A stretch of 64,000 bases of DNA from NCBI GenBank assembly GCA_913775725.1, contig CAJYNG010000009.1, positions 62,001-126,000 of the forward strand. The letters run 5' to 3'. This stretch comes from an uncultured Stenotrophomonas sp. Lineage in GTDB: Bacteria > Pseudomonadota > Gammaproteobacteria > Xanthomonadales > Xanthomonadaceae. A program made the position numbers and the translations under genes. Positions 1-64,000 of this stretch are shown one piece after another. Each line of letters begins with the position of its first letter. Position 1 is the first letter of the stretch. The notes under the pieces are model-generated. The model searched no databases. It was not told the DNA's origin and saw nothing but the letters and a program-made list of their open reading frames with translations.

Positions 1-1593
1 TTCGTAACTTTTGCCATCCACCGGATCGAGGTAGCGATCGTTGCGGTCGCGTGCGGTCTGCGGCTGGAAGATCTCGGTGTAGCTGGCATAGGCGGAGTAC
101 GTGTCGTTGATGTCGTACACCAGGCCGGCGTACGGCGTGGTCACCTTGTGTTCGCGGTCGTCCTTCTCACCTTCGCTCTTCCAGTCGGTGTAGCGCGCAC
201 CGAGGATCAGCTTCAGCGGGTCGGCCAGTGACAGGCGGGTGGCGAGGTAACCCGCCTTCTGGGTGATGGTGCCCTGGCTGGCCAGCGCCAGCGGGTTCCA
301 GTTCGGCTGGCTGATGTTGCCGGTCCAGTTGAAGTAGCTGGCAAACGGATCCCACGGCAGCTTGGCGCCGCCCACCTGGTAGTCGCCGTAGTTGGCGTAC
401 TCACGCTTGTTGTAGCTCAGGCCGGCCATGAACTGGTGTTCGCGGCCGAACAGGCGGAACGGACCATCCACGTAGCCATCGACAGCGTTGACCTTGCGCT
501 CTGTGTTGTAGAAGCCTGCCGACGGCGAGATGCCCGCACCGGTGGCCTTTTCGAAATTGGAGGCGCCGGTGGCCCAGTTGTTGTAGGCCGGGTAGAACAG
601 CTTGTCGTCGGCCCTGGTCTCGTCGTGCGTGGCACCGATCCTGAACTTCCAGCCGTTGCTGAAGGCATGCTGCAGCGTGGCGAAGGCGCGCTTGCTGGTG
701 GTGTCCCAGTAGGTCCAGTCCGGGCTGGCGTTGAAGGACTCGTCATACGGCGTACGGCTGCCGTCCGAGTACAGCATCGGGAAACCACCCCAGGTCGCAC
801 CATTGGCGCGCTTCTGCTGGTAGTCGTAGCCCACGCTCAGCTGCGTATCCGGGGTCAGGTCGGCGTCGATGACGGCGTAGCCCAGCGTCTTGCGCTGGTT
901 GTAGCGGTCCATCTGGCCGTCGGTGTCCAGGTAGCTGCCGATCACCCGGCCGCGCACCGTGCCACTGGCGTTGAGCGCGCTGCCCACGTCCACGGTGGTG
1001 CGGGTGCGGCCCCAGCTGCCGACGTTCACCGACACGCTGCCGGTCAGTTCGGCGCTGTCGGCATGCTTGCGGATCAGGTTCACGGACGCGGACGGATTGC
1101 CGGCGCCGCTGAGCAGGCCGGTGGCACCGCGCACCACTTCAACGCGGTCATACAGCGCCAGGTCCAGGCCGGAATCACCGTAGCTCCAGTTCTGCACCAT
1201 CTGCGTCGGCAGGCCATCGAACTGGTAGGCATCGATGTAGAAGCCGCGCGCATAGAACTCGGTGCGCTCGCTGTCGGACTGGGTGCTGGTGACGCCAGTG
1301 GTGTTGGCCAGCACGTCGATGATGTCGTCCAGCTTCTGATCTTCGATGCGCTGGCGGCTGATGATGCTGACCGACTGCGGGATCTCGCGCGGCGCCAGAT
1401 CGAAGCGGGTACCGGCCGAGGTGCGGCGCACCGAGTAGCCTTCGGCGCGTTCGCCCTTGACGACGACCTTGTCCAGCGTGGTCGGGTCGGCGGCGGTGTC
1501 GGCGAAGGCGGCCGGGGCCACGGCACAGAGAACAGCAAGCACGGCAACGGACAGCCGCTGCGGCTGCAGGGTACGGAAGGCGGGACGGGTCAT
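1..1593 (-). CDS. TonB-dependent siderophore receptor, 3' end cut by the window
   Basis: Outer-membrane beta-barrel that imports a ferric siderophore using TonB/ExbBD energy. 531 codons are visible from the ATG at 1591-1593. The barrel C-terminus runs off the left edge. A signal peptide of about 31 residues ends in AAFA, and a possible TonB box (DKVVVKG) follows. Next comes a plug domain carrying EIPQSVSIISRQR and LANTTGV, typical of the FpvA/FoxA class of hydroxamate or pyoverdine receptors. Barrel strands rich in aromatic residues follow. No N-terminal secretin/TonB signalling domain is present, so it probably does not drive an ECF sigma factor. A Fur-like site lies about 110 bp upstream. 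The exact ligand cannot be told from sequence. Confidence 0.9.
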   Translation of the reverse strand, partial: MTRPAFRTLQPQRLSVAVLAVLCAVAPAAFADTAADPTTLDKVVVKGERAEGYSVRRTSAGTRFDLAPREIPQSVSIISRQRIEDQKLDDIIDVLANTTGVTSTQSDSERTEFYARGFYIDAYQFDGLPTQMVQNWSYGDSGLDLALYDRVEVVRGATGLLSGAGNPSASVNLIRKHADSAELTGSVSVNVGSWGRTRTTVDVGSALNASGTVRGRVIGSYLDTDGQMDRYNQRKTLGYAVIDADLTPDTQLSVGYDYQQKRANGATWGGFPMLYSDGSRTPYDESFNASPDWTYWDTTSKRAFATLQHAFSNGWKFRIGATHDETRADDKLFYPAYNNWATGASNFEKATGAGISPSAGFYNTERKVNAVDGYVDGPFRLFGREHQFMAGLSYNKREYANYGDYQVGGAKLPWDPFASYFNWTGNISQPNWNPLALASQGTITQKAGYLATRLSLADPLKLILGARYTDWKSEGEKDDREHKVTTPYAGLVYDINDTYSAYASYTEIFQPQTARDRNDRYLDPVDGKSYE

Positions 1594-1704
1594 GGGGGTC
1601 CTGGACGAGCACGCGCGTTCGGCCGTCATCCAGGAGGCGAGGCGCTACGGGTAGGGAGAGGACGGGCAGGCCGTCCTGGCACCACCGGAAACGAAAGAAA
1701 TGGT

Positions 1705-1723
1705 AATACGAACTATTCCTATT
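1705..1723 (-). promoter_or_regulatory. Candidate Fur box upstream of the siderophore receptor
   Basis: In the AT-rich stretch before the receptor, the minus strand reads AATAGGAATAGTTCGTATT. This fits a degenerate 6-6-1-6 Fur arrangement of two direct hexamers, one spacer base and one inverted hexamer. Iron-repressed control is expected for this receptor class. The match is partial and is judged by eye only. The rest of 1594-1765 holds no gene that I can see. Confidence 0.4.
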
Positions 1724-1765
1724 TACAAATCATGAACAGATCAGTGCGTGGGTGCGCAATGGCGG

Positions 1766-2317
1766 TCAGCGCAGCAGCGGCAACGGGTCGCGGGGGCCGT
1801 TCGAGCCGTAGATGCCCCAGTGCAGGTGCGGCGGCGTGCCCTTGGCGTTGCCGCTGTCGCCCACATGGCCGAGCAGGTCGCCGGCCTGGATCACCTGGCC
1901 ACGCGCCAGGCCATCGGCCCAGCTTTCCAGGTGCGCGTAGTAGTAGCGCTCGCGTCCGGGCCCGATCACCCACACCTGGCGCCCGCCGAGCCCACGTTCG
2001 CTGACATCCGCGACGACACCGGCCGTGGCGCTGCGCACTGGCGTGCCATGCCTGGCGAAGATGTCGATGCCGGCGTGCGAGCGGTCACGGCCGCGCGGCG
2101 CACCGAAGGTATCGGCAATCTGGCGTGGCCGCACGCCGTCCACTGGCACCGGCAGTCCGGTGGCCGGGGGCATCCGCGCGAGTGTCCACAGCATCTTCGG
2201 TGCGGCGGCCCAGGGACTGTTCCACAACGCCATCATCGCAACGACGGCAATGGCCAGCCACAGGCCGCGCAGCAACCAGCGGCGCAGGCGGTGGGCGGGG
2301 GAGGGCGATGTGCTCAT
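1766..2317 (-). CDS. M23 family peptidoglycan endopeptidase, membrane-anchored
   Basis: 183-residue LytM-type zinc metallopeptidase, expected to cut peptide cross-links in periplasmic peptidoglycan. One membrane segment (about residues 16-32) anchors it, with the catalytic domain outside. The full zinc and catalytic set is present: HxxxD at H81/D85, H129 in YYYAHLES, and HLH at H164/H166, so it is probably active rather than a degenerate LytM activator. The family is usually longer; this is close to the minimal domain plus anchor. It is transcribed away from the Lrp gene, with a SMAG pair at its 5' side. It sits downstream of the siderophore receptor on the same strand, 172 bp away, without a clear functional link. 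Confidence 0.88.
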   Translation of the reverse strand: MSTSPSPAHRLRRWLLRGLWLAIAVVAMMALWNSPWAAAPKMLWTLARMPPATGLPVPVDGVRPRQIADTFGAPRGRDRSHAGIDIFARHGTPVRSATAGVVADVSERGLGGRQVWVIGPGRERYYYAHLESWADGLARGQVIQAGDLLGHVGDSGNAKGTPPHLHWGIYGSNGPRDPLPLLR

Positions 2318-2328
2318 GGTTTCGGAGT

Positions 2329-2398
2329 GTAGAGTCGAGCCATGCTCGACTGCTTCAGCTTTGCGGTCAAAAGGCAGTCGAGCATGGCTCGACGCTAC
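2329..2398. repeat. SMAG-type palindrome pair, head-to-head
   Basis: Two GTAG-headed hairpin units face each other. The left unit starts GTAG at 2329 and carries GTCGAGCCATGCTCGAC. The right unit is its inverse and ends CTAC at 2395-2398. Together they form one long stem with a short spacer. This is the S. maltophilia SMAG layout. The terminal CTAC contains the TAG stop codon of the Lrp-family gene on the minus strand. Confidence 0.85.
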
Positions 2399-2877
2399 AG
2401 CACCGGCAGCAGCGGCACTTCGAAACTCCGCTTCAACGTGCCCAGTGCCACCGAGGTGCGGAAGCGCTCGATGTTGTCATCGCCACCGAACAGGCGCTCG
2501 GTGATCGCCTCGTACTCCTCCATCGACGCCGCCGAAAGCAGCAGCAGGAAATCGCCATCGCCGGTGATCGAGTAGCACTGCTGCACGGCAGGGTCCTCCT
2601 GCACGCGGCGCTTGAACGGCGCCACGCGTTCGCGCTGTTCGCTGACCACGCGCACCTCGACGATGATGGTCAGCGGCCGCCCGACCTTGGCCGCAGCGAC
2701 CACCGCCACATTGGCCGCGATCACGCCGCTGTCCTGCAGGCGCTTGATGCGGCGCTGCACGGCCGGGGTGGACAGGTGCACGGCCTCGGCGATTTCGCGC
2801 TGCGGCAGGGTGTTGTCCCGCTGCAGCAGGTCGAGGATGGCGCGGTCGAAGCTGTCGAGCACGGGGGTGGTGGCCAT
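2395..2877 (-). CDS. Lrp/AsnC family transcriptional regulator
   Basis: 160 residues. An N-terminal winged HTH (DRAILDLLQRDNTLPQREIAEAVHLS) is followed by a RAM/AsnC effector domain (residues about 70-150), the normal Lrp length and layout. The ATG at 2877 is chosen because the protein then begins directly before the HTH. An upstream in-frame start would add 20 poorly conserved residues. The gene is divergent from an RhtA-like amino-acid exporter with 72 bp between them, so a likely role is amino-acid-responsive control of that exporter. That role is an inference from position. Its TAG stop lies inside the GTAG end of a SMAG repeat. Confidence 0.9.
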   Translation of the reverse strand: MATTPVLDSFDRAILDLLQRDNTLPQREIAEAVHLSTPAVQRRIKRLQDSGVIAANVAVVAAAKVGRPLTIIVEVRVVSEQRERVAPFKRRVQEDPAVQQCYSITGDGDFLLLLSAASMEEYEAITERLFGGDDNIERFRTSVALGTLKRSFEVPLLPVL

Positions 2878-2949
2878 GGCGAGCAGAAGTTGCACGAACG
2901 GGCTGTCAATTGAGCCAAGTGCTCGGCGCCGGCGCAATAGACTTTGCGC

Positions 2950-3819
2950 ATGCAGACCTCACGACTCGCGCCGATGTTGCCGGCGCTGGCGGTGCTCGGC
3001 TCGGTCACCTCGCTGGCCATCGGCACCTCCTACGCAAAACACCTGTTCCCGCTGATCGGCGCCCAGGGCACCAGCGCGCTGCGCGTGGGCTTCTCGGCGC
3101 TGTTGCTGCTGCTGTTCTGGCGGCCATGGCGCTGGAAGACCAGCCGCGTGGATGCGATCACCATCCTGCGCTACGGGCTCACCCTGGGCCTGATGAACCT
3201 GCTGTTCTACATGGCCCTGCGCACGATTCCCTTCGGCATCGCGGTGGCCATCGAGTTCACCGGGCCGCTGACGGTGGCGATGCTGTCGTCACGACGCCCC
3301 ATCGATTTCGTCTGGGTGGGCTGTGCTGTGGTCGGGCTGTTGCTGCTGCTGCCGCTGGGCGGCGGCCCGGCGCTGGACCCGGCCGGTGTGCTGTATGCGA
3401 TGGGCGCAGCGGCGTGCTGGGGCCTGTACATCGTGTTCGGCAAGCGTGCCGGCCACCTGCACGCCGGGCATTCGGTGTCGCTGGGGCTGCTGGCCGCGTC
3501 GCTGGTAGTGGTGCCGGTGGGCGTGGTACATGCCGGCGCCGCGCTGCTGGACCCGAAGATCCTGGCGGCCGGCCTGCTGGTGGCGCTGGTCTCCAGCGCG
3601 ATTCCGATGTCGCTGGAGATGATGGCGCTCAAGCGCCTGCCGAAGGAGACGTTCGGCATCCTGATCAGCATGGAACCGGCGGTGGCCGCGTTGTGGGCGA
3701 TGCTGCTGCTGCACGAGCACCTGCATGGATTGCAGTGGCTGGCGATCGGCTGCACGGTGCTGGCTTCGGTGGGCAGCACAATGACCGCGCGGCGGTTGAA
3801 GGTACCGGTCACCGCCTGA
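2950..3819 (+). CDS. rhtA: EamA/RhtA-like amino-acid exporter
   Basis: 289-residue inner-membrane protein with ten predicted helices and two EamA repeats, closest by pattern to RhtA (threonine/homoserine exporter of the DMT superfamily). Signature stretches are FYMALRTIPFGIAVAIEF in the first repeat and ALKRLPKETFGILISMEPA in the second. The ATG at 2950 is used; a TTG two codons earlier is also in frame. The divergent Lrp-type gene probably regulates it, as AsnC/Lrp proteins often control adjacent exporters. The stop codon (3817-3819) directly abuts a palindromic terminator-like element shared with the convergent gene. Confidence 0.85.
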   Translation: MQTSRLAPMLPALAVLGSVTSLAIGTSYAKHLFPLIGAQGTSALRVGFSALLLLLFWRPWRWKTSRVDAITILRYGLTLGLMNLLFYMALRTIPFGIAVAIEFTGPLTVAMLSSRRPIDFVWVGCAVVGLLLLLPLGGGPALDPAGVLYAMGAAACWGLYIVFGKRAGHLHAGHSVSLGLLAASLVVVPVGVVHAGAALLDPKILAAGLLVALVSSAIPMSLEMMALKRLPKETFGILISMEPAVAALWAMLLLHEHLHGLQWLAIGCTVLASVGSTMTARRLKVPVTA

Positions 3820-3883
3820 AAAAAGGGACGGAGGGGATTAAGTCGTTAATGCATAAACGACTTAATCCCCTCCGTCCCCTTTT
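3820..3883. terminator. Palindrome of the GGACGGAGGGGATTAAGTCG family, copy 1
   Basis: Inverted repeat with arms at 3820-3847 and 3855-3883 around a short loop. The stem core is GGACGGAGGGGATTAAGTCG, with A-runs outside the left arm and T-runs outside the right. Transcripts from either side would form a G+C-rich hairpin followed by U, which is a bidirectional intrinsic terminator. It exactly fills the space between the stop codons of the convergent rhtA-like and endo/exonuclease genes. Two more copies lie at 24425-24499 and 42500-42566. Confidence 0.85.
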
Positions 3884-4651
3884 TCAGCGCAGGGCGTCGG
3901 CCGGGACGTCGATCTGCATCGCCAGGGCGAGGTGATCGGAGAAGGCGGCCGGTACGGCTTCCACGGTGCGGGTCTGCAGGCCACTGCTGACCAGGATGTG
4001 GTCGATGGCGCGGTCGGGGCGCCAGCTGGGGAAGGTCGGCACGATGCAGCCCGGGGGCTGCAGCCGGGTCTTCTGGTACAGCACCTGCATTTCCGGGCGC
4101 TCGGCCAGGCAGTTGAAGTCACCCATCAACACCGCGTTCGGGTGGTCGGACAACAGCTCGGCGATGAAGCCCAGCTGTGACATCCGCGAGCCCGCGCCCA
4201 GCGACAGATGGGCCACCGCCACCGCCAGGCCGTCGGCGCCATCGCCGAACTTGGCCAGCAGCACGCCGCGCCCGCCGATGCGGCCGGGCAGGGCGTGGTC
4301 CTGTACTTCCACCGGCTCCAGCTTGCTCAGCAGGCCATTGGCGCTGGAGGCGACCCCGCCCATGCGCCGGTTCGGCTGGTGGCTCCAGTAGTTGAAGCCG
4401 GCACGCTGGGCCAGGTAGTGGGTCTGGTTGGTGAAGCCCGAGCGCAGGCTGCCCGGGTCGGCCTCCTGCAGGCCGACGATGTCGTGTTCGCGCGCCAGGG
4501 TGGCGATCGCGTCCAGGCTGCTGCGCTTGCGACCCGCCGGCAGCGCATGTGACCAGCTGCGGGTCACATAGTCGCTGTAGCGGCGGGTACTTGAGCCGGC
4601 CTGGATGTTGGCCGTCAGCAAGCGCAGGGTCCGTGTACGGCGGGAATTCAC
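3884..4651 (-). CDS. Endonuclease/exonuclease/phosphatase family protein
   Basis: 255 residues with a complete EEP (DNase I-like) fold signature: N15 in TANIQ, E63 in LQEAD, GDFN at 177-180, D217-H218 in RAIDHILV and the terminal SDH at 238-240. These are the Mg2+-binding and catalytic residues, so it should be an active phosphodiesterase or phosphatase. The substrate (DNA, RNA or lipid headgroup) cannot be told. No signal peptide is seen. The start is GTG at 4649-4651. It follows a DsbA-like lipoprotein gene by 23 bp on the same strand, so the two are probably cotranscribed. Confidence 0.85.
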   Translation of the reverse strand: MNSRRTRTLRLLTANIQAGSSTRRYSDYVTRSWSHALPAGRKRSSLDAIATLAREHDIVGLQEADPGSLRSGFTNQTHYLAQRAGFNYWSHQPNRRMGGVASSANGLLSKLEPVEVQDHALPGRIGGRGVLLAKFGDGADGLAVAVAHLSLGAGSRMSQLGFIAELLSDHPNAVLMGDFNCLAERPEMQVLYQKTRLQPPGCIVPTFPSWRPDRAIDHILVSSGLQTRTVEAVPAAFSDHLALAMQIDVPADALR

Positions 4652-4674
4652 GGCCGGGAAACGCTTCTCTTGGA

Positions 4675-5505
4675 TCAGTGAGCCTGGGCCGCACCGCGTT
4701 CGCGGGCGATCAGGTGGTCGGCGATGCGCAGCATGTCCGGGAAGCTCTTGCCCTTCACCAGGTACTTGCCGTTGACGATGATCGACGGGGTGCCGCTGAT
4801 CTGGCTGCGCTGGGCGAACTGCTTGGCCGAGTTGGTCTTGGCATTCACCGCGAAGCTGCCCATGGTGGCGGCGAACTGCTTCGGGTCCACGCCGTAGGCA
4901 CCGTAGAACTTGGCGATGTCGTCAACCGAATCGGTGCCGCGCTCACCCTTCAGGGTCTTCTGCGAATGGATGGCAGCGTACAGGGCTTCGTGGGTCTTCT
5001 CCTGCACGCCCAGGGTCTGCGCGGCGTAGAAGGCACGGGCGTAGTTGTCCCAGGTGCCGCCGAACATGGCCGGCACGTAGACGAAGTTCACATCGCTCGG
5101 CAGGCCGGCCTTCCACGGGCCGACCAGCGGCTGGAACGCGGCGCAGGCCGGGCAGACGTAGCCGAAGATCTCGGTCACTTCGATCTTGCCGGCGGCCGGC
5201 TGGAACGGCTGGCCGTTCGGGATCACCTGATAGTCGGCGCCTTCCACCGGGGCCGGGCCGGTCAGTGCGGCGGTGGTCGGGGCCGGTGCAGCGGCCGGGG
5301 CCGCCTCAGTCGCGGCCTTCTCGCCTTCGGCAGCGGCCGGGGCAGCACCCTCGGCGCCAGCGGCAGGCGCAGCCGGTTCGGTGGTGGCCGGCGCGGCCGC
5401 CGGTTCGGCCGGAGCCGCGGAGGTGTTGGCGGTGCCATCGTCGGCCTTGCAGGCGGCCAGGATCGGCAGCAGCGCTGCGAGTGCGAGGGCGTAACGGATC
5501 TTCAT
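4675..5505 (-). CDS. DsbA-like thiol:disulfide interchange lipoprotein with Ala/Pro linker
   Basis: 276 residues. The lipobox LAAC (C19) predicts a lipoprotein. Residues about 20-88 are a low-complexity Ala/Pro/Glu linker. The rest is a DsbA-type thioredoxin fold with helical insert, with active site CPAC at C118-C121 and the cis-proline loop GTPSI near the end. Canonical DsbA has CPHC; CPAC would alter redox potential. The long linker could let the catalytic domain reach across the periplasm from the membrane. It lies next to a second DsbA-like gene, with a small hairpin between them at 5535-5555. Role: disulfide formation in periplasmic proteins, possibly cytochrome c maturation given the cytochrome gene in the same run. 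Confidence 0.88.
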   Translation of the reverse strand: MKIRYALALAALLPILAACKADDGTANTSAAPAEPAAAPATTEPAAPAAGAEGAAPAAAEGEKAATEAAPAAAPAPTTAALTGPAPVEGADYQVIPNGQPFQPAAGKIEVTEIFGYVCPACAAFQPLVGPWKAGLPSDVNFVYVPAMFGGTWDNYARAFYAAQTLGVQEKTHEALYAAIHSQKTLKGERGTDSVDDIAKFYGAYGVDPKQFAATMGSFAVNAKTNSAKQFAQRSQISGTPSIIVNGKYLVKGKSFPDMLRIADHLIARERGAAQAH

Positions 5506-5611
5506 GGAAACGTCTCCAGCATCTGGAAAGGTGGGGCCGGCGTCAGGCGCCGGCCAGAGGGAAATGATGACATGCGGCGGCGACAGCGCCGTGTCGGTGG
5601 TGGGCGTTGGT

Positions 5612-6262
5612 TCAGCGGCCGCGGGCGGCGCGGGCCTGGGCGATCAGCGCCGAGGCGATGCGCAGCTGGTCGTCGAAGCTGTTGCCACGCACCAGGTACT
5701 GGCCGTTGATGATGATGGCCGGGGTGCCCGGAATCTTGGTGCGCTGGGCGAACGCGCGGGCAGCATCGACCTTCTTCTGCACGGCATCGCCGCGCAGGGC
5801 CTGCAGATAACGGTCCGGGGTCACGCCGTAGGCCTTGTAGAAGGTGGCGAGCTCATCGGCCGAGATGTTCTGCATCGGCAGCGAGCCGTCCTTGTGCAGG
5901 GCCTTGAACACGGCCGCGTGGCTGCGCTTGGCCACGCCGACTTCGTCGGCGGCGTAGTAGGCCAGGGCCCAGGCGTCCCAGGCGCCGCCAAAGGCCGCCG
6001 GAACCGGGGTGAAGCGCACGTCGGCCGGCAGTTTGGCTGCCCAGGCTTCCAGTTGCGGTTCGAAATGGGCGCAGTGCGGGCAGGTGTAGCCGAAGACCTC
6101 GACCACCTCGATCTTGCCGGCCAGCGGCTGGAACGGGCCCGGCTGGGCGATGCGCTCGTAGTCTTTGCCCTCGACCAGCGGGGCATTGGCGGGGGTTGCG
6201 GCGCAGGCTACCAGCGGCAGCAGCACCAGCACGGACAACAGCAGGCGGGAAATCAACCTCAT
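5612..6262 (-). CDS. dsbA: DsbA-like thiol:disulfide interchange lipoprotein
   Basis: 216 residues with lipobox LVAC (C20) and the classical DsbA active site CPHC at C61-C64. A cis-proline motif GTPAI sits near the C-terminus. It lacks the long Ala/Pro linker of the neighbouring paralog and is therefore the more standard DsbA. The start at 6262 is preceded by CGGAGATG as ribosome-binding site. A hairpin with a U-run lies only about 20 bp upstream, so expression probably depends on read-through or a promoter inside the cytochrome gene. The two tandem DsbA genes look like a duplication with divergence. Confidence 0.9.
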   Translation of the reverse strand: MRLISRLLLSVLVLLPLVACAATPANAPLVEGKDYERIAQPGPFQPLAGKIEVVEVFGYTCPHCAHFEPQLEAWAAKLPADVRFTPVPAAFGGAWDAWALAYYAADEVGVAKRSHAAVFKALHKDGSLPMQNISADELATFYKAYGVTPDRYLQALRGDAVQKKVDAARAFAQRTKIPGTPAIIINGQYLVRGNSFDDQLRIASALIAQARAARGR

Positions 6263-6280
6263 CGACACGCATCTCCGTTG

Positions 6281-6311
6281 AAAAAAGCAACGCCGGCGCG
6301 GTCGCCGGCGT
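6281..6311 (-). terminator. Hairpin with U-run between cytochrome c4 and dsbA
   Basis: The minus strand carries ACGCCGGCG (6311-6303), a 4-nt loop, then CGCCGGCGT and GCTTTTTT: a good intrinsic terminator for the cytochrome gene. It ends only about 18 bp before the dsbA start codon. It could act as a partial terminator or attenuator for the downstream Dsb genes. Confidence 0.7.
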
Positions 6312-6368
6312 GAAGGAAACATACCCCAGGCGAGGGCCGCGGTGGCGGCCCGGGCCGACCAGCGGTGG

Positions 6369-7169
6369 TCAGGGCGCGGCAGCCGGTTGTACCGGCGTGG
6401 TGGCAACGGCCACGTCGTCGGCCTTGTTGTGCAGGCCCTGCAGGTAGCTCGACAGCGCCTGCACCTCCTGCTCGCTGAGCTTCTGCGCGACCGTGGCCAT
6501 GATCTGGAAGTGCGCCTTGTCGGTCTCGTTGGTCTGGCCGGCCTGGTATTCCTGCAGGCGGCGCGCGACATAGCTGGCGTGCTGCCCACCAATGTGCGGA
6601 TAGGCCGGTCCGGGATTGCCGGCACCGCTGGGGCCGTGGCAGGCCATGCAGGCTGGCAGGCCGCGCTTGGCGTCACCGCCACGGTACAGCTGCTGGCCGA
6701 TCTCGTAGAACTTCATGCCCTTGTAGGGGCCGTCGGTGACCGCCGTGTCATCGGCGATGCCGGCGGTGGCCTTCTGCGTGGCAAAGAACGCGCCGATGTC
6801 GCGCATGTCCTGCGGGGTGAGGTTCTGCACAAACGGCACCATCGCCACCGCCGCGCCGGAACTGCGCTGGCCGTTGGCGATCAGGGCCATCTGCTGGGCG
6901 ACGTAGCGTTCGCTCTGGCCGGCGATGGACGGGTACATCTCCACCGTGGAGTTGCCGTCGGCGCCATGGCAGGCCGCGCAGGCCGAGGCCTTGGTCTGGC
7001 CGGCCTTGGCATCGCCCCAGTGGGTCTTGCTGAAATCCACCTCCAGCGAGGCGGTGTTGATCGGCCCGTTGTCGGGCAGCGGGGTCAACGTGGTCTGCGC
7101 GAACGCAGCAGCGGCAACGACTACAGCAGTGGCAAGGGCGGATACGGCAAGAACGCGAGCGTGGCGCAT
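6369..7169 (-). CDS. Diheme cytochrome c4
   Basis: 266-residue periplasmic protein with a signal peptide ending near AAFAQ (residue 25) and two CxxCH heme sites, CAACH at 64-68 and CMACH at 174-178. The two halves are internally similar, the hallmark of cytochrome c4. Distal Met ligands are plausible in each half. The C-terminal tail is Ala/Pro-rich. It carries electrons in the periplasm, commonly to a cbb3 or related terminal oxidase. The start at 7169 places the ATG directly before the signal peptide. It is divergent from engB, and two DsbA-like genes follow on the same strand. Confidence 0.92.
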   Translation of the reverse strand: MRHARVLAVSALATAVVVAAAAFAQTTLTPLPDNGPINTASLEVDFSKTHWGDAKAGQTKASACAACHGADGNSTVEMYPSIAGQSERYVAQQMALIANGQRSSGAAVAMVPFVQNLTPQDMRDIGAFFATQKATAGIADDTAVTDGPYKGMKFYEIGQQLYRGGDAKRGLPACMACHGPSGAGNPGPAYPHIGGQHASYVARRLQEYQAGQTNETDKAHFQIMATVAQKLSEQEVQALSSYLQGLHNKADDVAVATTPVQPAAAP

Positions 7170-7325
7170 GCTAAAGCTCCGTATGGACCGGGCCGGGCGG
7201 TGGCCGCCGGCATCGCCCGGATTATCAACGCCGTTTCCGCACACGGTCAACGCAGCAGTGCAGCAAAATGCCCGCAAAGGCCGTCGGCACGGGCGCGCGG
7301 CGCCGCAACATGCGATCCTAGGCAC

Positions 7326-7928
7326 ATGTCATTGCTCATCGAACGCGCCCGTTACCACCTTTCGGCCCACAACGTGCGGCAGCTGCCGCCCGACGAAGGG
7401 GCCGAAGTGGCTTTCGCCGGCCGCTCCAACGCCGGCAAGTCCAGTGCGCTCAACGCGCTGACCCGCCAGAACGCCCTGGCCCGTGTCTCCAAGACCCCCG
7501 GCCGTACCCAGCAGCTGGTGTTCTTCCAGGTCACCCCGGAAGCGCATCTGGTCGATCTGCCCGGTTACGGCTACGCCAAGGTGCCGCTGGACCTGCAGGC
7601 GCACTGGCAGGCCTTCATCGACCGGTACTTCCGCACCCGCGAGGCGCTGAAGGGCCTGGTGGTGGTGATGGACATCCGCCATCCACTGAAGGACTACGAC
7701 CGGCAGATGCTGTCCTATGCCGTGCAGCGTGGCCTGCCGGCGCACGCGCTGCTGACCAAGGCCGACAAGCTCAGCCGCAGCCAGCAGATGCAGTCCCTGC
7801 AGAAGGTGCGCAAGGAGCTGCAATCGGCCTATGGCGACAGCGTGAGCGTGCAGGTGTTCTCCGGCGAGGACCGCACCGGCGTGGACGAAGCCCGCGGCGT
7901 GATCGGCGGCTGGCTGGGGCTGTCGTAA
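7326..7928 (+). CDS. engB: YihA/EngB family ribosome-biogenesis GTPase
   Basis: 200 residues, the usual EngB/YsxC length. G1 P-loop GRSNAGKSS (residues 32-40), G3 DLPGYGYAK (from residue 77) and G4 TKADK are all present, and KTPGRTQ marks the switch I/G2 region. EngB acts in late assembly of the large ribosomal subunit and is usually essential. The only nearby ATG is at 7326. It is divergent from cytochrome c4, a conserved neighbourhood in gammaproteobacteria. Three SMAG-type hairpins follow the stop codon and may terminate the transcript. Confidence 0.95.
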   Translation: MSLLIERARYHLSAHNVRQLPPDEGAEVAFAGRSNAGKSSALNALTRQNALARVSKTPGRTQQLVFFQVTPEAHLVDLPGYGYAKVPLDLQAHWQAFIDRYFRTREALKGLVVVMDIRHPLKDYDRQMLSYAVQRGLPAHALLTKADKLSRSQQMQSLQKVRKELQSAYGDSVSVQVFSGEDRTGVDEARGVIGGWLGLS

Positions 7929-7933
7929 TCGAT

Positions 7934-8040
7934 GTAGCGTGCCGGGCGTTGCCCGGCAGCATTCCTGTAGAGCCGAGCCCACGCTCGGCTGCCGCGCGCA
8001 GCGCGGTGCGGCCCCGGTAGCCGAGCAAGGGCTCGGCGCT
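7934..8040. repeat. Cluster of three SMAG-type palindromes
   Basis: GTAG-headed hairpin units begin at 7934 (stem GCCGGGC/GCCCGGC), 7967 (stem AGCCGAGC/GCTCGGCT) and 8017 (stem CCGAGC/GCTCGG). They fill the gap between engB and the convergent MBL-fold hydrolase gene. All three share one orientation, unlike the head-to-head pairs elsewhere. Confidence 0.8.
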
Positions 8041-8056
8041 GCAAGGGCTCACCGGC

Positions 8057-9031
8057 TCATTTCAACGGCGAATACTCCGCCGGCACCCACGCATAGGCCT
8101 GGCCCTCGCCACGCACATGGCCCAGGCCGGGGAACGGCAGATGCGCGCCGGCCACCCACCAGCCGTTGGCGGTGGCCTGCTGCAGCAGCCCGCGACGGCT
8201 GGCGATGGCCGCCTTGCGGTCCGAATCCGCCTCGAATGCCGCCTCCGGGTGCGCGAACTGCACGGCGTGGAAGTGCAGCACATCGCCCCACACCAGCAGC
8301 GACTGGCCCTGGCTGTCGAACCGGTAGGAGACATGGCCGGGCGTATGGCCATGGGTGTCCATCGCCACCGCGCCGCCGGGCAGGGCATCGCCGGGGCTGA
8401 AGGTGCGCAGGTGGCCGCTGGCCTGATACGGCGCCACCGCGTTGCGTGCCAGCGGGAAGGCGAAGCGCACGCCCTTCGGCGCGGTGGCCTCGCTGGCCGG
8501 GTCTAGCCAGTAATCGGCATCCGCTTTGGACAGCCACACCGTGGCATTCGGGTAGGCCGGCCTGCCCTGCGCGTCGAGCACCCCGCACAGGTGGTCCGGA
8601 TGGGCGTGGGTCAGCAGCACCTCGTCCACCTCGCCCGGATCCACGCCGGAAGCGCGCAGGTTGCCCAGCACCTGGCCCAGGCCGGGACCGAAGCACTGCG
8701 CGGTGCCGGTATCGACCAGGGTCAGGTGGTTGCCCTGGCGGATCAGGAAGGCATTGATCGCGGTCTGCAGGCCCTTCCTGTCTTCCGGCACGTAGCGGCC
8801 TTCCAGCAGCCGGCTGATCAGCGTCGGTGGCACGTCCACCACTTCCTGCCGGCCCAGCGCGACCACGCCGTCGAACAGGGCGGTGACCTGCAGGGCGCCG
8901 ATGCGCTGGTGATAGACACCCGGCACCTGCTGGGTGGGAGCGGGCGAGGTGGCTTCGGCCAGTGCGGCCAGCGGCAGGGACGACAGGGCCAACAGCAGGG
9001 CGCCGTGCAGCGGCAGGGGACGCAGGGTCAT
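8057..9031 (-). CDS. Exported MBL-fold metallo-hydrolase
   Basis: 324 residues with a signal peptide ending near ALAEA (residue 26), so periplasmic or secreted. The metallo-beta-lactamase zinc motif is intact: THAHPDH (H142, H144, D146, H147). Further ligand histidines are likely in HGHTPGHVSY and the aspartate in WGDVLHF. The pattern (alpha-helical N-terminal segment, TAINAFLI, VDTGT) resembles quorum-quenching lactonase-like or general MBL hydrolases rather than B3 beta-lactamases. The substrate is unknown. A 470 bp gene-free region with a long palindrome lies upstream of its start. Confidence 0.85.
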   Translation of the reverse strand: MTLRPLPLHGALLLALSSLPLAALAEATSPAPTQQVPGVYHQRIGALQVTALFDGVVALGRQEVVDVPPTLISRLLEGRYVPEDRKGLQTAINAFLIRQGNHLTLVDTGTAQCFGPGLGQVLGNLRASGVDPGEVDEVLLTHAHPDHLCGVLDAQGRPAYPNATVWLSKADADYWLDPASEATAPKGVRFAFPLARNAVAPYQASGHLRTFSPGDALPGGAVAMDTHGHTPGHVSYRFDSQGQSLLVWGDVLHFHAVQFAHPEAAFEADSDRKAAIASRRGLLQQATANGWWVAGAHLPFPGLGHVRGEGQAYAWVPAEYSPLK

Positions 9032-9143
9032 GGTGGTTCTCGGTGGACGACGGACGGTTCCGTTGCCGCATAGCGTGCCGTGGCCGACGTGTGCGCGGCG
9101 CTCAAACCACTACGCGGAATGCTCAGGGAAGGGGTGTGGTCTG

Positions 9144-9491
9144 CAGGGCTGCGCCCTGCACCCGCAGAGGTAACGGCAACAGCTGAAGCAACAGCAACAG
9201 CTGAAGCAACAGCAACAGCGGGCTATCCGTGGGGTGGCGGGGTGGGTCCGGTTGCGGGGGACGCTGCAAGTACCCCTCCGGGGCCCGGCCCAGCCGCTGG
9301 CGGCTGTGCGTTCGGGCGCTTGCGAAGCAGTGCTTCGCAAGCAAAGCGCCCTCACCCATGTAAGCTCGGTCGCCGCATCCATGCGGCTCACGCCCCCGCA
9401 ACTGGACCCACCCCGCCATCCCACGGAATGCACGCTGTTGCTGTTGCTCCGGCTCTTGCACTCGCTTCGGCGGGTGCAGGGCGCAGCCCTG
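9144..9491. repeat. Long nested palindrome, locus A
   Basis: The gap 9032-9501 holds no gene. Outer arms of 22 bp (9144-9165 and 9470-9491) are perfectly complementary. Inner arms of 56 nt (9205-9260 and 9393-9448) match at 51 positions, and two of the mismatches would be G-U pairs in RNA. AGCAAC/AACAGC short tandem repeats form part of the left arm and their complement part of the right. The central 132 nt contains the hairpin GCCGCA-TCCA-TGCGGC (9372-9387) shared with the loci at 49.8-50.2 and 60.8-61.3 kb, plus an extra segment absent from the other copies. It lies between the end of the AraC-type gene and the start of the MBL gene. 9032-9143 is otherwise featureless. Confidence 0.8.
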
Positions 9492-9501
9492 TCGAACCCC
9501 C

Positions 9502-10326
9502 TCAAATGTCTGTGGGAGCCAGCCCGTACTGCTCGGCGAAGCGCTTGCTGAAACTCGCCACAGACCGGTAACCCGCGCGTGCGGCCACAGTCTTCAACGG
9601 CAGGTCGGTGGTGTAGAGCAGCTGCATGCCATGTGCCAGCCGTGCCTCGGTGAGCAGCTGGCGCAGGCTGGTGTCCTCGGCGGCGAGTCGACGGCGCAGG
9701 GTCGCGCCGCTCAGCGCGAACTGCTCTTCCACATCGCGCGACTGCCAATCGCGTGCCGGTTCGGCGGCGATGCGGTCGCGGATCTGTTCGCCCAGGCTCG
9801 GAGCCTGCGGCAGCAGCAGGTTACCGTGGCCCTGCCGGCACAGGGTCAGTACCAGCGAGGCCAGGGCCAGCCGCGCGTCGCTGTAACGGCCGTCCTGCAG
9901 CGACTGGCGCCACTGGCGCAGTACCGCGCCGTGATCGATCAACGGCAACCGCGCCATCGCCTGGCCAGGCGCGGGAAGCCCCTCGCTCCACAGCGTGCGA
10001 GCGGCCGCCAGCACTTCGGCACACAGCGGCACGATGGCGCTGAGGTAACGGCCACTGCGCGGGTCGGGGGTGTTGACCACATCGATGCGGCAGCGCTGGG
10101 TCAGCAGCAGGATGTCGCCGGGAACGAACTCCAGAGACTGATGAGCGGTGCGCACCTGCTTGCGGCCTTCCAGCAGGATCGCGAACTGCGGTTGCGGAAT
10201 CTCCACCGAGCTGGCGCCATGTTCCCGGCGAGCGGTGATGCATGCATAACCCTCGGCACGTGCGCAGCCGGCCAGGCTGGCCATCTCGGCCAGCAGTGCG
10301 GTGGCCGGGGGCAGCATGGCAGTCAT
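9502..10326 (-). CDS. AraC family transcriptional regulator
   Basis: 274 residues. The N-terminal half matches the AraC-type arm/cupin seen in alcohol- or drug-responsive regulators (FAILLEGRKQVRTA, VPGDILLLTQRCRIDVVNTP). The C-terminal about 100 residues are the double HTH, with [21 protein letters not shown] and AGYRSVASFSKRFAEQYG, the AraC signature. The ATG at 10326 overlaps the TGA of the VIT gene (ATGA), so the two are translationally coupled. It probably regulates its own operon or a nearby transport function; no target is evident. It ends 11 bp before a long palindrome. Confidence 0.9.
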   Translation of the reverse strand: MTAMLPPATALLAEMASLAGCARAEGYACITARREHGASSVEIPQPQFAILLEGRKQVRTAHQSLEFVPGDILLLTQRCRIDVVNTPDPRSGRYLSAIVPLCAEVLAAARTLWSEGLPAPGQAMARLPLIDHGAVLRQWRQSLQDGRYSDARLALASLVLTLCRQGHGNLLLPQAPSLGEQIRDRIAAEPARDWQSRDVEEQFALSGATLRRRLAAEDTSLRQLLTEARLAHGMQLLYTTDLPLKTVAARAGYRSVASFSKRFAEQYGLAPTDI

Positions 10327-11027
10327 GACACGTGGGCGCCGAGCAGGCGACCGACACCGGCGGCCGCGGCCATCGCCAACGCGCCCCAGAACATCACCCG
10401 GATCGCGCCGCGTACCGGGGGGGCGCCGCCGGCCCGGGCCGCCATCGCGCCGGTCAGGCACAGGCCGAGCAGGGTGCTGGCCGTGGTCATCATCGCGACC
10501 TTGTCTACCGGCGCGAGCAGTGCGGTCAGCACCGGCAGTGCTGCGCCGCAGGTGAACGCCCCGGCCGAGGCCAGCGCTGCCTGCAGCGGGCGGGCGCGCA
10601 GGGTATCGGTGATGCCCAGCTCGTCGCGGGCGTGGGCACCCAGTGCATCGTGGGCGGTGAGCTGTTCGGCCACCTGTCGTGCCAGCGCCGGCTCCAGGCC
10701 GCGGTGGCGGTAGATCGCGGCCAGCTCCTCCAGCTCGCTGTGCGGATCTTCGTGCAGTTCGCGCTTTTCCATCGCCAGGTCGGCGTCTTCGGTGTCGGCC
10801 TGGGTCTGCACCGAGACATACTCGCCGGCGGCCATCGACATCGCGCCGGCCACAGTGCCGGCCACGCCGGTGGCCAGAATGGTCGCAGCCGAGGCGCCGC
10901 TGGCGGCCACGCCGACCACCAGGCCGGCCACCGAGACGATGCCATCGTTGGCGCCCAGCACGGCGGCACGCAGCCAGCCGACGCGCTCGGAGCGGTGCAG
11001 TTCGGGGTGTCGTGAATGGCGGCTCAT
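10323..11027 (-). CDS. VIT1/CCC1 family iron/manganese transporter
   Basis: 234-residue inner-membrane protein of the VIT family, with the characteristic first helix motif GANDGIVSVAGLVVGVA, then AGAMSMAAGEYVSVQTQ and a Glu-rich cytosolic metal-binding stretch (EKRELHEDPHSELEEL), followed by three more helices. The family moves Fe2+ or Mn2+ out of the cytosol and relieves metal stress. The ATG at 11027 precedes the conserved HRSERVGWLRAAVLG. The stop overlaps the start of the AraC regulator, making a two-gene operon. It is divergent from gshA, separated by about 150 bp. Confidence 0.9.
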   Translation of the reverse strand: MSRHSRHPELHRSERVGWLRAAVLGANDGIVSVAGLVVGVAASGASAATILATGVAGTVAGAMSMAAGEYVSVQTQADTEDADLAMEKRELHEDPHSELEELAAIYRHRGLEPALARQVAEQLTAHDALGAHARDELGITDTLRARPLQAALASAGAFTCGAALPVLTALLAPVDKVAMMTTASTLLGLCLTGAMAARAGGAPPVRGAIRVMFWGALAMAAAAGVGRLLGAHVS

Positions 11028-11179
11028 GACCGTGAGTGTACGAGGGTCAAGAGGGCGTCGGTAGGATGCTGAAAACCGTCTCCGTCGCATGACGCAACGG
11101 GTCGCCACGCTATAGTGCGCCCTTGCGATGGAAGGCTCCGAGCCCCACATCCCCCGCCACCGTCCAGCGAGCCTTCCCC

Positions 11180-12544
11180 TTGTCGAGCCCCAGCCACGTC
11201 GCCGATACACCCATTACCGACCGCTCGCAGCTGGTGGAGGTGATCGCCTCCGGCGAGAAGCCCCGCGCGCAGTGGCGCATCGGCACCGAGCACGAGAAGT
11301 TCGGGTTCCGCCTGGATGACCTGCGTCCGCCGACCTTCGAGGGCGAGCGCGGCATCGAAGCCCTGCTCAACGGCCTGGTCCGCTTCGGCTGGGAGCCGGT
11401 GCAGGAAAACGGCAACACGATCGCCCTGCTGCGCGATGGCGCCTCGGTGACGCTGGAACCGGCCGGTCAGTTGGAACTGTCCGGAGCGGCGCTGGAGACC
11501 ATCCACCAGACCTGCGTGGAAACCGGCACCCACCTCAATGAAGTGGCGCAGGTGGCCGGCGAACTGCAGCTGGGTTTCCTCGGCATGGGCTTCCAGCCGA
11601 AGTGGAAGCGCGATGAGATGCCGTGGATGCCGAAGGGCCGCTACAAGATCATGCGCTCGTATATGCCCAAGGTCGGCTCGCTCGGCCTGGACATGATGAC
11701 CCGCACCTGCACGGTGCAGGTGAACCTGGACTACGCCACCGAAGCGGACATGGTGAAGAAGTTCCGCGTGTCGCTGGCGCTGCAGCCGATCGCCACCGCG
11801 CTGTTCGCCGATTCGCCGTTCACCGAAGGCAAGCCGAATGGCTACCTGAGCTACCGCTCGCACATCTGGACCGACACCGATGCTGACCGCACCGGCATGC
11901 TCGACTTCGTGTTCGAGGATGGCTTCGGTTACGAGCGCTATGTCGATTACCTGCTCGACGTGCCGATGTATTTCTCCTACCGCGATGGCATCTACCACGA
12001 CGCCAGCGGGCAGAGCTTCCGCGATTTCATGCAGGCCAAGTTGCCGGTGCTGCCGGGTGCGCTGCCGACGCTGCGCGACTGGTCGGACCACATGACCACC
12101 GCCTTCCCCGAAGTGCGCCTGAAGAAGTACCTGGAAATGCGCGGCGCCGACGGTGGCCCGTGGAGCCGCCTGTGCGCGCTGCCGGCGTTCTGGGTCGGCC
12201 TGCTGTACGACGACACCGCACTGGATGCCGCCTGGGACCTGGTGCGTGACTTCACCCTGGCCGAGCGCCATGCACTGCGCGACGGGGTGCCGAAGCACGC
12301 GATGAACCTGCCGTTCCGCAACGGCACGGTGCGCGACCTGGCCCGCGAAGCGGTGAAGATTTCCGTTGAAGGCCTCAAGCGCCGCGCGGCGCGCAATGCC
12401 GACGGCCAGGACGAGAGCAAGTTCCTGGACGTGCTGCAGGAGATCGTCGAGTCCGGCCTGACCCCGGCCGAGCGCAAGCTGGCGCTGTTCCATGGCCGCT
12501 GGCACGGCGACGTCGATCCGGTGTTCCGCGAGTTCGCGTACTGA
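11180..12544 (+). CDS. gshA: Glutamate-cysteine ligase, plant/alphaproteobacterial type
   Basis: 454 residues. Joins glutamate and cysteine with ATP in the first step of glutathione synthesis. The sequence is of the plant-like GCS2 class ([43 protein letters not shown]), unlike E. coli GshA. I prefer the TTG at 11180, giving [18 protein letters not shown], because the homologous family begins there and upstream in-frame sequence looks non-coding. Glutathione made here would feed the formaldehyde detoxification operon 10 kb away and the glutaredoxin fusion at 43 kb. A hairpin follows the stop codon. Confidence 0.93.
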
Positions 12545-12552
12545 CACTGTTC

Positions 12553-12578
12553 GGCAGGTGCCGGGGTCGGCACCTGCC
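12553..12578. terminator. Hairpin between convergent gshA and grpB-like genes
   Basis: Perfect 10 bp stem GGCAGGTGCC/GGCACCTGCC with a 6-nt loop in the 40 bp gap between two convergent stop codons. There is no strong T-run on either side, so termination would be weak or factor-assisted. Confidence 0.6.
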
Positions 12579-12584
12579 GTTGCG

Positions 12585-13190
12585 TTACCACCCGCGCGCT
12601 GCGAACAGGCGCGAGTAAATGCCGCGCACCACATCCTGCTTGCTGCGATTGTAGGCCTGCACGTTGGCATTGCCCTGTAGTGCTGCCTGCTTGGCCTGCG
12701 CATAGCGCCTGCGGTCATCTTCATGGCTGCGCAGCCAATCGCGGAACAGCCGGTGGCGGATGTGCTCGGCGCAACCAGGGGCGAACACATGCAGGTTCAC
12801 GCGCGGCACGCCCAGCCGCAGCATGCGGTGCTGATACCACGAAGGTTCGCGGATGGTGAGCACGTAGCCCAGTGCCTGCAGCGGTGGCAGCCAGGCCGCT
12901 TCGTCGGCGGGATCGGCAACCAGCAGGTCGATGTCCAGTACCGGTTTGGCCGGCAGGCCTGGCACCGCGGTGGAGCCGACGTGTTCAATGCCTAGCGCGA
13001 TGTTGCCTAGTGCCGCCTGCAGCTGCGTGCGCTGCTGCTCGAACTGGTCGGCCCACAGCGCGGACCAGGGCACCACCTGCAGCACTTCCGGCTGCGGTGC
13101 GCCGAGAACCCAGGGATTCTCGTCAGGGTCGCCATCGGCAAAGGTAGTGATTGCGGTGGGGTCTAGTGCGATATCGGACATGCCCGCCAT
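12585..13190 (-). CDS. GrpB family (UPF0157) nucleotidyltransferase-fold protein
   Basis: 201 residues with the GrpB signature IEHVGSTAVPGLPAKPVLDIDLLV. This is the nucleotidyltransferase-like fold with GS and DxD elements. The N-terminal about 50 residues extend beyond the usual domain. The biochemical role of GrpB proteins is not settled. The start could be at 13190 or at the second Met (MSDIALD) three codons on. It is convergent with gshA and follows the nnrS-like gene on the same strand with 22 bp between them, so cotranscription is likely. Confidence 0.8.
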   Translation of the reverse strand: MAGMSDIALDPTAITTFADGDPDENPWVLGAPQPEVLQVVPWSALWADQFEQQRTQLQAALGNIALGIEHVGSTAVPGLPAKPVLDIDLLVADPADEAAWLPPLQALGYVLTIREPSWYQHRMLRLGVPRVNLHVFAPGCAEHIRHRLFRDWLRSHEDDRRRYAQAKQAALQGNANVQAYNRSKQDVVRGIYSRLFAARGW

Positions 13191-13212
13191 GGTGCCATGC
13201 CCGGCGTTGATG

Positions 13213-14469
13213 TCAGCCCGGCTTGCCGTCGCGCCGTGGGTTCAGGTAGATCCAGCCCAGCCGCGCCACCCACAGGGCCAAGGCCAGCAACCAGCCGATG
13301 GCGGCGGCGAAATGCCACGCATAGGCGTCGGGCATCAGCTCGGCAATGATGCGCATGATCGCCACCGCCTGCAGCGCGACGAACGCGAACCAGGCCACTG
13401 CCGGCATCACCAGCGGTCGCCCGGAATGCCCCTGGGTGACCCGGGTCACCATCGCCACCAGCAGGCTGCCGAACAGGCCCACGGCAAGGGCATGCAGCGG
13501 CGCGCGGCCGAGTAGTTGCGGATGGCCAAGCAGCTGGCCGATGTCCTGCAGCAGATACAACGCGAAGCTGATCGGCAGCCACGCCAGCGCCAGGAACAGG
13601 GCGGCGAGCAGGCCCGGCATCGGCCTGCGTGGCCACCAGTGCCATAGCGCCTGCAGCGACAACAGCAGCAGCGGCGCATCGGCCAGCCACAGCAGGCTGT
13701 CGACCTGCAACGCACTCAACAGCAGGCGCAGCGCCAGCAGTGCCCACATCGCGGCCAGCCAGCGCAGCGGTCGCCACGGCACGTAGCCGTCCACCACGTT
13801 GTTGGCGAAGAACGGGATCATCCGGTGCGCGACGGTGAGGTAGACCGGCAGCAGCAGGCCGAACGTGCCGAGTGCCACAGATACCGGCATCAGCGTGGCG
13901 TCGCCGCGCACCACCGCCATGAACAGCAGCAGCCCCAGCCAGCCCAGCAGCAGTGCGGCATAGCAGGCGCGTGCATGCCAGTTGCGGTTGGGGCCGGCGG
14001 CCTTGAGCACGCGTCCCAGCACGATCAGTCCGGCGCTCCAGCCGGCCAGTGCCAGCAGCAGGCCGGGCCACAGCCCGGGTATCCAGCCGCAGGCGGCGGC
14101 AATCAGCAGCGCCTGCCCGCCAAACAACCCGATGCCGACCGGCGCATAACGGCTGCGTGGCAGCTCGGGTTGCCCCATCCAGCGCGGGAACACGGTGAGC
14201 AGGAAGCCGAAGATGAAACTGGGCAGCACCAGGTACTGCATCAGCAGCGCGTGCAGCCAGGCCGGTGGCAGCGGCGGTGGCAACGGCGTCCATAGCCCGC
14301 GTAGCGCGCCCAGCCACAACGCCCACCACAGCATCGCCAGCAGCAGGTTGCTGGCGCCGATGAAGAACAGCAGCCGATGCGGCGCACGCATCAGCATCGC
14401 AGGGGAGGGGAGGCGGGCCATGCAGGGAGTCTGCGCCGGGGCGGTGGCCGCTTCCTTGACCTTCGTCAT
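13213..14469 (-). CDS. nnrS: NnrS family membrane protein
   Basis: 418 residues with about twelve hydrophobic helices and family motifs FGFLLTVFPRWMGQ, VYLTVAHRMIPFFANN and GLFGSLLVAMVTRVTQGHSGRPL. NnrS proteins are heme- and copper-containing membrane proteins linked to nitric oxide and nitrosative stress resistance. The conserved His residues in AHRMIPFF and TQGHSG are likely ligands. ATG at 14469 is used; a TTG two codons upstream is possible. A terminator for the upstream alcohol dehydrogenase gene lies just before it, so it has its own promoter. No denitrification genes are nearby. Confidence 0.88.
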   Translation of the reverse strand: MTKVKEAATAPAQTPCMARLPSPAMLMRAPHRLLFFIGASNLLLAMLWWALWLGALRGLWTPLPPPLPPAWLHALLMQYLVLPSFIFGFLLTVFPRWMGQPELPRSRYAPVGIGLFGGQALLIAAACGWIPGLWPGLLLALAGWSAGLIVLGRVLKAAGPNRNWHARACYAALLLGWLGLLLFMAVVRGDATLMPVSVALGTFGLLLPVYLTVAHRMIPFFANNVVDGYVPWRPLRWLAAMWALLALRLLLSALQVDSLLWLADAPLLLLSLQALWHWWPRRPMPGLLAALFLALAWLPISFALYLLQDIGQLLGHPQLLGRAPLHALAVGLFGSLLVAMVTRVTQGHSGRPLVMPAVAWFAFVALQAVAIMRIIAELMPDAYAWHFAAAIGWLLALALWVARLGWIYLNPRRDGKPG

Positions 14470-14484
14470 GCCCAACGCACGACC

Positions 14485-14512
14485 AAAAAGAAACCCCGGC
14501 AGTGCCGGGGTT
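14485..14512 (-). terminator. Intrinsic terminator of the alcohol dehydrogenase gene
   Basis: On the minus strand, stem AACCCCGGC/GCCGGGGTT with a 3-nt loop is followed by TCTTTTT. It lies between the dehydrogenase stop codon and the start of the nnrS-like gene. Confidence 0.85.
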
Positions 14513-14535
14513 CTTCGTTCACAGTCGCCGGGCGA

Positions 14536-15594
14536 TCAGGCGGCGTTCTTCATCGTCGCCATGTCGATCACGAAGCGGTAGCGCACATCGTTCTTCGCCA
14601 TGCGTTCCCAGGCTTCGTTGACGTTCTTGATGTCGATCATCTCCACATCGCTGACGATGCCGTGCTCGGCACAGAAGTCCATCATTTCCTGGGTTTCGGC
14701 CATGCCGCCGATCGCCGAGCCGGTCAGGTGCTTGCGGCCGAAGATCACGCTGCCGCCGGTCAACGGCGGGTCCAGCTCGGTCAGCACGCCGACCAGGCAC
14801 ATGGTGGCCTCGCGCTTGAGCAGGCCCATGTACGGGTTGGTGTCATGGCCGACCGGGATGGTGTTGAGCAGGAAGTCGAAGCTGCCGGCGTGCGCCTTCA
14901 TCTGCGCGGCATCGCGCGAGACCAGTACTTCGTCGGCGCCCAGGCGCTTGGCATCGGCACCCTTTTCCGGGGTGGTGGTGATCATCACCACGTGCGCGCC
15001 GAGTGCCTTGGCGAACTTCACGCCCATGTGGCCGAGGCCACCCAGGCCGATCACGCCGACCTTCTGGCCCGGGCCGACCTTCCAGTGGCGCAGCGGCGAC
15101 CAGGTGGTGATACCGGCGCACAGCAGCGGCGCGGCCGCCTTCAGGTCCAGCGTTTCGGACACCTTCACCACGAAGCGCTGTTCGACCACCACGTGGTCGG
15201 AATAGCCGCCGTAGGTTGGCGCGCCGCTTTCGCGTTCACGGCCGTTGTAGGTCCAGGTCGCACCTTCGGCGCAGTACTGCTCCAGGTCGTGCTCGCAGGC
15301 GTCGCAGTGGCGGCACGAGTCGACCATGCAGCCGACGCCGGCGTGGTCGCCCACCTTGAAGCGGGTGACGTTGCTGCCGACCTCGGTCACGCGGCCGATG
15401 ATCTCGTGGCCCGGCACCATCGGGTAGATCGAGCCACCCCAGTCGTCGCGGGCCTGGTGCAGGTCGGAATGGCAGATGCCGCTGTAGAGGATCTCGATGC
15501 GCACATCGTCCGGGCCGACCGCGCGGCGTTCGAACTCATACGGGATCAGCGGGTCGGTATGTGAATGGGCGGCGTAACCACGGGCGAGGGACAT
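14536..15594 (-). CDS. Zinc-dependent NAD(P)-linked alcohol dehydrogenase (YahK/AdhC type)
   Basis: 352-residue MDR dehydrogenase. Catalytic zinc ligands are C41 (GICHSDLH) and H63-E64 (PGHEIIG), followed by the structural-zinc cysteines in CRHCDACEHDLEQYC and the Rossmann motif GLGGLGHMG. The cinnamyl-alcohol/YahK-like pattern (WTYNGRE, GGYSDHVVV) suggests an NADPH-dependent aldehyde reductase with broad range. The ATG at 15594 has AAGGAT upstream. A divergent LysR gene about 100 bp away likely controls it, and an inverted repeat lies between them. A clear terminator follows. Confidence 0.9.
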   Translation of the reverse strand: MSLARGYAAHSHTDPLIPYEFERRAVGPDDVRIEILYSGICHSDLHQARDDWGGSIYPMVPGHEIIGRVTEVGSNVTRFKVGDHAGVGCMVDSCRHCDACEHDLEQYCAEGATWTYNGRERESGAPTYGGYSDHVVVEQRFVVKVSETLDLKAAAPLLCAGITTWSPLRHWKVGPGQKVGVIGLGGLGHMGVKFAKALGAHVVMITTTPEKGADAKRLGADEVLVSRDAAQMKAHAGSFDFLLNTIPVGHDTNPYMGLLKREATMCLVGVLTELDPPLTGGSVIFGRKHLTGSAIGGMAETQEMMDFCAEHGIVSDVEMIDIKNVNEAWERMAKNDVRYRFVIDMATMKNAA

Positions 15595-15622
15595 GGGGAA
15601 TCCTTGGCAGGGTTTGTCGAAA

Positions 15623-15640
15623 GGCGTTTTACAATACGCC
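15623..15640. promoter_or_regulatory. Inverted repeat in the adh/lysR intergenic region, candidate operator
   Basis: GGCGT (15623-15627) and ACGCC (15636-15640) flank an 8-nt AT-rich centre, 30 bp before the dehydrogenase ATG on the minus strand. Position between a divergent LysR gene and its likely target, and the dyad shape, fit a LysR or promoter-overlapping site. This is inference only. Confidence 0.4.
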
Positions 15641-15701
15641 CCGTTCCCAGCGGCAAGAAGCGCGGATATCGGCATGATTCATCAAGTGGAACTGCACAAT
15701 C

Positions 15702-16586
15702 ATGGCCACTGACAACCTCACCCATCTGGCCGCGTTCGCTGCGGTTGCCCGTCATCGCAGTTTCCGCCGCGCCGGTGCCGAGCTGGCGCTGTCGACCTCG
15801 GCGGTGAGCTATGCGATCCGCGCGCTGGAAGAACGGTTGGGGGTGGGCCTGTTCCATCGCACCACCCGCAGCGTGGCCCTGACCGAGGCCGGGCAGCGCC
15901 TGCTGGAGCGCCTGCAGCCGGCGCTGGGCCAGGTGCATGACGCGCTGGAAGAGATGAACCAGTTCCGCGCCGCCCCGGCCGGCCTGCTGCGCATCAACGC
16001 CACCCGCGCGGCGGTGTCGACCCAGCTGGGACCGCGGCTGGCGCGCTTCCTGCGCGCCCATCCGGACGTGCGGGTGGAACTGACCGAGAACGATGGCCTG
16101 GTCGACATCGTCGCCGAGGGCTACGACGCCGGCGTGCGCCTGCATGAGTTCGTGCCCGAGGACATGGTGGCGGTGCTGATGGGGCCACCGCTGCGCGGGC
16201 TGATTGTCGGCTCGCCGGATTACCTGCGGCGGCACCCGGCGCCACAGCATCCGCGGGACCTGGCGGCACACGAATGCATCCGCTTCCGCTTCGCCAGCGG
16301 GCATCTATACAAGTGGCAGTTCGAGCGCGGTGGGCAGGCGCTGGAGATCGACGTGCCGGGGCGGCTGACGCTGGGTGAGCAGGGCACCGTGGTTGGCGCG
16401 GTACTCGATGGCATCGGCCTGGCCTACGTGCTGGAAGACACGGCAAGGCCGTACATTGATTCGGGGCAGATGGTGGCGGTGCTGGAAGACTGGAGCGAAC
16501 CGTTCGCCGGCTTCGCGCTGTACTACCCGAAGCAGCGGCAGATGCCCGGTGCGCTGCGCGCGTTCGTGGATATGCTGCGCGACTGA
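15702..16586 (+). CDS. LysR family transcriptional regulator
   Basis: 294 residues. The N-terminal HTH (FAAVARHRSFRRAGAELALSTSAVSYAIRALEERLG) is followed by a LysR substrate-binding domain of the CrgA-like subgroup (GLLRINATRAAV, EGYDAGVRL). It is divergent from the zinc alcohol dehydrogenase, the classical LysR-target arrangement, so it probably activates that gene in response to an aldehyde or quinone-like inducer. The inducer is unknown. Confidence 0.9.
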   Translation: MATDNLTHLAAFAAVARHRSFRRAGAELALSTSAVSYAIRALEERLGVGLFHRTTRSVALTEAGQRLLERLQPALGQVHDALEEMNQFRAAPAGLLRINATRAAVSTQLGPRLARFLRAHPDVRVELTENDGLVDIVAEGYDAGVRLHEFVPEDMVAVLMGPPLRGLIVGSPDYLRRHPAPQHPRDLAAHECIRFRFASGHLYKWQFERGGQALEIDVPGRLTLGEQGTVVGAVLDGIGLAYVLEDTARPYIDSGQMVAVLEDWSEPFAGFALYYPKQRQMPGALRAFVDMLRD

Positions 16587-16664
16587 GTTGCTGCAGGAGT
16601 GGCGACCAACGGTCGGCATCCACCGGGGGCAGGCCATTGCCGACCAACGAATCGGGATCGGCCG

Positions 16665-16700
16665 GTAGATCCACGCCATGCGTGGATGGAGCAACCCTAC
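16665..16700. repeat. SMAG-type palindrome
   Basis: GTAG at 16665 followed by the stem ATCCACGC/GCGTGGAT around CAT, then a spacer ending CTAC at 16697-16700. The terminal CTAC contains the TAG stop codon of the TetR gene on the minus strand. Confidence 0.7.
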
Positions 16701-17350
16701 GCCCCCTGCAACACCGGCCCCAACAACGCCACGCACTCACCTAGATGCACGTCCACCGGCGCATCCTCGGCCACCACGCCGATCACGCGTTCGCGCAGCG
16801 GCTCGGCCACGGCCATCGCCAGCAGCAATCGCGCCAGGCGCACGGGGTCTCCTTCGCGCAGCAGCCCACGCTGCTGCTGGCGCGCCAGCCAGTCAGCCAG
16901 CAGCGCACGGCCGCGTTCGATGCCGTTGTCCAGATAGGCCTGCAGCAGCGCGTCCTTGCCCGGGAAGTCGGTGGCCAGCAGCCGGAACACCTGCACCGCC
17001 TGCGCCGACAGCGCCTGCGCACACACCGCCTGCAGGATGTCCTGCAGCAACGGCAACACCTCGTCGGCGTCGTGCGCATCGCGCTGCAGCTGCGGCGCGA
17101 AGCCGTCGGTCCACTCGCGCACTGCCAACCCGACCAGTTCCTCACGGTTGCTGGCGTGGCGGTACACGGTCTTCTTCGCAACCCCGGCATGTGCTGCCAC
17201 CGCTTCGATGGTGGTGGCCTCGTAACCCTGTGCCAGCAGCAGTTCCAAGGTGGCCTGCAGTACCGCGTGGCGCACCTCGGCTTCCGGGCGCGCAGGGCGG
17301 CCGCGGCGGCGGGTGGGTGAGGGTGGCTCGGGCAGGGTGGTGCTGTTCAT
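16697..17350 (-). CDS. TetR family transcriptional regulator (PhlH-like context)
   Basis: 217 residues with an N-terminal TetR HTH (LLAQGYEATTIEAVAAHAGVAKKTVYRHASNREEL) after a basic leader (RRRGRPARP) and a TetR C-terminal ligand domain. The ATG at 17350 is preferred over 17359 because GGTAAG then sits at a normal ribosome-binding distance. It is divergent from a PhlG-like C-C hydrolase gene, the same layout as phlH/phlG in Pseudomonas, where the TetR protein PhlH represses the diacetylphloroglucinol hydrolase. A 6-5-6 dyad between the genes is a likely operator. Confidence 0.88.
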   Translation of the reverse strand: MNSTTLPEPPSPTRRRGRPARPEAEVRHAVLQATLELLLAQGYEATTIEAVAAHAGVAKKTVYRHASNREELVGLAVREWTDGFAPQLQRDAHDADEVLPLLQDILQAVCAQALSAQAVQVFRLLATDFPGKDALLQAYLDNGIERGRALLADWLARQQQRGLLREGDPVRLARLLLAMAVAEPLRERVIGVVAEDAPVDVHLGECVALLGPVLQGA

Positions 17351-17381
17351 TGCGCCCATCTTACCGCATTCGACCAATTGC

Positions 17382-17398
17382 GAAACGATGAGCGTTTC
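17382..17398. promoter_or_regulatory. Candidate TetR operator between tetR and the PhlG-like gene
   Basis: GAAACG-ATGAG-CGTTTC is a perfect 6-5-6 dyad placed 32 bp upstream of the TetR start and 38 bp before the hydrolase start. The size and position fit a TetR-family operator controlling both directions. Confidence 0.6.
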
Positions 17399-17435
17399 CG
17401 TATTGTCAGATCTCCCAACACCGCAGGAGACCCCC

Positions 17436-18131
17436 ATGGATACCGCTGTGAACGCCCGCGCCTGGCTGGACCACCACGATCTGCTGGACCCGGCGCCGAT
17501 GCGCCTGGAAACGGGCATCCAGCGCCGCGAAGACGGCACTCTGCTTGTGGCGGTGCGCACCGATCTGCACGGCTGCAAGGGCCGCATGCTGGACTGGTGG
17601 TTCACCTTCTTCGAGACTACCCAGCACATCCGCTGGTGGCATCCGGTCGACCATGTCGAGCATCGCGGCTGGGACGCGGCCTGGCAGCGTGGACGCAGCT
17701 ACCACGGTGCCAGCATCCATGCGGTGGAATCGCTGGCTGACAGTCCGCCGGTGGCGGCGCGCCTGAAGTTCCATGACCCGCGCACGCTGCTGGTGCCTGA
17801 GCGCCTGAAGGCGGCACAGGATGCAGGCGATGTATCGGCGGTGATCGCCGCGCGCATCGGCTTCGGCGACCACGTACGCCTGGATGCAAACGGTGATCCC
17901 TGCGACGGGCAGATGCTGCACGTGGCGCGCGATACGCCGTTTGGCTGCGTGCTGCGCAGCCGCTTCGTGCTCGGCCTGGACAGCGCCGATCCGCAGCGCG
18001 AGGCCGGCGATGCGGTCGGCCTGGGCCTGCTCAAGCACTGCTATACGGAGTTCAGTTTCCTCTCGCGCCTGCTGCCGTCGCTGTACTACGGCGAGCGTGC
18101 CAACGGCGAAGCGGTGCCGTTGCCGTGGTGA
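17436..18131 (+). CDS. PhlG-like DAPG hydrolase family protein
   Basis: 231 residues matching the zinc-dependent C-C hydrolase family of PhlG, which cleaves 2,4-diacetylphloroglucinol. Visible features are the HPVDHVEHRGWD segment (His ligand region) and HCYTE near the C-terminus, the HxxxE zinc pair of the family. It is somewhat shorter than Pseudomonas PhlG. ATG at 17436 has a strong AGGAGA upstream. With no DAPG synthesis genes in view, a role in degrading phloroglucinol-type or related acylphenol compounds made by competitors is plausible. This is an inference. Confidence 0.8.
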   Translation: MDTAVNARAWLDHHDLLDPAPMRLETGIQRREDGTLLVAVRTDLHGCKGRMLDWWFTFFETTQHIRWWHPVDHVEHRGWDAAWQRGRSYHGASIHAVESLADSPPVAARLKFHDPRTLLVPERLKAAQDAGDVSAVIAARIGFGDHVRLDANGDPCDGQMLHVARDTPFGCVLRSRFVLGLDSADPQREAGDAVGLGLLKHCYTEFSFLSRLLPSLYYGERANGEAVPLPW

Positions 18132-18143
18132 ACGATGCGCCGG

Positions 18144-18560
18144 TCATTCGACCAGCACGTCGTAGCCTTCGCCACTGAACTGGATCAGGCAGAAGCCATG
18201 GCCGAATGGATCGGCCAGCACGGCGATGCGCCCCCAGCGACGCTCGCGCACGGACTGCTCGAGTGTCGCCCCGGCCGCAACCGCACGTACCACTGCAGCT
18301 TCGATGTCATCCACCACCCAATCCAGGTGCAGCGGCGTCCAATGGCGCTCGTAGTCGCGTACGTCGCCATCTTCAGTAGCGATGCTGCCAGCTTCGTTCT
18401 GCAGCAGGTACAACGGCGTTGGCCCGCCGAGCAGTTCCACGGCCTCCGGCCCGAGACGGCGGCCGATCCGCAGGCCGAAGGCTTCGGTGTAGAAGGTCTC
18501 AGCGGCAGCAAGATCGGGTACGTCGAGGTTGACGATGAACGACGTGGTGACGGAGTTCAT
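18144..18560 (-). CDS. VOC family (glyoxalase/bleomycin-resistance fold) protein
   Basis: 138 residues with the beta-alpha-beta-beta-beta repeats of the vicinal oxygen chelate fold (FIVNLDVPDLAAAETFYTEAFGL, HLDWVVDDIEAAVVRAVAAGA, VLADPFGHGFCLIQF). Metal-ligand positions (H near WTPLHLDW, E/Q near CLIQF) are partly kept, so an enzyme or binding role is possible. The substrate is unknown. ATG at 18560 is used; an in-frame ATG five codons earlier exists. It is convergent with the PhlG-like gene, 12 bp apart. Confidence 0.82.
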   Translation of the reverse strand: MNSVTTSFIVNLDVPDLAAAETFYTEAFGLRIGRRLGPEAVELLGGPTPLYLLQNEAGSIATEDGDVRDYERHWTPLHLDWVVDDIEAAVVRAVAAGATLEQSVRERRWGRIAVLADPFGHGFCLIQFSGEGYDVLVE

Positions 18561-18674
18561 GGGGACTTTCGTCATGTTGTTGGGCACGGATGGACGTTCT
18601 AGGATCGAACTGTAGTTCAGGATCGGAGTGCCCCCGTCGTTGCGACTGGTGGCCTCGTTGCCAGGGAGAATTCC

Positions 18675-19232
18675 ATGCGGGATCTGGAAGTGGAAGCGCG
18701 CGTACGCAAGCTGGAGCAGCGGGCAGGCCGATGGCGCTGGCTGCTGGTGGCAACCCCCATCCTGTTGGTATCGACCGTGCTGGCCGGTCGCGGGTTTGCC
18801 AGCCCGGAGGCCAGCATCGTTCCCGAGATTCGCACCCAACGCCTGATCGTGCTTGATCACGAAGGACGCAAGCGCGTGGAAATCGGTGAGGACGCGCCGG
18901 ACCTGGACATCAAGCGCAACGCCCGGGTGGCGGGGTTGATCATCTTCGATGGCAATGAACAGGAGCGCGGAGGTATGGTCACCGCCGACGATGGCAGTGC
19001 CACGGTTGCCTTGGATGCGCCGCGCGGCGTGGGCTATCGCGTGTCTGATCGGGCCGGAATGAAAGTGGGGGCGGACGGTTCTGCGCTTATCGGTGTCCTG
19101 TCCAACGCCGGGGGCTTTGCCGCCAGGCTGATCGCGCAGGGCGCGGAAGGGCAGCTGGAGCTGAGCCGCGTGGACGCCGCCGAAGGCGGAGCATCCACCC
19201 GTGTGATCCACGTGGATGCTGATAGCAAGTAA
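18675..19232 (+). CDS. Membrane-anchored protein of unknown function, paralog 1
   Basis: 185 residues, not recognised. A short charged N-terminal helix (about 20 residues, possible coiled coil) is followed by one membrane segment (LLVATPILLVSTVLAG) and an extracytoplasmic domain of about 145 residues. That domain is beta-rich and repetitive: VPEIRTQRLIVLDHEGRKRVEIGED, ALDAPRGVGYRV, DRAGMKV and LSNAGGF recur at regular spacing. A closely similar gene follows 34 bp downstream, so they form a tandem duplicate operon. The repeated LxVLDxEGRxRVxI units resemble beta-strand repeats in bacterial surface or scaffold proteins. Confidence 0.75.
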   Translation: MRDLEVEARVRKLEQRAGRWRWLLVATPILLVSTVLAGRGFASPEASIVPEIRTQRLIVLDHEGRKRVEIGEDAPDLDIKRNARVAGLIIFDGNEQERGGMVTADDGSATVALDAPRGVGYRVSDRAGMKVGADGSALIGVLSNAGGFAARLIAQGAEGQLELSRVDAAEGGASTRVIHVDADSK

Positions 19233-19266
19233 TGGAGCAACCGCAGACTCAAACGGGGAGCGCAAC

Positions 19267-19836
19267 ATGCATGAGCAGGATATAGCCGTACGCTTGGAAC
19301 GCCTGGAGCACAGGCTGCGCCACAGGAATCTGCTTGCTGCCTCGATGTTCGCGCTGGGCGCATCGTTGGCCCTGATCGGGACCAGCGTGGCCACGCCCGA
19401 CGCCGGTGTGGTGCCGGAGATCCGTACCTACAAGCTGACCGTGCTCGACAGTGAAGGGCGCACGCGCGTGCAGATTGCCGAGGACGCCAGTGACATTGCC
19501 CGCAACTCACGCGCAACGGGCATGACCATCTACGATGCGAAGGGCGATGAGCGCGGCGGCATCGGCACCATGGCCAACGGCAGCGCGGTAATGGCGTTGG
19601 ATGCGCCGGTTGGCGTGGGATACAAGGTTCGCGATCGGGCGGGCATGAGAGTCGCGCCCGATGGCACCGCCGTGATCACAGCACTGTCCAACGAGGGCAG
19701 CTTTGCCGCCAGCCTGGTGGCGCAGGGCAACCAGGGGCGGCTTGAGCTGAGTCGGAAGGACTCGGCCAGAGGCGAGATCAGCACCCGTGTGCTGACCTTT
19801 GATTCGGACTCGACCAAGGTAGAGAAGGCGCCGTGA
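19267..19836 (+). CDS. Membrane-anchored protein of unknown function, paralog 2
   Basis: 189 residues with the same plan as the upstream paralog: N-terminal charged helix (VRLERLEHRLRHRN), membrane segment (MFALGASLALIGTSV), then VVPEIRTYKLTVLDSEGRTRVQIAED and matching units ALDAPVGVGYKV, DRAGMRV and LSNEGSF. The copies are clearly homologous but diverged in the N-terminus and in an indel near ASDIARNS. ATG at 19267 is used; an upstream in-frame TTG adds 17 residues that overlap poorly conserved sequence. It is transcribed toward the Old Yellow Enzyme gene (convergent). Confidence 0.75.
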   Translation: MHEQDIAVRLERLEHRLRHRNLLAASMFALGASLALIGTSVATPDAGVVPEIRTYKLTVLDSEGRTRVQIAEDASDIARNSRATGMTIYDAKGDERGGIGTMANGSAVMALDAPVGVGYKVRDRAGMRVAPDGTAVITALSNEGSFAASLVAQGNQGRLELSRKDSARGEISTRVLTFDSDSTKVEKAP

Positions 19837-19882
19837 TGCATTTCGCAGCGAAAGTCGCATCGCATCCGTGCATGGCGTGGAC

Positions 19883-20995
19883 CTACTGCGCGCGCGGGTA
19901 ATCGAGGTAGCCTGCCTCGCCGCCACCGTAATAGGTGTTGCGGTCGGGCGTGGCCAGCGCGTCGTTGCGTTGCAGGCGCTCGACCAGATCCGGGTTGGCG
20001 ATGAACGGTTGGCCGAATGCGGCCAGGTCGATGGTGCCGGCCTCGACCAGTTGCAGGGCACGCTCGCGGGTCATCCCGCCGGCCAGGATCACGTTGCCAC
20101 CGTAAGCCTGCTTGAACTGCTGCAGGAAGGACTCGCCCAGCACTGACTGACCTGCCTGCAGGTTGTCGTTGAGGTGCACATAGGCCAGCCCGCGCTTGCC
20201 CAGCTCCTCGGCCAGGTACAGATAGGTGGCTTCGTTGTCGGGGTAGAACGGCATGTCGAAGGTGAGGTTGTTCGGTGCCAGGCGCACCCCGATGCGCTGG
20301 GCGCCGATGTGCTGGGCCATCGCGTCGACGGTCTCCAGGATCAATCGAGCGCGGTTGTGCAGCGAGCCGCTGTAGCGATCTTCGCGCTGGTTGATGAGTG
20401 GGTTGAGGAACTGCTCGAACAGGTAGCCGTTGGCGGCATGCAGTTCGATGCCGTCGAAGCCGGCGGAGATGGCGTTGTCCGCCCCGCGCACGAAGTCCTC
20501 GACGATACCGGGGATCTCTGCGGTCTCCAGTGCACGTGCCGGGGTGGGATCGGCATGGCCACGGCTGCCATCGTCCAGGTACACGAACGAGGTGTTCTTC
20601 GGCGCGCTGGCAACCGGGCGGGTACCGGCGCTGACCGGTTGGCCGCCCCCGGGCTGCAGCGAGGCATGCGACATGCGGCCCACATGCCACAACTGGGCGA
20701 AGATCGTGCCCTGCGCGGCATGCACCGCCTCGGTGACGAGCTTCCACCCGGCCACCTGCTCGGCCGACCAGATGCCCGGCACATCGATGTAGCCCTGGCC
20801 CTGCGGCGAAACCGGCGTGCCTTCGCTGATGATCAGGCCGGCGCTGGCGCGCTGCCGGTAGTACTGCGCGGTGAGTGCATTGGCGACCGAGCCGGGGTTG
20901 CGGGCGCGGGTCATCGGGGCCATTGCGATGCGGTTGCGCAGGGCGGTGCCTGCCAGGTCGAAGGGATGGAACAGGGCGGCGGTCATATCGGTCAT
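19883..20995 (-). CDS. Alkene reductase, Old Yellow Enzyme family
   Basis: 370-residue FMN-dependent NAD(P)H oxidoreductase of the NemA/XenB class. Family motifs are LWHVGRMSH, FDGIELHAANGYLFEQFLNP, LAPNNLTFDMP and FGQPFIANPDL. It reduces activated C=C bonds, maleimides or nitro compounds in the cytosol. Start choice is between 20995 (MTDMTAALF) and 20986. It is divergent from a LysR gene, with a symmetrical GGGACAA/TTGTCCC site between them, so induction by electrophiles or quinones through LysR is likely. Confidence 0.92.
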   Translation of the reverse strand: MTDMTAALFHPFDLAGTALRNRIAMAPMTRARNPGSVANALTAQYYRQRASAGLIISEGTPVSPQGQGYIDVPGIWSAEQVAGWKLVTEAVHAAQGTIFAQLWHVGRMSHASLQPGGGQPVSAGTRPVASAPKNTSFVYLDDGSRGHADPTPARALETAEIPGIVEDFVRGADNAISAGFDGIELHAANGYLFEQFLNPLINQREDRYSGSLHNRARLILETVDAMAQHIGAQRIGVRLAPNNLTFDMPFYPDNEATYLYLAEELGKRGLAYVHLNDNLQAGQSVLGESFLQQFKQAYGGNVILAGGMTRERALQLVEAGTIDLAAFGQPFIANPDLVERLQRNDALATPDRNTYYGGGEAGYLDYPRAQ

Positions 20996-21082
20996 CTCGG
21001 TGCGGGGGAGCGCCAGCGGCGCGATGCACACAGGATGGAGTTGACATGCAGGCGCATAAAGCGCTTCGATTTCCCTTCGTGC

Positions 21083-21097
21083 GGGACAATTTGTCCC
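21083..21097. promoter_or_regulatory. Candidate operator between the OYE and lysR genes
   Basis: GGGACAA-T-TTGTCCC is a perfect 7-1-7 dyad 17 bp before the LysR start codon and about 90 bp upstream of the OYE gene. It may be a LysR site or an autoregulatory site. Confidence 0.5.
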
Positions 21098-21113
21098 CAA
21101 TGTGAGGTGAGAG

Positions 21114-22019
21114 ATGCTTCCGCTGGAATCCTTGAATGGCCTGGTCACGTTCGTCACCACGGCCCGCTCGGGCAGCTTCACCGAAGCCGCCGATGCGCTG
21201 GGCATCTCGCGCTCGGCGGTGGGCAAAGCCATCGCCCGGCTGGAAGCGCGGCTGGGTGTGCGCCTGTTCCACCGCACTACGCGGCGCATTGCACTGACCA
21301 CCGATGGCGAGGCGTACTACGCGTCGTGTGCCGCGGCGCTGGAGGAAATCTCCGCAGCCGAGGCCTGCCTGGGGTCGGCCGGCCTGCCCAGTGGGCGGCT
21401 GCGCATCGACATGCCATCTTCGTTCGGGCGGCTGGTGGTGCTGCCGGTGCTGCTGCGGCTGTGCCGGCAGTACCCCGACCTGCAGCTGACGATGACCTTC
21501 ACCGATCACTTCGTCGATCCCGTCGAGGAAGGTATCGATCTGCTGATCCGTTTCGGGGGGCTGCACCAGGCAGAGCATCTGGTGGCGCGGCGGCTGGGGC
21601 GCCAGCGGCTGGTTACCTGCGCATCGCCGGAGTACCTGCAGGCACATGGCGTGCCGCGCACGGTCGAGGAACTGGCGCAGCACCGCAGCATCGTCGGCTT
21701 CCGCCACGGGCAACCGGTGTGGTGGCGGATCGGCAGCGAGGATGACGAAGGGACATTCATCCCGAATGCGCCATATCAACTCAATGACGGCGATGCCGTG
21801 ATTGAAGCGGCCATCGCCGGGCTTGGTATCTGCCAGATGCCGGTTTCACTGGTGCGTCGTCATCTGGACTCCGGCGCGCTGCAGTCGGTGCTGGACACGC
21901 ACATGCAACGGCACATCGACATCCACGCCCTGTGGCCGCCGACGCGTCATCTGCGGCCAAAGGTTCGCTATGTGGTGGATGAGCTGGCCCGGTTGGCGGG
22001 TGAGGGATTGTTCGATTGA
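21114..22019 (+). CDS. LysR family transcriptional regulator of the OYE gene
   Basis: 301 residues. HTH FVTTARSGSFTEAADALGISRSAVGKAIARLEARLGVRLFHRTTR is followed by a LysR ligand domain with PSGRLRIDMPSSFGRLVVLPVL. GAGG precedes the ATG. It is divergent from the Old Yellow Enzyme gene, whose regulation it probably governs. It is not closely similar to the LysR at 15.7 kb. Confidence 0.9.
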   Translation: MLPLESLNGLVTFVTTARSGSFTEAADALGISRSAVGKAIARLEARLGVRLFHRTTRRIALTTDGEAYYASCAAALEEISAAEACLGSAGLPSGRLRIDMPSSFGRLVVLPVLLRLCRQYPDLQLTMTFTDHFVDPVEEGIDLLIRFGGLHQAEHLVARRLGRQRLVTCASPEYLQAHGVPRTVEELAQHRSIVGFRHGQPVWWRIGSEDDEGTFIPNAPYQLNDGDAVIEAAIAGLGICQMPVSLVRRHLDSGALQSVLDTHMQRHIDIHALWPPTRHLRPKVRYVVDELARLAGEGLFD

Positions 22020-22030
22020 GCAGGCCGGGA

Positions 22031-22070
22031 TTGAGTCCGTGGCTCCGGCTTGTATACTATCCCCCAGTAT
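22031..22070 (+). promoter_or_regulatory. frm operon promoter with candidate FrmR operator
   Basis: A -35-like TTGAGT (22031) is followed after 16 bp by TATACT (22053) as -10. The dyad ATACT-N7-AGTAT (22054-22070) with a C-run centre overlaps the -10. This matches the A/T-flanked G/C-tract operators of the CsoR/RcnR/FrmR group. FrmR released by formaldehyde would free the promoter. Confidence 0.65.
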
Positions 22071-22089
22071 AGTTCCTGGGTGGCCCGCC

Positions 22090-23533
<1,444 letters not shown>

Positions 23534-23583
23534 GCCACGCCGGGCGGCAGGCTGCTGTGCCTGCCGCCCCTCGGGAGAAACCC

Positions 23584-24414
23584 ATGGAACGCATTGAACA
23601 CCGCGCCTGTTTCGGTGGCTGGCAGGACGTCTACCGCCATCATTCCACTACGCTGGGCTGCGACATGCAGTTCGCCGTGTACCTGCCGCCGCAGGCGGAA
23701 ACGCAGGCGCTGCCGGTGCTGTACTGGCTGAGCGGCCTGACCTGCACCGAGCAGAACTTCATCACCAAGGCCGGCGCACAGCGCTACGCCGCCGAACACG
23801 GTGTGATCATCGTCGCGCCTGATACCAGCCCGCGCGGTGATGACGTGGCCGATGCCGAAGGCTACGACATCGGCAAGGGCGCTGGGTTCTACCTCAACGC
23901 CACCCGTGCACCGTGGGCGAAGCACTACCGCATGCACGACTATGTGGCGCAGGAACTGCCGGCGCTGATCGAGGCGAATTTTCCGGTCACCGATGCGCGT
24001 GGCATCAGTGGCCACTCAATGGGCGGTCACGGTGCGCTGGTGATCGCGCTGCGCAATCCGGGGTGCTACCGCAGCGTGTCGGCGTTCTCGCCGATCGTTG
24101 CGCCCAGCCACGTGCCGTGGGGGCAGAAAGCCTTCCACGCCTACCTGGGCGACAACCCGGCGGACTGGGCACAGTGGGATGCCAGCGAACTGGTCGCCGT
24201 GGCCGGTGAGCGCCTGCCGTTGCTGGTCGACCAGGGCGAGGCGGACGAATTCCTGCAGACCCAGCTGCAGCCGCAGCGCCTGCAGCAGGCCTGCGATGCC
24301 GCCGGCCATCCGCTGACCCTGCGCCTGCAGCCGGGCTACGACCACAGCTACTACTTCATCGCCAGCTTCATTGGCGAGCACATCGCCCACCACGCCCGCG
24401 CCCTGCACGGCTGA
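23584..24414 (+). CDS. frmB: S-formylglutathione hydrolase
   Basis: 276-residue esterase-D family serine hydrolase that converts S-formylglutathione to formate and glutathione. Nucleophile motif is GHSMGGHG and the catalytic His lies in the terminal GYDHSYYFI; LPVLYWLSGLTCTEQNF is a strong family signature. ATG at 23584 follows GGGAGAAA. It completes formaldehyde detoxification with frmA and closes the operon. The transcript ends at a bidirectional terminator-like palindrome 10 bp downstream. Confidence 0.95.
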   Translation: MERIEHRACFGGWQDVYRHHSTTLGCDMQFAVYLPPQAETQALPVLYWLSGLTCTEQNFITKAGAQRYAAEHGVIIVAPDTSPRGDDVADAEGYDIGKGAGFYLNATRAPWAKHYRMHDYVAQELPALIEANFPVTDARGISGHSMGGHGALVIALRNPGCYRSVSAFSPIVAPSHVPWGQKAFHAYLGDNPADWAQWDASELVAVAGERLPLLVDQGEADEFLQTQLQPQRLQQACDAAGHPLTLRLQPGYDHSYYFIASFIGEHIAHHARALHG

Positions 24415-24424
24415 CGGTCCCCGG

Positions 24425-24499
24425 AAAAGGGGACGGAGGGGATTAAGTCGCATTTGCCGCTGTGCCGCAAACGACTTAATTCCCTCCGTCCCTTTTTTT
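24425..24499. terminator. Palindrome of the GGACGGAGGGGATTAAGTCG family, copy 2
   Basis: Arms at 24425-24450 and 24472-24499 with one internal mismatch (ATTCCC against GGGGAT). The loop of about 21 nt differs from the other copies. It has an A-run before the left arm and T7 after the right arm. It lies after the frm operon and ahead of the diguanylate cyclase gene. Confidence 0.85.
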
Positions 24500-24561
24500 A
24501 CGTGGCCGTGGCGCGGGCGGGGCTATGGTGCGCCCATACGGCCTTGCCGATCGGGGGATGC

Positions 24562-26007
24562 ATGCCGGTAGTGCTGGCGCTGCTGTATGTGCTATGCCAT
24601 GGCCTGGTCCTGGCCATGTGGCCGGGGCCCGTCGGTGCGGGTTCCTTCGTGTTCCTGACCGGCGCCCCGCTGCTGGCCGCCGCCGCCTGCCTGTGGCGGG
24701 CCCGCCGAGATGGCGCCGCGCTGGGTTGGCGTGCCACCGCGCTGGCCCTGCTGCTGTGGGGCGGGGGCATGGCCTTCAACATGGTCGATGCGCTGGGCGC
24801 CGGCCGTGCCGATGTCACGCCGCAGGTCAGTCTGTTCCTGTATGTGCTTTACGGTGTGCCGCTGGTGTTCATCCTGGCCCGTGCACGCCGCGAACGGCTC
24901 AGCATCAGCCTGATCGACGCGGCCATGGCCGCACTGCTGGGTGTGCTGTTCTTCGTGCACGTGCAATCATTTGCCGCCCGCATTGATGTCGATGACCACG
25001 CGATGGCCAACATGCAGCGCATGTTCGATATCCAGAACCTGTGCATTGCGGCGTTCGCCGTGGTGCGCTGGCTGGTCGGCGACGTTCCGGAGCGGCGCAA
25101 CTTCTTCCGTGCGCTGGCGATGTACGCCGTCGTCTACCTGCTGGTGGCGTACTACATCAACCACTACACCGAGGAGCAGTCGTTCGGTGCCTACAACGAC
25201 CTGCTGATCGACCTGCCGTTCCTGCTGCTGGCGTTGCTGGCCATGAGCCAGGCGCCCGCGCCGACGTTCGTGTTGCACCCGAGGCTGGCCAGAACGGTGC
25301 AGGCGGCGGGGCCTATGATCCTGCCATTGCTGCTGCTGGTGGTCGGTACCCTGGTGGTCGACCACGCGCGACCGTTGGCGGTCACCGGCTTCGTGGTGGC
25401 TACGCTGGGCTTCGGCGTGCGCAGCATCCTGCTGCAGGTGGACCTGATGGAGCGGCAGGCATCGCTGGACCAGCTGGCACGGCAGGATGGCCTCACTGGC
25501 GTGGCCAACCGGCGCGAGTTCGATGCACTGCTGTTGGCCGAATGGAACCGCGCGCGGCGGAGTGGCAGCGAACTGGGCCTGCTGTTGCTGGACATCGACC
25601 ATTTCAAGGTCTTCAACGACCGGCACGGTCATCCTGCCGGGGATCGCTGCCTGCAGGCCGTGGCCACGGTCCTGAAGATCAGCGCCGGCCGCGCCGGTGA
25701 CAGTGTTGCCCGTTACGGCGGCGAGGAGTTTGCGGTGATCGTGCCCGGAAGCCCACTGTCGGGCGTGCTGGCGCTCGCCGAACGCCTGCGGGAGGCGGTG
25801 GCGGCGCTGCCACTGCCGGAAGGGTCGGTCAGTATCAGCATCGGTGTCGGCTACCTGCATCCGCCGGCTCTGGCCAGTGCAGATCAGTTGCTGGCGGATG
25901 CCGATGCCGGCCTGTACGCCGCCAAGCGGGCCGGTCGCAACCAGGTGATCCTGCATGCGCATGTGCTCGACGACGAAGGCAGTGCGCACGGCAGGATGGA
26001 TTGCTGA
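24562..26007 (+). CDS. Membrane diguanylate cyclase with I-site
   Basis: 481 residues. The N-terminal about 300 residues have roughly nine membrane helices without a known sensor family; then a short linker (VDLMERQASLDQLARQDGLTGVANRREF) leads into a GGDEF domain. The active site is RYGGEEFAV, and the inhibitory I-site RAGD sits five residues upstream (RxxD-N5-GGEEF), so the enzyme should make c-di-GMP and be product-inhibited. ATG at 24562 follows GGGGGATGC. It would link an unknown membrane signal to biofilm or motility control. Confidence 0.9.
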   Translation: MPVVLALLYVLCHGLVLAMWPGPVGAGSFVFLTGAPLLAAAACLWRARRDGAALGWRATALALLLWGGGMAFNMVDALGAGRADVTPQVSLFLYVLYGVPLVFILARARRERLSISLIDAAMAALLGVLFFVHVQSFAARIDVDDHAMANMQRMFDIQNLCIAAFAVVRWLVGDVPERRNFFRALAMYAVVYLLVAYYINHYTEEQSFGAYNDLLIDLPFLLLALLAMSQAPAPTFVLHPRLARTVQAAGPMILPLLLLVVGTLVVDHARPLAVTGFVVATLGFGVRSILLQVDLMERQASLDQLARQDGLTGVANRREFDALLLAEWNRARRSGSELGLLLLDIDHFKVFNDRHGHPAGDRCLQAVATVLKISAGRAGDSVARYGGEEFAVIVPGSPLSGVLALAERLREAVAALPLPEGSVSISIGVGYLHPPALASADQLLADADAGLYAAKRAGRNQVILHAHVLDDEGSAHGRMDC

Positions 26008-26061
26008 GCGCGCCAGGTGCCCGTTCCCTGTGCGTGGTTGCGCACGGGCGGCGCGACTGGG

Positions 26062-26532
26062 TCATCGCTGCCGCAACCAGCCGGCGGGATCGAGCAGCCT
26101 CAGCCCGACCGGTGACAACGAGCGCTGCCGCAACGGCAGGTTTGCCGCCTGCACGGCCATCGCACAGCGTGCCAGCTGCCGGCGCATCGGTGCCAGCGTG
26201 TCGTCTTCGCGGGGCCGCGCATGCCGCCATTGTGCGATGCGCAGCAGGCAGACCAGCAGGTCCAGTTCGCTGGCGGCAATGAAGGGAGAGCCGGCCGGCA
26301 ACAGATCGATGGGAGCGGCAGGTGTGGCCAGCAGCGGCAGCAGGCCGATGAAGGCGTCGCAGCCCTCCTGGCCAAGCCCGAGTCCGCTCAGCTGGGCGAG
26401 GCCATCGGCCTGCAGATCGGGATCGCGCAACTGCCGTATCGCGCCCAGCAGCGCTTGTTCACCGCGGCCGAACTGGCGGCCGAAGGCGCGGTAGTTGACC
26501 CGGGTGGGAAACAACGGGGAACGGGAGGCCAT
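26062..26532 (-). CDS. Conserved hypothetical protein in a usp operon
   Basis: 156 residues, not recognised. It is Leu/Ala/Arg-rich, probably helical, with no signal peptide or membrane segment and no cofactor motif. It starts 5 bp after the stop of a universal stress protein gene, so it is probably cotranscribed and perhaps stress related. The ATG at 26532 is preceded by GGGAACGG-like sequence inside the usp tail. Confidence 0.55.
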   Translation of the reverse strand: MASRSPLFPTRVNYRAFGRQFGRGEQALLGAIRQLRDPDLQADGLAQLSGLGLGQEGCDAFIGLLPLLATPAAPIDLLPAGSPFIAASELDLLVCLLRIAQWRHARPREDDTLAPMRRQLARCAMAVQAANLPLRQRSLSPVGLRLLDPAGWLRQR

Positions 26533-26537
26533 GGTTG

Positions 26538-26984
26538 CTAGGGCCGTGGGTCGCGGGTTTCCACCAGCACGGGACAGGGCGCGTGGTCGATGGTCCATTG
26601 CCCGATCGAGGGTTCGAACAGGCGTTCCAGGCGGGACAGATGGCGGTGGCCGATGACGATCAGGTCGCACTTCAGGCGCCGGGCCTGCTCGCTGATCACT
26701 TCGCCCGGGTCGCCGGAGGGAATCTGCGCGATGGCGTCGACGCCGCGCTCGCGCAGCTCGGCCAGGGCTTCGGCCAGCACCGCTTCGGCCCGCGAGCGCT
26801 GGCGGGCGGCTTCCGGGTACTCGATGCGGTCGGCTTCGCTGGCATCGGCCGCCAGCGCGAATTCGGGGTCGAGCACGCACAACAGGTGCAGGCGGCTGCG
26901 CGGGCCGGCGATGGCAGCAGCCAGGTCCAGCACGCGTGCGTGCTGGGGGCCGCCGTCCAGGGCGACCAGCAGGGTAGTGAACAT
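26538..26984 (-). CDS. Universal stress protein
   Basis: 148-residue UspA-fold protein: MFTTLLVALDGGPQHARVLDLAA at the N-terminus and DLIVIGHRHLSRLERLFEPSIGQWTIDHAPCPVLVE at the C-terminus. The second glycine of the ATP-binding G-x2-G motif is absent (GHRH), so it may be of the non-ATP-binding type. AAGGAG precedes the ATG at 26984. It is divergent from a LysR gene and followed closely by a hypothetical gene in the same operon. Confidence 0.88.
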   Translation of the reverse strand: MFTTLLVALDGGPQHARVLDLAAAIAGPRSRLHLLCVLDPEFALAADASEADRIEYPEAARQRSRAEAVLAEALAELRERGVDAIAQIPSGDPGEVISEQARRLKCDLIVIGHRHLSRLERLFEPSIGQWTIDHAPCPVLVETRDPRP

Positions 26985-27060
26985 GGATGTCTCCTTGGCA
27001 GGCCGGGGATGGTCGCCGATGTCTCCGCGCGCACCCATGCCGTGCGCGGCAGTCAATGAA

Positions 27061-27094
27061 TGCGTATAACGCAATCCACGGTGGTTACACGTGT
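27061..27094. promoter_or_regulatory. Dyads upstream of the pump-linked lysR gene
   Basis: TGCGT-ATA-ACGCA (27061-27073) and the 8 bp palindrome ACACGTGT (27087-27094) lie between the Usp and LysR start codons. They are possible autoregulatory sites for the LysR protein. The evidence is symmetry and position only. Confidence 0.35.
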
Positions 27095-27125
27095 CGTAGA
27101 GTCATCTGATTTACTGGAGACTGTC

Positions 27126-28043
27126 ATGCCCCTGCCGGACCTGAACCTGTTGCTGGCACTGGACGTGCTGATTGACGAATGCAGCGTGGCCGCCGCTGCG
27201 CGACGGATGAACCTGAGTGCGCCGGCGATGAGCCGCACCCTGGGCCGGATCCGCGTGGCGCTGGGCGACCCGGTGCTGGTGCGCGCAGGTCGCGGGTTGG
27301 CACCGACGCCGCGGGCCCTGCAGCTGCGCGAGCAGGTACGCGACGTCATAGAACAGGCCCACCGTGTTTTCCATGCGGGCCGCGAGATCGACGTGGGTAC
27401 CCTGGAGCGCACCTTCAACGTGCGTGCCAACGATGTCTTCATCGGTGGCTTTGGCGGTCGCCTGCGCGAGATATTCCGTCAGCAGGCACCGCGCGCGGTG
27501 CTGCGCTTCGTGCCCGAAGGCGATACCGATGACGATGCGATGGCGCAGGGCCGGATCGATCTGTACATCAGCACCGCCGGCAAGCACGCACCCGACACCA
27601 AGGTGCAGAACCTGTTCAGTACCTCGTTCATGGGGGCTGCACGCGAGGACCATCCGTTGTTCGATGGCGAGATCAGTGCCGAGCGCTTTGCCGCCTGCGA
27701 CCACATCGCGGTGTCGCGCCGCGGCCTGCCACGCGGCCCGATCGATGACGACCTGGCCACGCTGGGCCTGCAGCGGCGGGTGGCACTGATCAGCCCGACC
27801 TTCCACGGTGCGATCTTCGCGGCGGCCGAATCGGACCTGATCCTGCCGCAGATGCCGAGCGTGATGCTGGAGCGCATCGTCAGCATGCGCCTGCCGTTGC
27901 GCCTGTTCCCGCTGCCGATTCCGGTGCGCACGGCGGCCATCGTGCAGGCCTGGCACCCGCGCCTGGACAACGACGCCGCCCACCAGTGGCTGCGGCGCTC
28001 GATAAAGACCATGTGCGAAAGCGTCGAGGACATCCGCCCCTGA
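27126..28043 (+). CDS. LysR family regulator upstream of the MFS efflux operon
   Basis: 305 residues. HTH NLLLALDVLIDECSVAAAARRMNLSAPAMSRTLGRIRVALGDPVLVRAGRGL is of the NodD/SyrM-like subgroup, with an inducer domain FNVRANDVFIGGFGGRL. ATG at 27126 is used because the family begins with the DLNLL helix; an upstream in-frame start adds 22 residues. It is in the same direction as, and 152 bp before, the MFS efflux operon, so it is a candidate regulator of the pump. It is divergent from the usp operon. Confidence 0.87.
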   Translation: MPLPDLNLLLALDVLIDECSVAAAARRMNLSAPAMSRTLGRIRVALGDPVLVRAGRGLAPTPRALQLREQVRDVIEQAHRVFHAGREIDVGTLERTFNVRANDVFIGGFGGRLREIFRQQAPRAVLRFVPEGDTDDDAMAQGRIDLYISTAGKHAPDTKVQNLFSTSFMGAAREDHPLFDGEISAERFAACDHIAVSRRGLPRGPIDDDLATLGLQRRVALISPTFHGAIFAAAESDLILPQMPSVMLERIVSMRLPLRLFPLPIPVRTAAIVQAWHPRLDNDAAHQWLRRSIKTMCESVEDIRP

Positions 28044-28195
28044 GGTTCCGGGCGTGCGCCCGACGCACGCCTGCGATGCCGGCAACGCCATTTTTTGCAC
28101 GGTACCGGCTCCCTAGACTGCGCTCCCCGGTGTTTCACTGAGCGCATTCCAATGACCCACAACATGCCGTGCACTGCACGGATCGGTGCCCGGCG

Positions 28196-29725
28196 ATGAG
28201 TACGCCGGCCGCCGCTGTCCCGGCCGCTGCAGCGCCCCGTCCTGCCGCCGCCCCCGGGCTCGACCGCCGCGTTCTGGTCGGCCTGTGTGGCGTGCTGCTG
28301 GCGGTGCTGGTGTCGGGCTTCAACGAGAACATCACCAAGGTCGCCCTGGCCGACATCCGTGGCGCGATGGGTTTCAGCGTCGATGACGGCAGCTGGATCG
28401 TCGCCCTCTACAGCGCGATGTCGGTCAGCGCGATGGCTTTCGCGCCGTGGTGTGCCGCCACCTTCTCGCTGCGCCGTTTCGCACTGGCGATGATCGGTGG
28501 CTTCATGGTGCTGGGCGTGCTGTGCCCGCTTGCCCCGAACCTGCAGGTGTTCCTGCTGCTGCGCGCGCTGCAGGGCCTGTGCGGTGGCGCGCTGCCGCCG
28601 CTGCTGATGAGCGTGGCGCTGCGCTTCCTGCCGCCGGGCATCAAGCTGTACGGCCTGGCCGGCTACGCGCTGACGGCGACGTTCGGCCCGAGCATGGGCA
28701 CGCCGCTGGCCGCATTCTGGGTCGAGCAGGTGGGCTGGCACTGGGCGTTCTGGCAGATCGTGCCGTACTGCCTGGCCGCCATGGCGATGGTCAGCTGGGG
28801 CCTGCCACAGGACCCGCTGCGGCTGGAACGCTTCGCCCAGTTCGATGGCGTCGGCCTGCTGCTGGGCCTGCCGGCGCTGGTGCTGCTGGTGCTGGGCCTG
28901 GTGCAGGGCCCGCGCCTGAACTGGTTCGATGCGCCGATGATCACGCTGATGATCGGTGGCGGTGCCGGCCTGATGGTGCTGTTCATGATCAATGAATGGT
29001 TCCACCCGCTGCCGTTCTTCAAGCTGCAGCTGCTGGCCAACCGCAACCTCAGCTACTCGCTGGTGACGCTGGGCGGCGTGCTGTTCGTGCTGCTGGCCGT
29101 GATCTCCATCCCGTCCGGTTTCCTGGCCAGCGTGCAGAGCTACCGGCCGCTGCAGACCGCACCGATGCTGCTGTGGGTGGCACTGCCCCAGGTGATCGCG
29201 CTGCCGCTGGTGGCGGCGCTGCTGAACATCCGCGCGGTGGACTGCCGCTGGGTGCAGGCCACCGGTCTGGCGATGTTGGCGCTGGCCTGCTGGCTGGGCT
29301 CGCACCTGGATGTGGCCTGGATCCGCGACAACTTTCTGTGGGTGCAGCTGCTGCAGGTGTTCGCCCAGCCGATGGCGGTGCTGCCGTTACTGATGCTGGC
29401 GACCAACGGCCTGCCGCCGCAGGACGGCCCGTTTGCATCGGCGTGGTTCAACACGGTCAAGGGATTCGCTGCAGTGCTCGCCAGCGGCGTGTTGGATGCC
29501 GTGGCGCAGGGCCGTCGTCACTTCCATTCCACCGTGCTGGTCGACCGCCTTGGCGAGCAACCGTGGCTGGCCGATGGCCCGCAGCTGGGCGCGCGCCTGC
29601 ATGCCCAGGTACAGGCGCTGACCTCGGCCGACCTGTACTGGGTGGTCGCGCTGGTGGCGCTGGCCTTCATTCCCCTCATTGCCTGGATGCCCACCCGCAT
29701 CCATCCGCCACGTGCCGTGGCCTGA
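28196..29725 (+). CDS. DHA2 family MFS drug transporter, inner-membrane part of a tripartite pump
   Basis: 509 residues with about fourteen helices, typical of the EmrB/DHA2 family (FNENITKVALADIRGAMGFSVDDGSWIVALYSA matches the substrate-binding first helix pair). It is expected to expel hydrophobic drugs using the proton gradient. It works with the adjacent HlyD-type adaptor (22 bp downstream) and the outer-membrane factor to form an EmrAB-TolC-like complex across both membranes. ATG at 28196 is used, after a Pro/Ala leader. The gene order (MFS, adaptor, outer-membrane protein, with LysR upstream) differs from the described EmrCAB of this genus, so I give no name. Confidence 0.88.
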   Translation: MSTPAAAVPAAAAPRPAAAPGLDRRVLVGLCGVLLAVLVSGFNENITKVALADIRGAMGFSVDDGSWIVALYSAMSVSAMAFAPWCAATFSLRRFALAMIGGFMVLGVLCPLAPNLQVFLLLRALQGLCGGALPPLLMSVALRFLPPGIKLYGLAGYALTATFGPSMGTPLAAFWVEQVGWHWAFWQIVPYCLAAMAMVSWGLPQDPLRLERFAQFDGVGLLLGLPALVLLVLGLVQGPRLNWFDAPMITLMIGGGAGLMVLFMINEWFHPLPFFKLQLLANRNLSYSLVTLGGVLFVLLAVISIPSGFLASVQSYRPLQTAPMLLWVALPQVIALPLVAALLNIRAVDCRWVQATGLAMLALACWLGSHLDVAWIRDNFLWVQLLQVFAQPMAVLPLLMLATNGLPPQDGPFASAWFNTVKGFAAVLASGVLDAVAQGRRHFHSTVLVDRLGEQPWLADGPQLGARLHAQVQALTSADLYWVVALVALAFIPLIAWMPTRIHPPRAVA

Positions 29726-29746
29726 ACCTTTCGCAGGAACCCCCTC

Positions 29747-30829
29747 ATGACGATCAATCGAACCACTCTCAACACCGGCCTGGGCCTGGGCGTGCTGGCC
29801 TTGGCCATCGGCGCCTGGCTGCTGCTGCGCGATGGCGGCCACCAGACCACCAACAATGCGTACGTGGTGGCTGACTACACTCTGGTGGCGCCGAAGATTC
29901 CCGGCTTCGTCAGTGCCGTGGAAGTCGAGGACAACCAGTCGGTGAAGGCCGGCGACGTGCTTGCCCGCATCGACGACCGCGACTACCAGGTCGCCCTGCA
30001 GGCGGCCCGTGCCGACCTCGCCAATGCCCGTGCACAGCTGGCCAATGCGCAGGCCGCACTGGCCCAGCAGGACTCGCTGATCGAGCAGGCCAAGGCCAGC
30101 GTCGATGTCAGCCGTTCCGAACTGACCCTGGCCAGCGCCGACCAGCAGCGTTACCGCGAACTGGCCCGTGACGGCGCCGGTACCGTGCAGAACGCACAGC
30201 AGGCGCAATCAAACCAGGCCGTAGCCAGTGCCCATCTGCAGCAGGGCCAGGCCGCGCTGTCGACCGCGCGCCAGCGTACCGACATCCTCAGCGCCGGCGT
30301 GCAGGCCGCGCAGGCGGCGGTGCAGCGTGCAGAAGCGGCGCAGGCCCGCGCCGAACTGGATCTGTCGCACACCGTGCTGCGTGCACCGATCGATGGCATG
30401 GTCGGTCGTCGCGCGGTGCGCGTGGGTGCCTACCTGACCCCGGGCACCCCGGTGGCTGCGGTGGTGCCGTTGAAGCGCGCCTTCGTGGTCGCCAACTTCC
30501 AGGAAACACAGATGACCCGCATGCAGGCCGGCCAGCGGGTCGAACTGAAGGTGGACGTGTTCCCGGGCAAGCCGCTGCGCGGGCACATCGACAGCATCGC
30601 ACCGGCCACCGGCGTCACCTTCGCTGCAGTCGCACCGGAGAATGCCACCGGCAACTTCACCAAGGTGGTGCAGCGCATTCCGGTGAAGATCGTGCTGGAG
30701 CCGGGCCAGCCGCTGCTGGACCAGCTGCGTGCCGGCATGTCGGTGGAAGCCAGCGTTGACTTGGGCGGCCGTGCGCGCGCGCAGAGCGTGCAGCACAGTC
30801 CGGGCCACAAGAGCGGGGAGGGTGCATGA
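29747..30829 (+). CDS. HlyD family membrane fusion protein of the efflux pump
   Basis: 360 residues. One N-terminal membrane anchor is followed by a biotinyl-lipoyl-like domain (FVSAVEVEDNQSVKAGDVLARIDDRDYQVAL), a long helical hairpin (about residues 80-200, rich in Ala/Gln heptads) and beta-barrel domains (DLSHTVLRAPIDGMVGRRAVRVGAYL). This is the EmrA layout. It bridges the MFS pump and the outer-membrane channel. Its stop overlaps the next gene start (ATGA), showing translational coupling. Confidence 0.92.
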   Translation: MTINRTTLNTGLGLGVLALAIGAWLLLRDGGHQTTNNAYVVADYTLVAPKIPGFVSAVEVEDNQSVKAGDVLARIDDRDYQVALQAARADLANARAQLANAQAALAQQDSLIEQAKASVDVSRSELTLASADQQRYRELARDGAGTVQNAQQAQSNQAVASAHLQQGQAALSTARQRTDILSAGVQAAQAAVQRAEAAQARAELDLSHTVLRAPIDGMVGRRAVRVGAYLTPGTPVAAVVPLKRAFVVANFQETQMTRMQAGQRVELKVDVFPGKPLRGHIDSIAPATGVTFAAVAPENATGNFTKVVQRIPVKIVLEPGQPLLDQLRAGMSVEASVDLGGRARAQSVQHSPGHKSGEGA

Positions 30830-32238
30830 GCGCAGTCACCGTGTTCCGCACCATCGTTGCGGCCGCCCTGTGCACGGCCCTGGCTGCCTGCACGATGGGC
30901 CCGGACTTCGTACGCCCGCAGGTGGAACTGCCCAGCCATTGGCAGGGCGAGGCTGTCGCCGGCAACGCCATTGATCAGGATGCCGCCTGGTGGGCCGGCT
31001 TCGACGACCCGCTGCTGGGGCAGCTGGCCAGCCAGGTGCTGGAGGCCAACCTGGACCTGCAGCTGGCGGCCAACCGCGTGCAGCAGAGCCGCGCGGCACG
31101 CGGCATCGCCGCCGCCGATCGCCTGCCCAGCGTCAACGCGAGCGCCAGTGGCGTGCGTGCACGCAACAGCGAGGTGGGCCTGAACGATCCGTCCGGCAAC
31201 GGCGGTCGTGATGACTATGGGCTGTTCCAGGCCGGCATCGGCCTGAGCTGGGAACTGGATCTGTGGGGGCGCGTGCGCCGGCAGGTGGAAGCGGCCGACG
31301 CGCGCATGCAGATGGCCGAGGAGGACGCACACGCAGTGCGCATTGCGCTGCTGGCGGAAACCGCGCGTGATTACCTGCAGCTGCGTGCAACGCGGCAGCT
31401 GCTGGCGATCACCGAGGACAATCTCAGCATCGCCCTCGACATCAAGCGCCTGACCGAGGCACGCCAGCAGCAGGGCGTGGCCAGCACGCTGCAGGTGTCC
31501 AGCGCGTCAGCGCAGGTAGCATCGCTGCAGGCACGCATCGCGCCGCTGCGGCATCGTGAATCGCAGCTGCGCAATGCGCTGGCGTTCCTGCTGGCACAGC
31601 CGCCGCAGGCGCTGGACGCGCAGCTGCAGGAGGCACGCCGTGGCTGGCCGGCGTTGCCGGCTGTAGCGGTGGGGCTGCCCAGCGAACTGGCCGAGCGTCG
31701 CCCGGACATCCGTCGTGCCGAAGCGGCGTTGCATGCCGCAACGGCCGGCATCGGCGTGGCCAAGGCCAGTTTCCTGCCGCGCATCACCTTGAATGGCGAC
31801 GCGGGCTTCCAGGCCAAGCAGCTGGATGATCTGGATGGCTGGAACGCACACCGCTTCAGCATCGGGCCGTCGATCAGCCTGCCGATCTTCCAGGGCGGCA
31901 GGCTGAAGGCCAACCTCGCGTTGAGCAAGCTGCAGCAGCAGCAGTCGTCGCTGCAGTTCCAGCGCACGGTGCTGCAGGCCTGGCATGAAGTGGACGACGC
32001 CATCGATGGCTACGCCGCCGAACAGCAGCGCACCGTGCAGCTGCACGTGGCGGTGGACGAAAGCGAGACCGCGCTGGGTGCGGCGCGCCGGCAGTACCAG
32101 GCCGGCGTGGTCGACATGCTGGACGTGCTGACCACCCAGCGCATCGCACTGGACAACCAGGCCGCGCTGGCCAACAGCCAGGCCACGGCCGCGATCGCAC
32201 GGGTGGAGCTGTACCGCGCGCTGGGCGGCGGCTGGTAG
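30826..32238 (+). CDS. NodT-family outer-membrane efflux lipoprotein
   Basis: 470 residues with a lipobox near LAAC (signal MSAVTVFRTIVAAALCTALAAC) and the OMF repeats of the OprM/NodT family: long alpha-helical barrels around ARDYLQLRATRQLLAITEDNLSIALDIKRLTEARQQQGVASTL and GVVDMLDVLTTQRIALDNQAALANS. It forms the outer-membrane duct of the tripartite pump. Its start overlaps the adaptor stop by 4 bp (ATGA). SMAG palindromes follow directly, and the stop is TAG within a GTAG. Confidence 0.92.
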   Translation: MSAVTVFRTIVAAALCTALAACTMGPDFVRPQVELPSHWQGEAVAGNAIDQDAAWWAGFDDPLLGQLASQVLEANLDLQLAANRVQQSRAARGIAAADRLPSVNASASGVRARNSEVGLNDPSGNGGRDDYGLFQAGIGLSWELDLWGRVRRQVEAADARMQMAEEDAHAVRIALLAETARDYLQLRATRQLLAITEDNLSIALDIKRLTEARQQQGVASTLQVSSASAQVASLQARIAPLRHRESQLRNALAFLLAQPPQALDAQLQEARRGWPALPAVAVGLPSELAERRPDIRRAEAALHAATAGIGVAKASFLPRITLNGDAGFQAKQLDDLDGWNAHRFSIGPSISLPIFQGGRLKANLALSKLQQQQSSLQFQRTVLQAWHEVDDAIDGYAAEQQRTVQLHVAVDESETALGAARRQYQAGVVDMLDVLTTQRIALDNQAALANSQATAAIARVELYRALGGGW

Positions 32239-32276
32239 GGAAATGGAAACGCCGGGCCATGCCCGGCGGTTCGTCG

Positions 32277-32378
32277 GTAGTTGCCAACCTTGGTTGGCAG
32301 CTTTTTGCAGAAGCGCCAACCAAGGTTGGCATCTACCAGAGCGGGGCAGGTAGGGCCGGGCCATGCCTGGCGGGCACC
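32277..32378. repeat. SMAG-type palindromes, head-to-head pair plus a third unit
   Basis: Units GTAG at 32277 (stem TTGCCAACC/GGTTGGCAG) and inverse ending CTAC at 32333-32336 form a pair with a short spacer. A third GTAG unit starts at 32350 (stem GCCGGGC/GCCTGGC). An additional CGCCGGGC/GCCCGGCG hairpin (32250-32267) sits just after the OMF stop codon. Confidence 0.8.
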
Positions 32379-32717
32379 TCAACGCACGTCGCGCAGTTCC
32401 CAATGGTGGCCGGCCAGCAGGCGCAGGCGCTGCTTGAACACGTCACTGTCGATGCGGGTGGTGGCCACCAGGTTGATGCGCAGGTCCTTCTGCTCGCCGG
32501 TCACGGTGGCATCCGGGTCGGTCACGCCCCACTGCGGTTCCACCGCATCCGGGTCGGGCTGCTTGGCCTTCCAGCGCTCGAACAGCGTGCCGCTGCGCAG
32601 CGCGTCCTGCAGTTCCTCGGCGAAGCCGGCGGCGCCCTGCGAATGGAAGGACAGGTCAGGGTCGTTGCCGCGGGCCTTGGAGGGATCGGGCAGGCTGATG
32701 TGGTACTGCGCAGGCAT
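32379..32717 (-). CDS. Small conserved hypothetical protein
   Basis: 112 residues, no family recognised. It is soluble, acidic to neutral, with no signal peptide. AAGGAG precedes the ATG at 32717, which decides the start (an upstream in-frame ATG lacks a ribosome-binding site). Features: DPSKARGNDPDLSF near the N-terminus and a Leu/Arg-rich C-terminal half. It stands alone between the OMF and DegV genes on the minus strand, 77 bp from the DegV stop. Confidence 0.65.
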   Translation of the reverse strand: MPAQYHISLPDPSKARGNDPDLSFHSQGAAGFAEELQDALRSGTLFERWKAKQPDPDAVEPQWGVTDPDATVTGEQKDLRINLVATTRIDSDVFKQRLRLLAGHHWELRDVR

Positions 32718-32794
32718 GGAGTTCTCCTTGAAGTGCGGCAAGGCTGGCACAGTCTTGGTGGAATCGATGTGCAGATTCCAGCCACGGTTGGCCT

Positions 32795-33736
32795 TCATTC
32801 AAACCGATGTGGCCCATCGGCAAAGCCCACGGTGACCGCGCCCTTGCCGACGTTGACCATGCCGGTCAGGCTCATCACCGATTCGTATACGGTCACGCCA
32901 TGGGTGGCGCAGACCTCTTTCAGCTGTGCGTAGCCGGGCAGGGTGCGCAGCTCGTCCAGTTCACCGCCGTAGCTGACGCATACCGTCGGTGTCATCAGCC
33001 CCGCACGAACGCGCTGGCCCACCACCGCGAACAGCTTCTGCACGGCGTTGTCGAATCCCTTGATCTTGGCCACCGGCCCGGTCTCGCCGCGGTAGCCATG
33101 CAGCACCGGCTTGATGTCCAGCGCGCTTCCCAGCGCTGCACTGAGCAGGCCGACGCTGCGGTCGCCCTTGTGCCGCGCACGTGCGCGCATGTAGTACAGG
33201 TCGCGGGTCACCATGTAGCCATGCACGTTGCCGGCCAGTTCCTCCAATCGCTCGCGGATCTGCTGCACGCTGGCGTTGCTGTCGCGCAGGCGCACCGCTT
33301 CCACCGCCGTCACCGCCTGGGCAGCGAACAGGTTCTGGGTGTCGAGCACGCGCAGCGCGAACGGCGAGTTGTAGCCCGCTGCCTGACGCACCGGCTTGTA
33401 ATCGTTGAGGATGGCGAAGCTGGCTTGCAGCGCGTTGTCGTGGATCGGGCTGCGGGTCTTGGTGATGGTCATGCAGAACACGTGGTCGTAATCGATCACC
33501 AGCTGCTGCAGGAACAGGTCGCGGATCTGGTTGACGCTGAAGGGGATAGTCTCCGCTTCAGCGCCATGTTCGGCCACATGCGCGTGCAGGAAACTCAGGG
33601 TGGCCTGCTCATCGCGATGATCGGCCAGCACGGCTTCGCCGATCCGTACGGTGATCGGCAGCAGCACGATATTGTGCTCGGCAATGAAGTCCTGCGGCAG
33701 GTCGCAGGCCGAGTCGACGACGATTCCGATGCGCAT
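32795..33736 (-). CDS. DegV family protein
   Basis: 313 residues of the DegV/EDD fold, a fatty-acid-binding family. Signature elements: VVDSACDLPQDFIAEHNIVLLPITVRIG at the start, FCMTITKTRSPIHDNALQA in the middle (Ser/Thr-rich lipid carboxylate site), and FGFADGPHRFE-like end. In other bacteria DegV/FakB proteins present fatty acids to kinases; whether FakA exists here is not visible. It follows the HCCA-isomerase-like gene on the same strand, with 95 bp between and a terminator hairpin in that gap. Confidence 0.85.
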   Translation of the reverse strand: MRIGIVVDSACDLPQDFIAEHNIVLLPITVRIGEAVLADHRDEQATLSFLHAHVAEHGAEAETIPFSVNQIRDLFLQQLVIDYDHVFCMTITKTRSPIHDNALQASFAILNDYKPVRQAAGYNSPFALRVLDTQNLFAAQAVTAVEAVRLRDSNASVQQIRERLEELAGNVHGYMVTRDLYYMRARARHKGDRSVGLLSAALGSALDIKPVLHGYRGETGPVAKIKGFDNAVQKLFAVVGQRVRAGLMTPTVCVSYGGELDELRTLPGYAQLKEVCATHGVTVYESVMSLTGMVNVGKGAVTVGFADGPHRFE

Positions 33737-33797
33737 CCGCGGCTCCCCCTCCAGGGCGGTTGTAGGTTCGGAAACGTGAAATCTATCTCAAATCCTG

Positions 33798-33828
33798 GCG
33801 TGGCGCGCGAGGGAAACGCGCCACGCCC
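33798..33828 (-). terminator. Hairpin downstream of the isomerase gene
   Basis: Perfect 11 bp stem GGCGTGGCGCG/CGCGCCACGCC with a 9-nt loop, directly after the isomerase stop codon on the minus strand. The tail is not a strong T-run, so it is a moderate terminator candidate. Confidence 0.6.
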
Positions 33829-33831
33829 TGT

Positions 33832-34464
33832 TCAGCGGCTGCGCTGAACTGCCACCGGCAGGCTGGCCAGGCGCTGCCATTCGGGTTGCTGCAGCAGGCC
33901 CGGATCGGCCAGCACCGCGGCCATCAGCGGGTGCGCATCGTTGCCCCAGAACAGTTCTCCGTCGATCGCCAGGGTCGGTACGCCGAATACGCCGGCGGCG
34001 ATCGCGGCCTCGGTGTTGCGCCGCAGCTGCTCCTTCACCGCCGGGGCGGAGATGGCGGTCTCGACATCCTCGATGCCCAGTTGCGCAGCCGGTTCGCGCA
34101 GCGCCTCGGCGCTGTCGGCGGCGTTGCCATCGCGCCAGATCCAGTCGAACAGCATGTCTACCGCCTGCACGCTGGCGCTGGCGGCCAGGCACAGGCGCAG
34201 GGCGGACAACGGATTGAACGGATGGCCCGGCGGAAACCGCAGCGGTGTGCCCTCGGCCTGTGCGGTCCACAGCAGCTGGCGGTAGATGAAGCGGCGCTTG
34301 GCCGGAATCTCGGCCGGCCCGAGGTTGCCCAGATGATGCAGTACCGCCCCGAAGGCGATCGGCACGGTCTGGATCTGCGTGAACTGCGGCAGCTGTTTCA
34401 GCTTCTGCCAGTGCAGGTAGGAATAGGGCGAGATGAAGTCGAAATACCAGCGCAGCGTGGCCAT
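33832..34464 (-). CDS. 2-hydroxychromene-2-carboxylate isomerase-like DsbA-fold protein
   Basis: 210 residues of the HCCA isomerase/kappa-class GST-like DsbA family: WYFDFISPYSYLHWQKL at the start and GVFGVPTLAIDGELFWGNDAH at the end, with FNPLSALRL. A serine replaces the redox cysteine near the N-terminus, as in the isomerases, so it is not a disulfide oxidase. In naphthalene degradation it rearranges chromene carboxylate with glutathione, but no such pathway is seen here. The true substrate is open. It follows the amidohydrolase genes on the same strand. Confidence 0.85.
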   Translation of the reverse strand: MATLRWYFDFISPYSYLHWQKLKQLPQFTQIQTVPIAFGAVLHHLGNLGPAEIPAKRRFIYRQLLWTAQAEGTPLRFPPGHPFNPLSALRLCLAASASVQAVDMLFDWIWRDGNAADSAEALREPAAQLGIEDVETAISAPAVKEQLRRNTEAAIAAGVFGVPTLAIDGELFWGNDAHPLMAAVLADPGLLQQPEWQRLASLPVAVQRSR

Positions 34465-34484
34465 TGGCGGCTCCTTGTAAGCAG

Positions 34485-35747
34485 TCAGGGATGCGCGTTG
34501 CGCTGCAGGTAGCGGTCGCGCAGTTCGGTCTGTCGCGAGCGCATCGGCATCGCACGGCCGCCCAGCCAGACCTGTTCGGCGTAGTGCGCCACGTCCAGCG
34601 GGTCACCCTCCCACAGCACCAGGTCGGCACGTTTGCCGGGCTCGATACTGCCGATCTGGTCGGCCACGCCGAAGGCCTGCGCCGGCACCCGGGTCAGGCC
34701 CGCCAGGCCGTCGGCCCAGGGCAGGCCATTGGCCACGGCATTGCCCGCCAGCTGGCGCATCTTGCGTGCGTTGTGGCTGGCATCACCCCGCTGCACGAAG
34801 GAAACCGCCACGCCTGCGCGCTGCAGTCTTGCCGCGTTTTCCAGGGTGGCGCCGATCTGGTCGAAAGTGGCCGGCAGGTTGGCCAGCACATCGACGAACA
34901 CCGGCACGTGGGCGGCGGCCAGCTCCGGCGCGACCTGCCAGGCTTCGCTGGCACCGGCGATGGCGATCTTCACCTTCTCGCGGGCGGCCCAGCGCAGCAG
35001 CTGGCGGATATCCGATGCGCGGTCCACCTCCACCACGACGCGGCCCTGGCCGGCCAGATAGCGGCTGAGCGTGCGACGCCCGGCCGGGGTCAGCAGCGCG
35101 TGCGGAGAATCCGCCGCAACCTGGCCGCGTGCTTCGTCCACCATCTGCTGCAGCAGCATCCACTGCGCGGCACGCGAATGACCGGTCAGTTCGGAAGCGG
35201 CTGCGCCGATGCGCAGGAACAGCGCGCGCGGGCCAAGCGGGTCGACGCTGCCGTCCAGGCGCATCACGCCGCCCTGGCCGGCCACGAAGCCGCCGCCGGT
35301 GGCCGCACCCAGTGCAGTGAAGCCGATGCCTTCCAGCCGCGTCACCGGAATCAGCACTGACGCCGGGTTGTAGGCCAGGGTGACGTCGAACTCGGGGCGC
35401 AACGGTTGTTCGCCGATCTTCAGGGTGCTGTCGACCGTGCTCGCTTCACCGGAAACCTCTTCGATGCCGATCTCGTTGATACCCCCGAACAGCGCCGGCG
35501 TCAGTGGGCGGCCTTCGGCCTCGATCACGCTGGCCCCGGCCGGCGCGGACAGGCCGGGGCCGACCGCTCGGATGATCCCGCCCTGCACCAGTACATCGGC
35601 GTTCTGCAGGCTGCCGCGCGCGCTGGCGGTATGTACGGTGGCGTTGCGCACCAGCAGGTCCTGCGCCGATGCCGTGGTTGCCAGCAACAGCAATGCCACC
35701 ACGGTAGCGCCGGGCCATGCCCGGCGACGCTTGTTCAACGCGCCCAT
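34485..35747 (-). CDS. Exported amidohydrolase-family paralog lacking the metal HxH motif
   Basis: 420 residues with a signal peptide (MGALNKRRRAWPGATVVALLLLATTASAQ) and an amidohydrolase/imidazolonepropionase-type TIM barrel. Where the family carries the metal HxH after the first strand (GLIDVHSHLG in the upstream neighbour), this protein has LFGGINEIGI: both histidines are gone. The C-terminal GSIEPGKRADLVLWEGDPL is conserved. A non-hydrolytic or regulatory role, or a complex with the upstream paralog, is likely. The start codon overlaps the upstream stop (ATGA). A SMAG-like palindrome lies in its signal-peptide coding region. Confidence 0.85.
   Translation of the reverse strand: MGALNKRRRAWPGATVVALLLLATTASAQDLLVRNATVHTASARGSLQNADVLVQGGIIRAVGPGLSAPAGASVIEAEGRPLTPALFGGINEIGIEEVSGEASTVDSTLKIGEQPLRPEFDVTLAYNPASVLIPVTRLEGIGFTALGAATGGGFVAGQGGVMRLDGSVDPLGPRALFLRIGAAASELTGHSRAAQWMLLQQMVDEARGQVAADSPHALLTPAGRRTLSRYLAGQGRVVVEVDRASDIRQLLRWAAREKVKIAIAGASEAWQVAPELAAAHVPVFVDVLANLPATFDQIGATLENAARLQRAGVAVSFVQRGDASHNARKMRQLAGNAVANGLPWADGLAGLTRVPAQAFGVADQIGSIEPGKRADLVLWEGDPLDVAHYAEQVWLGGRAMPMRSRQTELRDRYLQRNAHP
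35704..35728 (+). repeat. SMAG-like palindrome inside a coding region
   Basis: GTAG plus stem CGCCGGGC/GCCCGGCG around CAT, the same layout as intergenic SMAG units. It is read through in frame on the minus strand as RRRAWPGAT in the signal peptide of the 34485-35747 gene. Confidence 0.65.
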
Positions 35748-37156
35748 CAGTGCACCTCCTGGCCAAGCTGGAAATCGGAACGTGGTGTCGCCGCCGGCGC
35801 ACTGCGGTCGTACAGGCGGCGGCCGTCGATGAAGACCTGCTCGGCCAGCGCATACGAACTGAAGGGATTGCCGTTCCACACCACCACATCGGCCATCTTG
35901 CCGGCCTCCAGGGTGCCGGTCTGGCCTTCAATGCCCAGCGCCTTGGCAGCGTTGGCGGTCATCCAGGTGATGGCGTGTTCGGGGGTGATCTCCGGCATGT
36001 GCGCGCGGCGCGCGGACGCCATTACCTTGGCCGCTTCCTGATTCAGGCGCTGGATGCCCTCGGGCGAATCGGAGTGGACGATGGCACAGCTGTTCTTCGG
36101 CCGGTCGACCAACGCGATGTTCTCCGGAATGCCATCGAAGGCTTCCATCTTGAAGCCCCACCAGTCGGCCCACAGCGCGCCGCAGACGCCATCGGCGGCC
36201 AGCCGGTCGGCCAGCTTGTAGGCCTCCACGCCGTGGTGGAAGGCGGCCACCTTGAAGCCGAATTCCTTGGCCAGGTCGAGCATGGTGGCCATCTCGTCGG
36301 CGCGGTAGCAGTGGATGTGCACGCGGATGTCGCCTTCGATGGCGCCGGCCAGCGTGTCCAGCTTGAGATCGCGCTTGCCGCCGGCATCTCCGGCGCTGTC
36401 GCCCTTGTCGCTGCCGAACCAGCCCTTGCGCTTGGCCGGCTTGGGCTTGTTCTTGGCGATGTAGTCGGCGGCATCGATGAAGGCAGCGCGGTAGCCGGCC
36501 ACATTGCCCATCCGCGTGGCCGGGGTCACGCCCTTGCCTTCGCCGTAGACCCGTTTCGGGTTCTCGCCGCAGGCCATTTTCAGCCCCCACGGTGCGCCGG
36601 GAAACTTCATCGCCTGGTAGGTGATGGCCGGTACGTTCTTCAGGGTCACGCCGCGGCCGCCGACCAGGTTGGCCGAGCCGGGCAGCACCTGCATGCTGGT
36701 CACGCCGCCGGCCAGCGCGGTGGCGAAGCCCGGGTCCTGCGGCCACACCGAGTGCTCGGCCCAGACGTTGGCCGTGACCGGCGCGGTCATCTCGTTGCCG
36801 TCGCTGTGCGCACCGACGCCCGGGCTGGGGTAGACGCCCAGGTGCGAGTGCACGTCGATCAGGCCCGGGGTGACCCACTTGCCCTGCGCATCGATGCGGG
36901 TGACACCGGCGTCGGCCTGCAGCCGGGGGCCCACGGCCACGATGCGGCCGTCGCGCAGCAGCACGTCGGCATTGTCCAGGCGCTGGCCGGTGCCGGTCAG
37001 CACGGTGGCGTTCTGGATCAGCACCGGCGCATCGGGATGGGCCTGGTAGGTGCTGGGGTACGGGTCGGCGACAAAGCGCGAGGCCCCCACCGCCGGCGCC
37101 GTGCTCACTGAAAGCAGGGCCAGTGCCACCCCGGCGCGCAACAACCTCGATGCCAT
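35747..37156 (-). CDS. Exported amidohydrolase, imidazolonepropionase-like
   Basis: 469 residues with a signal peptide (ends near VGASR) and an amidohydrolase fold keeping DVHSHLG (HxH metal pair), a second HIH motif in IRVHIHCYRADEM, and the conserved C-terminal GTLEAGKMADVVVWNGNPF. It is expected to hydrolyse a C-N bond in the periplasm, perhaps of peptides or cyclic amides; the substrate is unknown. ATG at 37156 has GAGGGGAA upstream. It forms an operon with the metal-less paralog (ATGA overlap) and the isomerase-like gene. It is divergent from the autotransporter protease; the G13 tract lies between. Confidence 0.87.
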   Translation of the reverse strand: MASRLLRAGVALALLSVSTAPAVGASRFVADPYPSTYQAHPDAPVLIQNATVLTGTGQRLDNADVLLRDGRIVAVGPRLQADAGVTRIDAQGKWVTPGLIDVHSHLGVYPSPGVGAHSDGNEMTAPVTANVWAEHSVWPQDPGFATALAGGVTSMQVLPGSANLVGGRGVTLKNVPAITYQAMKFPGAPWGLKMACGENPKRVYGEGKGVTPATRMGNVAGYRAAFIDAADYIAKNKPKPAKRKGWFGSDKGDSAGDAGGKRDLKLDTLAGAIEGDIRVHIHCYRADEMATMLDLAKEFGFKVAAFHHGVEAYKLADRLAADGVCGALWADWWGFKMEAFDGIPENIALVDRPKNSCAIVHSDSPEGIQRLNQEAAKVMASARRAHMPEITPEHAITWMTANAAKALGIEGQTGTLEAGKMADVVVWNGNPFSSYALAEQVFIDGRRLYDRSAPAATPRSDFQLGQEVH

Positions 37157-37248
37157 GCAAGTTCCCCTCACCCGAAACATGAATCCACCGACGCTAGCCG
37201 GGGCCGATGCGGCTTGCCAAGTGACCTTGGGCAGGGGAGGGGAGTCGA

Positions 37249-37261
37249 GGGGGGGGGGGGG
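37249..37261 (+). promoter_or_regulatory. G13 homopolymer tract in a divergent promoter region
   Basis: A run of 13 G (minus strand C13) lies in the 257 bp space between the amidohydrolase and autotransporter start codons, about 150 bp before the autotransporter ATG and 93 bp before the amidohydrolase ATG. An AT-rich stretch (37262-37310, including TATTAA) follows and looks like promoter sequence. G/C runs of this length slip during replication, so the tract is a candidate phase-variation switch. The rest of the gap holds no gene. Confidence 0.65.
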
Positions 37262-37413
37262 TAGGAATTTTCTGATAGAGGATTTGTGAAGGAAATATTA
37301 ACGTTGGATGAAGCGAGGGCTGATTGCGTCTTGCACTGACCTGCATCACCCGCTCTCGCACGTACTCCAAGAGCGAGCCAGCCCGACTTTTCATGGAATC
37401 GAGGACGCAACCG

Positions 37414-40400
37414 ATGACTGCTGCAAAGCCCTGCCGTTCGACCGTTTCGCGCCGTTCCTTCCTCCCTTCGCCGCTGGCTTCGGCCATTGTCGGTTCGTTG
37501 CTGGCGGCTACCGCGCTGCCGGTCCTGGCCCAGGACAGCGACGATGTCCTGGCCCGTTACCAGTTGCAGCGCAGTCTGCAATCGGCGTTCGCCGCCCCAG
37601 GCGGAGTGGCGGCCACCGCTCCCGCGATGATCGCTCCCGCGGTAGCGATCCCGGTGGCGGCGCTGGCTCCCAGCGTCGGCGCTCCCGCGGAGCCGGTCAT
37701 GGGCAAGCCCGGTGATGCGGCGAGCTGGCGTACCAGTGAATTCAACCTCGACTGGGGCCTGGCTGCGATCAATGCCGACGCGGCCTACGCGCGCGGGCTG
37801 ACCGGTGCCGGCATCCGCCTGGGTGTGTTCGACAGTGGCACGGGTCTGGACCATCCGGAATTCGCCGGCAAGGACAATCGCAGCATCCGCATCGGCGACC
37901 TGATGGCCGATGGCACGCGCTGCACCAACACCAGCGTGGTGCGCGGCCCGGCGGCCTGTTTCGCCAGTGATGGCGATGACGTCCAGATCAGCTATGTGGG
38001 CTACAACGCCAATGTGCCCGATAACATCCGGAGGGTCATCGAGTCGGGCCCCTACGTGCAGCCTGGCATCCAGTTCGAGATCCATGGCACGCACGTTGCC
38101 GGCACCATCGCGGCGAACCGGGACGGCAGCGGCATGCAGGGCGTGTCCTTTGGCTCGGACCTGACCGTTGGCCGGTTGTTCTCCGACAGCGTCCGCGAGT
38201 GGCAGCGCACCGCGACGGGCTATTCAGTGGTGACGCTGGGTGCGATCGGTCCGAAGCTCAGCGCCTTCCAGGACATGTACGACCAGATGAACGCGCAGGG
38301 CGTGCGCGCCATCAACCATAGCTGGGGCCTGGCCACAGAACCGTCGACTGCCGCGGACATGGACGAGATCTACAACGATCCCGATGATCGCCAGTACCTG
38401 AGCACCTTTGCCGACGGTTCGCGTGCGCGCGGGATGATCCAGGTATGGGCGGCAGGCAACACCAATTCGGTCATTCCCACGCCTGCGCAGAGCCCCATTG
38501 CCGGCATGTACGCCACCCTGCCGCGCGCCTTCGCCGACATCGAGCCGTACTGGTTGAGCGTGGTCAACGTTGGGACCGACCTGACGCTGAGCAATCGGTC
38601 CAACAAGTGCGGCCTGAGTGCCAACTGGTGCCTTGCGGCACCGGGTTCGGACATTGTGTCGACCGCGTACGGTGATGATTCCGCCCTGTCCGGCAGCGTC
38701 GGTATCGACGCCAATGGCAACGTCAGCCTGGATATACAGCAGCGTGTGCCCACCTACGGCTACGCAATGCTGAGCGGAACGTCGATGGCCGCCCCCCACG
38801 TTACCGGCGCTCTGGGCCTGCTGTTCGAGCGCTTCCCTTATCTGGACAGCGCACAGGTGCGCGACGTGCTGCTGACCACGACGACGGATCTTGGCGCACC
38901 CGGCATCGACGACATCTACGGCTGGGGCCTGCTGAACCTGGCCAAGGCCATCGAGGGCTACGGATCGCTGCGTGTGGATACCAACGTGGTGATGAACCAG
39001 CGTGCCGGTGGCCTGAAAGTGTGGGAAGGCGATGCCTGGGATGACTGGACCAACGACATCGGCGGCCCCGGCAAGCTGACCAAGAGTGGCATCGGTTGGC
39101 TGCGGCTGAGTGGCGACAACAGCTTCAACGGTGCGCTGGTGCGCGAGGGCGTGCTGGAACTGGATGGCGTCAATACGCTCACCGGAGCGGTGGACGTGGC
39201 CGGCGGTAGCTTCCTGCTCAATGGCACGTTGAAGAACACCGCATTGAACAGCCTGGGCGGCACCAGCCATATCAACGCCCACGGTGTGCTGGATGGTTCC
39301 GACCTGACCGTCAACGGCGGCGTGGTGACCTTCGACGGCGTGCAGCGCGGCGCGCACACCCTGGTGGCCGAGCAGGGGGCCTTCGAGTTGAACGGCGGGT
39401 TGGAAAACAGCACGTTGACCAGTCTCGGCAACAGCCGTGTAAATGCCGGCGGCGTACTCGCAGATACCGACCTGGCCATCAACGGTGGCGTGCTGTCGTT
39501 CAACGGCATGCAGGCCGGTGGCCATACCCTCGTCGGCCCGAAGGGCACGCTGAAGGGTATCGGCCAGCTGGGCGATACCACCGTGGCCGGCATCGTCGCG
39601 CCAGGCAATTCGATCGGCACGCTGACCATCAACGGCAACTACGTGCAGACTGCCACCGGTGTGTACCAGGCCGAACTGGCGCCGGGCGGGCGCAGCGACC
39701 AGTTGCGCGTCACCGGTACCGCCACCCTGGGAGGCGCCCTGGTCGCGCTGCCGGAGGCGGGCACCTATTACCTGGGTGAACAGTTCAACGTCATCCGTGC
39801 CGACGGCGGAATCAGTGGCCAGTTCGCCACCACCGACTTCAGTGCGTTCTCACCGTTCATGAAGTTCAGCCTGGCCTACGCTGCCGGTGGCGCGCGCATT
39901 GAAGTGACCCGTGGCAATCCGCTTGCCAGTGCCGCCAGTACCGGCAATCAGCGCGCGGTCGCCACTGTGGCGGACGGACTGGCGGTCAACCAGGGCCTGC
40001 CACGCCCGCTGACCCTGCTGTTCCCGCAGCAGGTCGGCGCTGCACTGGATGGCCTCAGCGGCGAGCTGCATGCGGCCACGGCGATGGCCCTGGTCGAGGG
40101 CAGCCGCTACGTGCGTGACGCCGCCCTGTCGCGTCGCGTCGGTACCCGCGCTCCAGGCGCAGACGGCGACGCCGCTACGGGCGTGTGGGTCCAGGCCATC
40201 GGTGGCAGCACCACGCTTGACGGCAATGGCAACACCGCACGCACCGAGGCCAACAGCACTGGCCTGCTGGTGGGCGTGGACCGTGAGATCAACGGCTGGC
40301 AGGTGGGCGTGCTGGCCGGTACTGGCCGTACCGATGCCAAGCAGCAGGAAGGGCGTCGTGCGCGTGCCAAGGTGGACAACACGCATCTGGGTGCCTACGC

Positions 40401-41007
40401 CAGCCACGACTGGGGCGCCTTCGGCCTGCGTGGTGGCCTGGCCTGGAGCGAGCATGAGGTGAAGAGCACCCGCGAGCTGGGCTTCTCCGGCTACAGCGAC
40501 ACGCTGGTGGCCCGCTACGACGGTCGTACCCGCCAGGCGTTCATCGAGGCGAGCTACCGCTTCGGCGGTCGCGAGGCGGGGCTGGAGCCTTACCTGCAGC
40601 TCGCACGTGTGGAAGTGGACATGAAGCGCATCAACGAACGCGGCGGCGCTGCTGCACTGCGGGGCGAAGTGAACGATCTGCGCACCACGACGGCAACGGC
40701 TGGCCTGCGTTTCGACAAGGGGTTGAAGGCTTCGTTCCAGCAGGACAGCTGGCTGCATCTGCGCGGCGGCGTGGGGTACCGCCACGCCAGCGGCGATCGC
40801 GACCCGACGGCCCGCTTCGCCTTCGCCACGGGCAGCGACAGCTTCGTGGTCAGCGGTGCCCCGGTTGCTGACCGAACGGTGGTAGCCGAACTCGGCCTGT
40901 CGGCATGGTTGACCGCACGCCAGCAGCTGGAGCTGGGGTACAGCGGCCAGTATGGCGACGAAAGCCGCGACCACAGTGCGAACCTGCGCTGGTCGGTACG
41001 TTTCTGA
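37414..41007 (+). CDS. Autotransporter subtilisin-like serine protease
   Basis: 1197 residues. Order: signal peptide (about residues 1-40, ends VLAQ), S8 peptidase domain with triad D140 (GVFDSGTG), H224 (HGTHVAGTI) and S457 (GTSMAAPH), a repeat-rich passenger (about 560-760, units like LTVNGGVVTFDGVQRGAHTL and LAINGGVLSFNGMQAGGHTL), a linker (GTLTINGNYVQ, the PATR-like element), and a C-terminal autotransporter beta-barrel (about 930-1197) ending in aromatic RWSVRF. It is secreted by type V and probably displays or releases protease. ATG at 37414 with GAGG upstream is preferred over ATG 37393. A strong terminator follows. Confidence 0.92.
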   Translation: MTAAKPCRSTVSRRSFLPSPLASAIVGSLLAATALPVLAQDSDDVLARYQLQRSLQSAFAAPGGVAATAPAMIAPAVAIPVAALAPSVGAPAEPVMGKPGDAASWRTSEFNLDWGLAAINADAAYARGLTGAGIRLGVFDSGTGLDHPEFAGKDNRSIRIGDLMADGTRCTNTSVVRGPAACFASDGDDVQISYVGYNANVPDNIRRVIESGPYVQPGIQFEIHGTHVAGTIAANRDGSGMQGVSFGSDLTVGRLFSDSVREWQRTATGYSVVTLGAIGPKLSAFQDMYDQMNAQGVRAINHSWGLATEPSTAADMDEIYNDPDDRQYLSTFADGSRARGMIQVWAAGNTNSVIPTPAQSPIAGMYATLPRAFADIEPYWLSVVNVGTDLTLSNRSNKCGLSANWCLAAPGSDIVSTAYGDDSALSGSVGIDANGNVSLDIQQRVPTYGYAMLSGTSMAAPHVTGALGLLFERFPYLDSAQVRDVLLTTTTDLGAPGIDDIYGWGLLNLAKAIEGYGSLRVDTNVVMNQRAGGLKVWEGDAWDDWTNDIGGPGKLTKSGIGWLRLSGDNSFNGALVREGVLELDGVNTLTGAVDVAGGSFLLNGTLKNTALNSLGGTSHINAHGVLDGSDLTVNGGVVTFDGVQRGAHTLVAEQGAFELNGGLENSTLTSLGNSRVNAGGVLADTDLAINGGVLSFNGMQAGGHTLVGPKGTLKGIGQLGDTTVAGIVAPGNSIGTLTINGNYVQTATGVYQAELAPGGRSDQLRVTGTATLGGALVALPEAGTYYLGEQFNVIRADGGISGQFATTDFSAFSPFMKFSLAYAAGGARIEVTRGNPLASAASTGNQRAVATVADGLAVNQGLPRPLTLLFPQQVGAALDGLSGELHAATAMALVEGSRYVRDAALSRRVGTRAPGADGDAATGVWVQAIGGSTTLDGNGNTARTEANSTGLLVGVDREINGWQVGVLAGTGRTDAKQQEGRRARAKVDNTHLGAYASHDWGAFGLRGGLAWSEHEVKSTRELGFSGYSDTLVARYDGRTRQAFIEASYRFGGREAGLEPYLQLARVEVDMKRINERGGAAALRGEVNDLRTTTATAGLRFDKGLKASFQQDSWLHLRGGVGYRHASGDRDPTARFAFATGSDSFVVSGAPVADRTVVAELGLSAWLTARQQLELGYSGQYGDESRDHSANLRWSVRF

Positions 41008-41039
41008 TCCCTTGGCTTCCCGGGCATCGGGAAAACCCG

Positions 41040-41070
41040 GGAGGGCGGCCGCAGGGCCGCCCTCCTTCGT
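41040..41070 (+). terminator. Terminator of the autotransporter gene
   Basis: Perfect 11 bp stem GGAGGGCGGCC/GGCCGCCCTCC with a GCAG loop and tail TTCGTT, 30 bp after the autotransporter stop codon. Confidence 0.75.
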
Positions 41071-41138
41071 TGCCGGCCCAGGTGTGGGTTGGCCTGCGCA
41101 GGCCTACAATGGCCGCCCCCCGCCGTACCGGACCGCCC

Positions 41139-41915
41139 ATGAAGAGCAAGCAGGAAATCGTCGACAACTGGCTGCCGCGCTACACCGGCGTGCCCCTGGA
41201 CCAGTTCGGCCAGCACATCCTGCTGACCAACTTCGGGGGCTACCTGCACACCTTTTCCGAACTGACCGGTGCCCCCGTCATCGGCCTGGACCGGCCGATG
41301 GCCAGTGCCACCATCGATGGCATCACCATGATCAACTTCGGCATGGGCAGTCCCAATGCCGCGATCATCATGGACCTGCTGTCGGCGGTGATGCCCAAGG
41401 CGGTGCTGTTCCTGGGCAAGTGCGGCGGCCTGAAGCGCAAGAACCAGCTGGGCGACCTGGTACTGCCGATCGCTGCGATCCGTGGCGAAGGCACCTCGGG
41501 TGACTACCTGCCGCCGGAAGTGCCGGCGCTGCCGGCGTTCGCGCTGCAGCGGGCGGTGTCGACCATGATCCGCGACCTCGGCCACGACTACTGGACCGGT
41601 ACGGTCTACACCACCAACCGCCGGGTCTGGGAACACGACGAGGCCTTCAAGGAGCGGCTGCGGGCGATGCGCTGCATGGCCATCGACATGGAAACGGCTA
41701 CGGTGTTCGCCGCCGGCTTCGCCAACCACATTCCCAGTGGCGCGCTGCTGCTGGTCTCGGACCAGCCGATGATCCCTGACGGGGTCAAGACCGAGGCCTC
41801 CGACGCCAAGGTCAGCTCCCAGTTCGTGGAAAACCATATCCAGATCGGTATCGAGGCGCTTAAGCTTATCCGGCGCAACGGCAAGTCGGTCCGCCACCTG
41901 CGCTTCGACGAATGA
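41139..41915 (+). CDS. amn: AMP nucleosidase, short form
   Basis: 258 residues of the nucleoside phosphorylase superfamily, cleaving AMP to adenine and ribose-5-phosphate. Core motifs are GMGSPNAAIIMDLLSAVMPKAVLFLGKCGGL, VYTTNRRVWEHDEAF and AIDMETATVFAAGF. It lacks the N-terminal domain of the E. coli 484-residue enzyme, as in other Xanthomonadaceae. The chosen ATG at 41139 begins the conserved MKSKQEIVDNW. DUF924 follows 43 bp downstream, so an operon is possible. Confidence 0.9.
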   Translation: MKSKQEIVDNWLPRYTGVPLDQFGQHILLTNFGGYLHTFSELTGAPVIGLDRPMASATIDGITMINFGMGSPNAAIIMDLLSAVMPKAVLFLGKCGGLKRKNQLGDLVLPIAAIRGEGTSGDYLPPEVPALPAFALQRAVSTMIRDLGHDYWTGTVYTTNRRVWEHDEAFKERLRAMRCMAIDMETATVFAAGFANHIPSGALLLVSDQPMIPDGVKTEASDAKVSSQFVENHIQIGIEALKLIRRNGKSVRHLRFDE

Positions 41916-41958
41916 TGATGATGGCCTGGCGCGGCGCGCCGGCCCTGGGGAGTAGGTG

Positions 41959-42498
41959 ATGGACGTTGCCGCGCAAGTGGTGGATTTCTGGAAGGAAGCG
42001 GGCCCTGCGAAGTGGTTCGCCCGCGACGATGCCTTCGACGCGCAGTTCCGCGGATTGTTCCTGGATGAACATCACGCTGCGGCGTCGCGCGCGCGCGAGC
42101 ATTGGCTGGGCAGTGCCGAGGGCGCGCTGGCGCTGATGCTGCTGCTGGACCAGTTCCCGCGCAACTGCTTCCGCGGTACCGCCCACTCCTATGCCACTGA
42201 TGGCCTGGCGCGGCATTACGCCATGCGCGCCATCGAGGAAGGACTGGACCTGCAGCTGGTGCCGAAGCTGCGTGCCTTCATCTACCTGCCGTTCGAGCAC
42301 TCCGAGGATCCGCTGGACCAGGACCGTTCGGTGGCGATGTTCGATGTGCTGGGTGACAAGGAATACCTGCAGTACGCCGAACTGCACCGCGACATCATCC
42401 GCCGCTTCGGCCGTTTCCCGCATCGCAATGCCGTGCTGGGCCGCATTCCCTCGCCGGAAGAACTCGATTACCTGGCCGAAGGCGGGTTTGCCGGATAA
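41959..42498 (+). CDS. DUF924 family protein
   Basis: 179 residues of the DUF924 family (FWKEAGPAKWFARDDAFDAQFR, LLLDQFPRNCFRGTAHSYATD, FIYLPFEHSEDPLDQ), an all-helical, tetratricopeptide-like soluble protein of unknown function. The start is ATG 41959. It is convergent with the glutaredoxin fusion gene, with a GGACGGAGG-family palindrome between them. Confidence 0.85.
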   Translation: MDVAAQVVDFWKEAGPAKWFARDDAFDAQFRGLFLDEHHAAASRAREHWLGSAEGALALMLLLDQFPRNCFRGTAHSYATDGLARHYAMRAIEEGLDLQLVPKLRAFIYLPFEHSEDPLDQDRSVAMFDVLGDKEYLQYAELHRDIIRRFGRFPHRNAVLGRIPSPEELDYLAEGGFAG

Positions 42499-42499
42499 T

Positions 42500-42566
42500 A
42501 AAAAGGGGACGGAGGGGATTAAGTCGTTTTTGCCACAAACGACTTAATCCCCTCCGTCCCCTTTTT
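42500..42566. terminator. Palindrome of the GGACGGAGGGGATTAAGTCG family, copy 3
   Basis: Perfect arms (42500-42529 and 42537-42566) around a 7-nt loop, A-run on the left and T-run on the right. It starts 1 bp after the DUF924 TAA and ends 10 bp before the convergent glutaredoxin stop. Confidence 0.88.
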
Positions 42567-42575
42567 CAGTGCCGA

Positions 42576-43502
42576 TCAGTACTTCGGCACGCCGTTGTCC
42601 ACGTCTTCCGACCAGGCGTTGATGCCGCCGGTGACGTTGAACACCTTGGTGAAGCCCAGGGCGCGGAACTGCTCGGCGGCCTGTGCGCTGCGGCCACCGT
42701 GGTGGCACATGAAGGCCAGCGCGGTGTCCTTCGGCAGGGCTTCCAGCTCGGCGCGGCCGTTGCCGTCGAAGCTCTTGAACGGCACGCCAACCGCAGCGAT
42801 GGAGCGCTCATCGGCCGGGCGCACGTCCACGAGGGTGATGTTGCCGGCACGCACCAGGTCGTCGGCATCACGCACGCTGATTTCCTGCACCGGCTTGGGC
42901 GCATTCGGGTTGTCGATGGCCAGGCCCTTGCCGCGGATGTCGTCCACCCAGTCGATGGTGATGCCGTTGGCGCGACGGGCGCTGGCCAGGTCGAACTGCA
43001 CGCGCAGGCCGTTGGACTCGGCGGCAATCGCGCCTTCGTCGTGCGGGGCCAGCTGGAAGTTCGGCTGGAAGCCGGCGTCGATGCTCAGCTGCAGGGCGGC
43101 ACCCGGGGCGTCGGCCAGCGCACCCTTGAGCATTTCCACGGCAGCCGGGGTGACGGTGATGTTCGGCGGGGTACGGTCCGGCGCAGCCAGGCCCAGCACG
43201 CTGCTCAGCTCGCCGCTGGCGGCCATCTGCAGCACGATGTCGCTGCCGCCGACCAGTTCGCCGTCGATGTACAGCTGCGGGATGGTCGGCCAGTCGCCGT
43301 AGGCCTTGATGCCTTCACGGATTTCCTGGTCGGCCAGCACGTTGACGTGGGCGAACTCGACGCCGAGGTCCTGCAGGGCGCCCACGGCCTTGGCCGAGAA
43401 ACCACACTGCGGCATCGACGGCTGGCCCTTCATGAACAGCACGACGCGGTTGGCGTTGAGGATGGATTCGATGCGCGAACGCAGGGCGGGATCGAGGGAC
43501 AT
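42576..43502 (-). CDS. Monothiol glutaredoxin fused to an A-type-like and a rhodanese domain
   Basis: 308 residues in three parts. Residues 1-105: Grx4-type monothiol glutaredoxin with CGFS (C33) and WPTIP cis-proline, which normally binds a glutathione-ligated 2Fe-2S cluster. Residues 112-205: IscA/ErpA-like A-type scaffold fold (ITVTPAAVEMLKGALADAPGAALQLSIDAG, GLAIDNPNAP), but the three cluster cysteines of that family are missing. Residues 206-308: rhodanese domain with active Cys266 in MCHHGGRSAQ. The only cysteines are C33 and C266. Fusion of Fe-S carrier and sulfur-transfer parts points to Fe-S trafficking. Confidence 0.9.
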   Translation of the reverse strand: MSLDPALRSRIESILNANRVVLFMKGQPSMPQCGFSAKAVGALQDLGVEFAHVNVLADQEIREGIKAYGDWPTIPQLYIDGELVGGSDIVLQMAASGELSSVLGLAAPDRTPPNITVTPAAVEMLKGALADAPGAALQLSIDAGFQPNFQLAPHDEGAIAAESNGLRVQFDLASARRANGITIDWVDDIRGKGLAIDNPNAPKPVQEISVRDADDLVRAGNITLVDVRPADERSIAAVGVPFKSFDGNGRAELEALPKDTALAFMCHHGGRSAQAAEQFRALGFTKVFNVTGGINAWSEDVDNGVPKY

Positions 43503-43546
43503 GGACGTCGGGGTTCCGGGAATTCGAATCGTCAATTCTAACCCTC

Positions 43547-44341
43547 ATGGCATCATGGGGGATGAGCAGCGCAGGAACATTGCATCGCATCCCGGGCCGC
43601 CCCTGGCGCTGGCTGCCCTGGCTGGTGGCGTCGCAGCTGGCCGTGATCCTGGCCTGGGCACTGGCCGGCTGGCAGTGGGGCCTGCCGCTGCTGGCGGCCA
43701 GCCATGCGCTGTTCGTGGTGCCGGTATTCCTGCCCAACAGCCGTTTCTATGCACCGGTGATGAGCCGGGTGCCGGATGCCGGCAACAGCGTCTGGTTGAC
43801 CATCGATGACGGCCCCAGCCCGGAGACCCGCGCTTTGCTCGACCTGCTCGAGCGCCACCAGGCGCGCGCCACCTTCTTCCTGGTGGGCGAGCGCGCGCTG
43901 GCGCAGCCGGAACTGGTGGCCGAGATCCTGCGTCGCGGCCACGACCTGGGCAACCACAGCCACAGCCACCCGCAGGCGCGTTTCTGGCGGCTGGGCCCAG
44001 CCGCGATGCGCGCCGAGATCGAAGGTTGCCAGCACGCGCTGCAGGCCCTGGGGGGCCAGCCGGTGCGCTGGTACCGCTCGGTGGTGGGCATGACCAATCC
44101 GTTCGTGGCACCGGTGCTGCAGCGGTTGGGTCTGGTCCGGGTGGGCTGGAGCGCGCGCGGCTACGACGGGGTCGACTGCACCACGCAGGGCGTGCTCGAC
44201 CGCCTGCTGCCGGACCTGCGCCCGGGCGCCATCGTGCTGCTGCATGAAGGCGCCGCACACGGCCATAACCTGGAGATCATCGAGCGCGTGCTGCAGGCGC
44301 TGGAGGAGCGTGGGTTGAAGGCGCAGCTGCCGACCCTGTAA
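43547..44341 (+). CDS. Polysaccharide deacetylase (NodB fold), membrane-anchored
   Basis: 264 residues with one or two N-terminal membrane segments and a NodB deacetylase domain: TIDDGPSP (D87-D88), HSHSH zinc histidines at 137-141, and the terminal LHEG motif. It is expected to remove N-acetyl groups from an exported polysaccharide or peptidoglycan. ATG at 43547 is used; ATG at 43562, preceded by GGGGG, is an alternative. It is divergent from the glutaredoxin fusion, 44 bp apart. Confidence 0.85.
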   Translation: MASWGMSSAGTLHRIPGRPWRWLPWLVASQLAVILAWALAGWQWGLPLLAASHALFVVPVFLPNSRFYAPVMSRVPDAGNSVWLTIDDGPSPETRALLDLLERHQARATFFLVGERALAQPELVAEILRRGHDLGNHSHSHPQARFWRLGPAAMRAEIEGCQHALQALGGQPVRWYRSVVGMTNPFVAPVLQRLGLVRVGWSARGYDGVDCTTQGVLDRLLPDLRPGAIVLLHEGAAHGHNLEIIERVLQALEERGLKAQLPTL

Positions 44342-44363
44342 CCCCGGGTTCTGGTCGCTTGGA

Positions 44364-44490
44364 GCAGCCGAGCATGGGCTCGGCGCTACAAGGGTTGGCG
44401 ATCATCCTGTAGCGCCCGAGCCGATGCTCGGGCGGCGGTGCGCAACACCGGAAAACGTCGCAGGGCAGCCGAGCATGGGCTCGGCGCTAC
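44364..44490. repeat. Three SMAG-type palindromes
   Basis: Units at 44364-44389 (minus, ends CTAC), 44409-44435 (plus, starts GTAG) and 44465-44490 (minus, ends CTAC). Units 1 and 3 share the stem GCCGAG/CTCGGC. They lie between the polysaccharide deacetylase and the convergent methyltransferase, whose TAG stop (44487-44489) is inside the third unit. Confidence 0.82.
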
Positions 44491-45206
44491 AACGCAGGGC
44501 GTTGGGCGACCAGCAGCCAGCTGTTGAAAGGGGTACGCCCGTGCAGCGGTCGGGGCGCCGTCACCTGCAATCCGGCTTCGGTCAGCGTCGCCTGCAGCAC
44601 CTTCGGATCGGGGTAGTGGCACGGTCGCGTGTCCATCCAGCCGACCAGCCAGGCCAGCCGGTCGGCCACCCGCGTGGTGCGGTCGCGGCCATCGCCGGTG
44701 GCCAGGGGCGTACGCAGCAGCAGACGCCCACCGCGGGCCACACGCGCACTGGCGGCGCGCAGCAGCGCCTGCTGCGCACCCGCTTCCAGGTACTGCAGCA
44801 CATCCAGCAGCAATACGTGCCCGGCCCGTGCCGGCAGCGGCGCCTGCAGGTCCAGACAATCGAAGTGCACATCGTCAAGTTGAGTGGCAGCACGCCGGGC
44901 ACGTGCGATCTTGGCGGCATCCAGGTCCACACCCAGGTAGCGCCGGGTGTCGCCGCGCTGGCGCAGCACGTGGGCAAACAAGCCCAGCCCGCAGCCCAGG
45001 TCCAATACCGGCTGCCCGTCATCGGGAAGCTGCTGCAGCGCGCCTTCGTACAGCGGATCGCTGCCGAGCTTGCTGCGGGTGTAGAAGTAATCGCTGCGGT
45101 TGCCCCAGACCCGTGCCGGGCGGAACGCCTCGGCGATGGAACGCGCCTGTGCGTTCGTCAGGGCAGTGCAGGGCAGCGGCGTGCCAGTCCGTGGCAAGCC
45201 GCCCAT
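44487..45206 (-). CDS. Class I SAM-dependent methyltransferase
   Basis: 239 residues with Rossmann motif I VLDLGCGLGLFAHVL, acidic loop LGVDLDAAKI and post-I FDCLDLQAP, typical of small-molecule or lipid methyltransferases. A helical lid region (YFYTRSKLGSDPLYEGAL) precedes motif I. The substrate is unknown. It is the last gene of the operon alaA-lipase-methyltransferase: only 4 bp separate its start from the lipase stop. Its stop codon is supplied by a SMAG repeat. Confidence 0.85.
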   Translation of the reverse strand: MGGLPRTGTPLPCTALTNAQARSIAEAFRPARVWGNRSDYFYTRSKLGSDPLYEGALQQLPDDGQPVLDLGCGLGLFAHVLRQRGDTRRYLGVDLDAAKIARARRAATQLDDVHFDCLDLQAPLPARAGHVLLLDVLQYLEAGAQQALLRAASARVARGGRLLLRTPLATGDGRDRTTRVADRLAWLVGWMDTRPCHYPDPKVLQATLTEAGLQVTAPRPLHGRTPFNSWLLVAQRPAL

Positions 45207-45210
45207 CGTC

Positions 45211-45828
45211 TCAGTCCGCTGCGCCGAGCAGGTGTGCGGCCACCGGCAACGCCCGCTTGCTCCACAGCGTGTACATCCGCGCCGAAGGGTGCAGGCCATC
45301 CTCGGCAATCATCGCCGGGTCTTCGCCCTGCGCGCGGCTGATATCGGTGATGTCGACGAAGGCCACGCCCTGCTGGGTGCTGATCACCTCGGCAGCCGCG
45401 TTGAACTCGTCGGTCTCGATCTCGATCGCGGCCAGGTCGCGGCCACTGCCGGTGCCGAACGGGGTCGCACCCCAATCGGGGAAGGACAGCACCAGCACGC
45501 GGCCGGCATCACCGCCAGCGAAGCCGATTGCCCGCTGCAGCAGGGCCTGGAACTGGCTGCGGTATTCGTCCAGCGGACGCCCGCGGTACTGGTTGTTGAC
45601 GCCGATCAGCAGGCTGACGAATTCGAACGGCCCCTGCGGCGCGGCTGCATCGATGCCGGCATCGAGTTCGTCGGTGGTCCAGCCGGTGGTGGCGATGGTC
45701 TGCGGGTCGCCCAGGTCAATGCCGTGCGCGCGCAGGGCGGCGGCCAGCTGGTGCGGCCAGCGGCCTTCGACCGCAACCGCTTCACCGATGGTGTACGAAT
45801 CACCCAGCGCCAGATAGGACAGCGCCAC
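45211..45828 (-). CDS. SGNH/GDSL-family hydrolase
   Basis: 205 residues with block I GDSYT (Ser11 nucleophile), block III GVNN and the Asp/His pair in DGLHPSA, the SGNH esterase/lipase set. No signal peptide, so cytosolic. The substrate is not known; a cytosolic thioesterase or arylesterase role is possible. It overlaps no gene but lies 3 bp from alaA and 4 bp from the methyltransferase, in one operon. Confidence 0.88.
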   Translation of the reverse strand: MALSYLALGDSYTIGEAVAVEGRWPHQLAAALRAHGIDLGDPQTIATTGWTTDELDAGIDAAAPQGPFEFVSLLIGVNNQYRGRPLDEYRSQFQALLQRAIGFAGGDAGRVLVLSFPDWGATPFGTGSGRDLAAIEIETDEFNAAAEVISTQQGVAFVDITDISRAQGEDPAMIAEDGLHPSARMYTLWSKRALPVAAHLLGAAD

Positions 45829-45831
45829 GGC

Positions 45832-47106
45832 TCAGGCCACCGAACGGCGTGGCTTCAGCGGCACGACCTTGGTTGCGTCCTCGGCACGGCGGGCAAGCAC
45901 GCGGTCGATGCGGGCGAACACATCGCGCATCACCGAGGCTTCCGGCAGCAGGGTCACGCGGAAATGATGGCGGTAGGGCACGTTGAAGCTGGAGCCCGGT
46001 ACCACCAGCACGCCCTCGTTGTTCATCAGGTCCAGCGCGAAGTTGTGGTCGTCAAAGCCCTTGGCAGCGGCACCGACCACAGCCGGGAACGCATACAGCG
46101 CGCCGGCCGGCGCGACCAGCGACAGGTGCTCACTGGCTTCGCAGGCCTCGATCACCGCGCGGCGGGTTTCATACAGGCGACCGCCCGGCGTGCACAGCTC
46201 GGAAATGGTGTCCGGGCCGTTCACCGCGGCCTCGATGGCGTACTGGCCCGGCACGTTGGCGCACAGGCGCAGTGCGCCGAGCAGGTCCAGCGCGGCGCGG
46301 AAGTCGCCCAGGCGCGCGTCGTCGCCGCTGAGGTGGGCCCAGCCCACGCGCCAGCCGCAGGCACGGTGCACCTTGCTCAGGCCGCTGAAGGTCAGGCACG
46401 GATGGTCGCCGGCCAGCGGCGCGACCGGCTGGAACACCGCGTCGTCGTACAGGATCTGGTCGTAGATCTCATCGACCAGCAACAGCAGGTTGTGGCGTCG
46501 TGCGATCTCGACCACGCGCTCCAGCAGTTCGCGCGGGTAGCTGGCGCCGCTGGGGTTGTTCGGGTTGATCAGCACGATGGCGCGGGTGCGCGACGACACC
46601 AGCGTCTCGATCTCGCTCGGATCCGGCTGGAAGCCGTTTTCGGCAGCGCAGCGGTAGTACACCGGGCGGCCATCGTTGAGGATGGTCGAGGCCGACCACA
46701 GCGGGTAGTCCGGCGAGGGCACCAGCACCTCATCGCCCGGGTTGAGCAGCGCGCGCAGCGACAGGTCGATCAGTTCGCTGACGCCATTGCCGACGAACAC
46801 GCGGTCCGGGTGTGCATCGGGTGCGCCACGGCGGGCGTAGTAATCGGCGATGGCCTCGCGTGCCACCGGCAGGCCCTGCTGGTGGGTGTACGGGTCGGTG
46901 CGGCCCATGTCGTCGGCGATCGCGCGCTGCAGGTGCTCGGGCGCGCGGAAACCGAAGTTGCCCGGGTTGCCGATGTTGAGCTTGATCAGCTTACGGCCCT
47001 GCGCCTCCAGCTCCCGGGCTCGCCGCGCCAGTTCTCCGCGGATTTCGTAGCGCACTTCGGAAAGGCGCTCGCGGATGGCCAGGGGCTTGGGCGAGATGGT
47101 GGACAT
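45832..47106 (-). CDS. alaA: PLP-dependent aminotransferase, AlaA-type
   Basis: 424 residues of the class I/II aminotransferase fold. The PLP lysine is in SGLSKVHRACGWRVGW; INPNNPSGASYP and YTHQQGLPVAREAIADYY are also conserved. It matches the AlaA group (glutamate-pyruvate). Expected role: alanine synthesis. MSTISPKP at 47106 is the preferred start; an upstream ATG at 47130 adds eight residues. It is divergent from rsgA and leads an operon with the SGNH hydrolase and the methyltransferase. Confidence 0.87.
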   Translation of the reverse strand: MSTISPKPLAIRERLSEVRYEIRGELARRARELEAQGRKLIKLNIGNPGNFGFRAPEHLQRAIADDMGRTDPYTHQQGLPVAREAIADYYARRGAPDAHPDRVFVGNGVSELIDLSLRALLNPGDEVLVPSPDYPLWSASTILNDGRPVYYRCAAENGFQPDPSEIETLVSSRTRAIVLINPNNPSGASYPRELLERVVEIARRHNLLLLVDEIYDQILYDDAVFQPVAPLAGDHPCLTFSGLSKVHRACGWRVGWAHLSGDDARLGDFRAALDLLGALRLCANVPGQYAIEAAVNGPDTISELCTPGGRLYETRRAVIEACEASEHLSLVAPAGALYAFPAVVGAAAKGFDDHNFALDLMNNEGVLVVPGSSFNVPYRHHFRVTLLPEASVMRDVFARIDRVLARRAEDATKVVPLKPRRSVA

Positions 47107-47229
47107 GGGGGCTGGGCCGTCAAAAGGCATGGGGATTCCATCCTACCGGAATTGCTGCAGTGCATGGCAAGGGCGCCGGGCTTGTCATTGCTGGGCTGGC
47201 AGGGGGCCGTCACAGGTAGAATGGCGGCG

Positions 47230-48330
47230 ATGACCCAGACCCCCGATTTCATCGCCCTGCAGACCATTGGCTGGCCCTGGCCGGGCCCGGCGCAGCAGGC
47301 CGACTGGCAGGCCGCGATGGCCGCACACCCGCAGGCCCGCCCGGCACGGGTGATCGAACAGCACCGTACCCACTACGTGGTGGCCGATGGCCCGGATGCG
47401 TCGATCAAGGCCGAGTCGCTGCCGGAATGGCAGCGACCGCGCTTCCCCAGCCATGAACGGCCGGCCGTGGGTGACTGGGTGCTGCTCGATGGCATCCGCA
47501 TCGTCGCGCTGCTGCCACGCCGCACCGCGATCAAGCGTGGTGCCGCAGGTGAGCACTACCACCAGCAGGTGATCGCGGCCAACATCGATACGGTGTTCAT
47601 CGTCTGCGGCCTGGATGCCGACTTCAATCCGCGCCGCATCGAGCGCTACCTGCTGCTGGTCGGCGGTGGCGGTGCCGAACCGGTGGTGGTGCTGACCAAG
47701 GCTGACCAGACCGAGTACAGCGAAGACGCGCTGGCGGTGCTGGAAGAGCTGGAGATGCAGGGCATCGCGCTGCATGCGATCAACGGCCTGGATGCCGATA
47801 GCGTAGCCGTGCTGCAGCCGTGGCTGGGCCCGGGCCGCACGGTGGTGCTGGTGGGTTCTTCCGGCGCCGGTAAATCCACGCTGACCAACACCCTGCTCGG
47901 CGAGCAGCGGATGAAGACCAATGCAGTGCGTGCCAATGACTCGCGCGGCCGCCACACCACCACCCACCGCGCGCTGATGCCGCTGCCGACCGGCGCCTGC
48001 CTGATCGACACCCCCGGCATGCGCGAGCTGAAGCCGACCGGTGAAGAGACGCTGTCCGAAGGCGGCTTCGCCGATATCGAAGCGCTGGCCGCGCAGTGCC
48101 GTTTCAACGACTGCAAGCACCAGCAGGAACCGGGCTGTGCCGTACGCGCAGCGATCGACGCAGGCGAGATCGAAGAGAGCCGGCTGCTGAACTACTTCAA
48201 GCTGAAGGAAGAAGTGGCCGCCGCCGCCGCCAAGCTGGCGGTCCGCCAGGCCGAGACCGCGCAGGAACGCGGTGGCAGGAAGGGCAAGGGCCAGCAGTTC
48301 CGCCCGGCTGGCAAGCCGCGTAGGCGCTGA
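47230..48330 (+). CDS. rsgA: Ribosome small-subunit-dependent GTPase A
   Basis: 366 residues. An OB-fold N-terminus is followed by the circularly permuted GTPase: G4 VLTKAD appears first, then G1 GSSGAGKST and G3 DTPGM, and finally a zinc knuckle CRFNDCKHQQEPGC. RsgA releases factors from the 30S subunit late in maturation. ATG at 47230 is chosen; ATG 47221 adds three residues. It is divergent from alaA. The C-terminal tail is Lys/Arg-rich, for RNA contact. A perfect 19 bp inverted repeat follows the stop. Confidence 0.95.
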   Translation: MTQTPDFIALQTIGWPWPGPAQQADWQAAMAAHPQARPARVIEQHRTHYVVADGPDASIKAESLPEWQRPRFPSHERPAVGDWVLLDGIRIVALLPRRTAIKRGAAGEHYHQQVIAANIDTVFIVCGLDADFNPRRIERYLLLVGGGGAEPVVVLTKADQTEYSEDALAVLEELEMQGIALHAINGLDADSVAVLQPWLGPGRTVVLVGSSGAGKSTLTNTLLGEQRMKTNAVRANDSRGRHTTTHRALMPLPTGACLIDTPGMRELKPTGEETLSEGGFADIEALAAQCRFNDCKHQQEPGCAVRAAIDAGEIEESRLLNYFKLKEEVAAAAAKLAVRQAETAQERGGRKGKGQQFRPAGKPRRR

Positions 48331-48340
48331 TCGGAATCGC

Positions 48341-48379
48341 GGGGTCAGAGCCCATTGCGCCGCAATGGGCTCTGACCCC
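48341..48379. repeat. Perfect 19 bp inverted repeat after rsgA
   Basis: GGGGTCAGAGCCCATTGCG (48341-48359) and its complement (48361-48379) with a single-base centre. It lacks flanking T-runs. It could be a transcription stop through an RNA hairpin or a DNA-binding site. It does not share the SMAG GTAG head. Confidence 0.7.
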
Positions 48380-48432
48380 TGCAATGAACCCGTCTCTGCC
48401 CGCTTCGGGCGGGTGCCAACTGCCCGCTCCTG

Positions 48433-48507
48433 GTAGGTGCCAACCTTGGTTGGCACGAATCTGTCCGCAGCCCGCCCTCGCCGGATGCCAACCCAGGTTG
48501 GCACCTA
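48433..48507. repeat. SMAG-type palindrome pair, head-to-head
   Basis: GTAG at 48433 with stem GTGCCAACC/GGTTGGCAC, and an inverse unit ending CTAC at 48504-48507. The same stem type (CCAACCTTGGTTGG) occurs at 32277-32336. It lies just upstream of the QEGLA gene and may affect its 5' region. Confidence 0.82.
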
Positions 48508-48539
48508 CCAACGCGCGGGCAGGGCGCTATAGTCCGCGC

Positions 48540-49793
48540 ATGGAACCGACTGCGACGCTGGACCGTGACGTGGCCCACCATGCAGCGCTCGATGCGCGCC
48601 TGGTCGAGGCCGTGGGGGGCATCCGCCTGCTGGGCTTGACCAGCTGGCCGGCCACGCTGCAGGCACCTTTCCTGGACAGCGTGGCACGTGGGCAACCGGT
48701 GCTGCCGAAGGTGGATTACCCGAGGCTGGATTTCAGCGAGGAGCGCCGCGCACTGGCCGCGATCGCCACCGACTGCGACGACAGCCACCCGCTGGGCCAC
48801 TACGTGCGGCAGTCGGCCCAGAGCTGGGACCTGGCCGCGCAGCTGCTGGAAGGGCTGGGCACCGCCGCCGTCGATACCTGTTCGGTGCAGCTGTTCGGCG
48901 CACCCGAGCAGCCGTTGCCGGGCAATGGCCCGAGCACGCGCGAAGCAGCGCGCCACTTCATCCAGATTGCCGCCGAACTGGACCACGAGCTGCTGGCGCC
49001 GGAAGAGCAGGTGCCGGTCTCGGCCATCGCGCTGCAACTGCAGCTGCAGAACGATCTGGACGCCTTCTTCGAATCACGCATCATCCAGGTGCAGCTGGAT
49101 CCGGAGCTGGTGTCCAAGGCCGCCGCCGGCCCGACCCGCATCCGCCTGCGCACCAGCGCGCGCTTCAGTGCCTACGACCGCGCGCAGCTGTTCCACCACG
49201 AAGCGCTGGTGCATTCGCTGACCGCATTGAATGGCCGCGAACAGCCGGTGTTGCCGAGCCTGGCATTGTCGTCGCCGCGGGTGACCGCCACCCAGGAAGG
49301 GTTGGCGACGTTTGCCGAGCAGATCACTGGCAGCATCGACATCGAGCGCCTGAAGCGCATCAGCCTGCGCACCGAAGCGATCGCGATGGCACGCGAAGGC
49401 GCCGATTTCATCGAAGTGTTCCGCTATTTCTGCGACGCCGGGCAGAACGCCGAAGAAAGCTTCGCTTCGGCGCAGCGCGTGTTCCGCGGCGTGCCGCCCA
49501 GTGGCGGCCTGGCCTTCACCAAGGACACGGTGTACCTGCGCGGCCTGGTGTCGGTGCATACCTTCTTCCGCCACATGCTGGCCGAGGACCGACTGCAGGT
49601 CTGCCGCTGGTTGTTCGCCGGCAAGATGAGCCTGGCCGATGCGATCGCGTTCGCGCCGCTGTTCGAAGCGGGTGTGCTGAAGCCGCCGCGCTGGCTGCCG
49701 CACTGGGTGAGCCGGGCGAACGGCCTGGCCGGGATGCTGGCGTTTTCGCTGTTCGCCAACCGCATACGGATGGACCAGCTGGCGCCGGAATGA
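48540..49793 (+). CDS. QEGLA-motif protein (DUF1704, flavohemoglobin-expression-modulating family)
   Basis: 417 residues containing ATQEGLATFAE, the QEGLA motif, and the zincin-like HHEALVHSLTALNG (HExxH-like). Similar proteins are annotated as flavohemoglobin expression-modulating factors, although the mechanism is unclear; a metalloprotease-like role is inferred. ATG at 48540 is used. Convergent with the TonB-receptor gene. A long nested palindrome fills the gap between them. Confidence 0.85.
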   Translation: MEPTATLDRDVAHHAALDARLVEAVGGIRLLGLTSWPATLQAPFLDSVARGQPVLPKVDYPRLDFSEERRALAAIATDCDDSHPLGHYVRQSAQSWDLAAQLLEGLGTAAVDTCSVQLFGAPEQPLPGNGPSTREAARHFIQIAAELDHELLAPEEQVPVSAIALQLQLQNDLDAFFESRIIQVQLDPELVSKAAAGPTRIRLRTSARFSAYDRAQLFHHEALVHSLTALNGREQPVLPSLALSSPRVTATQEGLATFAEQITGSIDIERLKRISLRTEAIAMAREGADFIEVFRYFCDAGQNAEESFASAQRVFRGVPPSGGLAFTKDTVYLRGLVSVHTFFRHMLAEDRLQVCRWLFAGKMSLADAIAFAPLFEAGVLKPPRWLPHWVSRANGLAGMLAFSLFANRIRMDQLAPE

Positions 49794-49835
49794 AATGCGT
49801 TGGCGGATCCTGTAGCGCCTGCCTGCCATCGGTGG

Positions 49836-50180
49836 GGAGGAGGCGGGGCACCCTGGCCAGGACACGCAAAAGCCCCTCCATGGTGCTCGATGGCGCCATC
49901 CATGGCGCCAACGGTCCTGACCAGGGTGCCCCGCCTCCTCCAGACAGATTCCAGCGGGCGCGGTAGCAGGTCCACCAGAGGGATTGCGCTTGAAAAGCAA
50001 AGAGCCGGGCATTGCCCGGCTCTTTGCTTTTGCTCTTGCTTTCCATTGCCTCCGCGCCGGCGCAGGAAATTGTCGAGCGGGGGTAGGCAGGCCCATGCAG
50101 GACCGTTGGCGCCATGGATGGCGCCATCGAGCCCCCAGGGACGGGTTTACGGCGTGTCCTGCATGGGCCTGCCTACCCGC
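49836..50180. repeat. Long nested palindrome, locus D (two inverted units)
   Basis: Fills most of the 430 bp gap 49794-50223, which has no gene. Unit D1: 28-nt arms 49836-49863 and 49914-49941 (one mismatch) around a 50-nt loop. Unit D2: perfect 23 bp arms 50081-50103 and 50156-50178 around a 52-nt loop, in opposite orientation. Both loops hold TGGCGCCA-TCCA-TGGCGCCA. A central perfect palindrome AAAAGCAAAGAGCCGGGCA (49993-50031) looks like a bidirectional terminator. The sequences between each unit and the centre are also complementary. Confidence 0.85.
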
Positions 50181-50223
50181 GCCATGCAGGAACAATCAAC
50201 GCGCCGCAGCGCCCGCTTTCGAT

Positions 50224-52536
50224 TTAGAACTCCGCCGCCACCGTCATGAACACCTGCCGCGGCGCGCTCGCATGGATCGCATAACGCGTGCCCTTCGGAT
50301 CGGTCGGCGCAAACGAGCTCAGCTGGCCGGCATAGCGCTTGTTGGTCAGGTTGGTCGCGTTCAACGACACACGCACGTTGCGCAGGCCCAGGCCTGGACC
50401 GAAATCGTAGCCCGCACCGGCGTCGAAGGTGGTCACGCCCGGCACCGACTGGTCGTTGGTGTAGGTGTAGTAGCGCTTGCCGGTGTACTTGGCACGCAGG
50501 CTGGCGAAGAAGCCGTCGCGGTTCCAGCTGATCTCGCTGGAGGCCATGCGCTGCGGCGTGTCCACCGTGATCTTGCCGGCCACCGGCACCACCGCGCCGC
50601 CGGACAGGTAGTCATCCTCGTAGGTGGTCTTGTTCCAGGACAGCGCGTTGTACCACTGCAGGCCGTCGATCGGCTTGAGGATGAAGGTCAGCTCCGCGCC
50701 ATGGCTCTTCACCGAGCCGACGTTGATGAAGCGCGTCACGCACTCCGGACGCGTGCCGACTTCGATGCTCGAGCACGGGTTCAACGACAGCAGGCGGTTG
50801 TCGAACTTCACGTTGTAGGCCGCGATCGACGCCTGGTACTTCTCGCCGAAGGTACGGAAGCCGGCTTCCAGGCTCTTGGACTTCTCCGGCTCCAGGCCGG
50901 CACTGGCCGCGAACGATTCCGGCGACACCTGCAGCGGGCCGCCGCTGCCACCGCCGACGAAGGCAGCGATGTTCTCGGCGTACGAGGCGAACAGTTCGTT
51001 GTTGGCATTGAGCTTGAAGCCCAGGCCCAGCTGCGGCAGCACCGACTTCTTGGCGGTCAGCGTGCCCGAGGCGATGCTGGTTTCCACGCCCGGCTGGGCG
51101 GTGGCGCGCATGCGGGTGTTCGGGCTCTTGATGCCCACGTCCACGGTCAGGCGCTGGTCCAGGAAGCGCATGCGGTCCTGCACGTAGAACTGGCGCGTGC
51201 GGATGTCGAAGTCCTGGTTGAACAGCAGGCGGTCCGGGTTCTTCAGGTACAGGTCGTCCAGGAACGGACCGCTGATGTAGTAGAAGTTGCGCGACACGTT
51301 GTGGTCGTTCTGCTCGTACCACAGGCCGGCTTCCAGCTCGTGGATGCCCACCGTCCACGACAGCGCGGCGGTCAGGCCATCGCGGTTGATCGTGTAGTTG
51401 GTGCTGCGGATCGAGATCGGCAGCATCTTGTCGGTGCCCGGGTAGGACGGCTGGCCCGGTGCCCACCAGTGGCCCTGGCCACGGTTGTCATGGTGGTAGG
51501 CCAGCAGCTTCAGGCGGCCCTGTTCGCCCAGACGCAGGTCGGCATCGACCGAGTACAGGTTGTCATCGCGCAGCGCACGGCTCTGGTAGTAGGCGTCGTC
51601 GATGCTGTTGACGCCGCCGCTGAAGGCACAGCGCGCCTTGTTGTAGGTGCCAGGCGCGCAGTACGCGGCAGCGACGGCGCGGTCCCAGTCCGGTGCATAG
51701 ATGTTCCAGTCATAACCCAGGCCACGTGCCAGCATGTCCTTGGACAGATAGGCGTAGTTGGCCTGGCTGGCGCGCGAGGTGGCCACGAACGCACCGAAGC
51801 GGTGATCGCCGACATTCCACACTGCCTTGGCGTTGAACTGGCGCGTGGTCTGGTTCTGGTACGGCGCGGCCCACATGTCCTGGTCCTGGTGCACGCCGGA
51901 CACGTAGGCCGAGAAGCCGTTGATGTCGCCGGTATCCACGCGCAGGTAGCCACGGCGCTGGCTGTCGTCGCCGACGGTGACGCTGGCGCGGCCACCGAAT
52001 TCGGTGGACGGGTCCATCGAGAAGTACTGGATGGTGCCGCCCAGGTTGCTGGTCGAGGCCACGCCCAGCGAACCGATGCCCTGCGACAGCTCGGCAGCGG
52101 CCAGGTTCTCGGCGATGATCGCGCGGGCGATGCTCAGGCCGTTGTAGTTGCCATAGCTGTTGTCGCCCAGCGGAATGCCGTCCAGCGTGTAGCCGAGGCG
52201 GCTCTTGTCGAAGCCGCGCAGGCTGATCGTCTGAGATTCTTCGTTGGCACCGAAGGCATCATTGGACTGCACCGACACGCCCGGCAGACGATCAAGAATC
52301 TTCTGACCGCTGGTACCCGGCGGCAGCACCTGCTTGTCGACGGCGGTGATGCGCTGCACCTGGCGGGTCTCGCCCTGGCCGATCACGGAGACGGTATCCA
52401 GCGTCTGCGCGCTCAGCGCGGCATCGGTGCTGGCGCCGGTATCGGCGGCGGGGGCGGCATGGGCGCTGGCGGCGGCGGAGAGCGCGATCGCCACGGCGAT
52501 CGTCAGGTGTCGGGTCTGCATGGTGGTCCGTTGCAT
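50224..52536 (-). CDS. TonB-dependent receptor
   Basis: 770 residues with a signal peptide (MQRTTMQTRHLTIAVAIALSAAASAHA), a TonB box-like DTVSVIG, a plug domain (GQKILDRLPGVSVQSNDAFGANEESQTISLRGF) and a 22-strand barrel ending in VAAEF, aromatic C-terminus. It is complete. Unlike the receptor at 1-1593, it shows no Fur-like site, and plug loops do not resemble siderophore receptors; a carbohydrate or other TonB-dependent substrate is possible. ATG at 52536 is used; ATG 52521 is also possible. Confidence 0.9.
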   Translation of the reverse strand: MQRTTMQTRHLTIAVAIALSAAASAHAAPAADTGASTDAALSAQTLDTVSVIGQGETRQVQRITAVDKQVLPPGTSGQKILDRLPGVSVQSNDAFGANEESQTISLRGFDKSRLGYTLDGIPLGDNSYGNYNGLSIARAIIAENLAAAELSQGIGSLGVASTSNLGGTIQYFSMDPSTEFGGRASVTVGDDSQRRGYLRVDTGDINGFSAYVSGVHQDQDMWAAPYQNQTTRQFNAKAVWNVGDHRFGAFVATSRASQANYAYLSKDMLARGLGYDWNIYAPDWDRAVAAAYCAPGTYNKARCAFSGGVNSIDDAYYQSRALRDDNLYSVDADLRLGEQGRLKLLAYHHDNRGQGHWWAPGQPSYPGTDKMLPISIRSTNYTINRDGLTAALSWTVGIHELEAGLWYEQNDHNVSRNFYYISGPFLDDLYLKNPDRLLFNQDFDIRTRQFYVQDRMRFLDQRLTVDVGIKSPNTRMRATAQPGVETSIASGTLTAKKSVLPQLGLGFKLNANNELFASYAENIAAFVGGGSGGPLQVSPESFAASAGLEPEKSKSLEAGFRTFGEKYQASIAAYNVKFDNRLLSLNPCSSIEVGTRPECVTRFINVGSVKSHGAELTFILKPIDGLQWYNALSWNKTTYEDDYLSGGAVVPVAGKITVDTPQRMASSEISWNRDGFFASLRAKYTGKRYYTYTNDQSVPGVTTFDAGAGYDFGPGLGLRNVRVSLNATNLTNKRYAGQLSSFAPTDPKGTRYAIHASAPRQVFMTVAAEF

Positions 52537-52681
52537 TGGGGGTGGTCACCGGCACACGTGCGCGGTGCATGGCCACTATGCGAACGGAACATGAAACCTT
52601 CTTTACGAAAAACCAACGAACGATGCAGGGCAGTGGTGCGCGTCCTGCAACATGTTCGTCATGGTGATATGTCGGTGGGAA

Positions 52682-53206
52682 TCAGAAGCGCTCCCCTGGC
52701 CAGCTCAACGTGAGCTGGTTCATGCAGTCACGGTCATGTTCGGAGAATGAGAACCCGATCTGGATGCCGTTCTCTACCGTGCCGAACACCGTCGACTCGT
52801 CCAGGCTATGCCCTGACGGGACGGAGAGGACGTTGAAGCCGGGGTAGCGACGACCCATCTGCTTTCGCGAGATGCAGGCGCCGCCCAGCGACAGTGTAAT
52901 GCCTTTGATGATTCGCCCCGACGCATCGGTGTAGATCTGGCCAGAAGGCCCCTTGATCCTCCCAGCGACCACGAAGGGCGCCAGATCGATGGTGGCGCTG
53001 TCGCCCCGGCCCCTTCTTGCTTCCGAACGCGAGCCGGCCGGAGCCAGTGGCGATAGCTGCGCGACAAGGTCAGAGCGTGCCAGCTGCAAGGACCAGCGTT
53101 CCACGAGCCGCCATGTTGCATCCGCCTCATCCCCAGTGGCAGCAGGTGGGGTGGCCGCCAGTGGCGGGGTGGCGACCACAAGAAGCGCAATCAGCAATGC
53201 ACGCAT
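52682..53206 (-). CDS. Exported hypothetical protein
   Basis: 174 residues, not recognised. A signal peptide (MRALLIALLVVATPPLAATPPAA) suggests periplasmic or outer location. Later features: DLAPFVVAGRIKGPSGQIYTDASGRIIKGITLSLGGACISRKQMG and FGFSFSEHDRDCMNQLTLSW with two cysteines. AAGGAGG precedes the ATG at 53206 and decides the start. It stands alone between the TonB receptor and phbB. Confidence 0.7.
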   Translation of the reverse strand: MRALLIALLVVATPPLAATPPAATGDEADATWRLVERWSLQLARSDLVAQLSPLAPAGSRSEARRGRGDSATIDLAPFVVAGRIKGPSGQIYTDASGRIIKGITLSLGGACISRKQMGRRYPGFNVLSVPSGHSLDESTVFGTVENGIQIGFSFSEHDRDCMNQLTLSWPGERF

Positions 53207-53323
53207 GCCATCCTCCTTGATCCGCGATTCCGGCCGTTCAACCATCGGGCTCAGCGAGCGTTGGCAGGTATAGCACCGGTTCTGCCGATGTATCGGGCAA
53301 TGCGTCCCGAAAATGCAGAAACA

Positions 53324-53367
53324 AAAAGGGGCCGGATCCCCCTCGCAAGCGAAGGTTCACCGGCCCC
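53324..53367 (-). terminator. Terminator of the phbB operon
   Basis: On the minus strand CGGGGCCGG ... CCGGCCCC followed by TTTTTG. The stem closes at 53328-53335 and 53360-53367, with an inner stem in the loop. It terminates the porin-citrate-phbB operon. Confidence 0.8.
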
Positions 53368-53413
53368 GCGCACTCCGTGGGGGAGGCGGTCCACGCGTTG
53401 CGTGGAGACGGGC

Positions 53414-54154
53414 TCAACCCATGTACAGGCCACCGTTGACCGGATAGTCGGCGCCGGTCACATACGAGGCTTCATCCGAGGCCAGCCAGGCGCACAGGCC
53501 GGCCACTTCCTCGGGGCGCCCCAGGCGGCGCACCGGCACCGAGGCGGCCAGGCGGTCCAGCACATCCGGCGGGAAGCTGCTGATCGCCTGGCTGGCGATG
53601 TAGCCCGGCGACAGCGTATTGACGGTGACCCCGCGCGAGGCCACTTCCGCCGCCAGCGCACGGCTGAAGCCATGCATCGCGGCTTTGGCGGTGGCGTAGT
53701 TCACCTGGCCGATCTGGCCCTTGTGGGCACTGACCGAACCGATGTTGATGATGCGGCCCCAGCCCCGCGTGGCCATGCCATCGACCACCTGCTTGGTCAG
53801 GTTGAACAGCGAATTGAGGTTGGAGGCGATCACCGCGTTCCAGTCCTCCACCGTCATCTGCCGGAACAGCAGGTCGCGGCTGCCACCGGAGTTGTTGACC
53901 AGCACGTCCACTTCACCGACTTCAGCGCGGACCTTGGCGAACGCGGCGCTGGTCGAGGCCCAGTCGGTCGCGTTGCCTTCGGAGGCGATGAAATCGAAGC
54001 CCTGTTCGCGCTGCTCGCGCAGCCAGTTGGCCTTGCGCGGCGAGTTCGGCGCGCAGCCGGCAACCACGGTGTGGCCGCCGCGGGCCAGGCTCTGGCAGAT
54101 GGCAGTACCGACACTGCCCATTCCACTGGTGACGTAAGCGATTCGAAGCGTCAT
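53414..54154 (-). CDS. phbB: Acetoacetyl-CoA reductase PhbB
   Basis: 246-residue short-chain dehydrogenase. N-terminal Rossmann GGMGSVG-like (TSGMGSVG), catalytic Ser in INIGSVSAHKGQIGQ, and YxxxK in NYATAK are present, and the C-terminal VTGADYPVNGGLYMG is typical for PhbB. It reduces acetoacetyl-CoA to 3-hydroxybutyryl-CoA with NADPH, usually for polyhydroxybutyrate. No polymerase gene is nearby; here it lies in a citrate uptake operon, 24 bp from the CitMHS gene. Confidence 0.92.
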   Translation of the reverse strand: MTLRIAYVTSGMGSVGTAICQSLARGGHTVVAGCAPNSPRKANWLREQREQGFDFIASEGNATDWASTSAAFAKVRAEVGEVDVLVNNSGGSRDLLFRQMTVEDWNAVIASNLNSLFNLTKQVVDGMATRGWGRIINIGSVSAHKGQIGQVNYATAKAAMHGFSRALAAEVASRGVTVNTLSPGYIASQAISSFPPDVLDRLAASVPVRRLGRPEEVAGLCAWLASDEASYVTGADYPVNGGLYMG

Positions 54155-54178
54155 TGCAGAAGGCTCCTTGGTAGAGGG

Positions 54179-55510
54179 TCAGGCAGCGAGCGGGTACAGG
54201 CCGAACAGCAGGCTGCCGACCATCAGCAGCATCGAGATGGCGATGGCCCACTTCAGGGTGAACTTCTGGTGGTCGGCGAATTCGACCTTGGCCAGGCCCA
54301 CGAGCAGGTAAGTGGAGGGCACCAGCGGGCTGAGCAGATGCACCGGCTGCCCGGCCAGCGAGGCGCGCGCCATTTCCACCGGGGTGATGCCGTAGTTGCC
54401 GGCGGCCTCGGACAGGATCGGCAGCACGCCGAAGTAGAACGCGTCGTTGGACATGAAGAAGGTGAACGGCATCGACGCCACCGCCGTGATCACCGCCAGG
54501 TACGGGCCCCACGATTCCGGAATGACGGCCAGGAAGCTGTGCGACATCGCTTCGACCATGCCGGTGTTGTTGAGGATGCCGGTGAAGATGCCTGCGGCGA
54601 AGATCAGCGACACCACCGACAGCACGTTGCCGGCATGGTTGACCACGCGGCGGCGCTGCTCGGCCAGGTTCGGGTAGTTGATCACCAGGGCGATGGCGAA
54701 GCCGACCATGAACAGCACCGGCATCGGCAGCACGCCGATGATCAGCGCGGTCATCAGCGCCACGGTCAGGGCCAGGTTCACCCACAGCAGCTTCGGGCGC
54801 TTGATGTCTTCGGCGTCTTCCACGGTCGGCAGCGGGTTGCTGTCATCGGACACGCTGTTGTCCATCCAGCTGCCGCCCTTGGGCAGGGTCACCACGCCCA
54901 GGCGGCGGCGTTCCTTCAGGCCCAGGTACCAGGCCAGCAGCAGCACGCCGGCACAGGCGATCACCATCGAAGGGATCAGCGGCACGAACACATCGGCCGG
55001 GTCCACGTGCAGTGCGGTGGCGGCGCGTGCGGTCGGGCCGCCCCACGGGGTCAGGTTCATCACGCCACCGGCGAGGATGGTCACGCAGGTCATGTTCAGT
55101 GCGTTCATGCCGAGGCGCTGGTACAGCGGCAGCATCGCCGAGACGGTGATCATGTAGGTGGTCGAGCCATCACCATCGAGCGAGATCAGCATCGCCAGCA
55201 CCGCGGTGCCGAGCACGATCTTCATCGGATCGCCCTTGACGAAGCGCAGGATCACCCGCACCAGCGGATCGAACAGGCCGGCATCGATCATCACCCCGAA
55301 GTAGAGGATGGCGAACATCAGCATCACGCCGGTCGGCGCGATCTTCTTGATGCCCTCCAGCATCATTTCGTCGATGCCGGCGCCGAAGCCGCCGATCAGC
55401 GCGAACAGGATGGGAATGGTGATCAGGGCGACCAGCGGCGACAGCCGCTTGCTCATGATCAAGTACATGAACGTAATGACCATGCCAAAGCCGAGGATGC
55501 TCAGCATCAT
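54179..55510 (-). CDS. CitMHS family citrate-metal symporter
   Basis: 443 residues with about twelve helices, CitMHS family (TYMITVSAMLPLYQRLGMNALNMT, TPWGGPTARAATALHVDPADVFVPLIPSM). It imports citrate as a Mg2+ or other divalent metal complex driven by H+. It belongs to a cluster with an OprP-like porin upstream and phbB downstream. The divergent TctD/TctE-like two-component genes 1.4 kb upstream are likely its regulators. Confidence 0.9.
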   Translation of the reverse strand: MMLSILGFGMVITFMYLIMSKRLSPLVALITIPILFALIGGFGAGIDEMMLEGIKKIAPTGVMLMFAILYFGVMIDAGLFDPLVRVILRFVKGDPMKIVLGTAVLAMLISLDGDGSTTYMITVSAMLPLYQRLGMNALNMTCVTILAGGVMNLTPWGGPTARAATALHVDPADVFVPLIPSMVIACAGVLLLAWYLGLKERRRLGVVTLPKGGSWMDNSVSDDSNPLPTVEDAEDIKRPKLLWVNLALTVALMTALIIGVLPMPVLFMVGFAIALVINYPNLAEQRRRVVNHAGNVLSVVSLIFAAGIFTGILNNTGMVEAMSHSFLAVIPESWGPYLAVITAVASMPFTFFMSNDAFYFGVLPILSEAAGNYGITPVEMARASLAGQPVHLLSPLVPSTYLLVGLAKVEFADHQKFTLKWAIAISMLLMVGSLLFGLYPLAA

Positions 55511-55582
55511 CTGCGGACTCCTTGCGAATACAGGACGTGGGGAAGTGGAAGGGGACCGGGCGGCATGCCCGGAATGTCGGGC

Positions 55583-56758
55583 TTAGAAGTCGTACTGCAG
55601 GCGTCCGGTGACCGCGCGCGTGCGGTCCACCGTGACCCCTGCCAGGCGGTCGCGGTTGCGGCTTTCAATCACGTTGAGCATGAAGCGCAGGTTGTCGCGC
55701 AGGTACCAGTTGCCGCCCAGCGTCCAGGCTTCAGTGCTGCCGCGGCGCAGATCCGGCGCACCATCGAGGTGCTGTGCGCCCCACATCTGGTCGTAGCGCA
55801 GCGCCACTTCGAAGGCACCGGCCCTGTGGCGGATGTCCTTCACCCGCGCAAAGCGGCCGGTCTTGCGGTCGTAGGCGCGGCTTTCGCCGGTCACGAACCA
55901 GCTGAGCATGCCGTAGGCGGCCATCACGTCGCCACGCTGGGCGCCGTCATCGAAGGTGGCGCCACTGAACTCGCCCTGCCACGACAGCGGGCCGCGCACC
56001 TGCGCGTACTCCAGCGACCACTTGTTGACGTCGGTATCGCGGCCAGCGGAGAAATCGACAAGGGTCAGGCGGCTCTCATCGGACAGGTGGCCGGCCGGGC
56101 GCGGGCGGATCTTCAGGCCGGGGGTGCCGTTGCTGCCCGGGTTGTCATAGGCCTCGCGGGCCAGCGACAGGCCCAGGTGCAGCACGTCGCCGTCGCTGGG
56201 CGAGGGTGCCCAGGTGACGCGGCCGCCGGCGGCGCGACCCTTCACCTGCCAGGCGTCGATGCTCTCCAGGCTGTAGATGCTGGCCGCCCAGGTGAAGTCA
56301 CCCGGGTTGGCCTGCCACGACGCACCCAGGCGGTACAGCGGTGCCAGCGTGGTGCCGGCGTTGCCGCGCTCCAGGAAGCTGCCGTAGTTGGAACTGGTGC
56401 GGTCATCCAGCGAGAAGTACTGCTTGAACTGGCCCACGGTCAGCTTGCCGGCCTTGCCGAAGCTGCGTGCCAGGTACACGTCCTTGGCCTCGACGCGGTC
56501 GCCGGAGAAATCGGCTTCCAGCTTGTAGTCGACCACGAAGAACTTGCCCGACACATCCAGCCAGGCGCGACGGATCTCGGTGTCGTCCTTGTTCGGGGTA
56601 CCGCGGTTGTCGTTGTCGAAGGTGGCGAAGTCCAGGTGCAGGCGGCCCCCGAGCGAGGCCGTGACCGGACGGTCGTCTTCGGCGGCAAAGGCCGGCGCCG
56701 ACAGGGCAGCCAGCGCCATCATGGCGGCAGGACGCCGCCAGGCAAACGTGAATTCCAC
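55583..56758 (-). CDS. OprP/OprO-family porin
   Basis: 391 residues. Start is GTG at 56758 with GGGAGGG before it. A signal peptide ends at AFAAED. The protein is a 16-strand phosphate-selective-type porin with the characteristic FGQFKQYFSLDDRTSSN and FLERGNAGTT, and a C-terminal aromatic end (GRLQYDF). Despite the family name, many such porins take organic anions. It leads the operon with the citrate transporter and phbB, so it probably admits citrate through the outer membrane. Confidence 0.88.
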   Translation of the reverse strand: MEFTFAWRRPAAMMALAALSAPAFAAEDDRPVTASLGGRLHLDFATFDNDNRGTPNKDDTEIRRAWLDVSGKFFVVDYKLEADFSGDRVEAKDVYLARSFGKAGKLTVGQFKQYFSLDDRTSSNYGSFLERGNAGTTLAPLYRLGASWQANPGDFTWAASIYSLESIDAWQVKGRAAGGRVTWAPSPSDGDVLHLGLSLAREAYDNPGSNGTPGLKIRPRPAGHLSDESRLTLVDFSAGRDTDVNKWSLEYAQVRGPLSWQGEFSGATFDDGAQRGDVMAAYGMLSWFVTGESRAYDRKTGRFARVKDIRHRAGAFEVALRYDQMWGAQHLDGAPDLRRGSTEAWTLGGNWYLRDNLRFMLNVIESRNRDRLAGVTVDRTRAVTGRLQYDF

Positions 56759-56964
56759 AAACCCTCCCAGGTGCGCGCCAGGCGCGCGGCAATCGTGGGC
56801 ACCGGACGGTGCGCGGCCGCAGTCTGGGTCGGGCAAGCTGTCATCGTCCTGTCAACGGATTGTGCGGTGCAGCGTAAAGCGGCTCGCTGCTGCCTCCTGG
56901 CAGAGCCCGGCAAGCGCGGCAGCGGCATGCGGTAGCATTCGTTTCCCCTCCCACCCCCGTGCCC

Positions 56965-57654
56965 ATGCGCCTGCTGCTGGTCGAAGACAACCCGGATCTG
57001 GCCGATGCGATCATCCGCCGCATGCGCCGCAGTGGGCACGCCGTGGACTGGCAGGCCGATGGTCTGGCGGCGGCCAGCGTGCTGCGCTACCAGAGCTTCG
57101 ACCTGGTGGTGCTGGATATCGGCCTGCCCAAGCTCGATGGCCTGCGCGTGCTGGCCGGCATGCGCGAGCGCGGCGACAGCACGCCGGTACTGATGCTCAC
57201 CGCGCGCGATGGCATCGAAGACCGTGTGCAGGCGCTGGATGTCGGCGCCGACGACTACCTGGGCAAACCGTTCGATTTCCGCGAGTTCGAAGCGCGCTGC
57301 CGCGTGCTGCTGCGGCGTGCGCGTGGCCAGGCCAGCGAAGTGGTGCAGATTGGTGGCTTCCAGTTCGACAACGCGGCGCACCGGGTGAGTCTCGACGGCG
57401 AACCGATCGAGCTGCCCAACCGCGAATACCGGCTGTTGGAGATTCTGGTCGGGCGCCTCGGCCAGGTGGTCGGCAAGGACGAGATCGGCAATGGCCTGTT
57501 CGGCTTCGACGACGAAGCCGGCCCGAACGCCATCGAGCTGTATGTCGGTCGCTTGAGAAAAAAACTGGCCAGTGCGCCGTTGCGCATCACCACGGTGCGC
57601 GGCGTCGGCTACCTGCTGGAAGCCAGCGATGGCGGCAGCGACACCGATGGCTGA
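56965..57654 (+). CDS. tctD: OmpR-family response regulator, TctD-type
   Basis: 229 residues. Receiver domain with acidic pocket and phosphorylatable D51 (LVVLDIGLPKLDG), T/K switch residues (LTARDG, KPFDF), and a winged HTH (EYRLLEILVGRLGQVVGKDEI, YVGRLRKKL). Similar to TctD. It is divergent from the OprP-porin/citrate operon and cotranscribed with a sensor kinase that overlaps its 3' end by 8 bp. The likely role is induction of citrate or tricarboxylate uptake. Confidence 0.9.
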   Translation: MRLLLVEDNPDLADAIIRRMRRSGHAVDWQADGLAAASVLRYQSFDLVVLDIGLPKLDGLRVLAGMRERGDSTPVLMLTARDGIEDRVQALDVGADDYLGKPFDFREFEARCRVLLRRARGQASEVVQIGGFQFDNAAHRVSLDGEPIELPNREYRLLEILVGRLGQVVGKDEIGNGLFGFDDEAGPNAIELYVGRLRKKLASAPLRITTVRGVGYLLEASDGGSDTDG

Positions 57655-59038
57655 CGCACGCGCTGCGAACGCCGCACCGGGTTCGTTGCGGCGCACGCTG
57701 CTGCTCTACCTCGGCGCGCTGCTGGCAGTGTTCGCGGTGGCCCTGCTGTTTGCCGCACGCGACTATGGCCAGCGGGCCGCGAACCGATCCTACGACCATC
57801 TGTTGGTGTCTTCGGCGCTGTCCATCGCCGATTCGGTCGCCCTGGTCGATGGCCAGTGGCAGGTCGATCTGCCCTATGCCGCGTTGGACCTGCTGGCGAT
57901 GGCCCCGGAAGACCGCGTGTTCTATCGGGTGGCCGACAGCCGCGGCAACCTGATCACAGGTTATGGCGATCTGCCGTCGCCGCCGCGCCGTCCGGGCACG
58001 CAGCCGCAGCTGTTTGATGCGGCATACAGCGGCGAAACGGTGCGCTTCGTGGTGGTCGGCCGCAGCTTCGCTGCCGCCTCGGCACTGGGTGAAGTACAGG
58101 TGCAGGTCGGCCAGACCCGGCGCGCGCGTGAAGCGGTCGCGCAGGACCTGGTCAACCGTGCATTGCTGGCGATCGGTGTGCTGTCTGGCCTGCTGCTGGC
58201 GCTGGTGGCCTTTGGCGTGCATCGCGCGTTCCGGCCATTGGTGCGGGTGGAACGCGAGCTGTCGCGCCGCGAGCCGTCCGACCTGAAGCCGCTGGATGCG
58301 CGTGTGCCGCGCGAGATGGATCAGATGGTGGCGGCGTTGAACCGCTTCATGGAACGCCTGTCCAGCAGCAACGAGACCTTGCGTGCGTTCATGGCCGAGG
58401 CCGCCCACCAGATGCGTACGCCGTTGGCTGCCCTGCGCGCGCAGGCACAGCTTGCGCTGGATGACGATGACCCGGAAGACATGCGGCGCAGCCTGCAGGC
58501 GATCGAGCGCAATGCCACCCACATGAGCCGGCTGCTCAACCAGCTGCTCAGCGATGCCAGCGTGATCCATCGCTCGCACTTGCAGCGATTTGCGGCGGTG
58601 GACCTGGCCGAGACCGTGCACCAGGCCCTGCATGAAGCGCTGCCGCAGGCCGGCCCGGCACCGCGCGTACAACTGGCGATGACCGCCGAACCGGTGCAGG
58701 TGCATGGTGATGCACTGCTGCTGCGCGAGGCGATAAAGAACCTGGTCGACAACGCGCTGAAGTACGGCGGCGATGGTCCGTTGCAGATCGCGTTGACCGT
58801 GGAAGGCGGGCAGGCGGTGCTGACCATCGCCGACCACGGTGCCGGCATTGCCGCCGCCGATGCCGAACGCGTGTTCGAGCGCTTCGCCCGTGGCGAAGGC
58901 GCGCCATCTGGAGGCGCCGGGCTGGGACTGGCCATCGTCAAGCGCGTGGTCGACAGCCATGGCGGTCGTATCGACCTCAGCAATCGTCCACAGGGCGGGC
59001 TGGTCGCCACCATCCGCCTGCCCCGGAGCAGCTCATGA
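57647..59038 (+). CDS. tctE: Sensor histidine kinase, TctE-type
   Basis: 463 residues. A membrane helix (about 20-45), a periplasmic loop (to about 180, DUF-type sensor), a second helix (LLAIGVLSGLLLALVAFGVH), HAMP, HisKA with AAHQMRTPLAALRAQ (phospho-His) and HATPase with NLVDNALKYGG, DHGAGI and GGAGLGLAIVKR. ATG at 57647 overlaps the tctD stop. The next gene overlaps its stop by 4 bp. The binding protein encoded there may present ligand to this sensor. Confidence 0.92.
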   Translation: MADARAANAAPGSLRRTLLLYLGALLAVFAVALLFAARDYGQRAANRSYDHLLVSSALSIADSVALVDGQWQVDLPYAALDLLAMAPEDRVFYRVADSRGNLITGYGDLPSPPRRPGTQPQLFDAAYSGETVRFVVVGRSFAAASALGEVQVQVGQTRRAREAVAQDLVNRALLAIGVLSGLLLALVAFGVHRAFRPLVRVERELSRREPSDLKPLDARVPREMDQMVAALNRFMERLSSSNETLRAFMAEAAHQMRTPLAALRAQAQLALDDDDPEDMRRSLQAIERNATHMSRLLNQLLSDASVIHRSHLQRFAAVDLAETVHQALHEALPQAGPAPRVQLAMTAEPVQVHGDALLLREAIKNLVDNALKYGGDGPLQIALTVEGGQAVLTIADHGAGIAAADAERVFERFARGEGAPSGGAGLGLAIVKRVVDSHGGRIDLSNRPQGGLVATIRLPRSSS

Positions 59039-60090
59039 TCCGCCTGTTTGCCACGGCCGTTGCCTTGCTGCTGGCCTTGCCGGTGCTGGCCGCGCCCGGC
59101 GATGTGCGCCGTTTTCCCGCACAGGGAGCGGTCACCGCGCAGCTGCGCATCCACGGCACCACCGACATCGAAGTGTTCGCGGTGGTCATCGCCGACTACC
59201 AGCGCCTGCATCCGGGCACTGAAGTGGTGTACGAGGACATCATCACCCAGGACCTGTACGCGCGTTACCTGCACGACCGCGGCGGACCGGCATCGCCGGA
59301 CCTGCTGATCTCCAGCGGCATGGATCTGCAGACCAAGCTGGTCAACGATGGTCACGCGCTGCCACACCGTTCGGCGCAGACCGCCGCGCTGCCGGCCTGG
59401 GCACAGTGGCGCAACGAGGCGTTCGGCATCAGCTACGAGCCGGTGGTGATGGTCTACAACACCCGCGTGTTGTCGGCGGCGAAGGTGCCGCACACGCGTC
59501 GGCAGTTGCTGGACCGGTTGCGCGCTGAAGGTGCACCCCTGCGCGGCAGGGTCGGCACCTATGACATCGAGCGCAGCAGCGTCGGCTACCTGCTGGCGAC
59601 CCAGGATGCGCAGCGTGGCAGCATCGCCGGCGCGTTGCTGGGCGCGCTGGGCGACAACGACGTGGTGCGCGAGGAGCGCACCGGCGTACTGCTGGACAAG
59701 GTGGCCAGCGGCCAGCTGTCGCTGGTCTACAACGTGCTCGGCTCCTATGCGCAGGCACGTGTCGATGCCGGCGCGCCGCTGGCCATCGTCGAGCCCGAGG
59801 ACTACACGCTGGTGGTGCTGCGCACCGCGGTGATCCCGCGCACCGGCCCACACCCGGAAGAAGCCCGGCGCTTCCTCGATTACCTGCTGTCGCCGCGAGG
59901 CCAGCAGGTGCTGTCGCGCGAGGCGCGGCTGATGCCGATCGTGACCGGCAACGCACGTGGCGACGATGCGCCCGGTCGCAGCCGTCGCCCGATCCAGCTG
60001 GGTCCGGGCCTGCTGGTGTACCTGGATGCGCTCAAGCGCCGCCAGTTCCTTGATGCCTGGCGCAGCAGCGTGGAACCGGCGGGGCGCTGA
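59035..60090 (+). CDS. Periplasmic substrate-binding protein in the kinase operon
   Basis: 351 residues with a signal peptide ending at LAAPG and a periplasmic binding protein fold of the iron/phosphonate/organic-acid ABC type (LRIHGTTDIEVFAVVIADYQRLHPGTEVVYEDI). ATG overlaps the tctE stop (ATGA), so it is translationally coupled to the kinase. No ABC permease or ATPase genes are adjacent, which suggests an accessory sensing role for the kinase rather than transport, as in PgtC-like systems. Confidence 0.87.
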   Translation: MIRLFATAVALLLALPVLAAPGDVRRFPAQGAVTAQLRIHGTTDIEVFAVVIADYQRLHPGTEVVYEDIITQDLYARYLHDRGGPASPDLLISSGMDLQTKLVNDGHALPHRSAQTAALPAWAQWRNEAFGISYEPVVMVYNTRVLSAAKVPHTRRQLLDRLRAEGAPLRGRVGTYDIERSSVGYLLATQDAQRGSIAGALLGALGDNDVVREERTGVLLDKVASGQLSLVYNVLGSYAQARVDAGAPLAIVEPEDYTLVVLRTAVIPRTGPHPEEARRFLDYLLSPRGQQVLSREARLMPIVTGNARGDDAPGRSRRPIQLGPGLLVYLDALKRRQFLDAWRSSVEPAGR

Positions 60091-60118
60091 GGCTCCGGCC
60101 TGCCCGTACAATGGCGGC

Positions 60119-60769
60119 ATGAGCGAATACACCATCCTGATCGCCGATGACCACCCGCTGCTGCGTTCGGCGGTGGTGCAGTCATTGCGGCAGAGCCTGC
60201 CGCTGGCGCAGGTGCGCGAGGTCGCCAGCGCCGAGGCATTGGCCGAAGCACTCGACGCGCACCCGGACGTGGACCTGGTGCTGCTCGACCTGACCATGCC
60301 CGGTGCACACGGTTTCTCCGCGCTGCTGCACGTGCGCGGCTCGCATCCGGACATCCCTGTAGTGATCCTCTCGTCCAACGACCACCCCCGTGTGATCCGC
60401 CGCGCCCAGCAGTTCGGTGCCGCCGGTTTCATCCCGAAGTCGGCCCCGGCCGAGACCATCGGCGAGGCGGTGCAGGCGGTGCTCGATGGCGGCCTGTGGT
60501 TCCCGGCGATGGCGGCAGAGCGTTCGGAAGCCGACGCATTGCTGGCGAGCCGCCTGGCGCAGCTGACCCCGCAGCAGTTCCGGGTGCTGTTGTGCCTGGC
60601 CGATGGCCTGCTCAACAAGCAGATCGCCTATACGTTGGGATTGGCCGAGAACACGGTGAAGGTGCATGTCACCGCCATCCTGAAAAAACTCGAGTGCCAT
60701 AGCCGAACGCAGGCAGCGGTACTGGTGAAGGCGCTGGAGCCTGAGGGCGACGCCGGCATCGGGTTGTAG
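60119..60769 (+). CDS. NarL/LuxR-family response regulator
   Basis: 216 residues. Receiver with D-D-D-K set (ADDHPLLRSA; LVLLDLTMPGAHG phospho-acceptor; KSAPAETIGE) and a LuxR HTH (LTPQQFRVLLCLADGLLNKQIAYTLGLAENTVKVHVTAILKKL). ATG at 60119 follows a tctCDE-like gene by 28 bp and might be cotranscribed. The convergent hybrid kinase 574 bp away is a probable partner. Its 3' end abuts the outermost inverted repeat of a composite palindrome. Confidence 0.9.
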   Translation: MSEYTILIADDHPLLRSAVVQSLRQSLPLAQVREVASAEALAEALDAHPDVDLVLLDLTMPGAHGFSALLHVRGSHPDIPVVILSSNDHPRVIRRAQQFGAAGFIPKSAPAETIGEAVQAVLDGGLWFPAMAAERSEADALLASRLAQLTPQQFRVLLCLADGLLNKQIAYTLGLAENTVKVHVTAILKKLECHSRTQAAVLVKALEPEGDAGIGL

Positions 60770-60770
60770 T

Positions 60771-61343
60771 TTCCAGCCAACGGCACAGCCCCTCGTGGGT
60801 GGAGGGTTGGGTGGGTCGTTGAAAGCAAAAGCTGCGAGTGGGCCGGTCGGGTTGGGTGCGCGGGGGACGCCGTGAATCCGTCCCTGGAGGCTTGGCCGCC
60901 GCATCCATGCGGCGGACACCCCCGGGCACCCAACCCGACCGGCCTCTGACAGATTTCAGTGGTCTGCCACCCACGGAGAAGAAAAAGAAGATCAAAAGCA
61001 AAGGCAGCCTGGCAGGCCGCTTTTTGTAGAGCCGAGCCCACGCTCGGCTGCTTTCCGGTGGGGCCGCGAAGCCGAGCATGGGCTCGGCTCTACAGGAGCA
61101 AGCGCAGCGCGCGACCCGCTTCTGATCTTCTTTTTCTTCTCCGTGGGTGGACGAACCCGGAACCTGTCAGCGGCCGGGTGGATGGGTAGTGCGGGGTGTC
61201 CGCGGCATGGATGCCGCGGCCAAGCCCCCAGGGATGGGTTTACGGCGTCCCCGCACTACCCATCCGCCCGGCCAGCCCCCAGTAATCCAGCATTCCGCGA
61301 TCCGCCCAAATCCACCCACGAGGGGCTGCGCCGTTGGCTGGAA
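60771..61343. repeat. Composite nested palindrome between two convergent genes, loci B and C
   Basis: The 574 bp gap holds no gene. Layers from outside in: IR1 (60771-60803 and 61311-61343, 32 of 33 match) starting TTCCAGCCAACGGC; unit B (arms 60841-60866 and 60919-60944, 25 of 26, 52-nt loop); unit C (arms 61172-61196 and 61249-61273, one wobble, 52-nt loop, opposite orientation); IR2 (60967-60994 and 61123-61150, perfect 28 bp); and a central SMAG pair (61026-61093). IR1 abuts the hybrid-kinase stop codon. Stem sequences of B and C are unlike each other and those at the other loci. Confidence 0.88.
61026..61093. repeat. SMAG-type palindrome pair in the centre of the composite palindrome
   Basis: GTAG at 61026 with stem GAGCCGAGC/GCTCGGCTG, and the inverse ending CTAC at 61090-61093. 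It is the head-to-head pair form. It occupies the very centre of the composite palindrome. Confidence 0.82.
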
Positions 61344-63986
61344 TCACCCGCGATGCCGGATCAACAACTGACTCATCAGCGCCCGCAGCGCCGGCGGCTT
61401 CACCGGCTTGGCCATCATTCCCCAGCCACGCTCGGCAGCCATCTCGCGCAACCCCGCATCGCGCTCGGCGGTGGCCAGCACCACCGGAGGGCGAGCCTGC
61501 CACAGTTCCGCCAGCGTCTCGTACAGCACCGGTCCATGGTGATCGCCCATGCGCACATCCAGCAGCACCAGCTCCGGTACCGCGCCTGTTGTTGCCAGCT
61601 GCAGCGCCGCCTGTGGGCCATCGGCCAACGCCACCTCGCAGCCCCAGCGCTCCAGCAGCGCGCGGCTGGCCGCGCACACGTGCGGATCGTCGTCGATCAC
61701 CCATACCCGGCGCCCGCGCAGGGGATTGTCTGCGGCCGGTTCCTGCACCAGTACCGGCGCGGGTGCCGTGGCGGGAATCGCGCTGGCTTCACCGAACGGC
61801 ACCCCCACGGCGAACACGCTGCCCTGGCCCAGCTGCGAGCGCAGCCTGATCGGATGCCCGAGCAGACGACCGATGCGATCGACGATGGCCAGGCCAAGGC
61901 CAGCGCCGCGTTGCTGGCCGTCGTGAAGGCGGCGGAACTCCTCGAAGATCTCGCCCTGCAATGCGTCCGGAATACCGGGGCCTTGGTCGTGCACTTCGAT
62001 CCACAGCATGCCTTCGCGGCGACGGCAGCCGAGCAGCACGCGACCGCGTTCGCTGTAGCGCAGCGCGTTGGACAGGAAGTTCTGCAGGATGCGGCGCAGC
62101 AGTGCTTCGTCGCTGACCACCACCGCATCGGTATCTACCCAGTCGACCGCCAACCCGCGCGACTGTGCGGCGATGCCGAATTCGCGCGCCAGCGTCTGCA
62201 GCAAAGGTCCGAGCCGGAATGCCTGCACACGGGTCGGCAAGCTGCCCGATTCCAGGCGCGCGATATCCAGCAGGCTGTTGAGAATCGCATCCTGCGCCGC
62301 CAAGGCTGCATCGATATGGTCGCTGGTCTGCTGCTGTGCCGGGTCGCTCAGCTTGCCGCGCAGCACCGAGACGAACATGCGTGCGGCATTCAGCGGCTGC
62401 AGCAGGTCGTGCACGGCCGAAGCGACGAATCGGGTCTTGTAGCGGTTGGCCTGCTCGGCTTCGCGGCGTGCTTCGTCCAGGTCGTGGGTGCGTTCGGCAA
62501 TGCGGTGCTCCAGCGCATCGGCCAGCGAGCGCAGTTCGCGCGCGGCGTTCTTGTAGCTGGTGATGTCGGCGTAGCTGGTGACGAAGCCACCATCGGGCAG
62601 GGGATTGCCGCGGATTTCCAGCACCGTACCGTCGTCCTTCTCGCTCTCGCGCATGTGCGGGCGGCCGCTGCGCAGGTGGTTCAGGCGGCGCTCGATGGCC
62701 TCGTCCACCGGGCCGGGACCCAGCAGGCCACGGCGTGCGTTGAAGCGGAACAGTTCCTCGATCGGCCGGCCCACGCGCACCAGGTCCAGCGGAAATCGGA
62801 ACAGCTCCAGGTAGCGCGAATTCCACGCGACCAGACGCAGTTCGCGGTCGATCACCACCACGCCCTGCGGCAGGTGTTCGAGGCTGCGGCTGAGTCCGCT
62901 GTCGGCGTCGGTGGCCGCCTGCAGCAGTCCATCCTGCGCGGTGCGCAGTTCCTGTGCGTGCTGCTTGAGCAGGGTTTCCAGTTCGCGGCGGCTGCGCAGG
63001 CGGTGCTTGGCCAGGCGTCGGCGCTGCTGCACGAACAGCACCAGGAAGCCCAGCGCCAGCCACGCGGCACCGCCGGTGAGGGCGGCTGCGCGACCGGCGG
63101 CGGTGGCGGCACTGGCGTCGTGCAGCAGATGCAGGTTCCAGCCTTCGGCGGGCAAGGGCAGGCTCTGCCACAGCATCGGCTGCGGCAGTGCCGGATCCAG
63201 CAGGCGCACCATGCGGCCACCATCGGCCAGCACGTCTTCGGTACGCGCGCGCAATGGCTGCAACGCGCGGTCGGCGTATTGGCGGGCATCGAGCATTTCG
63301 CGGCGCTCATCGGCGCCCAGCGCGCGCAGCAGGCGGTAGCGCCAGCTGTCACGGTTGGCCAGGAACACCACGTCGTGGTCGTCGCTGGCCAGCACCACAT
63401 CGGGGCTGCTCAACCATTCCTGTTCCAGCGCCGACAGCTCGACCTTGATCACCACCACGCCGAGCCGCTTGCCGTCTTCCTCGATGGCCTGCGACAGGTA
63501 GTAGCCGGGCACGCCGGTGGTCATGCCGATGCCGTAGAAGCGGCCGCGGCCCTGCGCCAGTGCCTGGCGGTAGTAGGGGCGGTAGCTGTAGTTCTCGCCG
63601 ACATTGGTGGTCGGCTGGTCCCAGTTGCTGGCCGCCACCGCCACACCATCGTGGCCGACCAGGGTCAGGGTCGAGGCACGGGTGACTTCATTGGCGCGTT
63701 GCAGCTTGAGGTTCAGCCGCTGCTGTTCGGCAGGCGAGGGCGGCACACGCAGGGCGTGCAGTAGATCCGGATCCAGCGCCAGTACCTGCGGCAACGTGCC
63801 GAAGCGGTCGATGCGCTGCTGCAGGCCCTGTCCATACAACTGCAGCTGGCGTTGTACCTGGCTGCTTTCCTCGCCCAGAGCACGCCGCCAGGCGTAGTGG
63901 CCGGCGGCGACCGCACACATCACGGTGCCACCGACCATCACCAGGATGGTCAGCAACAGCATCCGGTGGCGGCTGAGCCAGTACAT
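61344..63986 (-). CDS. CACHE-PAS hybrid sensor histidine kinase
   Basis: 880 residues. N-terminal helix (about 10-30), a periplasmic dCACHE sensor (about 40-290, SYRPYYRQALAQGRGRFYGIGM is typical for C4-dicarboxylate-like ligands), a second helix near 300, a coiled coil, a PAS domain (about 380-480), HisKA with VHDLLQPLNAAR (the NahK/ErcS-type H-box), HATPase (NFLSNALRYS, DQGPGIP, GAGLGLAIVDR) and a C-terminal receiver (VIDDDPHVCAA; LVLLDVRMG). A partner phosphotransfer or regulator is needed; the convergent LuxR-type regulator is the candidate. Complete, ATG at 63986. Confidence 0.92.
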   Translation of the reverse strand: MYWLSRHRMLLLTILVMVGGTVMCAVAAGHYAWRRALGEESSQVQRQLQLYGQGLQQRIDRFGTLPQVLALDPDLLHALRVPPSPAEQQRLNLKLQRANEVTRASTLTLVGHDGVAVAASNWDQPTTNVGENYSYRPYYRQALAQGRGRFYGIGMTTGVPGYYLSQAIEEDGKRLGVVVIKVELSALEQEWLSSPDVVLASDDHDVVFLANRDSWRYRLLRALGADERREMLDARQYADRALQPLRARTEDVLADGGRMVRLLDPALPQPMLWQSLPLPAEGWNLHLLHDASAATAAGRAAALTGGAAWLALGFLVLFVQQRRRLAKHRLRSRRELETLLKQHAQELRTAQDGLLQAATDADSGLSRSLEHLPQGVVVIDRELRLVAWNSRYLELFRFPLDLVRVGRPIEELFRFNARRGLLGPGPVDEAIERRLNHLRSGRPHMRESEKDDGTVLEIRGNPLPDGGFVTSYADITSYKNAARELRSLADALEHRIAERTHDLDEARREAEQANRYKTRFVASAVHDLLQPLNAARMFVSVLRGKLSDPAQQQTSDHIDAALAAQDAILNSLLDIARLESGSLPTRVQAFRLGPLLQTLAREFGIAAQSRGLAVDWVDTDAVVVSDEALLRRILQNFLSNALRYSERGRVLLGCRRREGMLWIEVHDQGPGIPDALQGEIFEEFRRLHDGQQRGAGLGLAIVDRIGRLLGHPIRLRSQLGQGSVFAVGVPFGEASAIPATAPAPVLVQEPAADNPLRGRRVWVIDDDPHVCAASRALLERWGCEVALADGPQAALQLATTGAVPELVLLDVRMGDHHGPVLYETLAELWQARPPVVLATAERDAGLREMAAERGWGMMAKPVKPPALRALMSQLLIRHRG

Positions 63987-64000
63987 GGCGGCAGTCTACG

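Follow-up and report, generated by a model that had tools for sequence, protein, structure and literature searches.

A structured core shared by miniature mobile elements of Gammaproteobacteria, including Yersinia YPAL/RU-2, in an uncultured Stenotrophomonas sp.

The repeat at positions 60841 to 60944 (element B) of a 64-kb stretch of the genome of an uncultured Stenotrophomonas sp. (the window) is the structured core common to a family of miniature mobile elements in Gammaproteobacteria, to which the Yersinia repeat YPAL/RU-2 also belongs. The core was already known; the other ends, the far wider distribution, the supported structure, the assignment of a folded strand and the two ANGGAN-type loops on it are new. 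It is strongly supported that the element keeps its folded shape while its letters change, and the folded strand is the complement of that on which the repeat was noticed in an initial, sequence-only reading.

Copies in the window

On the folded strand, referred to here as the GGA strand, the element consists of an outer helix of free sequence (P1, approximately 25 to 30 bp), a hairpin adjoining P1 (P3) and a second hairpin (P2). P2 reads GCC-YNC, a loop ANGGAY, GNR, a five-nucleotide bulge UUYAC and GGC. The features of the window are as follows.

60841-60944, minus strand (folded strand): element B; P1 60841-60866 with 60919-60944, P2 60867-60892, P3 60893-60918
61172-61273, plus strand: element C; P1 61172-61196 with 61249-61273, P3 61197-61222, P2 61223-61248
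50077-50182, plus strand: element D2, a complete copy; ends placed by eye; covariance model 101.6 bits
49836-49941, minus strand: element D1; P1 and P3 intact, P2 decayed; ends placed by eye; 75.4 bits
9347-9392, minus strand: fragment with P3 and part of P2 only; 17.6 bits, E 0.044
60771-60803, plus strand: left outer arm of the B..C composite; 33 bp, 97% complementary to 61311-61343
61311-61343, minus strand: right outer arm of the B..C composite, inverted-repeat partner of 60771-60803
61025-61094, no strand: GTAG (SMAG)-REP-like inverted repeat between B and C, a separate family; GTAG seen by eye (PMC3733652)

The limits given for B in the sequence-only reading were exact and match an inverted repeat whose 26-nt arms are 96% complementary, with a single C-C mismatch, around an interior of 52 nt. 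The arms of C (25 nt) are also 96% complementary, and C lies in the opposite orientation to B. Stems described as fully paired are nearly so in B and C, with one mismatch each, but P2 is decayed in D1, and the copy named A, which is probably the fragment at 9347-9392, is no longer a complete element. The loop said to be kept in B, C and D2 is indeed identical in all three: CCGTRAAYCCRTCCCTGG occurs three times in the window with 0 mismatches each, and a search for this pattern with up to 3 mismatches has 0.33 expected occurrences in the window, with three reached by 0 of 100 shuffles. The inner TCCA thought to be invariant holds family-wide as TCC (GGA on the complement), but its final A is not constant. 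Stems are unlike one another in the window copies, as claimed, but many other copies in the genome have common stem sequences and are therefore not all independent; some are plain duplicates with an identical stem.

On the strand of that reading, B folds with -84.5 kcal/mol (z -8.06 versus 200 shuffles), and C has a z of -8.17 versus shuffles. A covariance model built on 80 copies, 3 of these from the window itself, gave four full matches in the window (50084-50175, 61177-61268, 60847-60938 and 49844-49933). Of the terminal features of miniature inverted-repeat transposable elements (MITEs), the composite B..C has only its 33-bp arms. By eye, no target duplication was seen at its ends, and neither B nor C carries a terminal GTAG, the GTAG repeat at 61025-61094 being separate. 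An outer arm resembling that of the composite stands at the corresponding site in several relatives.

Structure and folded strand

The consensus structure was derived from 80 copies aligned on the strand complementary to that originally read, comprising 77 from other loci (of 85 candidates after removal of near duplicates) and the 3 window copies. Paired cells amounted to 92.5% versus 58.4% in shuffled alignments and 37 to 42% for slid structures, and the covariation score was 0.838 versus 0.199 and 0.113 to 0.155, respectively; the structure was chosen from the same 80 sequences, which favors it over the slid versions. Changes on both sides occurred in 33 of 36 pairs across these copies from many Gammaproteobacteria, so that there is strong support for the proposed conserved single-strand structure, in which compensatory changes preserve the pairing. 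The pair closing P3, for example, is C-G in 52 and U-A in 24 of the 80 copies. By eye, one P1 pair at the corresponding site of relatives is G-C (L303), T.C (L297) or T-A (L298), and the base of P2 changes from GCC/GGC to GCG/CGC in another genome (G035). The length of P1 varies little, and its sequence is free.

The initial reading found the structure but on the complement of the strand that folds. Mismatches in P1 on its strand were A.C in 163 cases versus G.T in 22 in other genomes and 52 versus 15 in the own genome (copies with P1 of <14 bp or a core of >75 nt dropped, 263 to 229). An A.C on one strand is a G.T on the complement. Among 129 nonredundant copies read on the GGA strand, G.U outnumbered A.C by 115 to 22, and 65 individual copies leaned toward this strand versus 11 toward the opposite one (P = 1.8e-10). 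This set was reduced from 290 by dropping copies near a locus end, those with P1 of <16 bp or a low stem score, identical sequences and copies with at least 13 of 16 inner P1 letters alike. In 19 of the 80 aligned copies, P3 has tandem G.A pairs, which also need the GGA strand. The G.U excess and the tandem G.A pairs indicate that selection acts on a single strand, which reads GGA in both loops.

G.A and G.G mismatches also exceed their complements on this strand, with part of the G.A at P1 pairs 5 to 9. The GGA strand was the better-folding one in 101 of 129 copies with RNA energies and in 87 of 129 with DNA energies. The mismatch spectrum is compatible with a folded molecule that may be RNA or single-stranded DNA; we infer RNA.

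Copy number and distribution

At least 140 matches to the covariance model of 80 copies (R1) were found among 150 candidates scored in the own genome, where the conserved loop with up to 2 mismatches had 102 matches versus 0 for a reversed control pattern. Most of the 103 sites extracted from 90 loci of this genome and the window have a long variable outer stem around a constant interior, which falls into two subtypes, and at some own-genome sites the inner hairpin is interrupted by another insert. Two recurrent outer modules lie downstream of elements among the own-genome loci listed. One consists of CAGCTTTTGCTGTTGC repeats and a GCAGGGCGCAGCCCTGC hairpin, holding CTGTTG-type six-base repeats, and the other is CCACGAGGGGCTGCGCCGTTGGCTGG.

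A degenerate pattern of the interior matched at least 116 stretches in named genomes, and the matches listed include Marinobacter, Rheinheimera, Microbulbifer, Xanthomonas, Methylotuvimicrobium, Shewanella, Alteromonas and Sodalis, as well as Yersinia similis. Outer stems in these other genomes are mostly long and well paired and differ in sequence. With R1, at least 55 of 274 gammaproteobacterial genomes matched, as did at least 26 of 349 genomes of the phylum, all 26 being Gammaproteobacteria (the number of the 349 outside the class is not given). In these multigenome searches 12 or 15 candidates were scored per genome, so that copy counts are lower bounds and weakly matching genomes may be missed. 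A 60-nt core query had no match in the plasmid and phage collections.

Some genomes hold local arrays. A Saccharophagus metagenome-assembled genome has four tandem copies in one orientation (L100, 3105-3755), in which the P3 stems are A/T-rich and enclose GGGA or GGA, and at least 6 copies lie on one strand within 1.3 kb, spaced approximately 230 bp apart, at G454:C1:94424-95652.

Known relatives

The sequence-only reading did not recognize the family. The core belongs to the described YPAL/RU-2 repeat and to Rfam Ysr224, so the possibility that it matches a known RNA is partly borne out, with a Ysr224 score that is below cutoff here. The 168-nt RU-2/YPAL of Yersinia pestis is printed in Table 1b of PMC2759123, and by eye this printed sequence has the same interior, with the P2 and junction letters and a P3 with a GGA loop. 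CRAGCCYNCANGGAYGNRTTYACGGCGT fits the printed RU-2, again by eye, and the copies in L166, L160 and L177 as well as B, C and D2. The YPAL ends (CTGCTGACAAA and TTTGTCA) are present in the L166 and L160 copies but absent from L177 and from around B, C and D2, and a YPAL-end pattern did no better than chance in the window.

YPAL is described as a mobile, intergenic palindrome with duplications of 3 to 26 bp that may influence how stable upstream transcripts are (PMC2229807); Yersinia genomes other than that of Y. ruckeri are described as having it in abundance (PMC2847712). One Y. similis genome had at least 84 model matches among 150 candidates scored. Like YPAL, the copies are intergenic, with 0 of 166 in genes in other genomes and 4 of 98 in the own genome. 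Unlike YPAL, B, C and D2 have other ends and other P1 sequences, copies in Stenotrophomonas often form outward-facing pairs with GTAG REPs between them, and the duplications of the best-defined units (G249, below) are 9 to 10 bp.

Ysr224 (RF02770) is on record as a Yersinia small RNA (PMC9029176). Its model scored 126.5 bits against a Y. similis copy, and this match carries the core of the element. Against C the score was 42.2 bits (E 3.2e-8; opposite strand, 61193-61293) and against B 21.7 bits (E 0.024), both below the gathering cutoff of 70. The Rfam model lies on the strand opposite to the folded one and has another structure line. At gathering score, Rfam scans gave no match in the whole window and only RNase P and a tRNA in 15 loci of other genomes. 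A literature search for any two of YPAL, Ysr224, the RU-2 repeat and CsrA together found only a review listing Ysr224 and naming CsrA, and in a search on Stenotrophomonas repeats of this kind no title among the matches listed named the element. The GTAG REPs (SMAG) of Stenotrophomonas maltophilia are short and GTAG marked (PMC3733652); like them, the element is a high-copy intergenic palindrome of the same genus, with one SMAG-like repeat between B and C, but it is another sequence family.

Mobile units and their arrangement

A new finding here is that the core is carried by mobile units whose ends differ. In one genome (G249), these units measure 164 to 400 bp and have the ends CAGCAATTCCCARTTTG, and all 33 distinct paired units carry the core (33 distinct sequences; the genome has 287 terminal-repeat matches). 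Exact target duplications flank 24 of the 33 (22 of 9 bp and 2 of 10 bp). This genome thus presents the terminal inverted repeats, target duplication and many copies that define bacterial MITEs. An autonomous transposon behind the unit was not found in 20 stretches of approximately 3 kb, in 6 of which a terminal repeat had no partner inside the stretch; the same listing also has L220, plus L266 and L267, which cover two of these six places in shorter form. The units of G035 have different inverted ends, CTAAATACGTGTTCCGAA, with no duplication seen by eye, and in G067 the unit ends differ again from both.

Copy number and order also vary at the corresponding site of relatives. This site follows one particular gene, and of the 30 genomes of the genus compared, including the own genome, 11 have two copies there, 7 have one, 1 has a stemless core and 11 have none, with two loci cut by a contig end (L301, no copy; L303, one copy); several of the 11 copy-less loci carry unrelated DNA downstream of the gene, so there the place may not correspond. 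The order of the two element types differs between L297 and L306, and some copies have a P3 insert. In L307, where the intergenic region follows a response-regulator gene, a P3 insert links the left half of one element to the right half of the inverted partner, as if recombination or template switching had removed the intervening stretch.

All 30 own-genome loci with two listed copies are outward-facing pairs. Among 28 neighboring pairs of copies up to 400 nt apart at other loci, 19 face outward and 4 inward, and 5 are in tandem.

Position relative to genes

Copies lie between genes, are seldom found in divergent gaps and have no preferred strand. With a Markov gene caller, none of 166 copies in other genomes was inside a called gene. 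Of these, 138 could be placed: 47 between convergent and 14 between divergent genes, 39 sense and 38 antisense to both neighbors, the other 28 being at an edge (short loci and L255-L274 [G249] and L295-L324 [genus] were left out of this count). The 98 own-genome copies comprised 26 convergent, 16 divergent, 22 sense, 27 antisense, 4 inside genes and 3 at an edge; own-genome pairs are symmetric and therefore unable to show a strand preference. Among copies in other genomes with no partner nearby, sense and antisense placements numbered 25 and 24, and convergent and divergent ones 23 and 14. A sense 3' untranslated region element defined by orientation was rejected, given the lack of strand preference. 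Markov callers replaced a first gene caller, which had put 45 of 98 own-genome copies and 27 of 131 others inside spurious open reading frames.

GGA loops and CsrA/RsmA

Both loops are of the ANGGAN type on the GGA strand, with some P3 loops shorter or without the A. The P3 loop has GGA in 128 of 129 copies, most of which were found with DNA patterns from which P3 was absent, and a minority via model R1, which includes P3. The P2 loop was part of the search patterns, so that some of its conservation is a product of the search. In the 80 aligned copies, the pair closing the P3 loop is C-G in 71, the rest of P3 being variable, and the loop starts with A in 72. The two GGA are 19 to 21 nt apart in the 78 measurable copies of these 80, and exactly 20 nt apart in 61 of the 78. 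GGA was predicted to be open (P > 0.5) in 117 of 129 P3 loops and 84 of 129 P2 loops, leaving 45 of 129 P2 sites not open at this threshold, versus 2 of 160 other GGA.

CsrA is described as having a SELEX consensus RUACARGGAUGU and as bridging sites 10 to 63 nt apart, ANGGAN hexaloops are described in RsmE complexes, and most CsrA SELEX hairpins have up to 4 contiguous pairs (PMC7652899). The element has the ANGGAN-type loop closed by C-G and two sites within the bridging distance; its P3, with a 7- to 10-bp stem, is longer than the SELEX hairpins. It resembles hairpins of the CsrB/RsmZ kind in its GGA in a hairpin loop, the ANGGAN motif and two sites approximately 20 nt apart, but differs from them in having only two sites, on a long palindromic mobile element. 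Rfam csrB or rsm families had no match at gathering score in the window or in 15 loci.

csrA was found in 69 of 73 element-bearing genomes checked and in 235 of 274 genomes of the class overall. Among genomes at least 90% complete, it was present in 43 of 44 with the element versus 169 of 192 without (by subtraction; P = 0.056), and one draft genome with the element (G196, 98% complete) had no csrA match. This co-occurrence is compatible with a role of CsrA but not decisive.

P3 is also a place of insertion. Several Stenotrophomonas copies (L296, L310, L012, L109 and others) have an insert of at least one hairpin in the P3 loop, with loops CAGGACG and CAGGACAG on the GGA strand, again containing GGA. 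In G249 units (L255, L257-L264, L268 and L269), P3 of many copies is enlarged by further hairpins, including the module CGCCAAGGATGGCGTGAATGCAG...GCAGGAGC, whose GGA loops are mostly on the strand opposite to those of the core.

Possible functions

We tentatively propose, at a little short of even confidence, that the transcribed GGA strand is a candidate two-site CsrA/RsmA ligand on a protective helix, acting as a stabilizing tail or decoy. The family spreads inside mobile units with different ends and settles between genes. Two ANGGAN-type loops approximately 20 nt apart would form a putative double site for one CsrA/RsmA dimer, and the long outer helix P1 may protect the transcript. Each transcribed copy could then serve as a CsrA-bound tail or decoy, stabilizing its own transcript, and >100 copies together might draw on the free CsrA pool. 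Where copies form outward-facing pairs, transcripts arriving from both directions would meet a CsrA site. Since sense and antisense placements of the GGA strand are about equally frequent, many copies would be unable to act in the transcript of the upstream gene.

Alternatively, the element may simply be a stabilizer of mRNA 3' ends or a terminator-like hairpin, with P1 blocking exonucleases in either orientation and the core merely capping it. The absence of genic copies in other genomes (0 of 166), the 47 convergent versus 14 divergent placements, the possible influence of YPAL on upstream transcript stability (PMC2229807) and the naming of palindromic repeats as mRNA stability determinants in Yersiniae (PMC2267715) fit such a role; we nevertheless regard it as somewhat unlikely, since it leaves unexplained the sequence conservation of two loops, bulge and junction and the strand-specific G-U excess. 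The conserved core would be without a role if the 25- to 30-bp helix were an RNase III site, a double-strand substrate through which transcripts are trimmed or opened. The nearly constant length and free sequence of the helix and the description of Neisseria NEMIS repeats as RNase III substrates (PMC2229807) speak for this highly improbable reading.

A single-stranded DNA hairpin for mobilization or replication, recognized, e.g., by a nuclease or transposase, would account for mobility in several genomes and for the lack of a preferred strand relative to genes. It also agrees with the surplus of G.A and G.G mismatches over their complements and with the better folding of the GGA strand under DNA energies as well (87 of 129), but the difference between the strands is somewhat larger with RNA energies (101 of 129), and the G249 unit, with terminal inverted repeats and 9- to 10-bp duplications, looks transposase moved. 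Transposases that leave terminal inverted repeats and such duplications need no internal hairpin. We consider a DNA hairpin distinctly unlikely.

Returning to the two-site CsrA/RsmA ligand, a broader version can be envisaged, which we regard as rather unlikely: a Gammaproteobacteria-wide mobile decoy network, in which unrelated miniature transposons took up or kept the same two-site RNA and transposition adjusts the free regulator. If so, further sites could be gained through nested P3 inserts that bring GGA loops.

One family now joins the Yersinia repeat, an Rfam small RNA family and repeats of Stenotrophomonas, Xanthomonas, Marinobacter, Methylotuvimicrobium and others. If CsrA does not bind the element, a conserved RNA or DNA fold remains, which travels in mobile units whose ends are unrelated; if CsrA does bind it, a global regulator would have its level set by mobile elements across many species.
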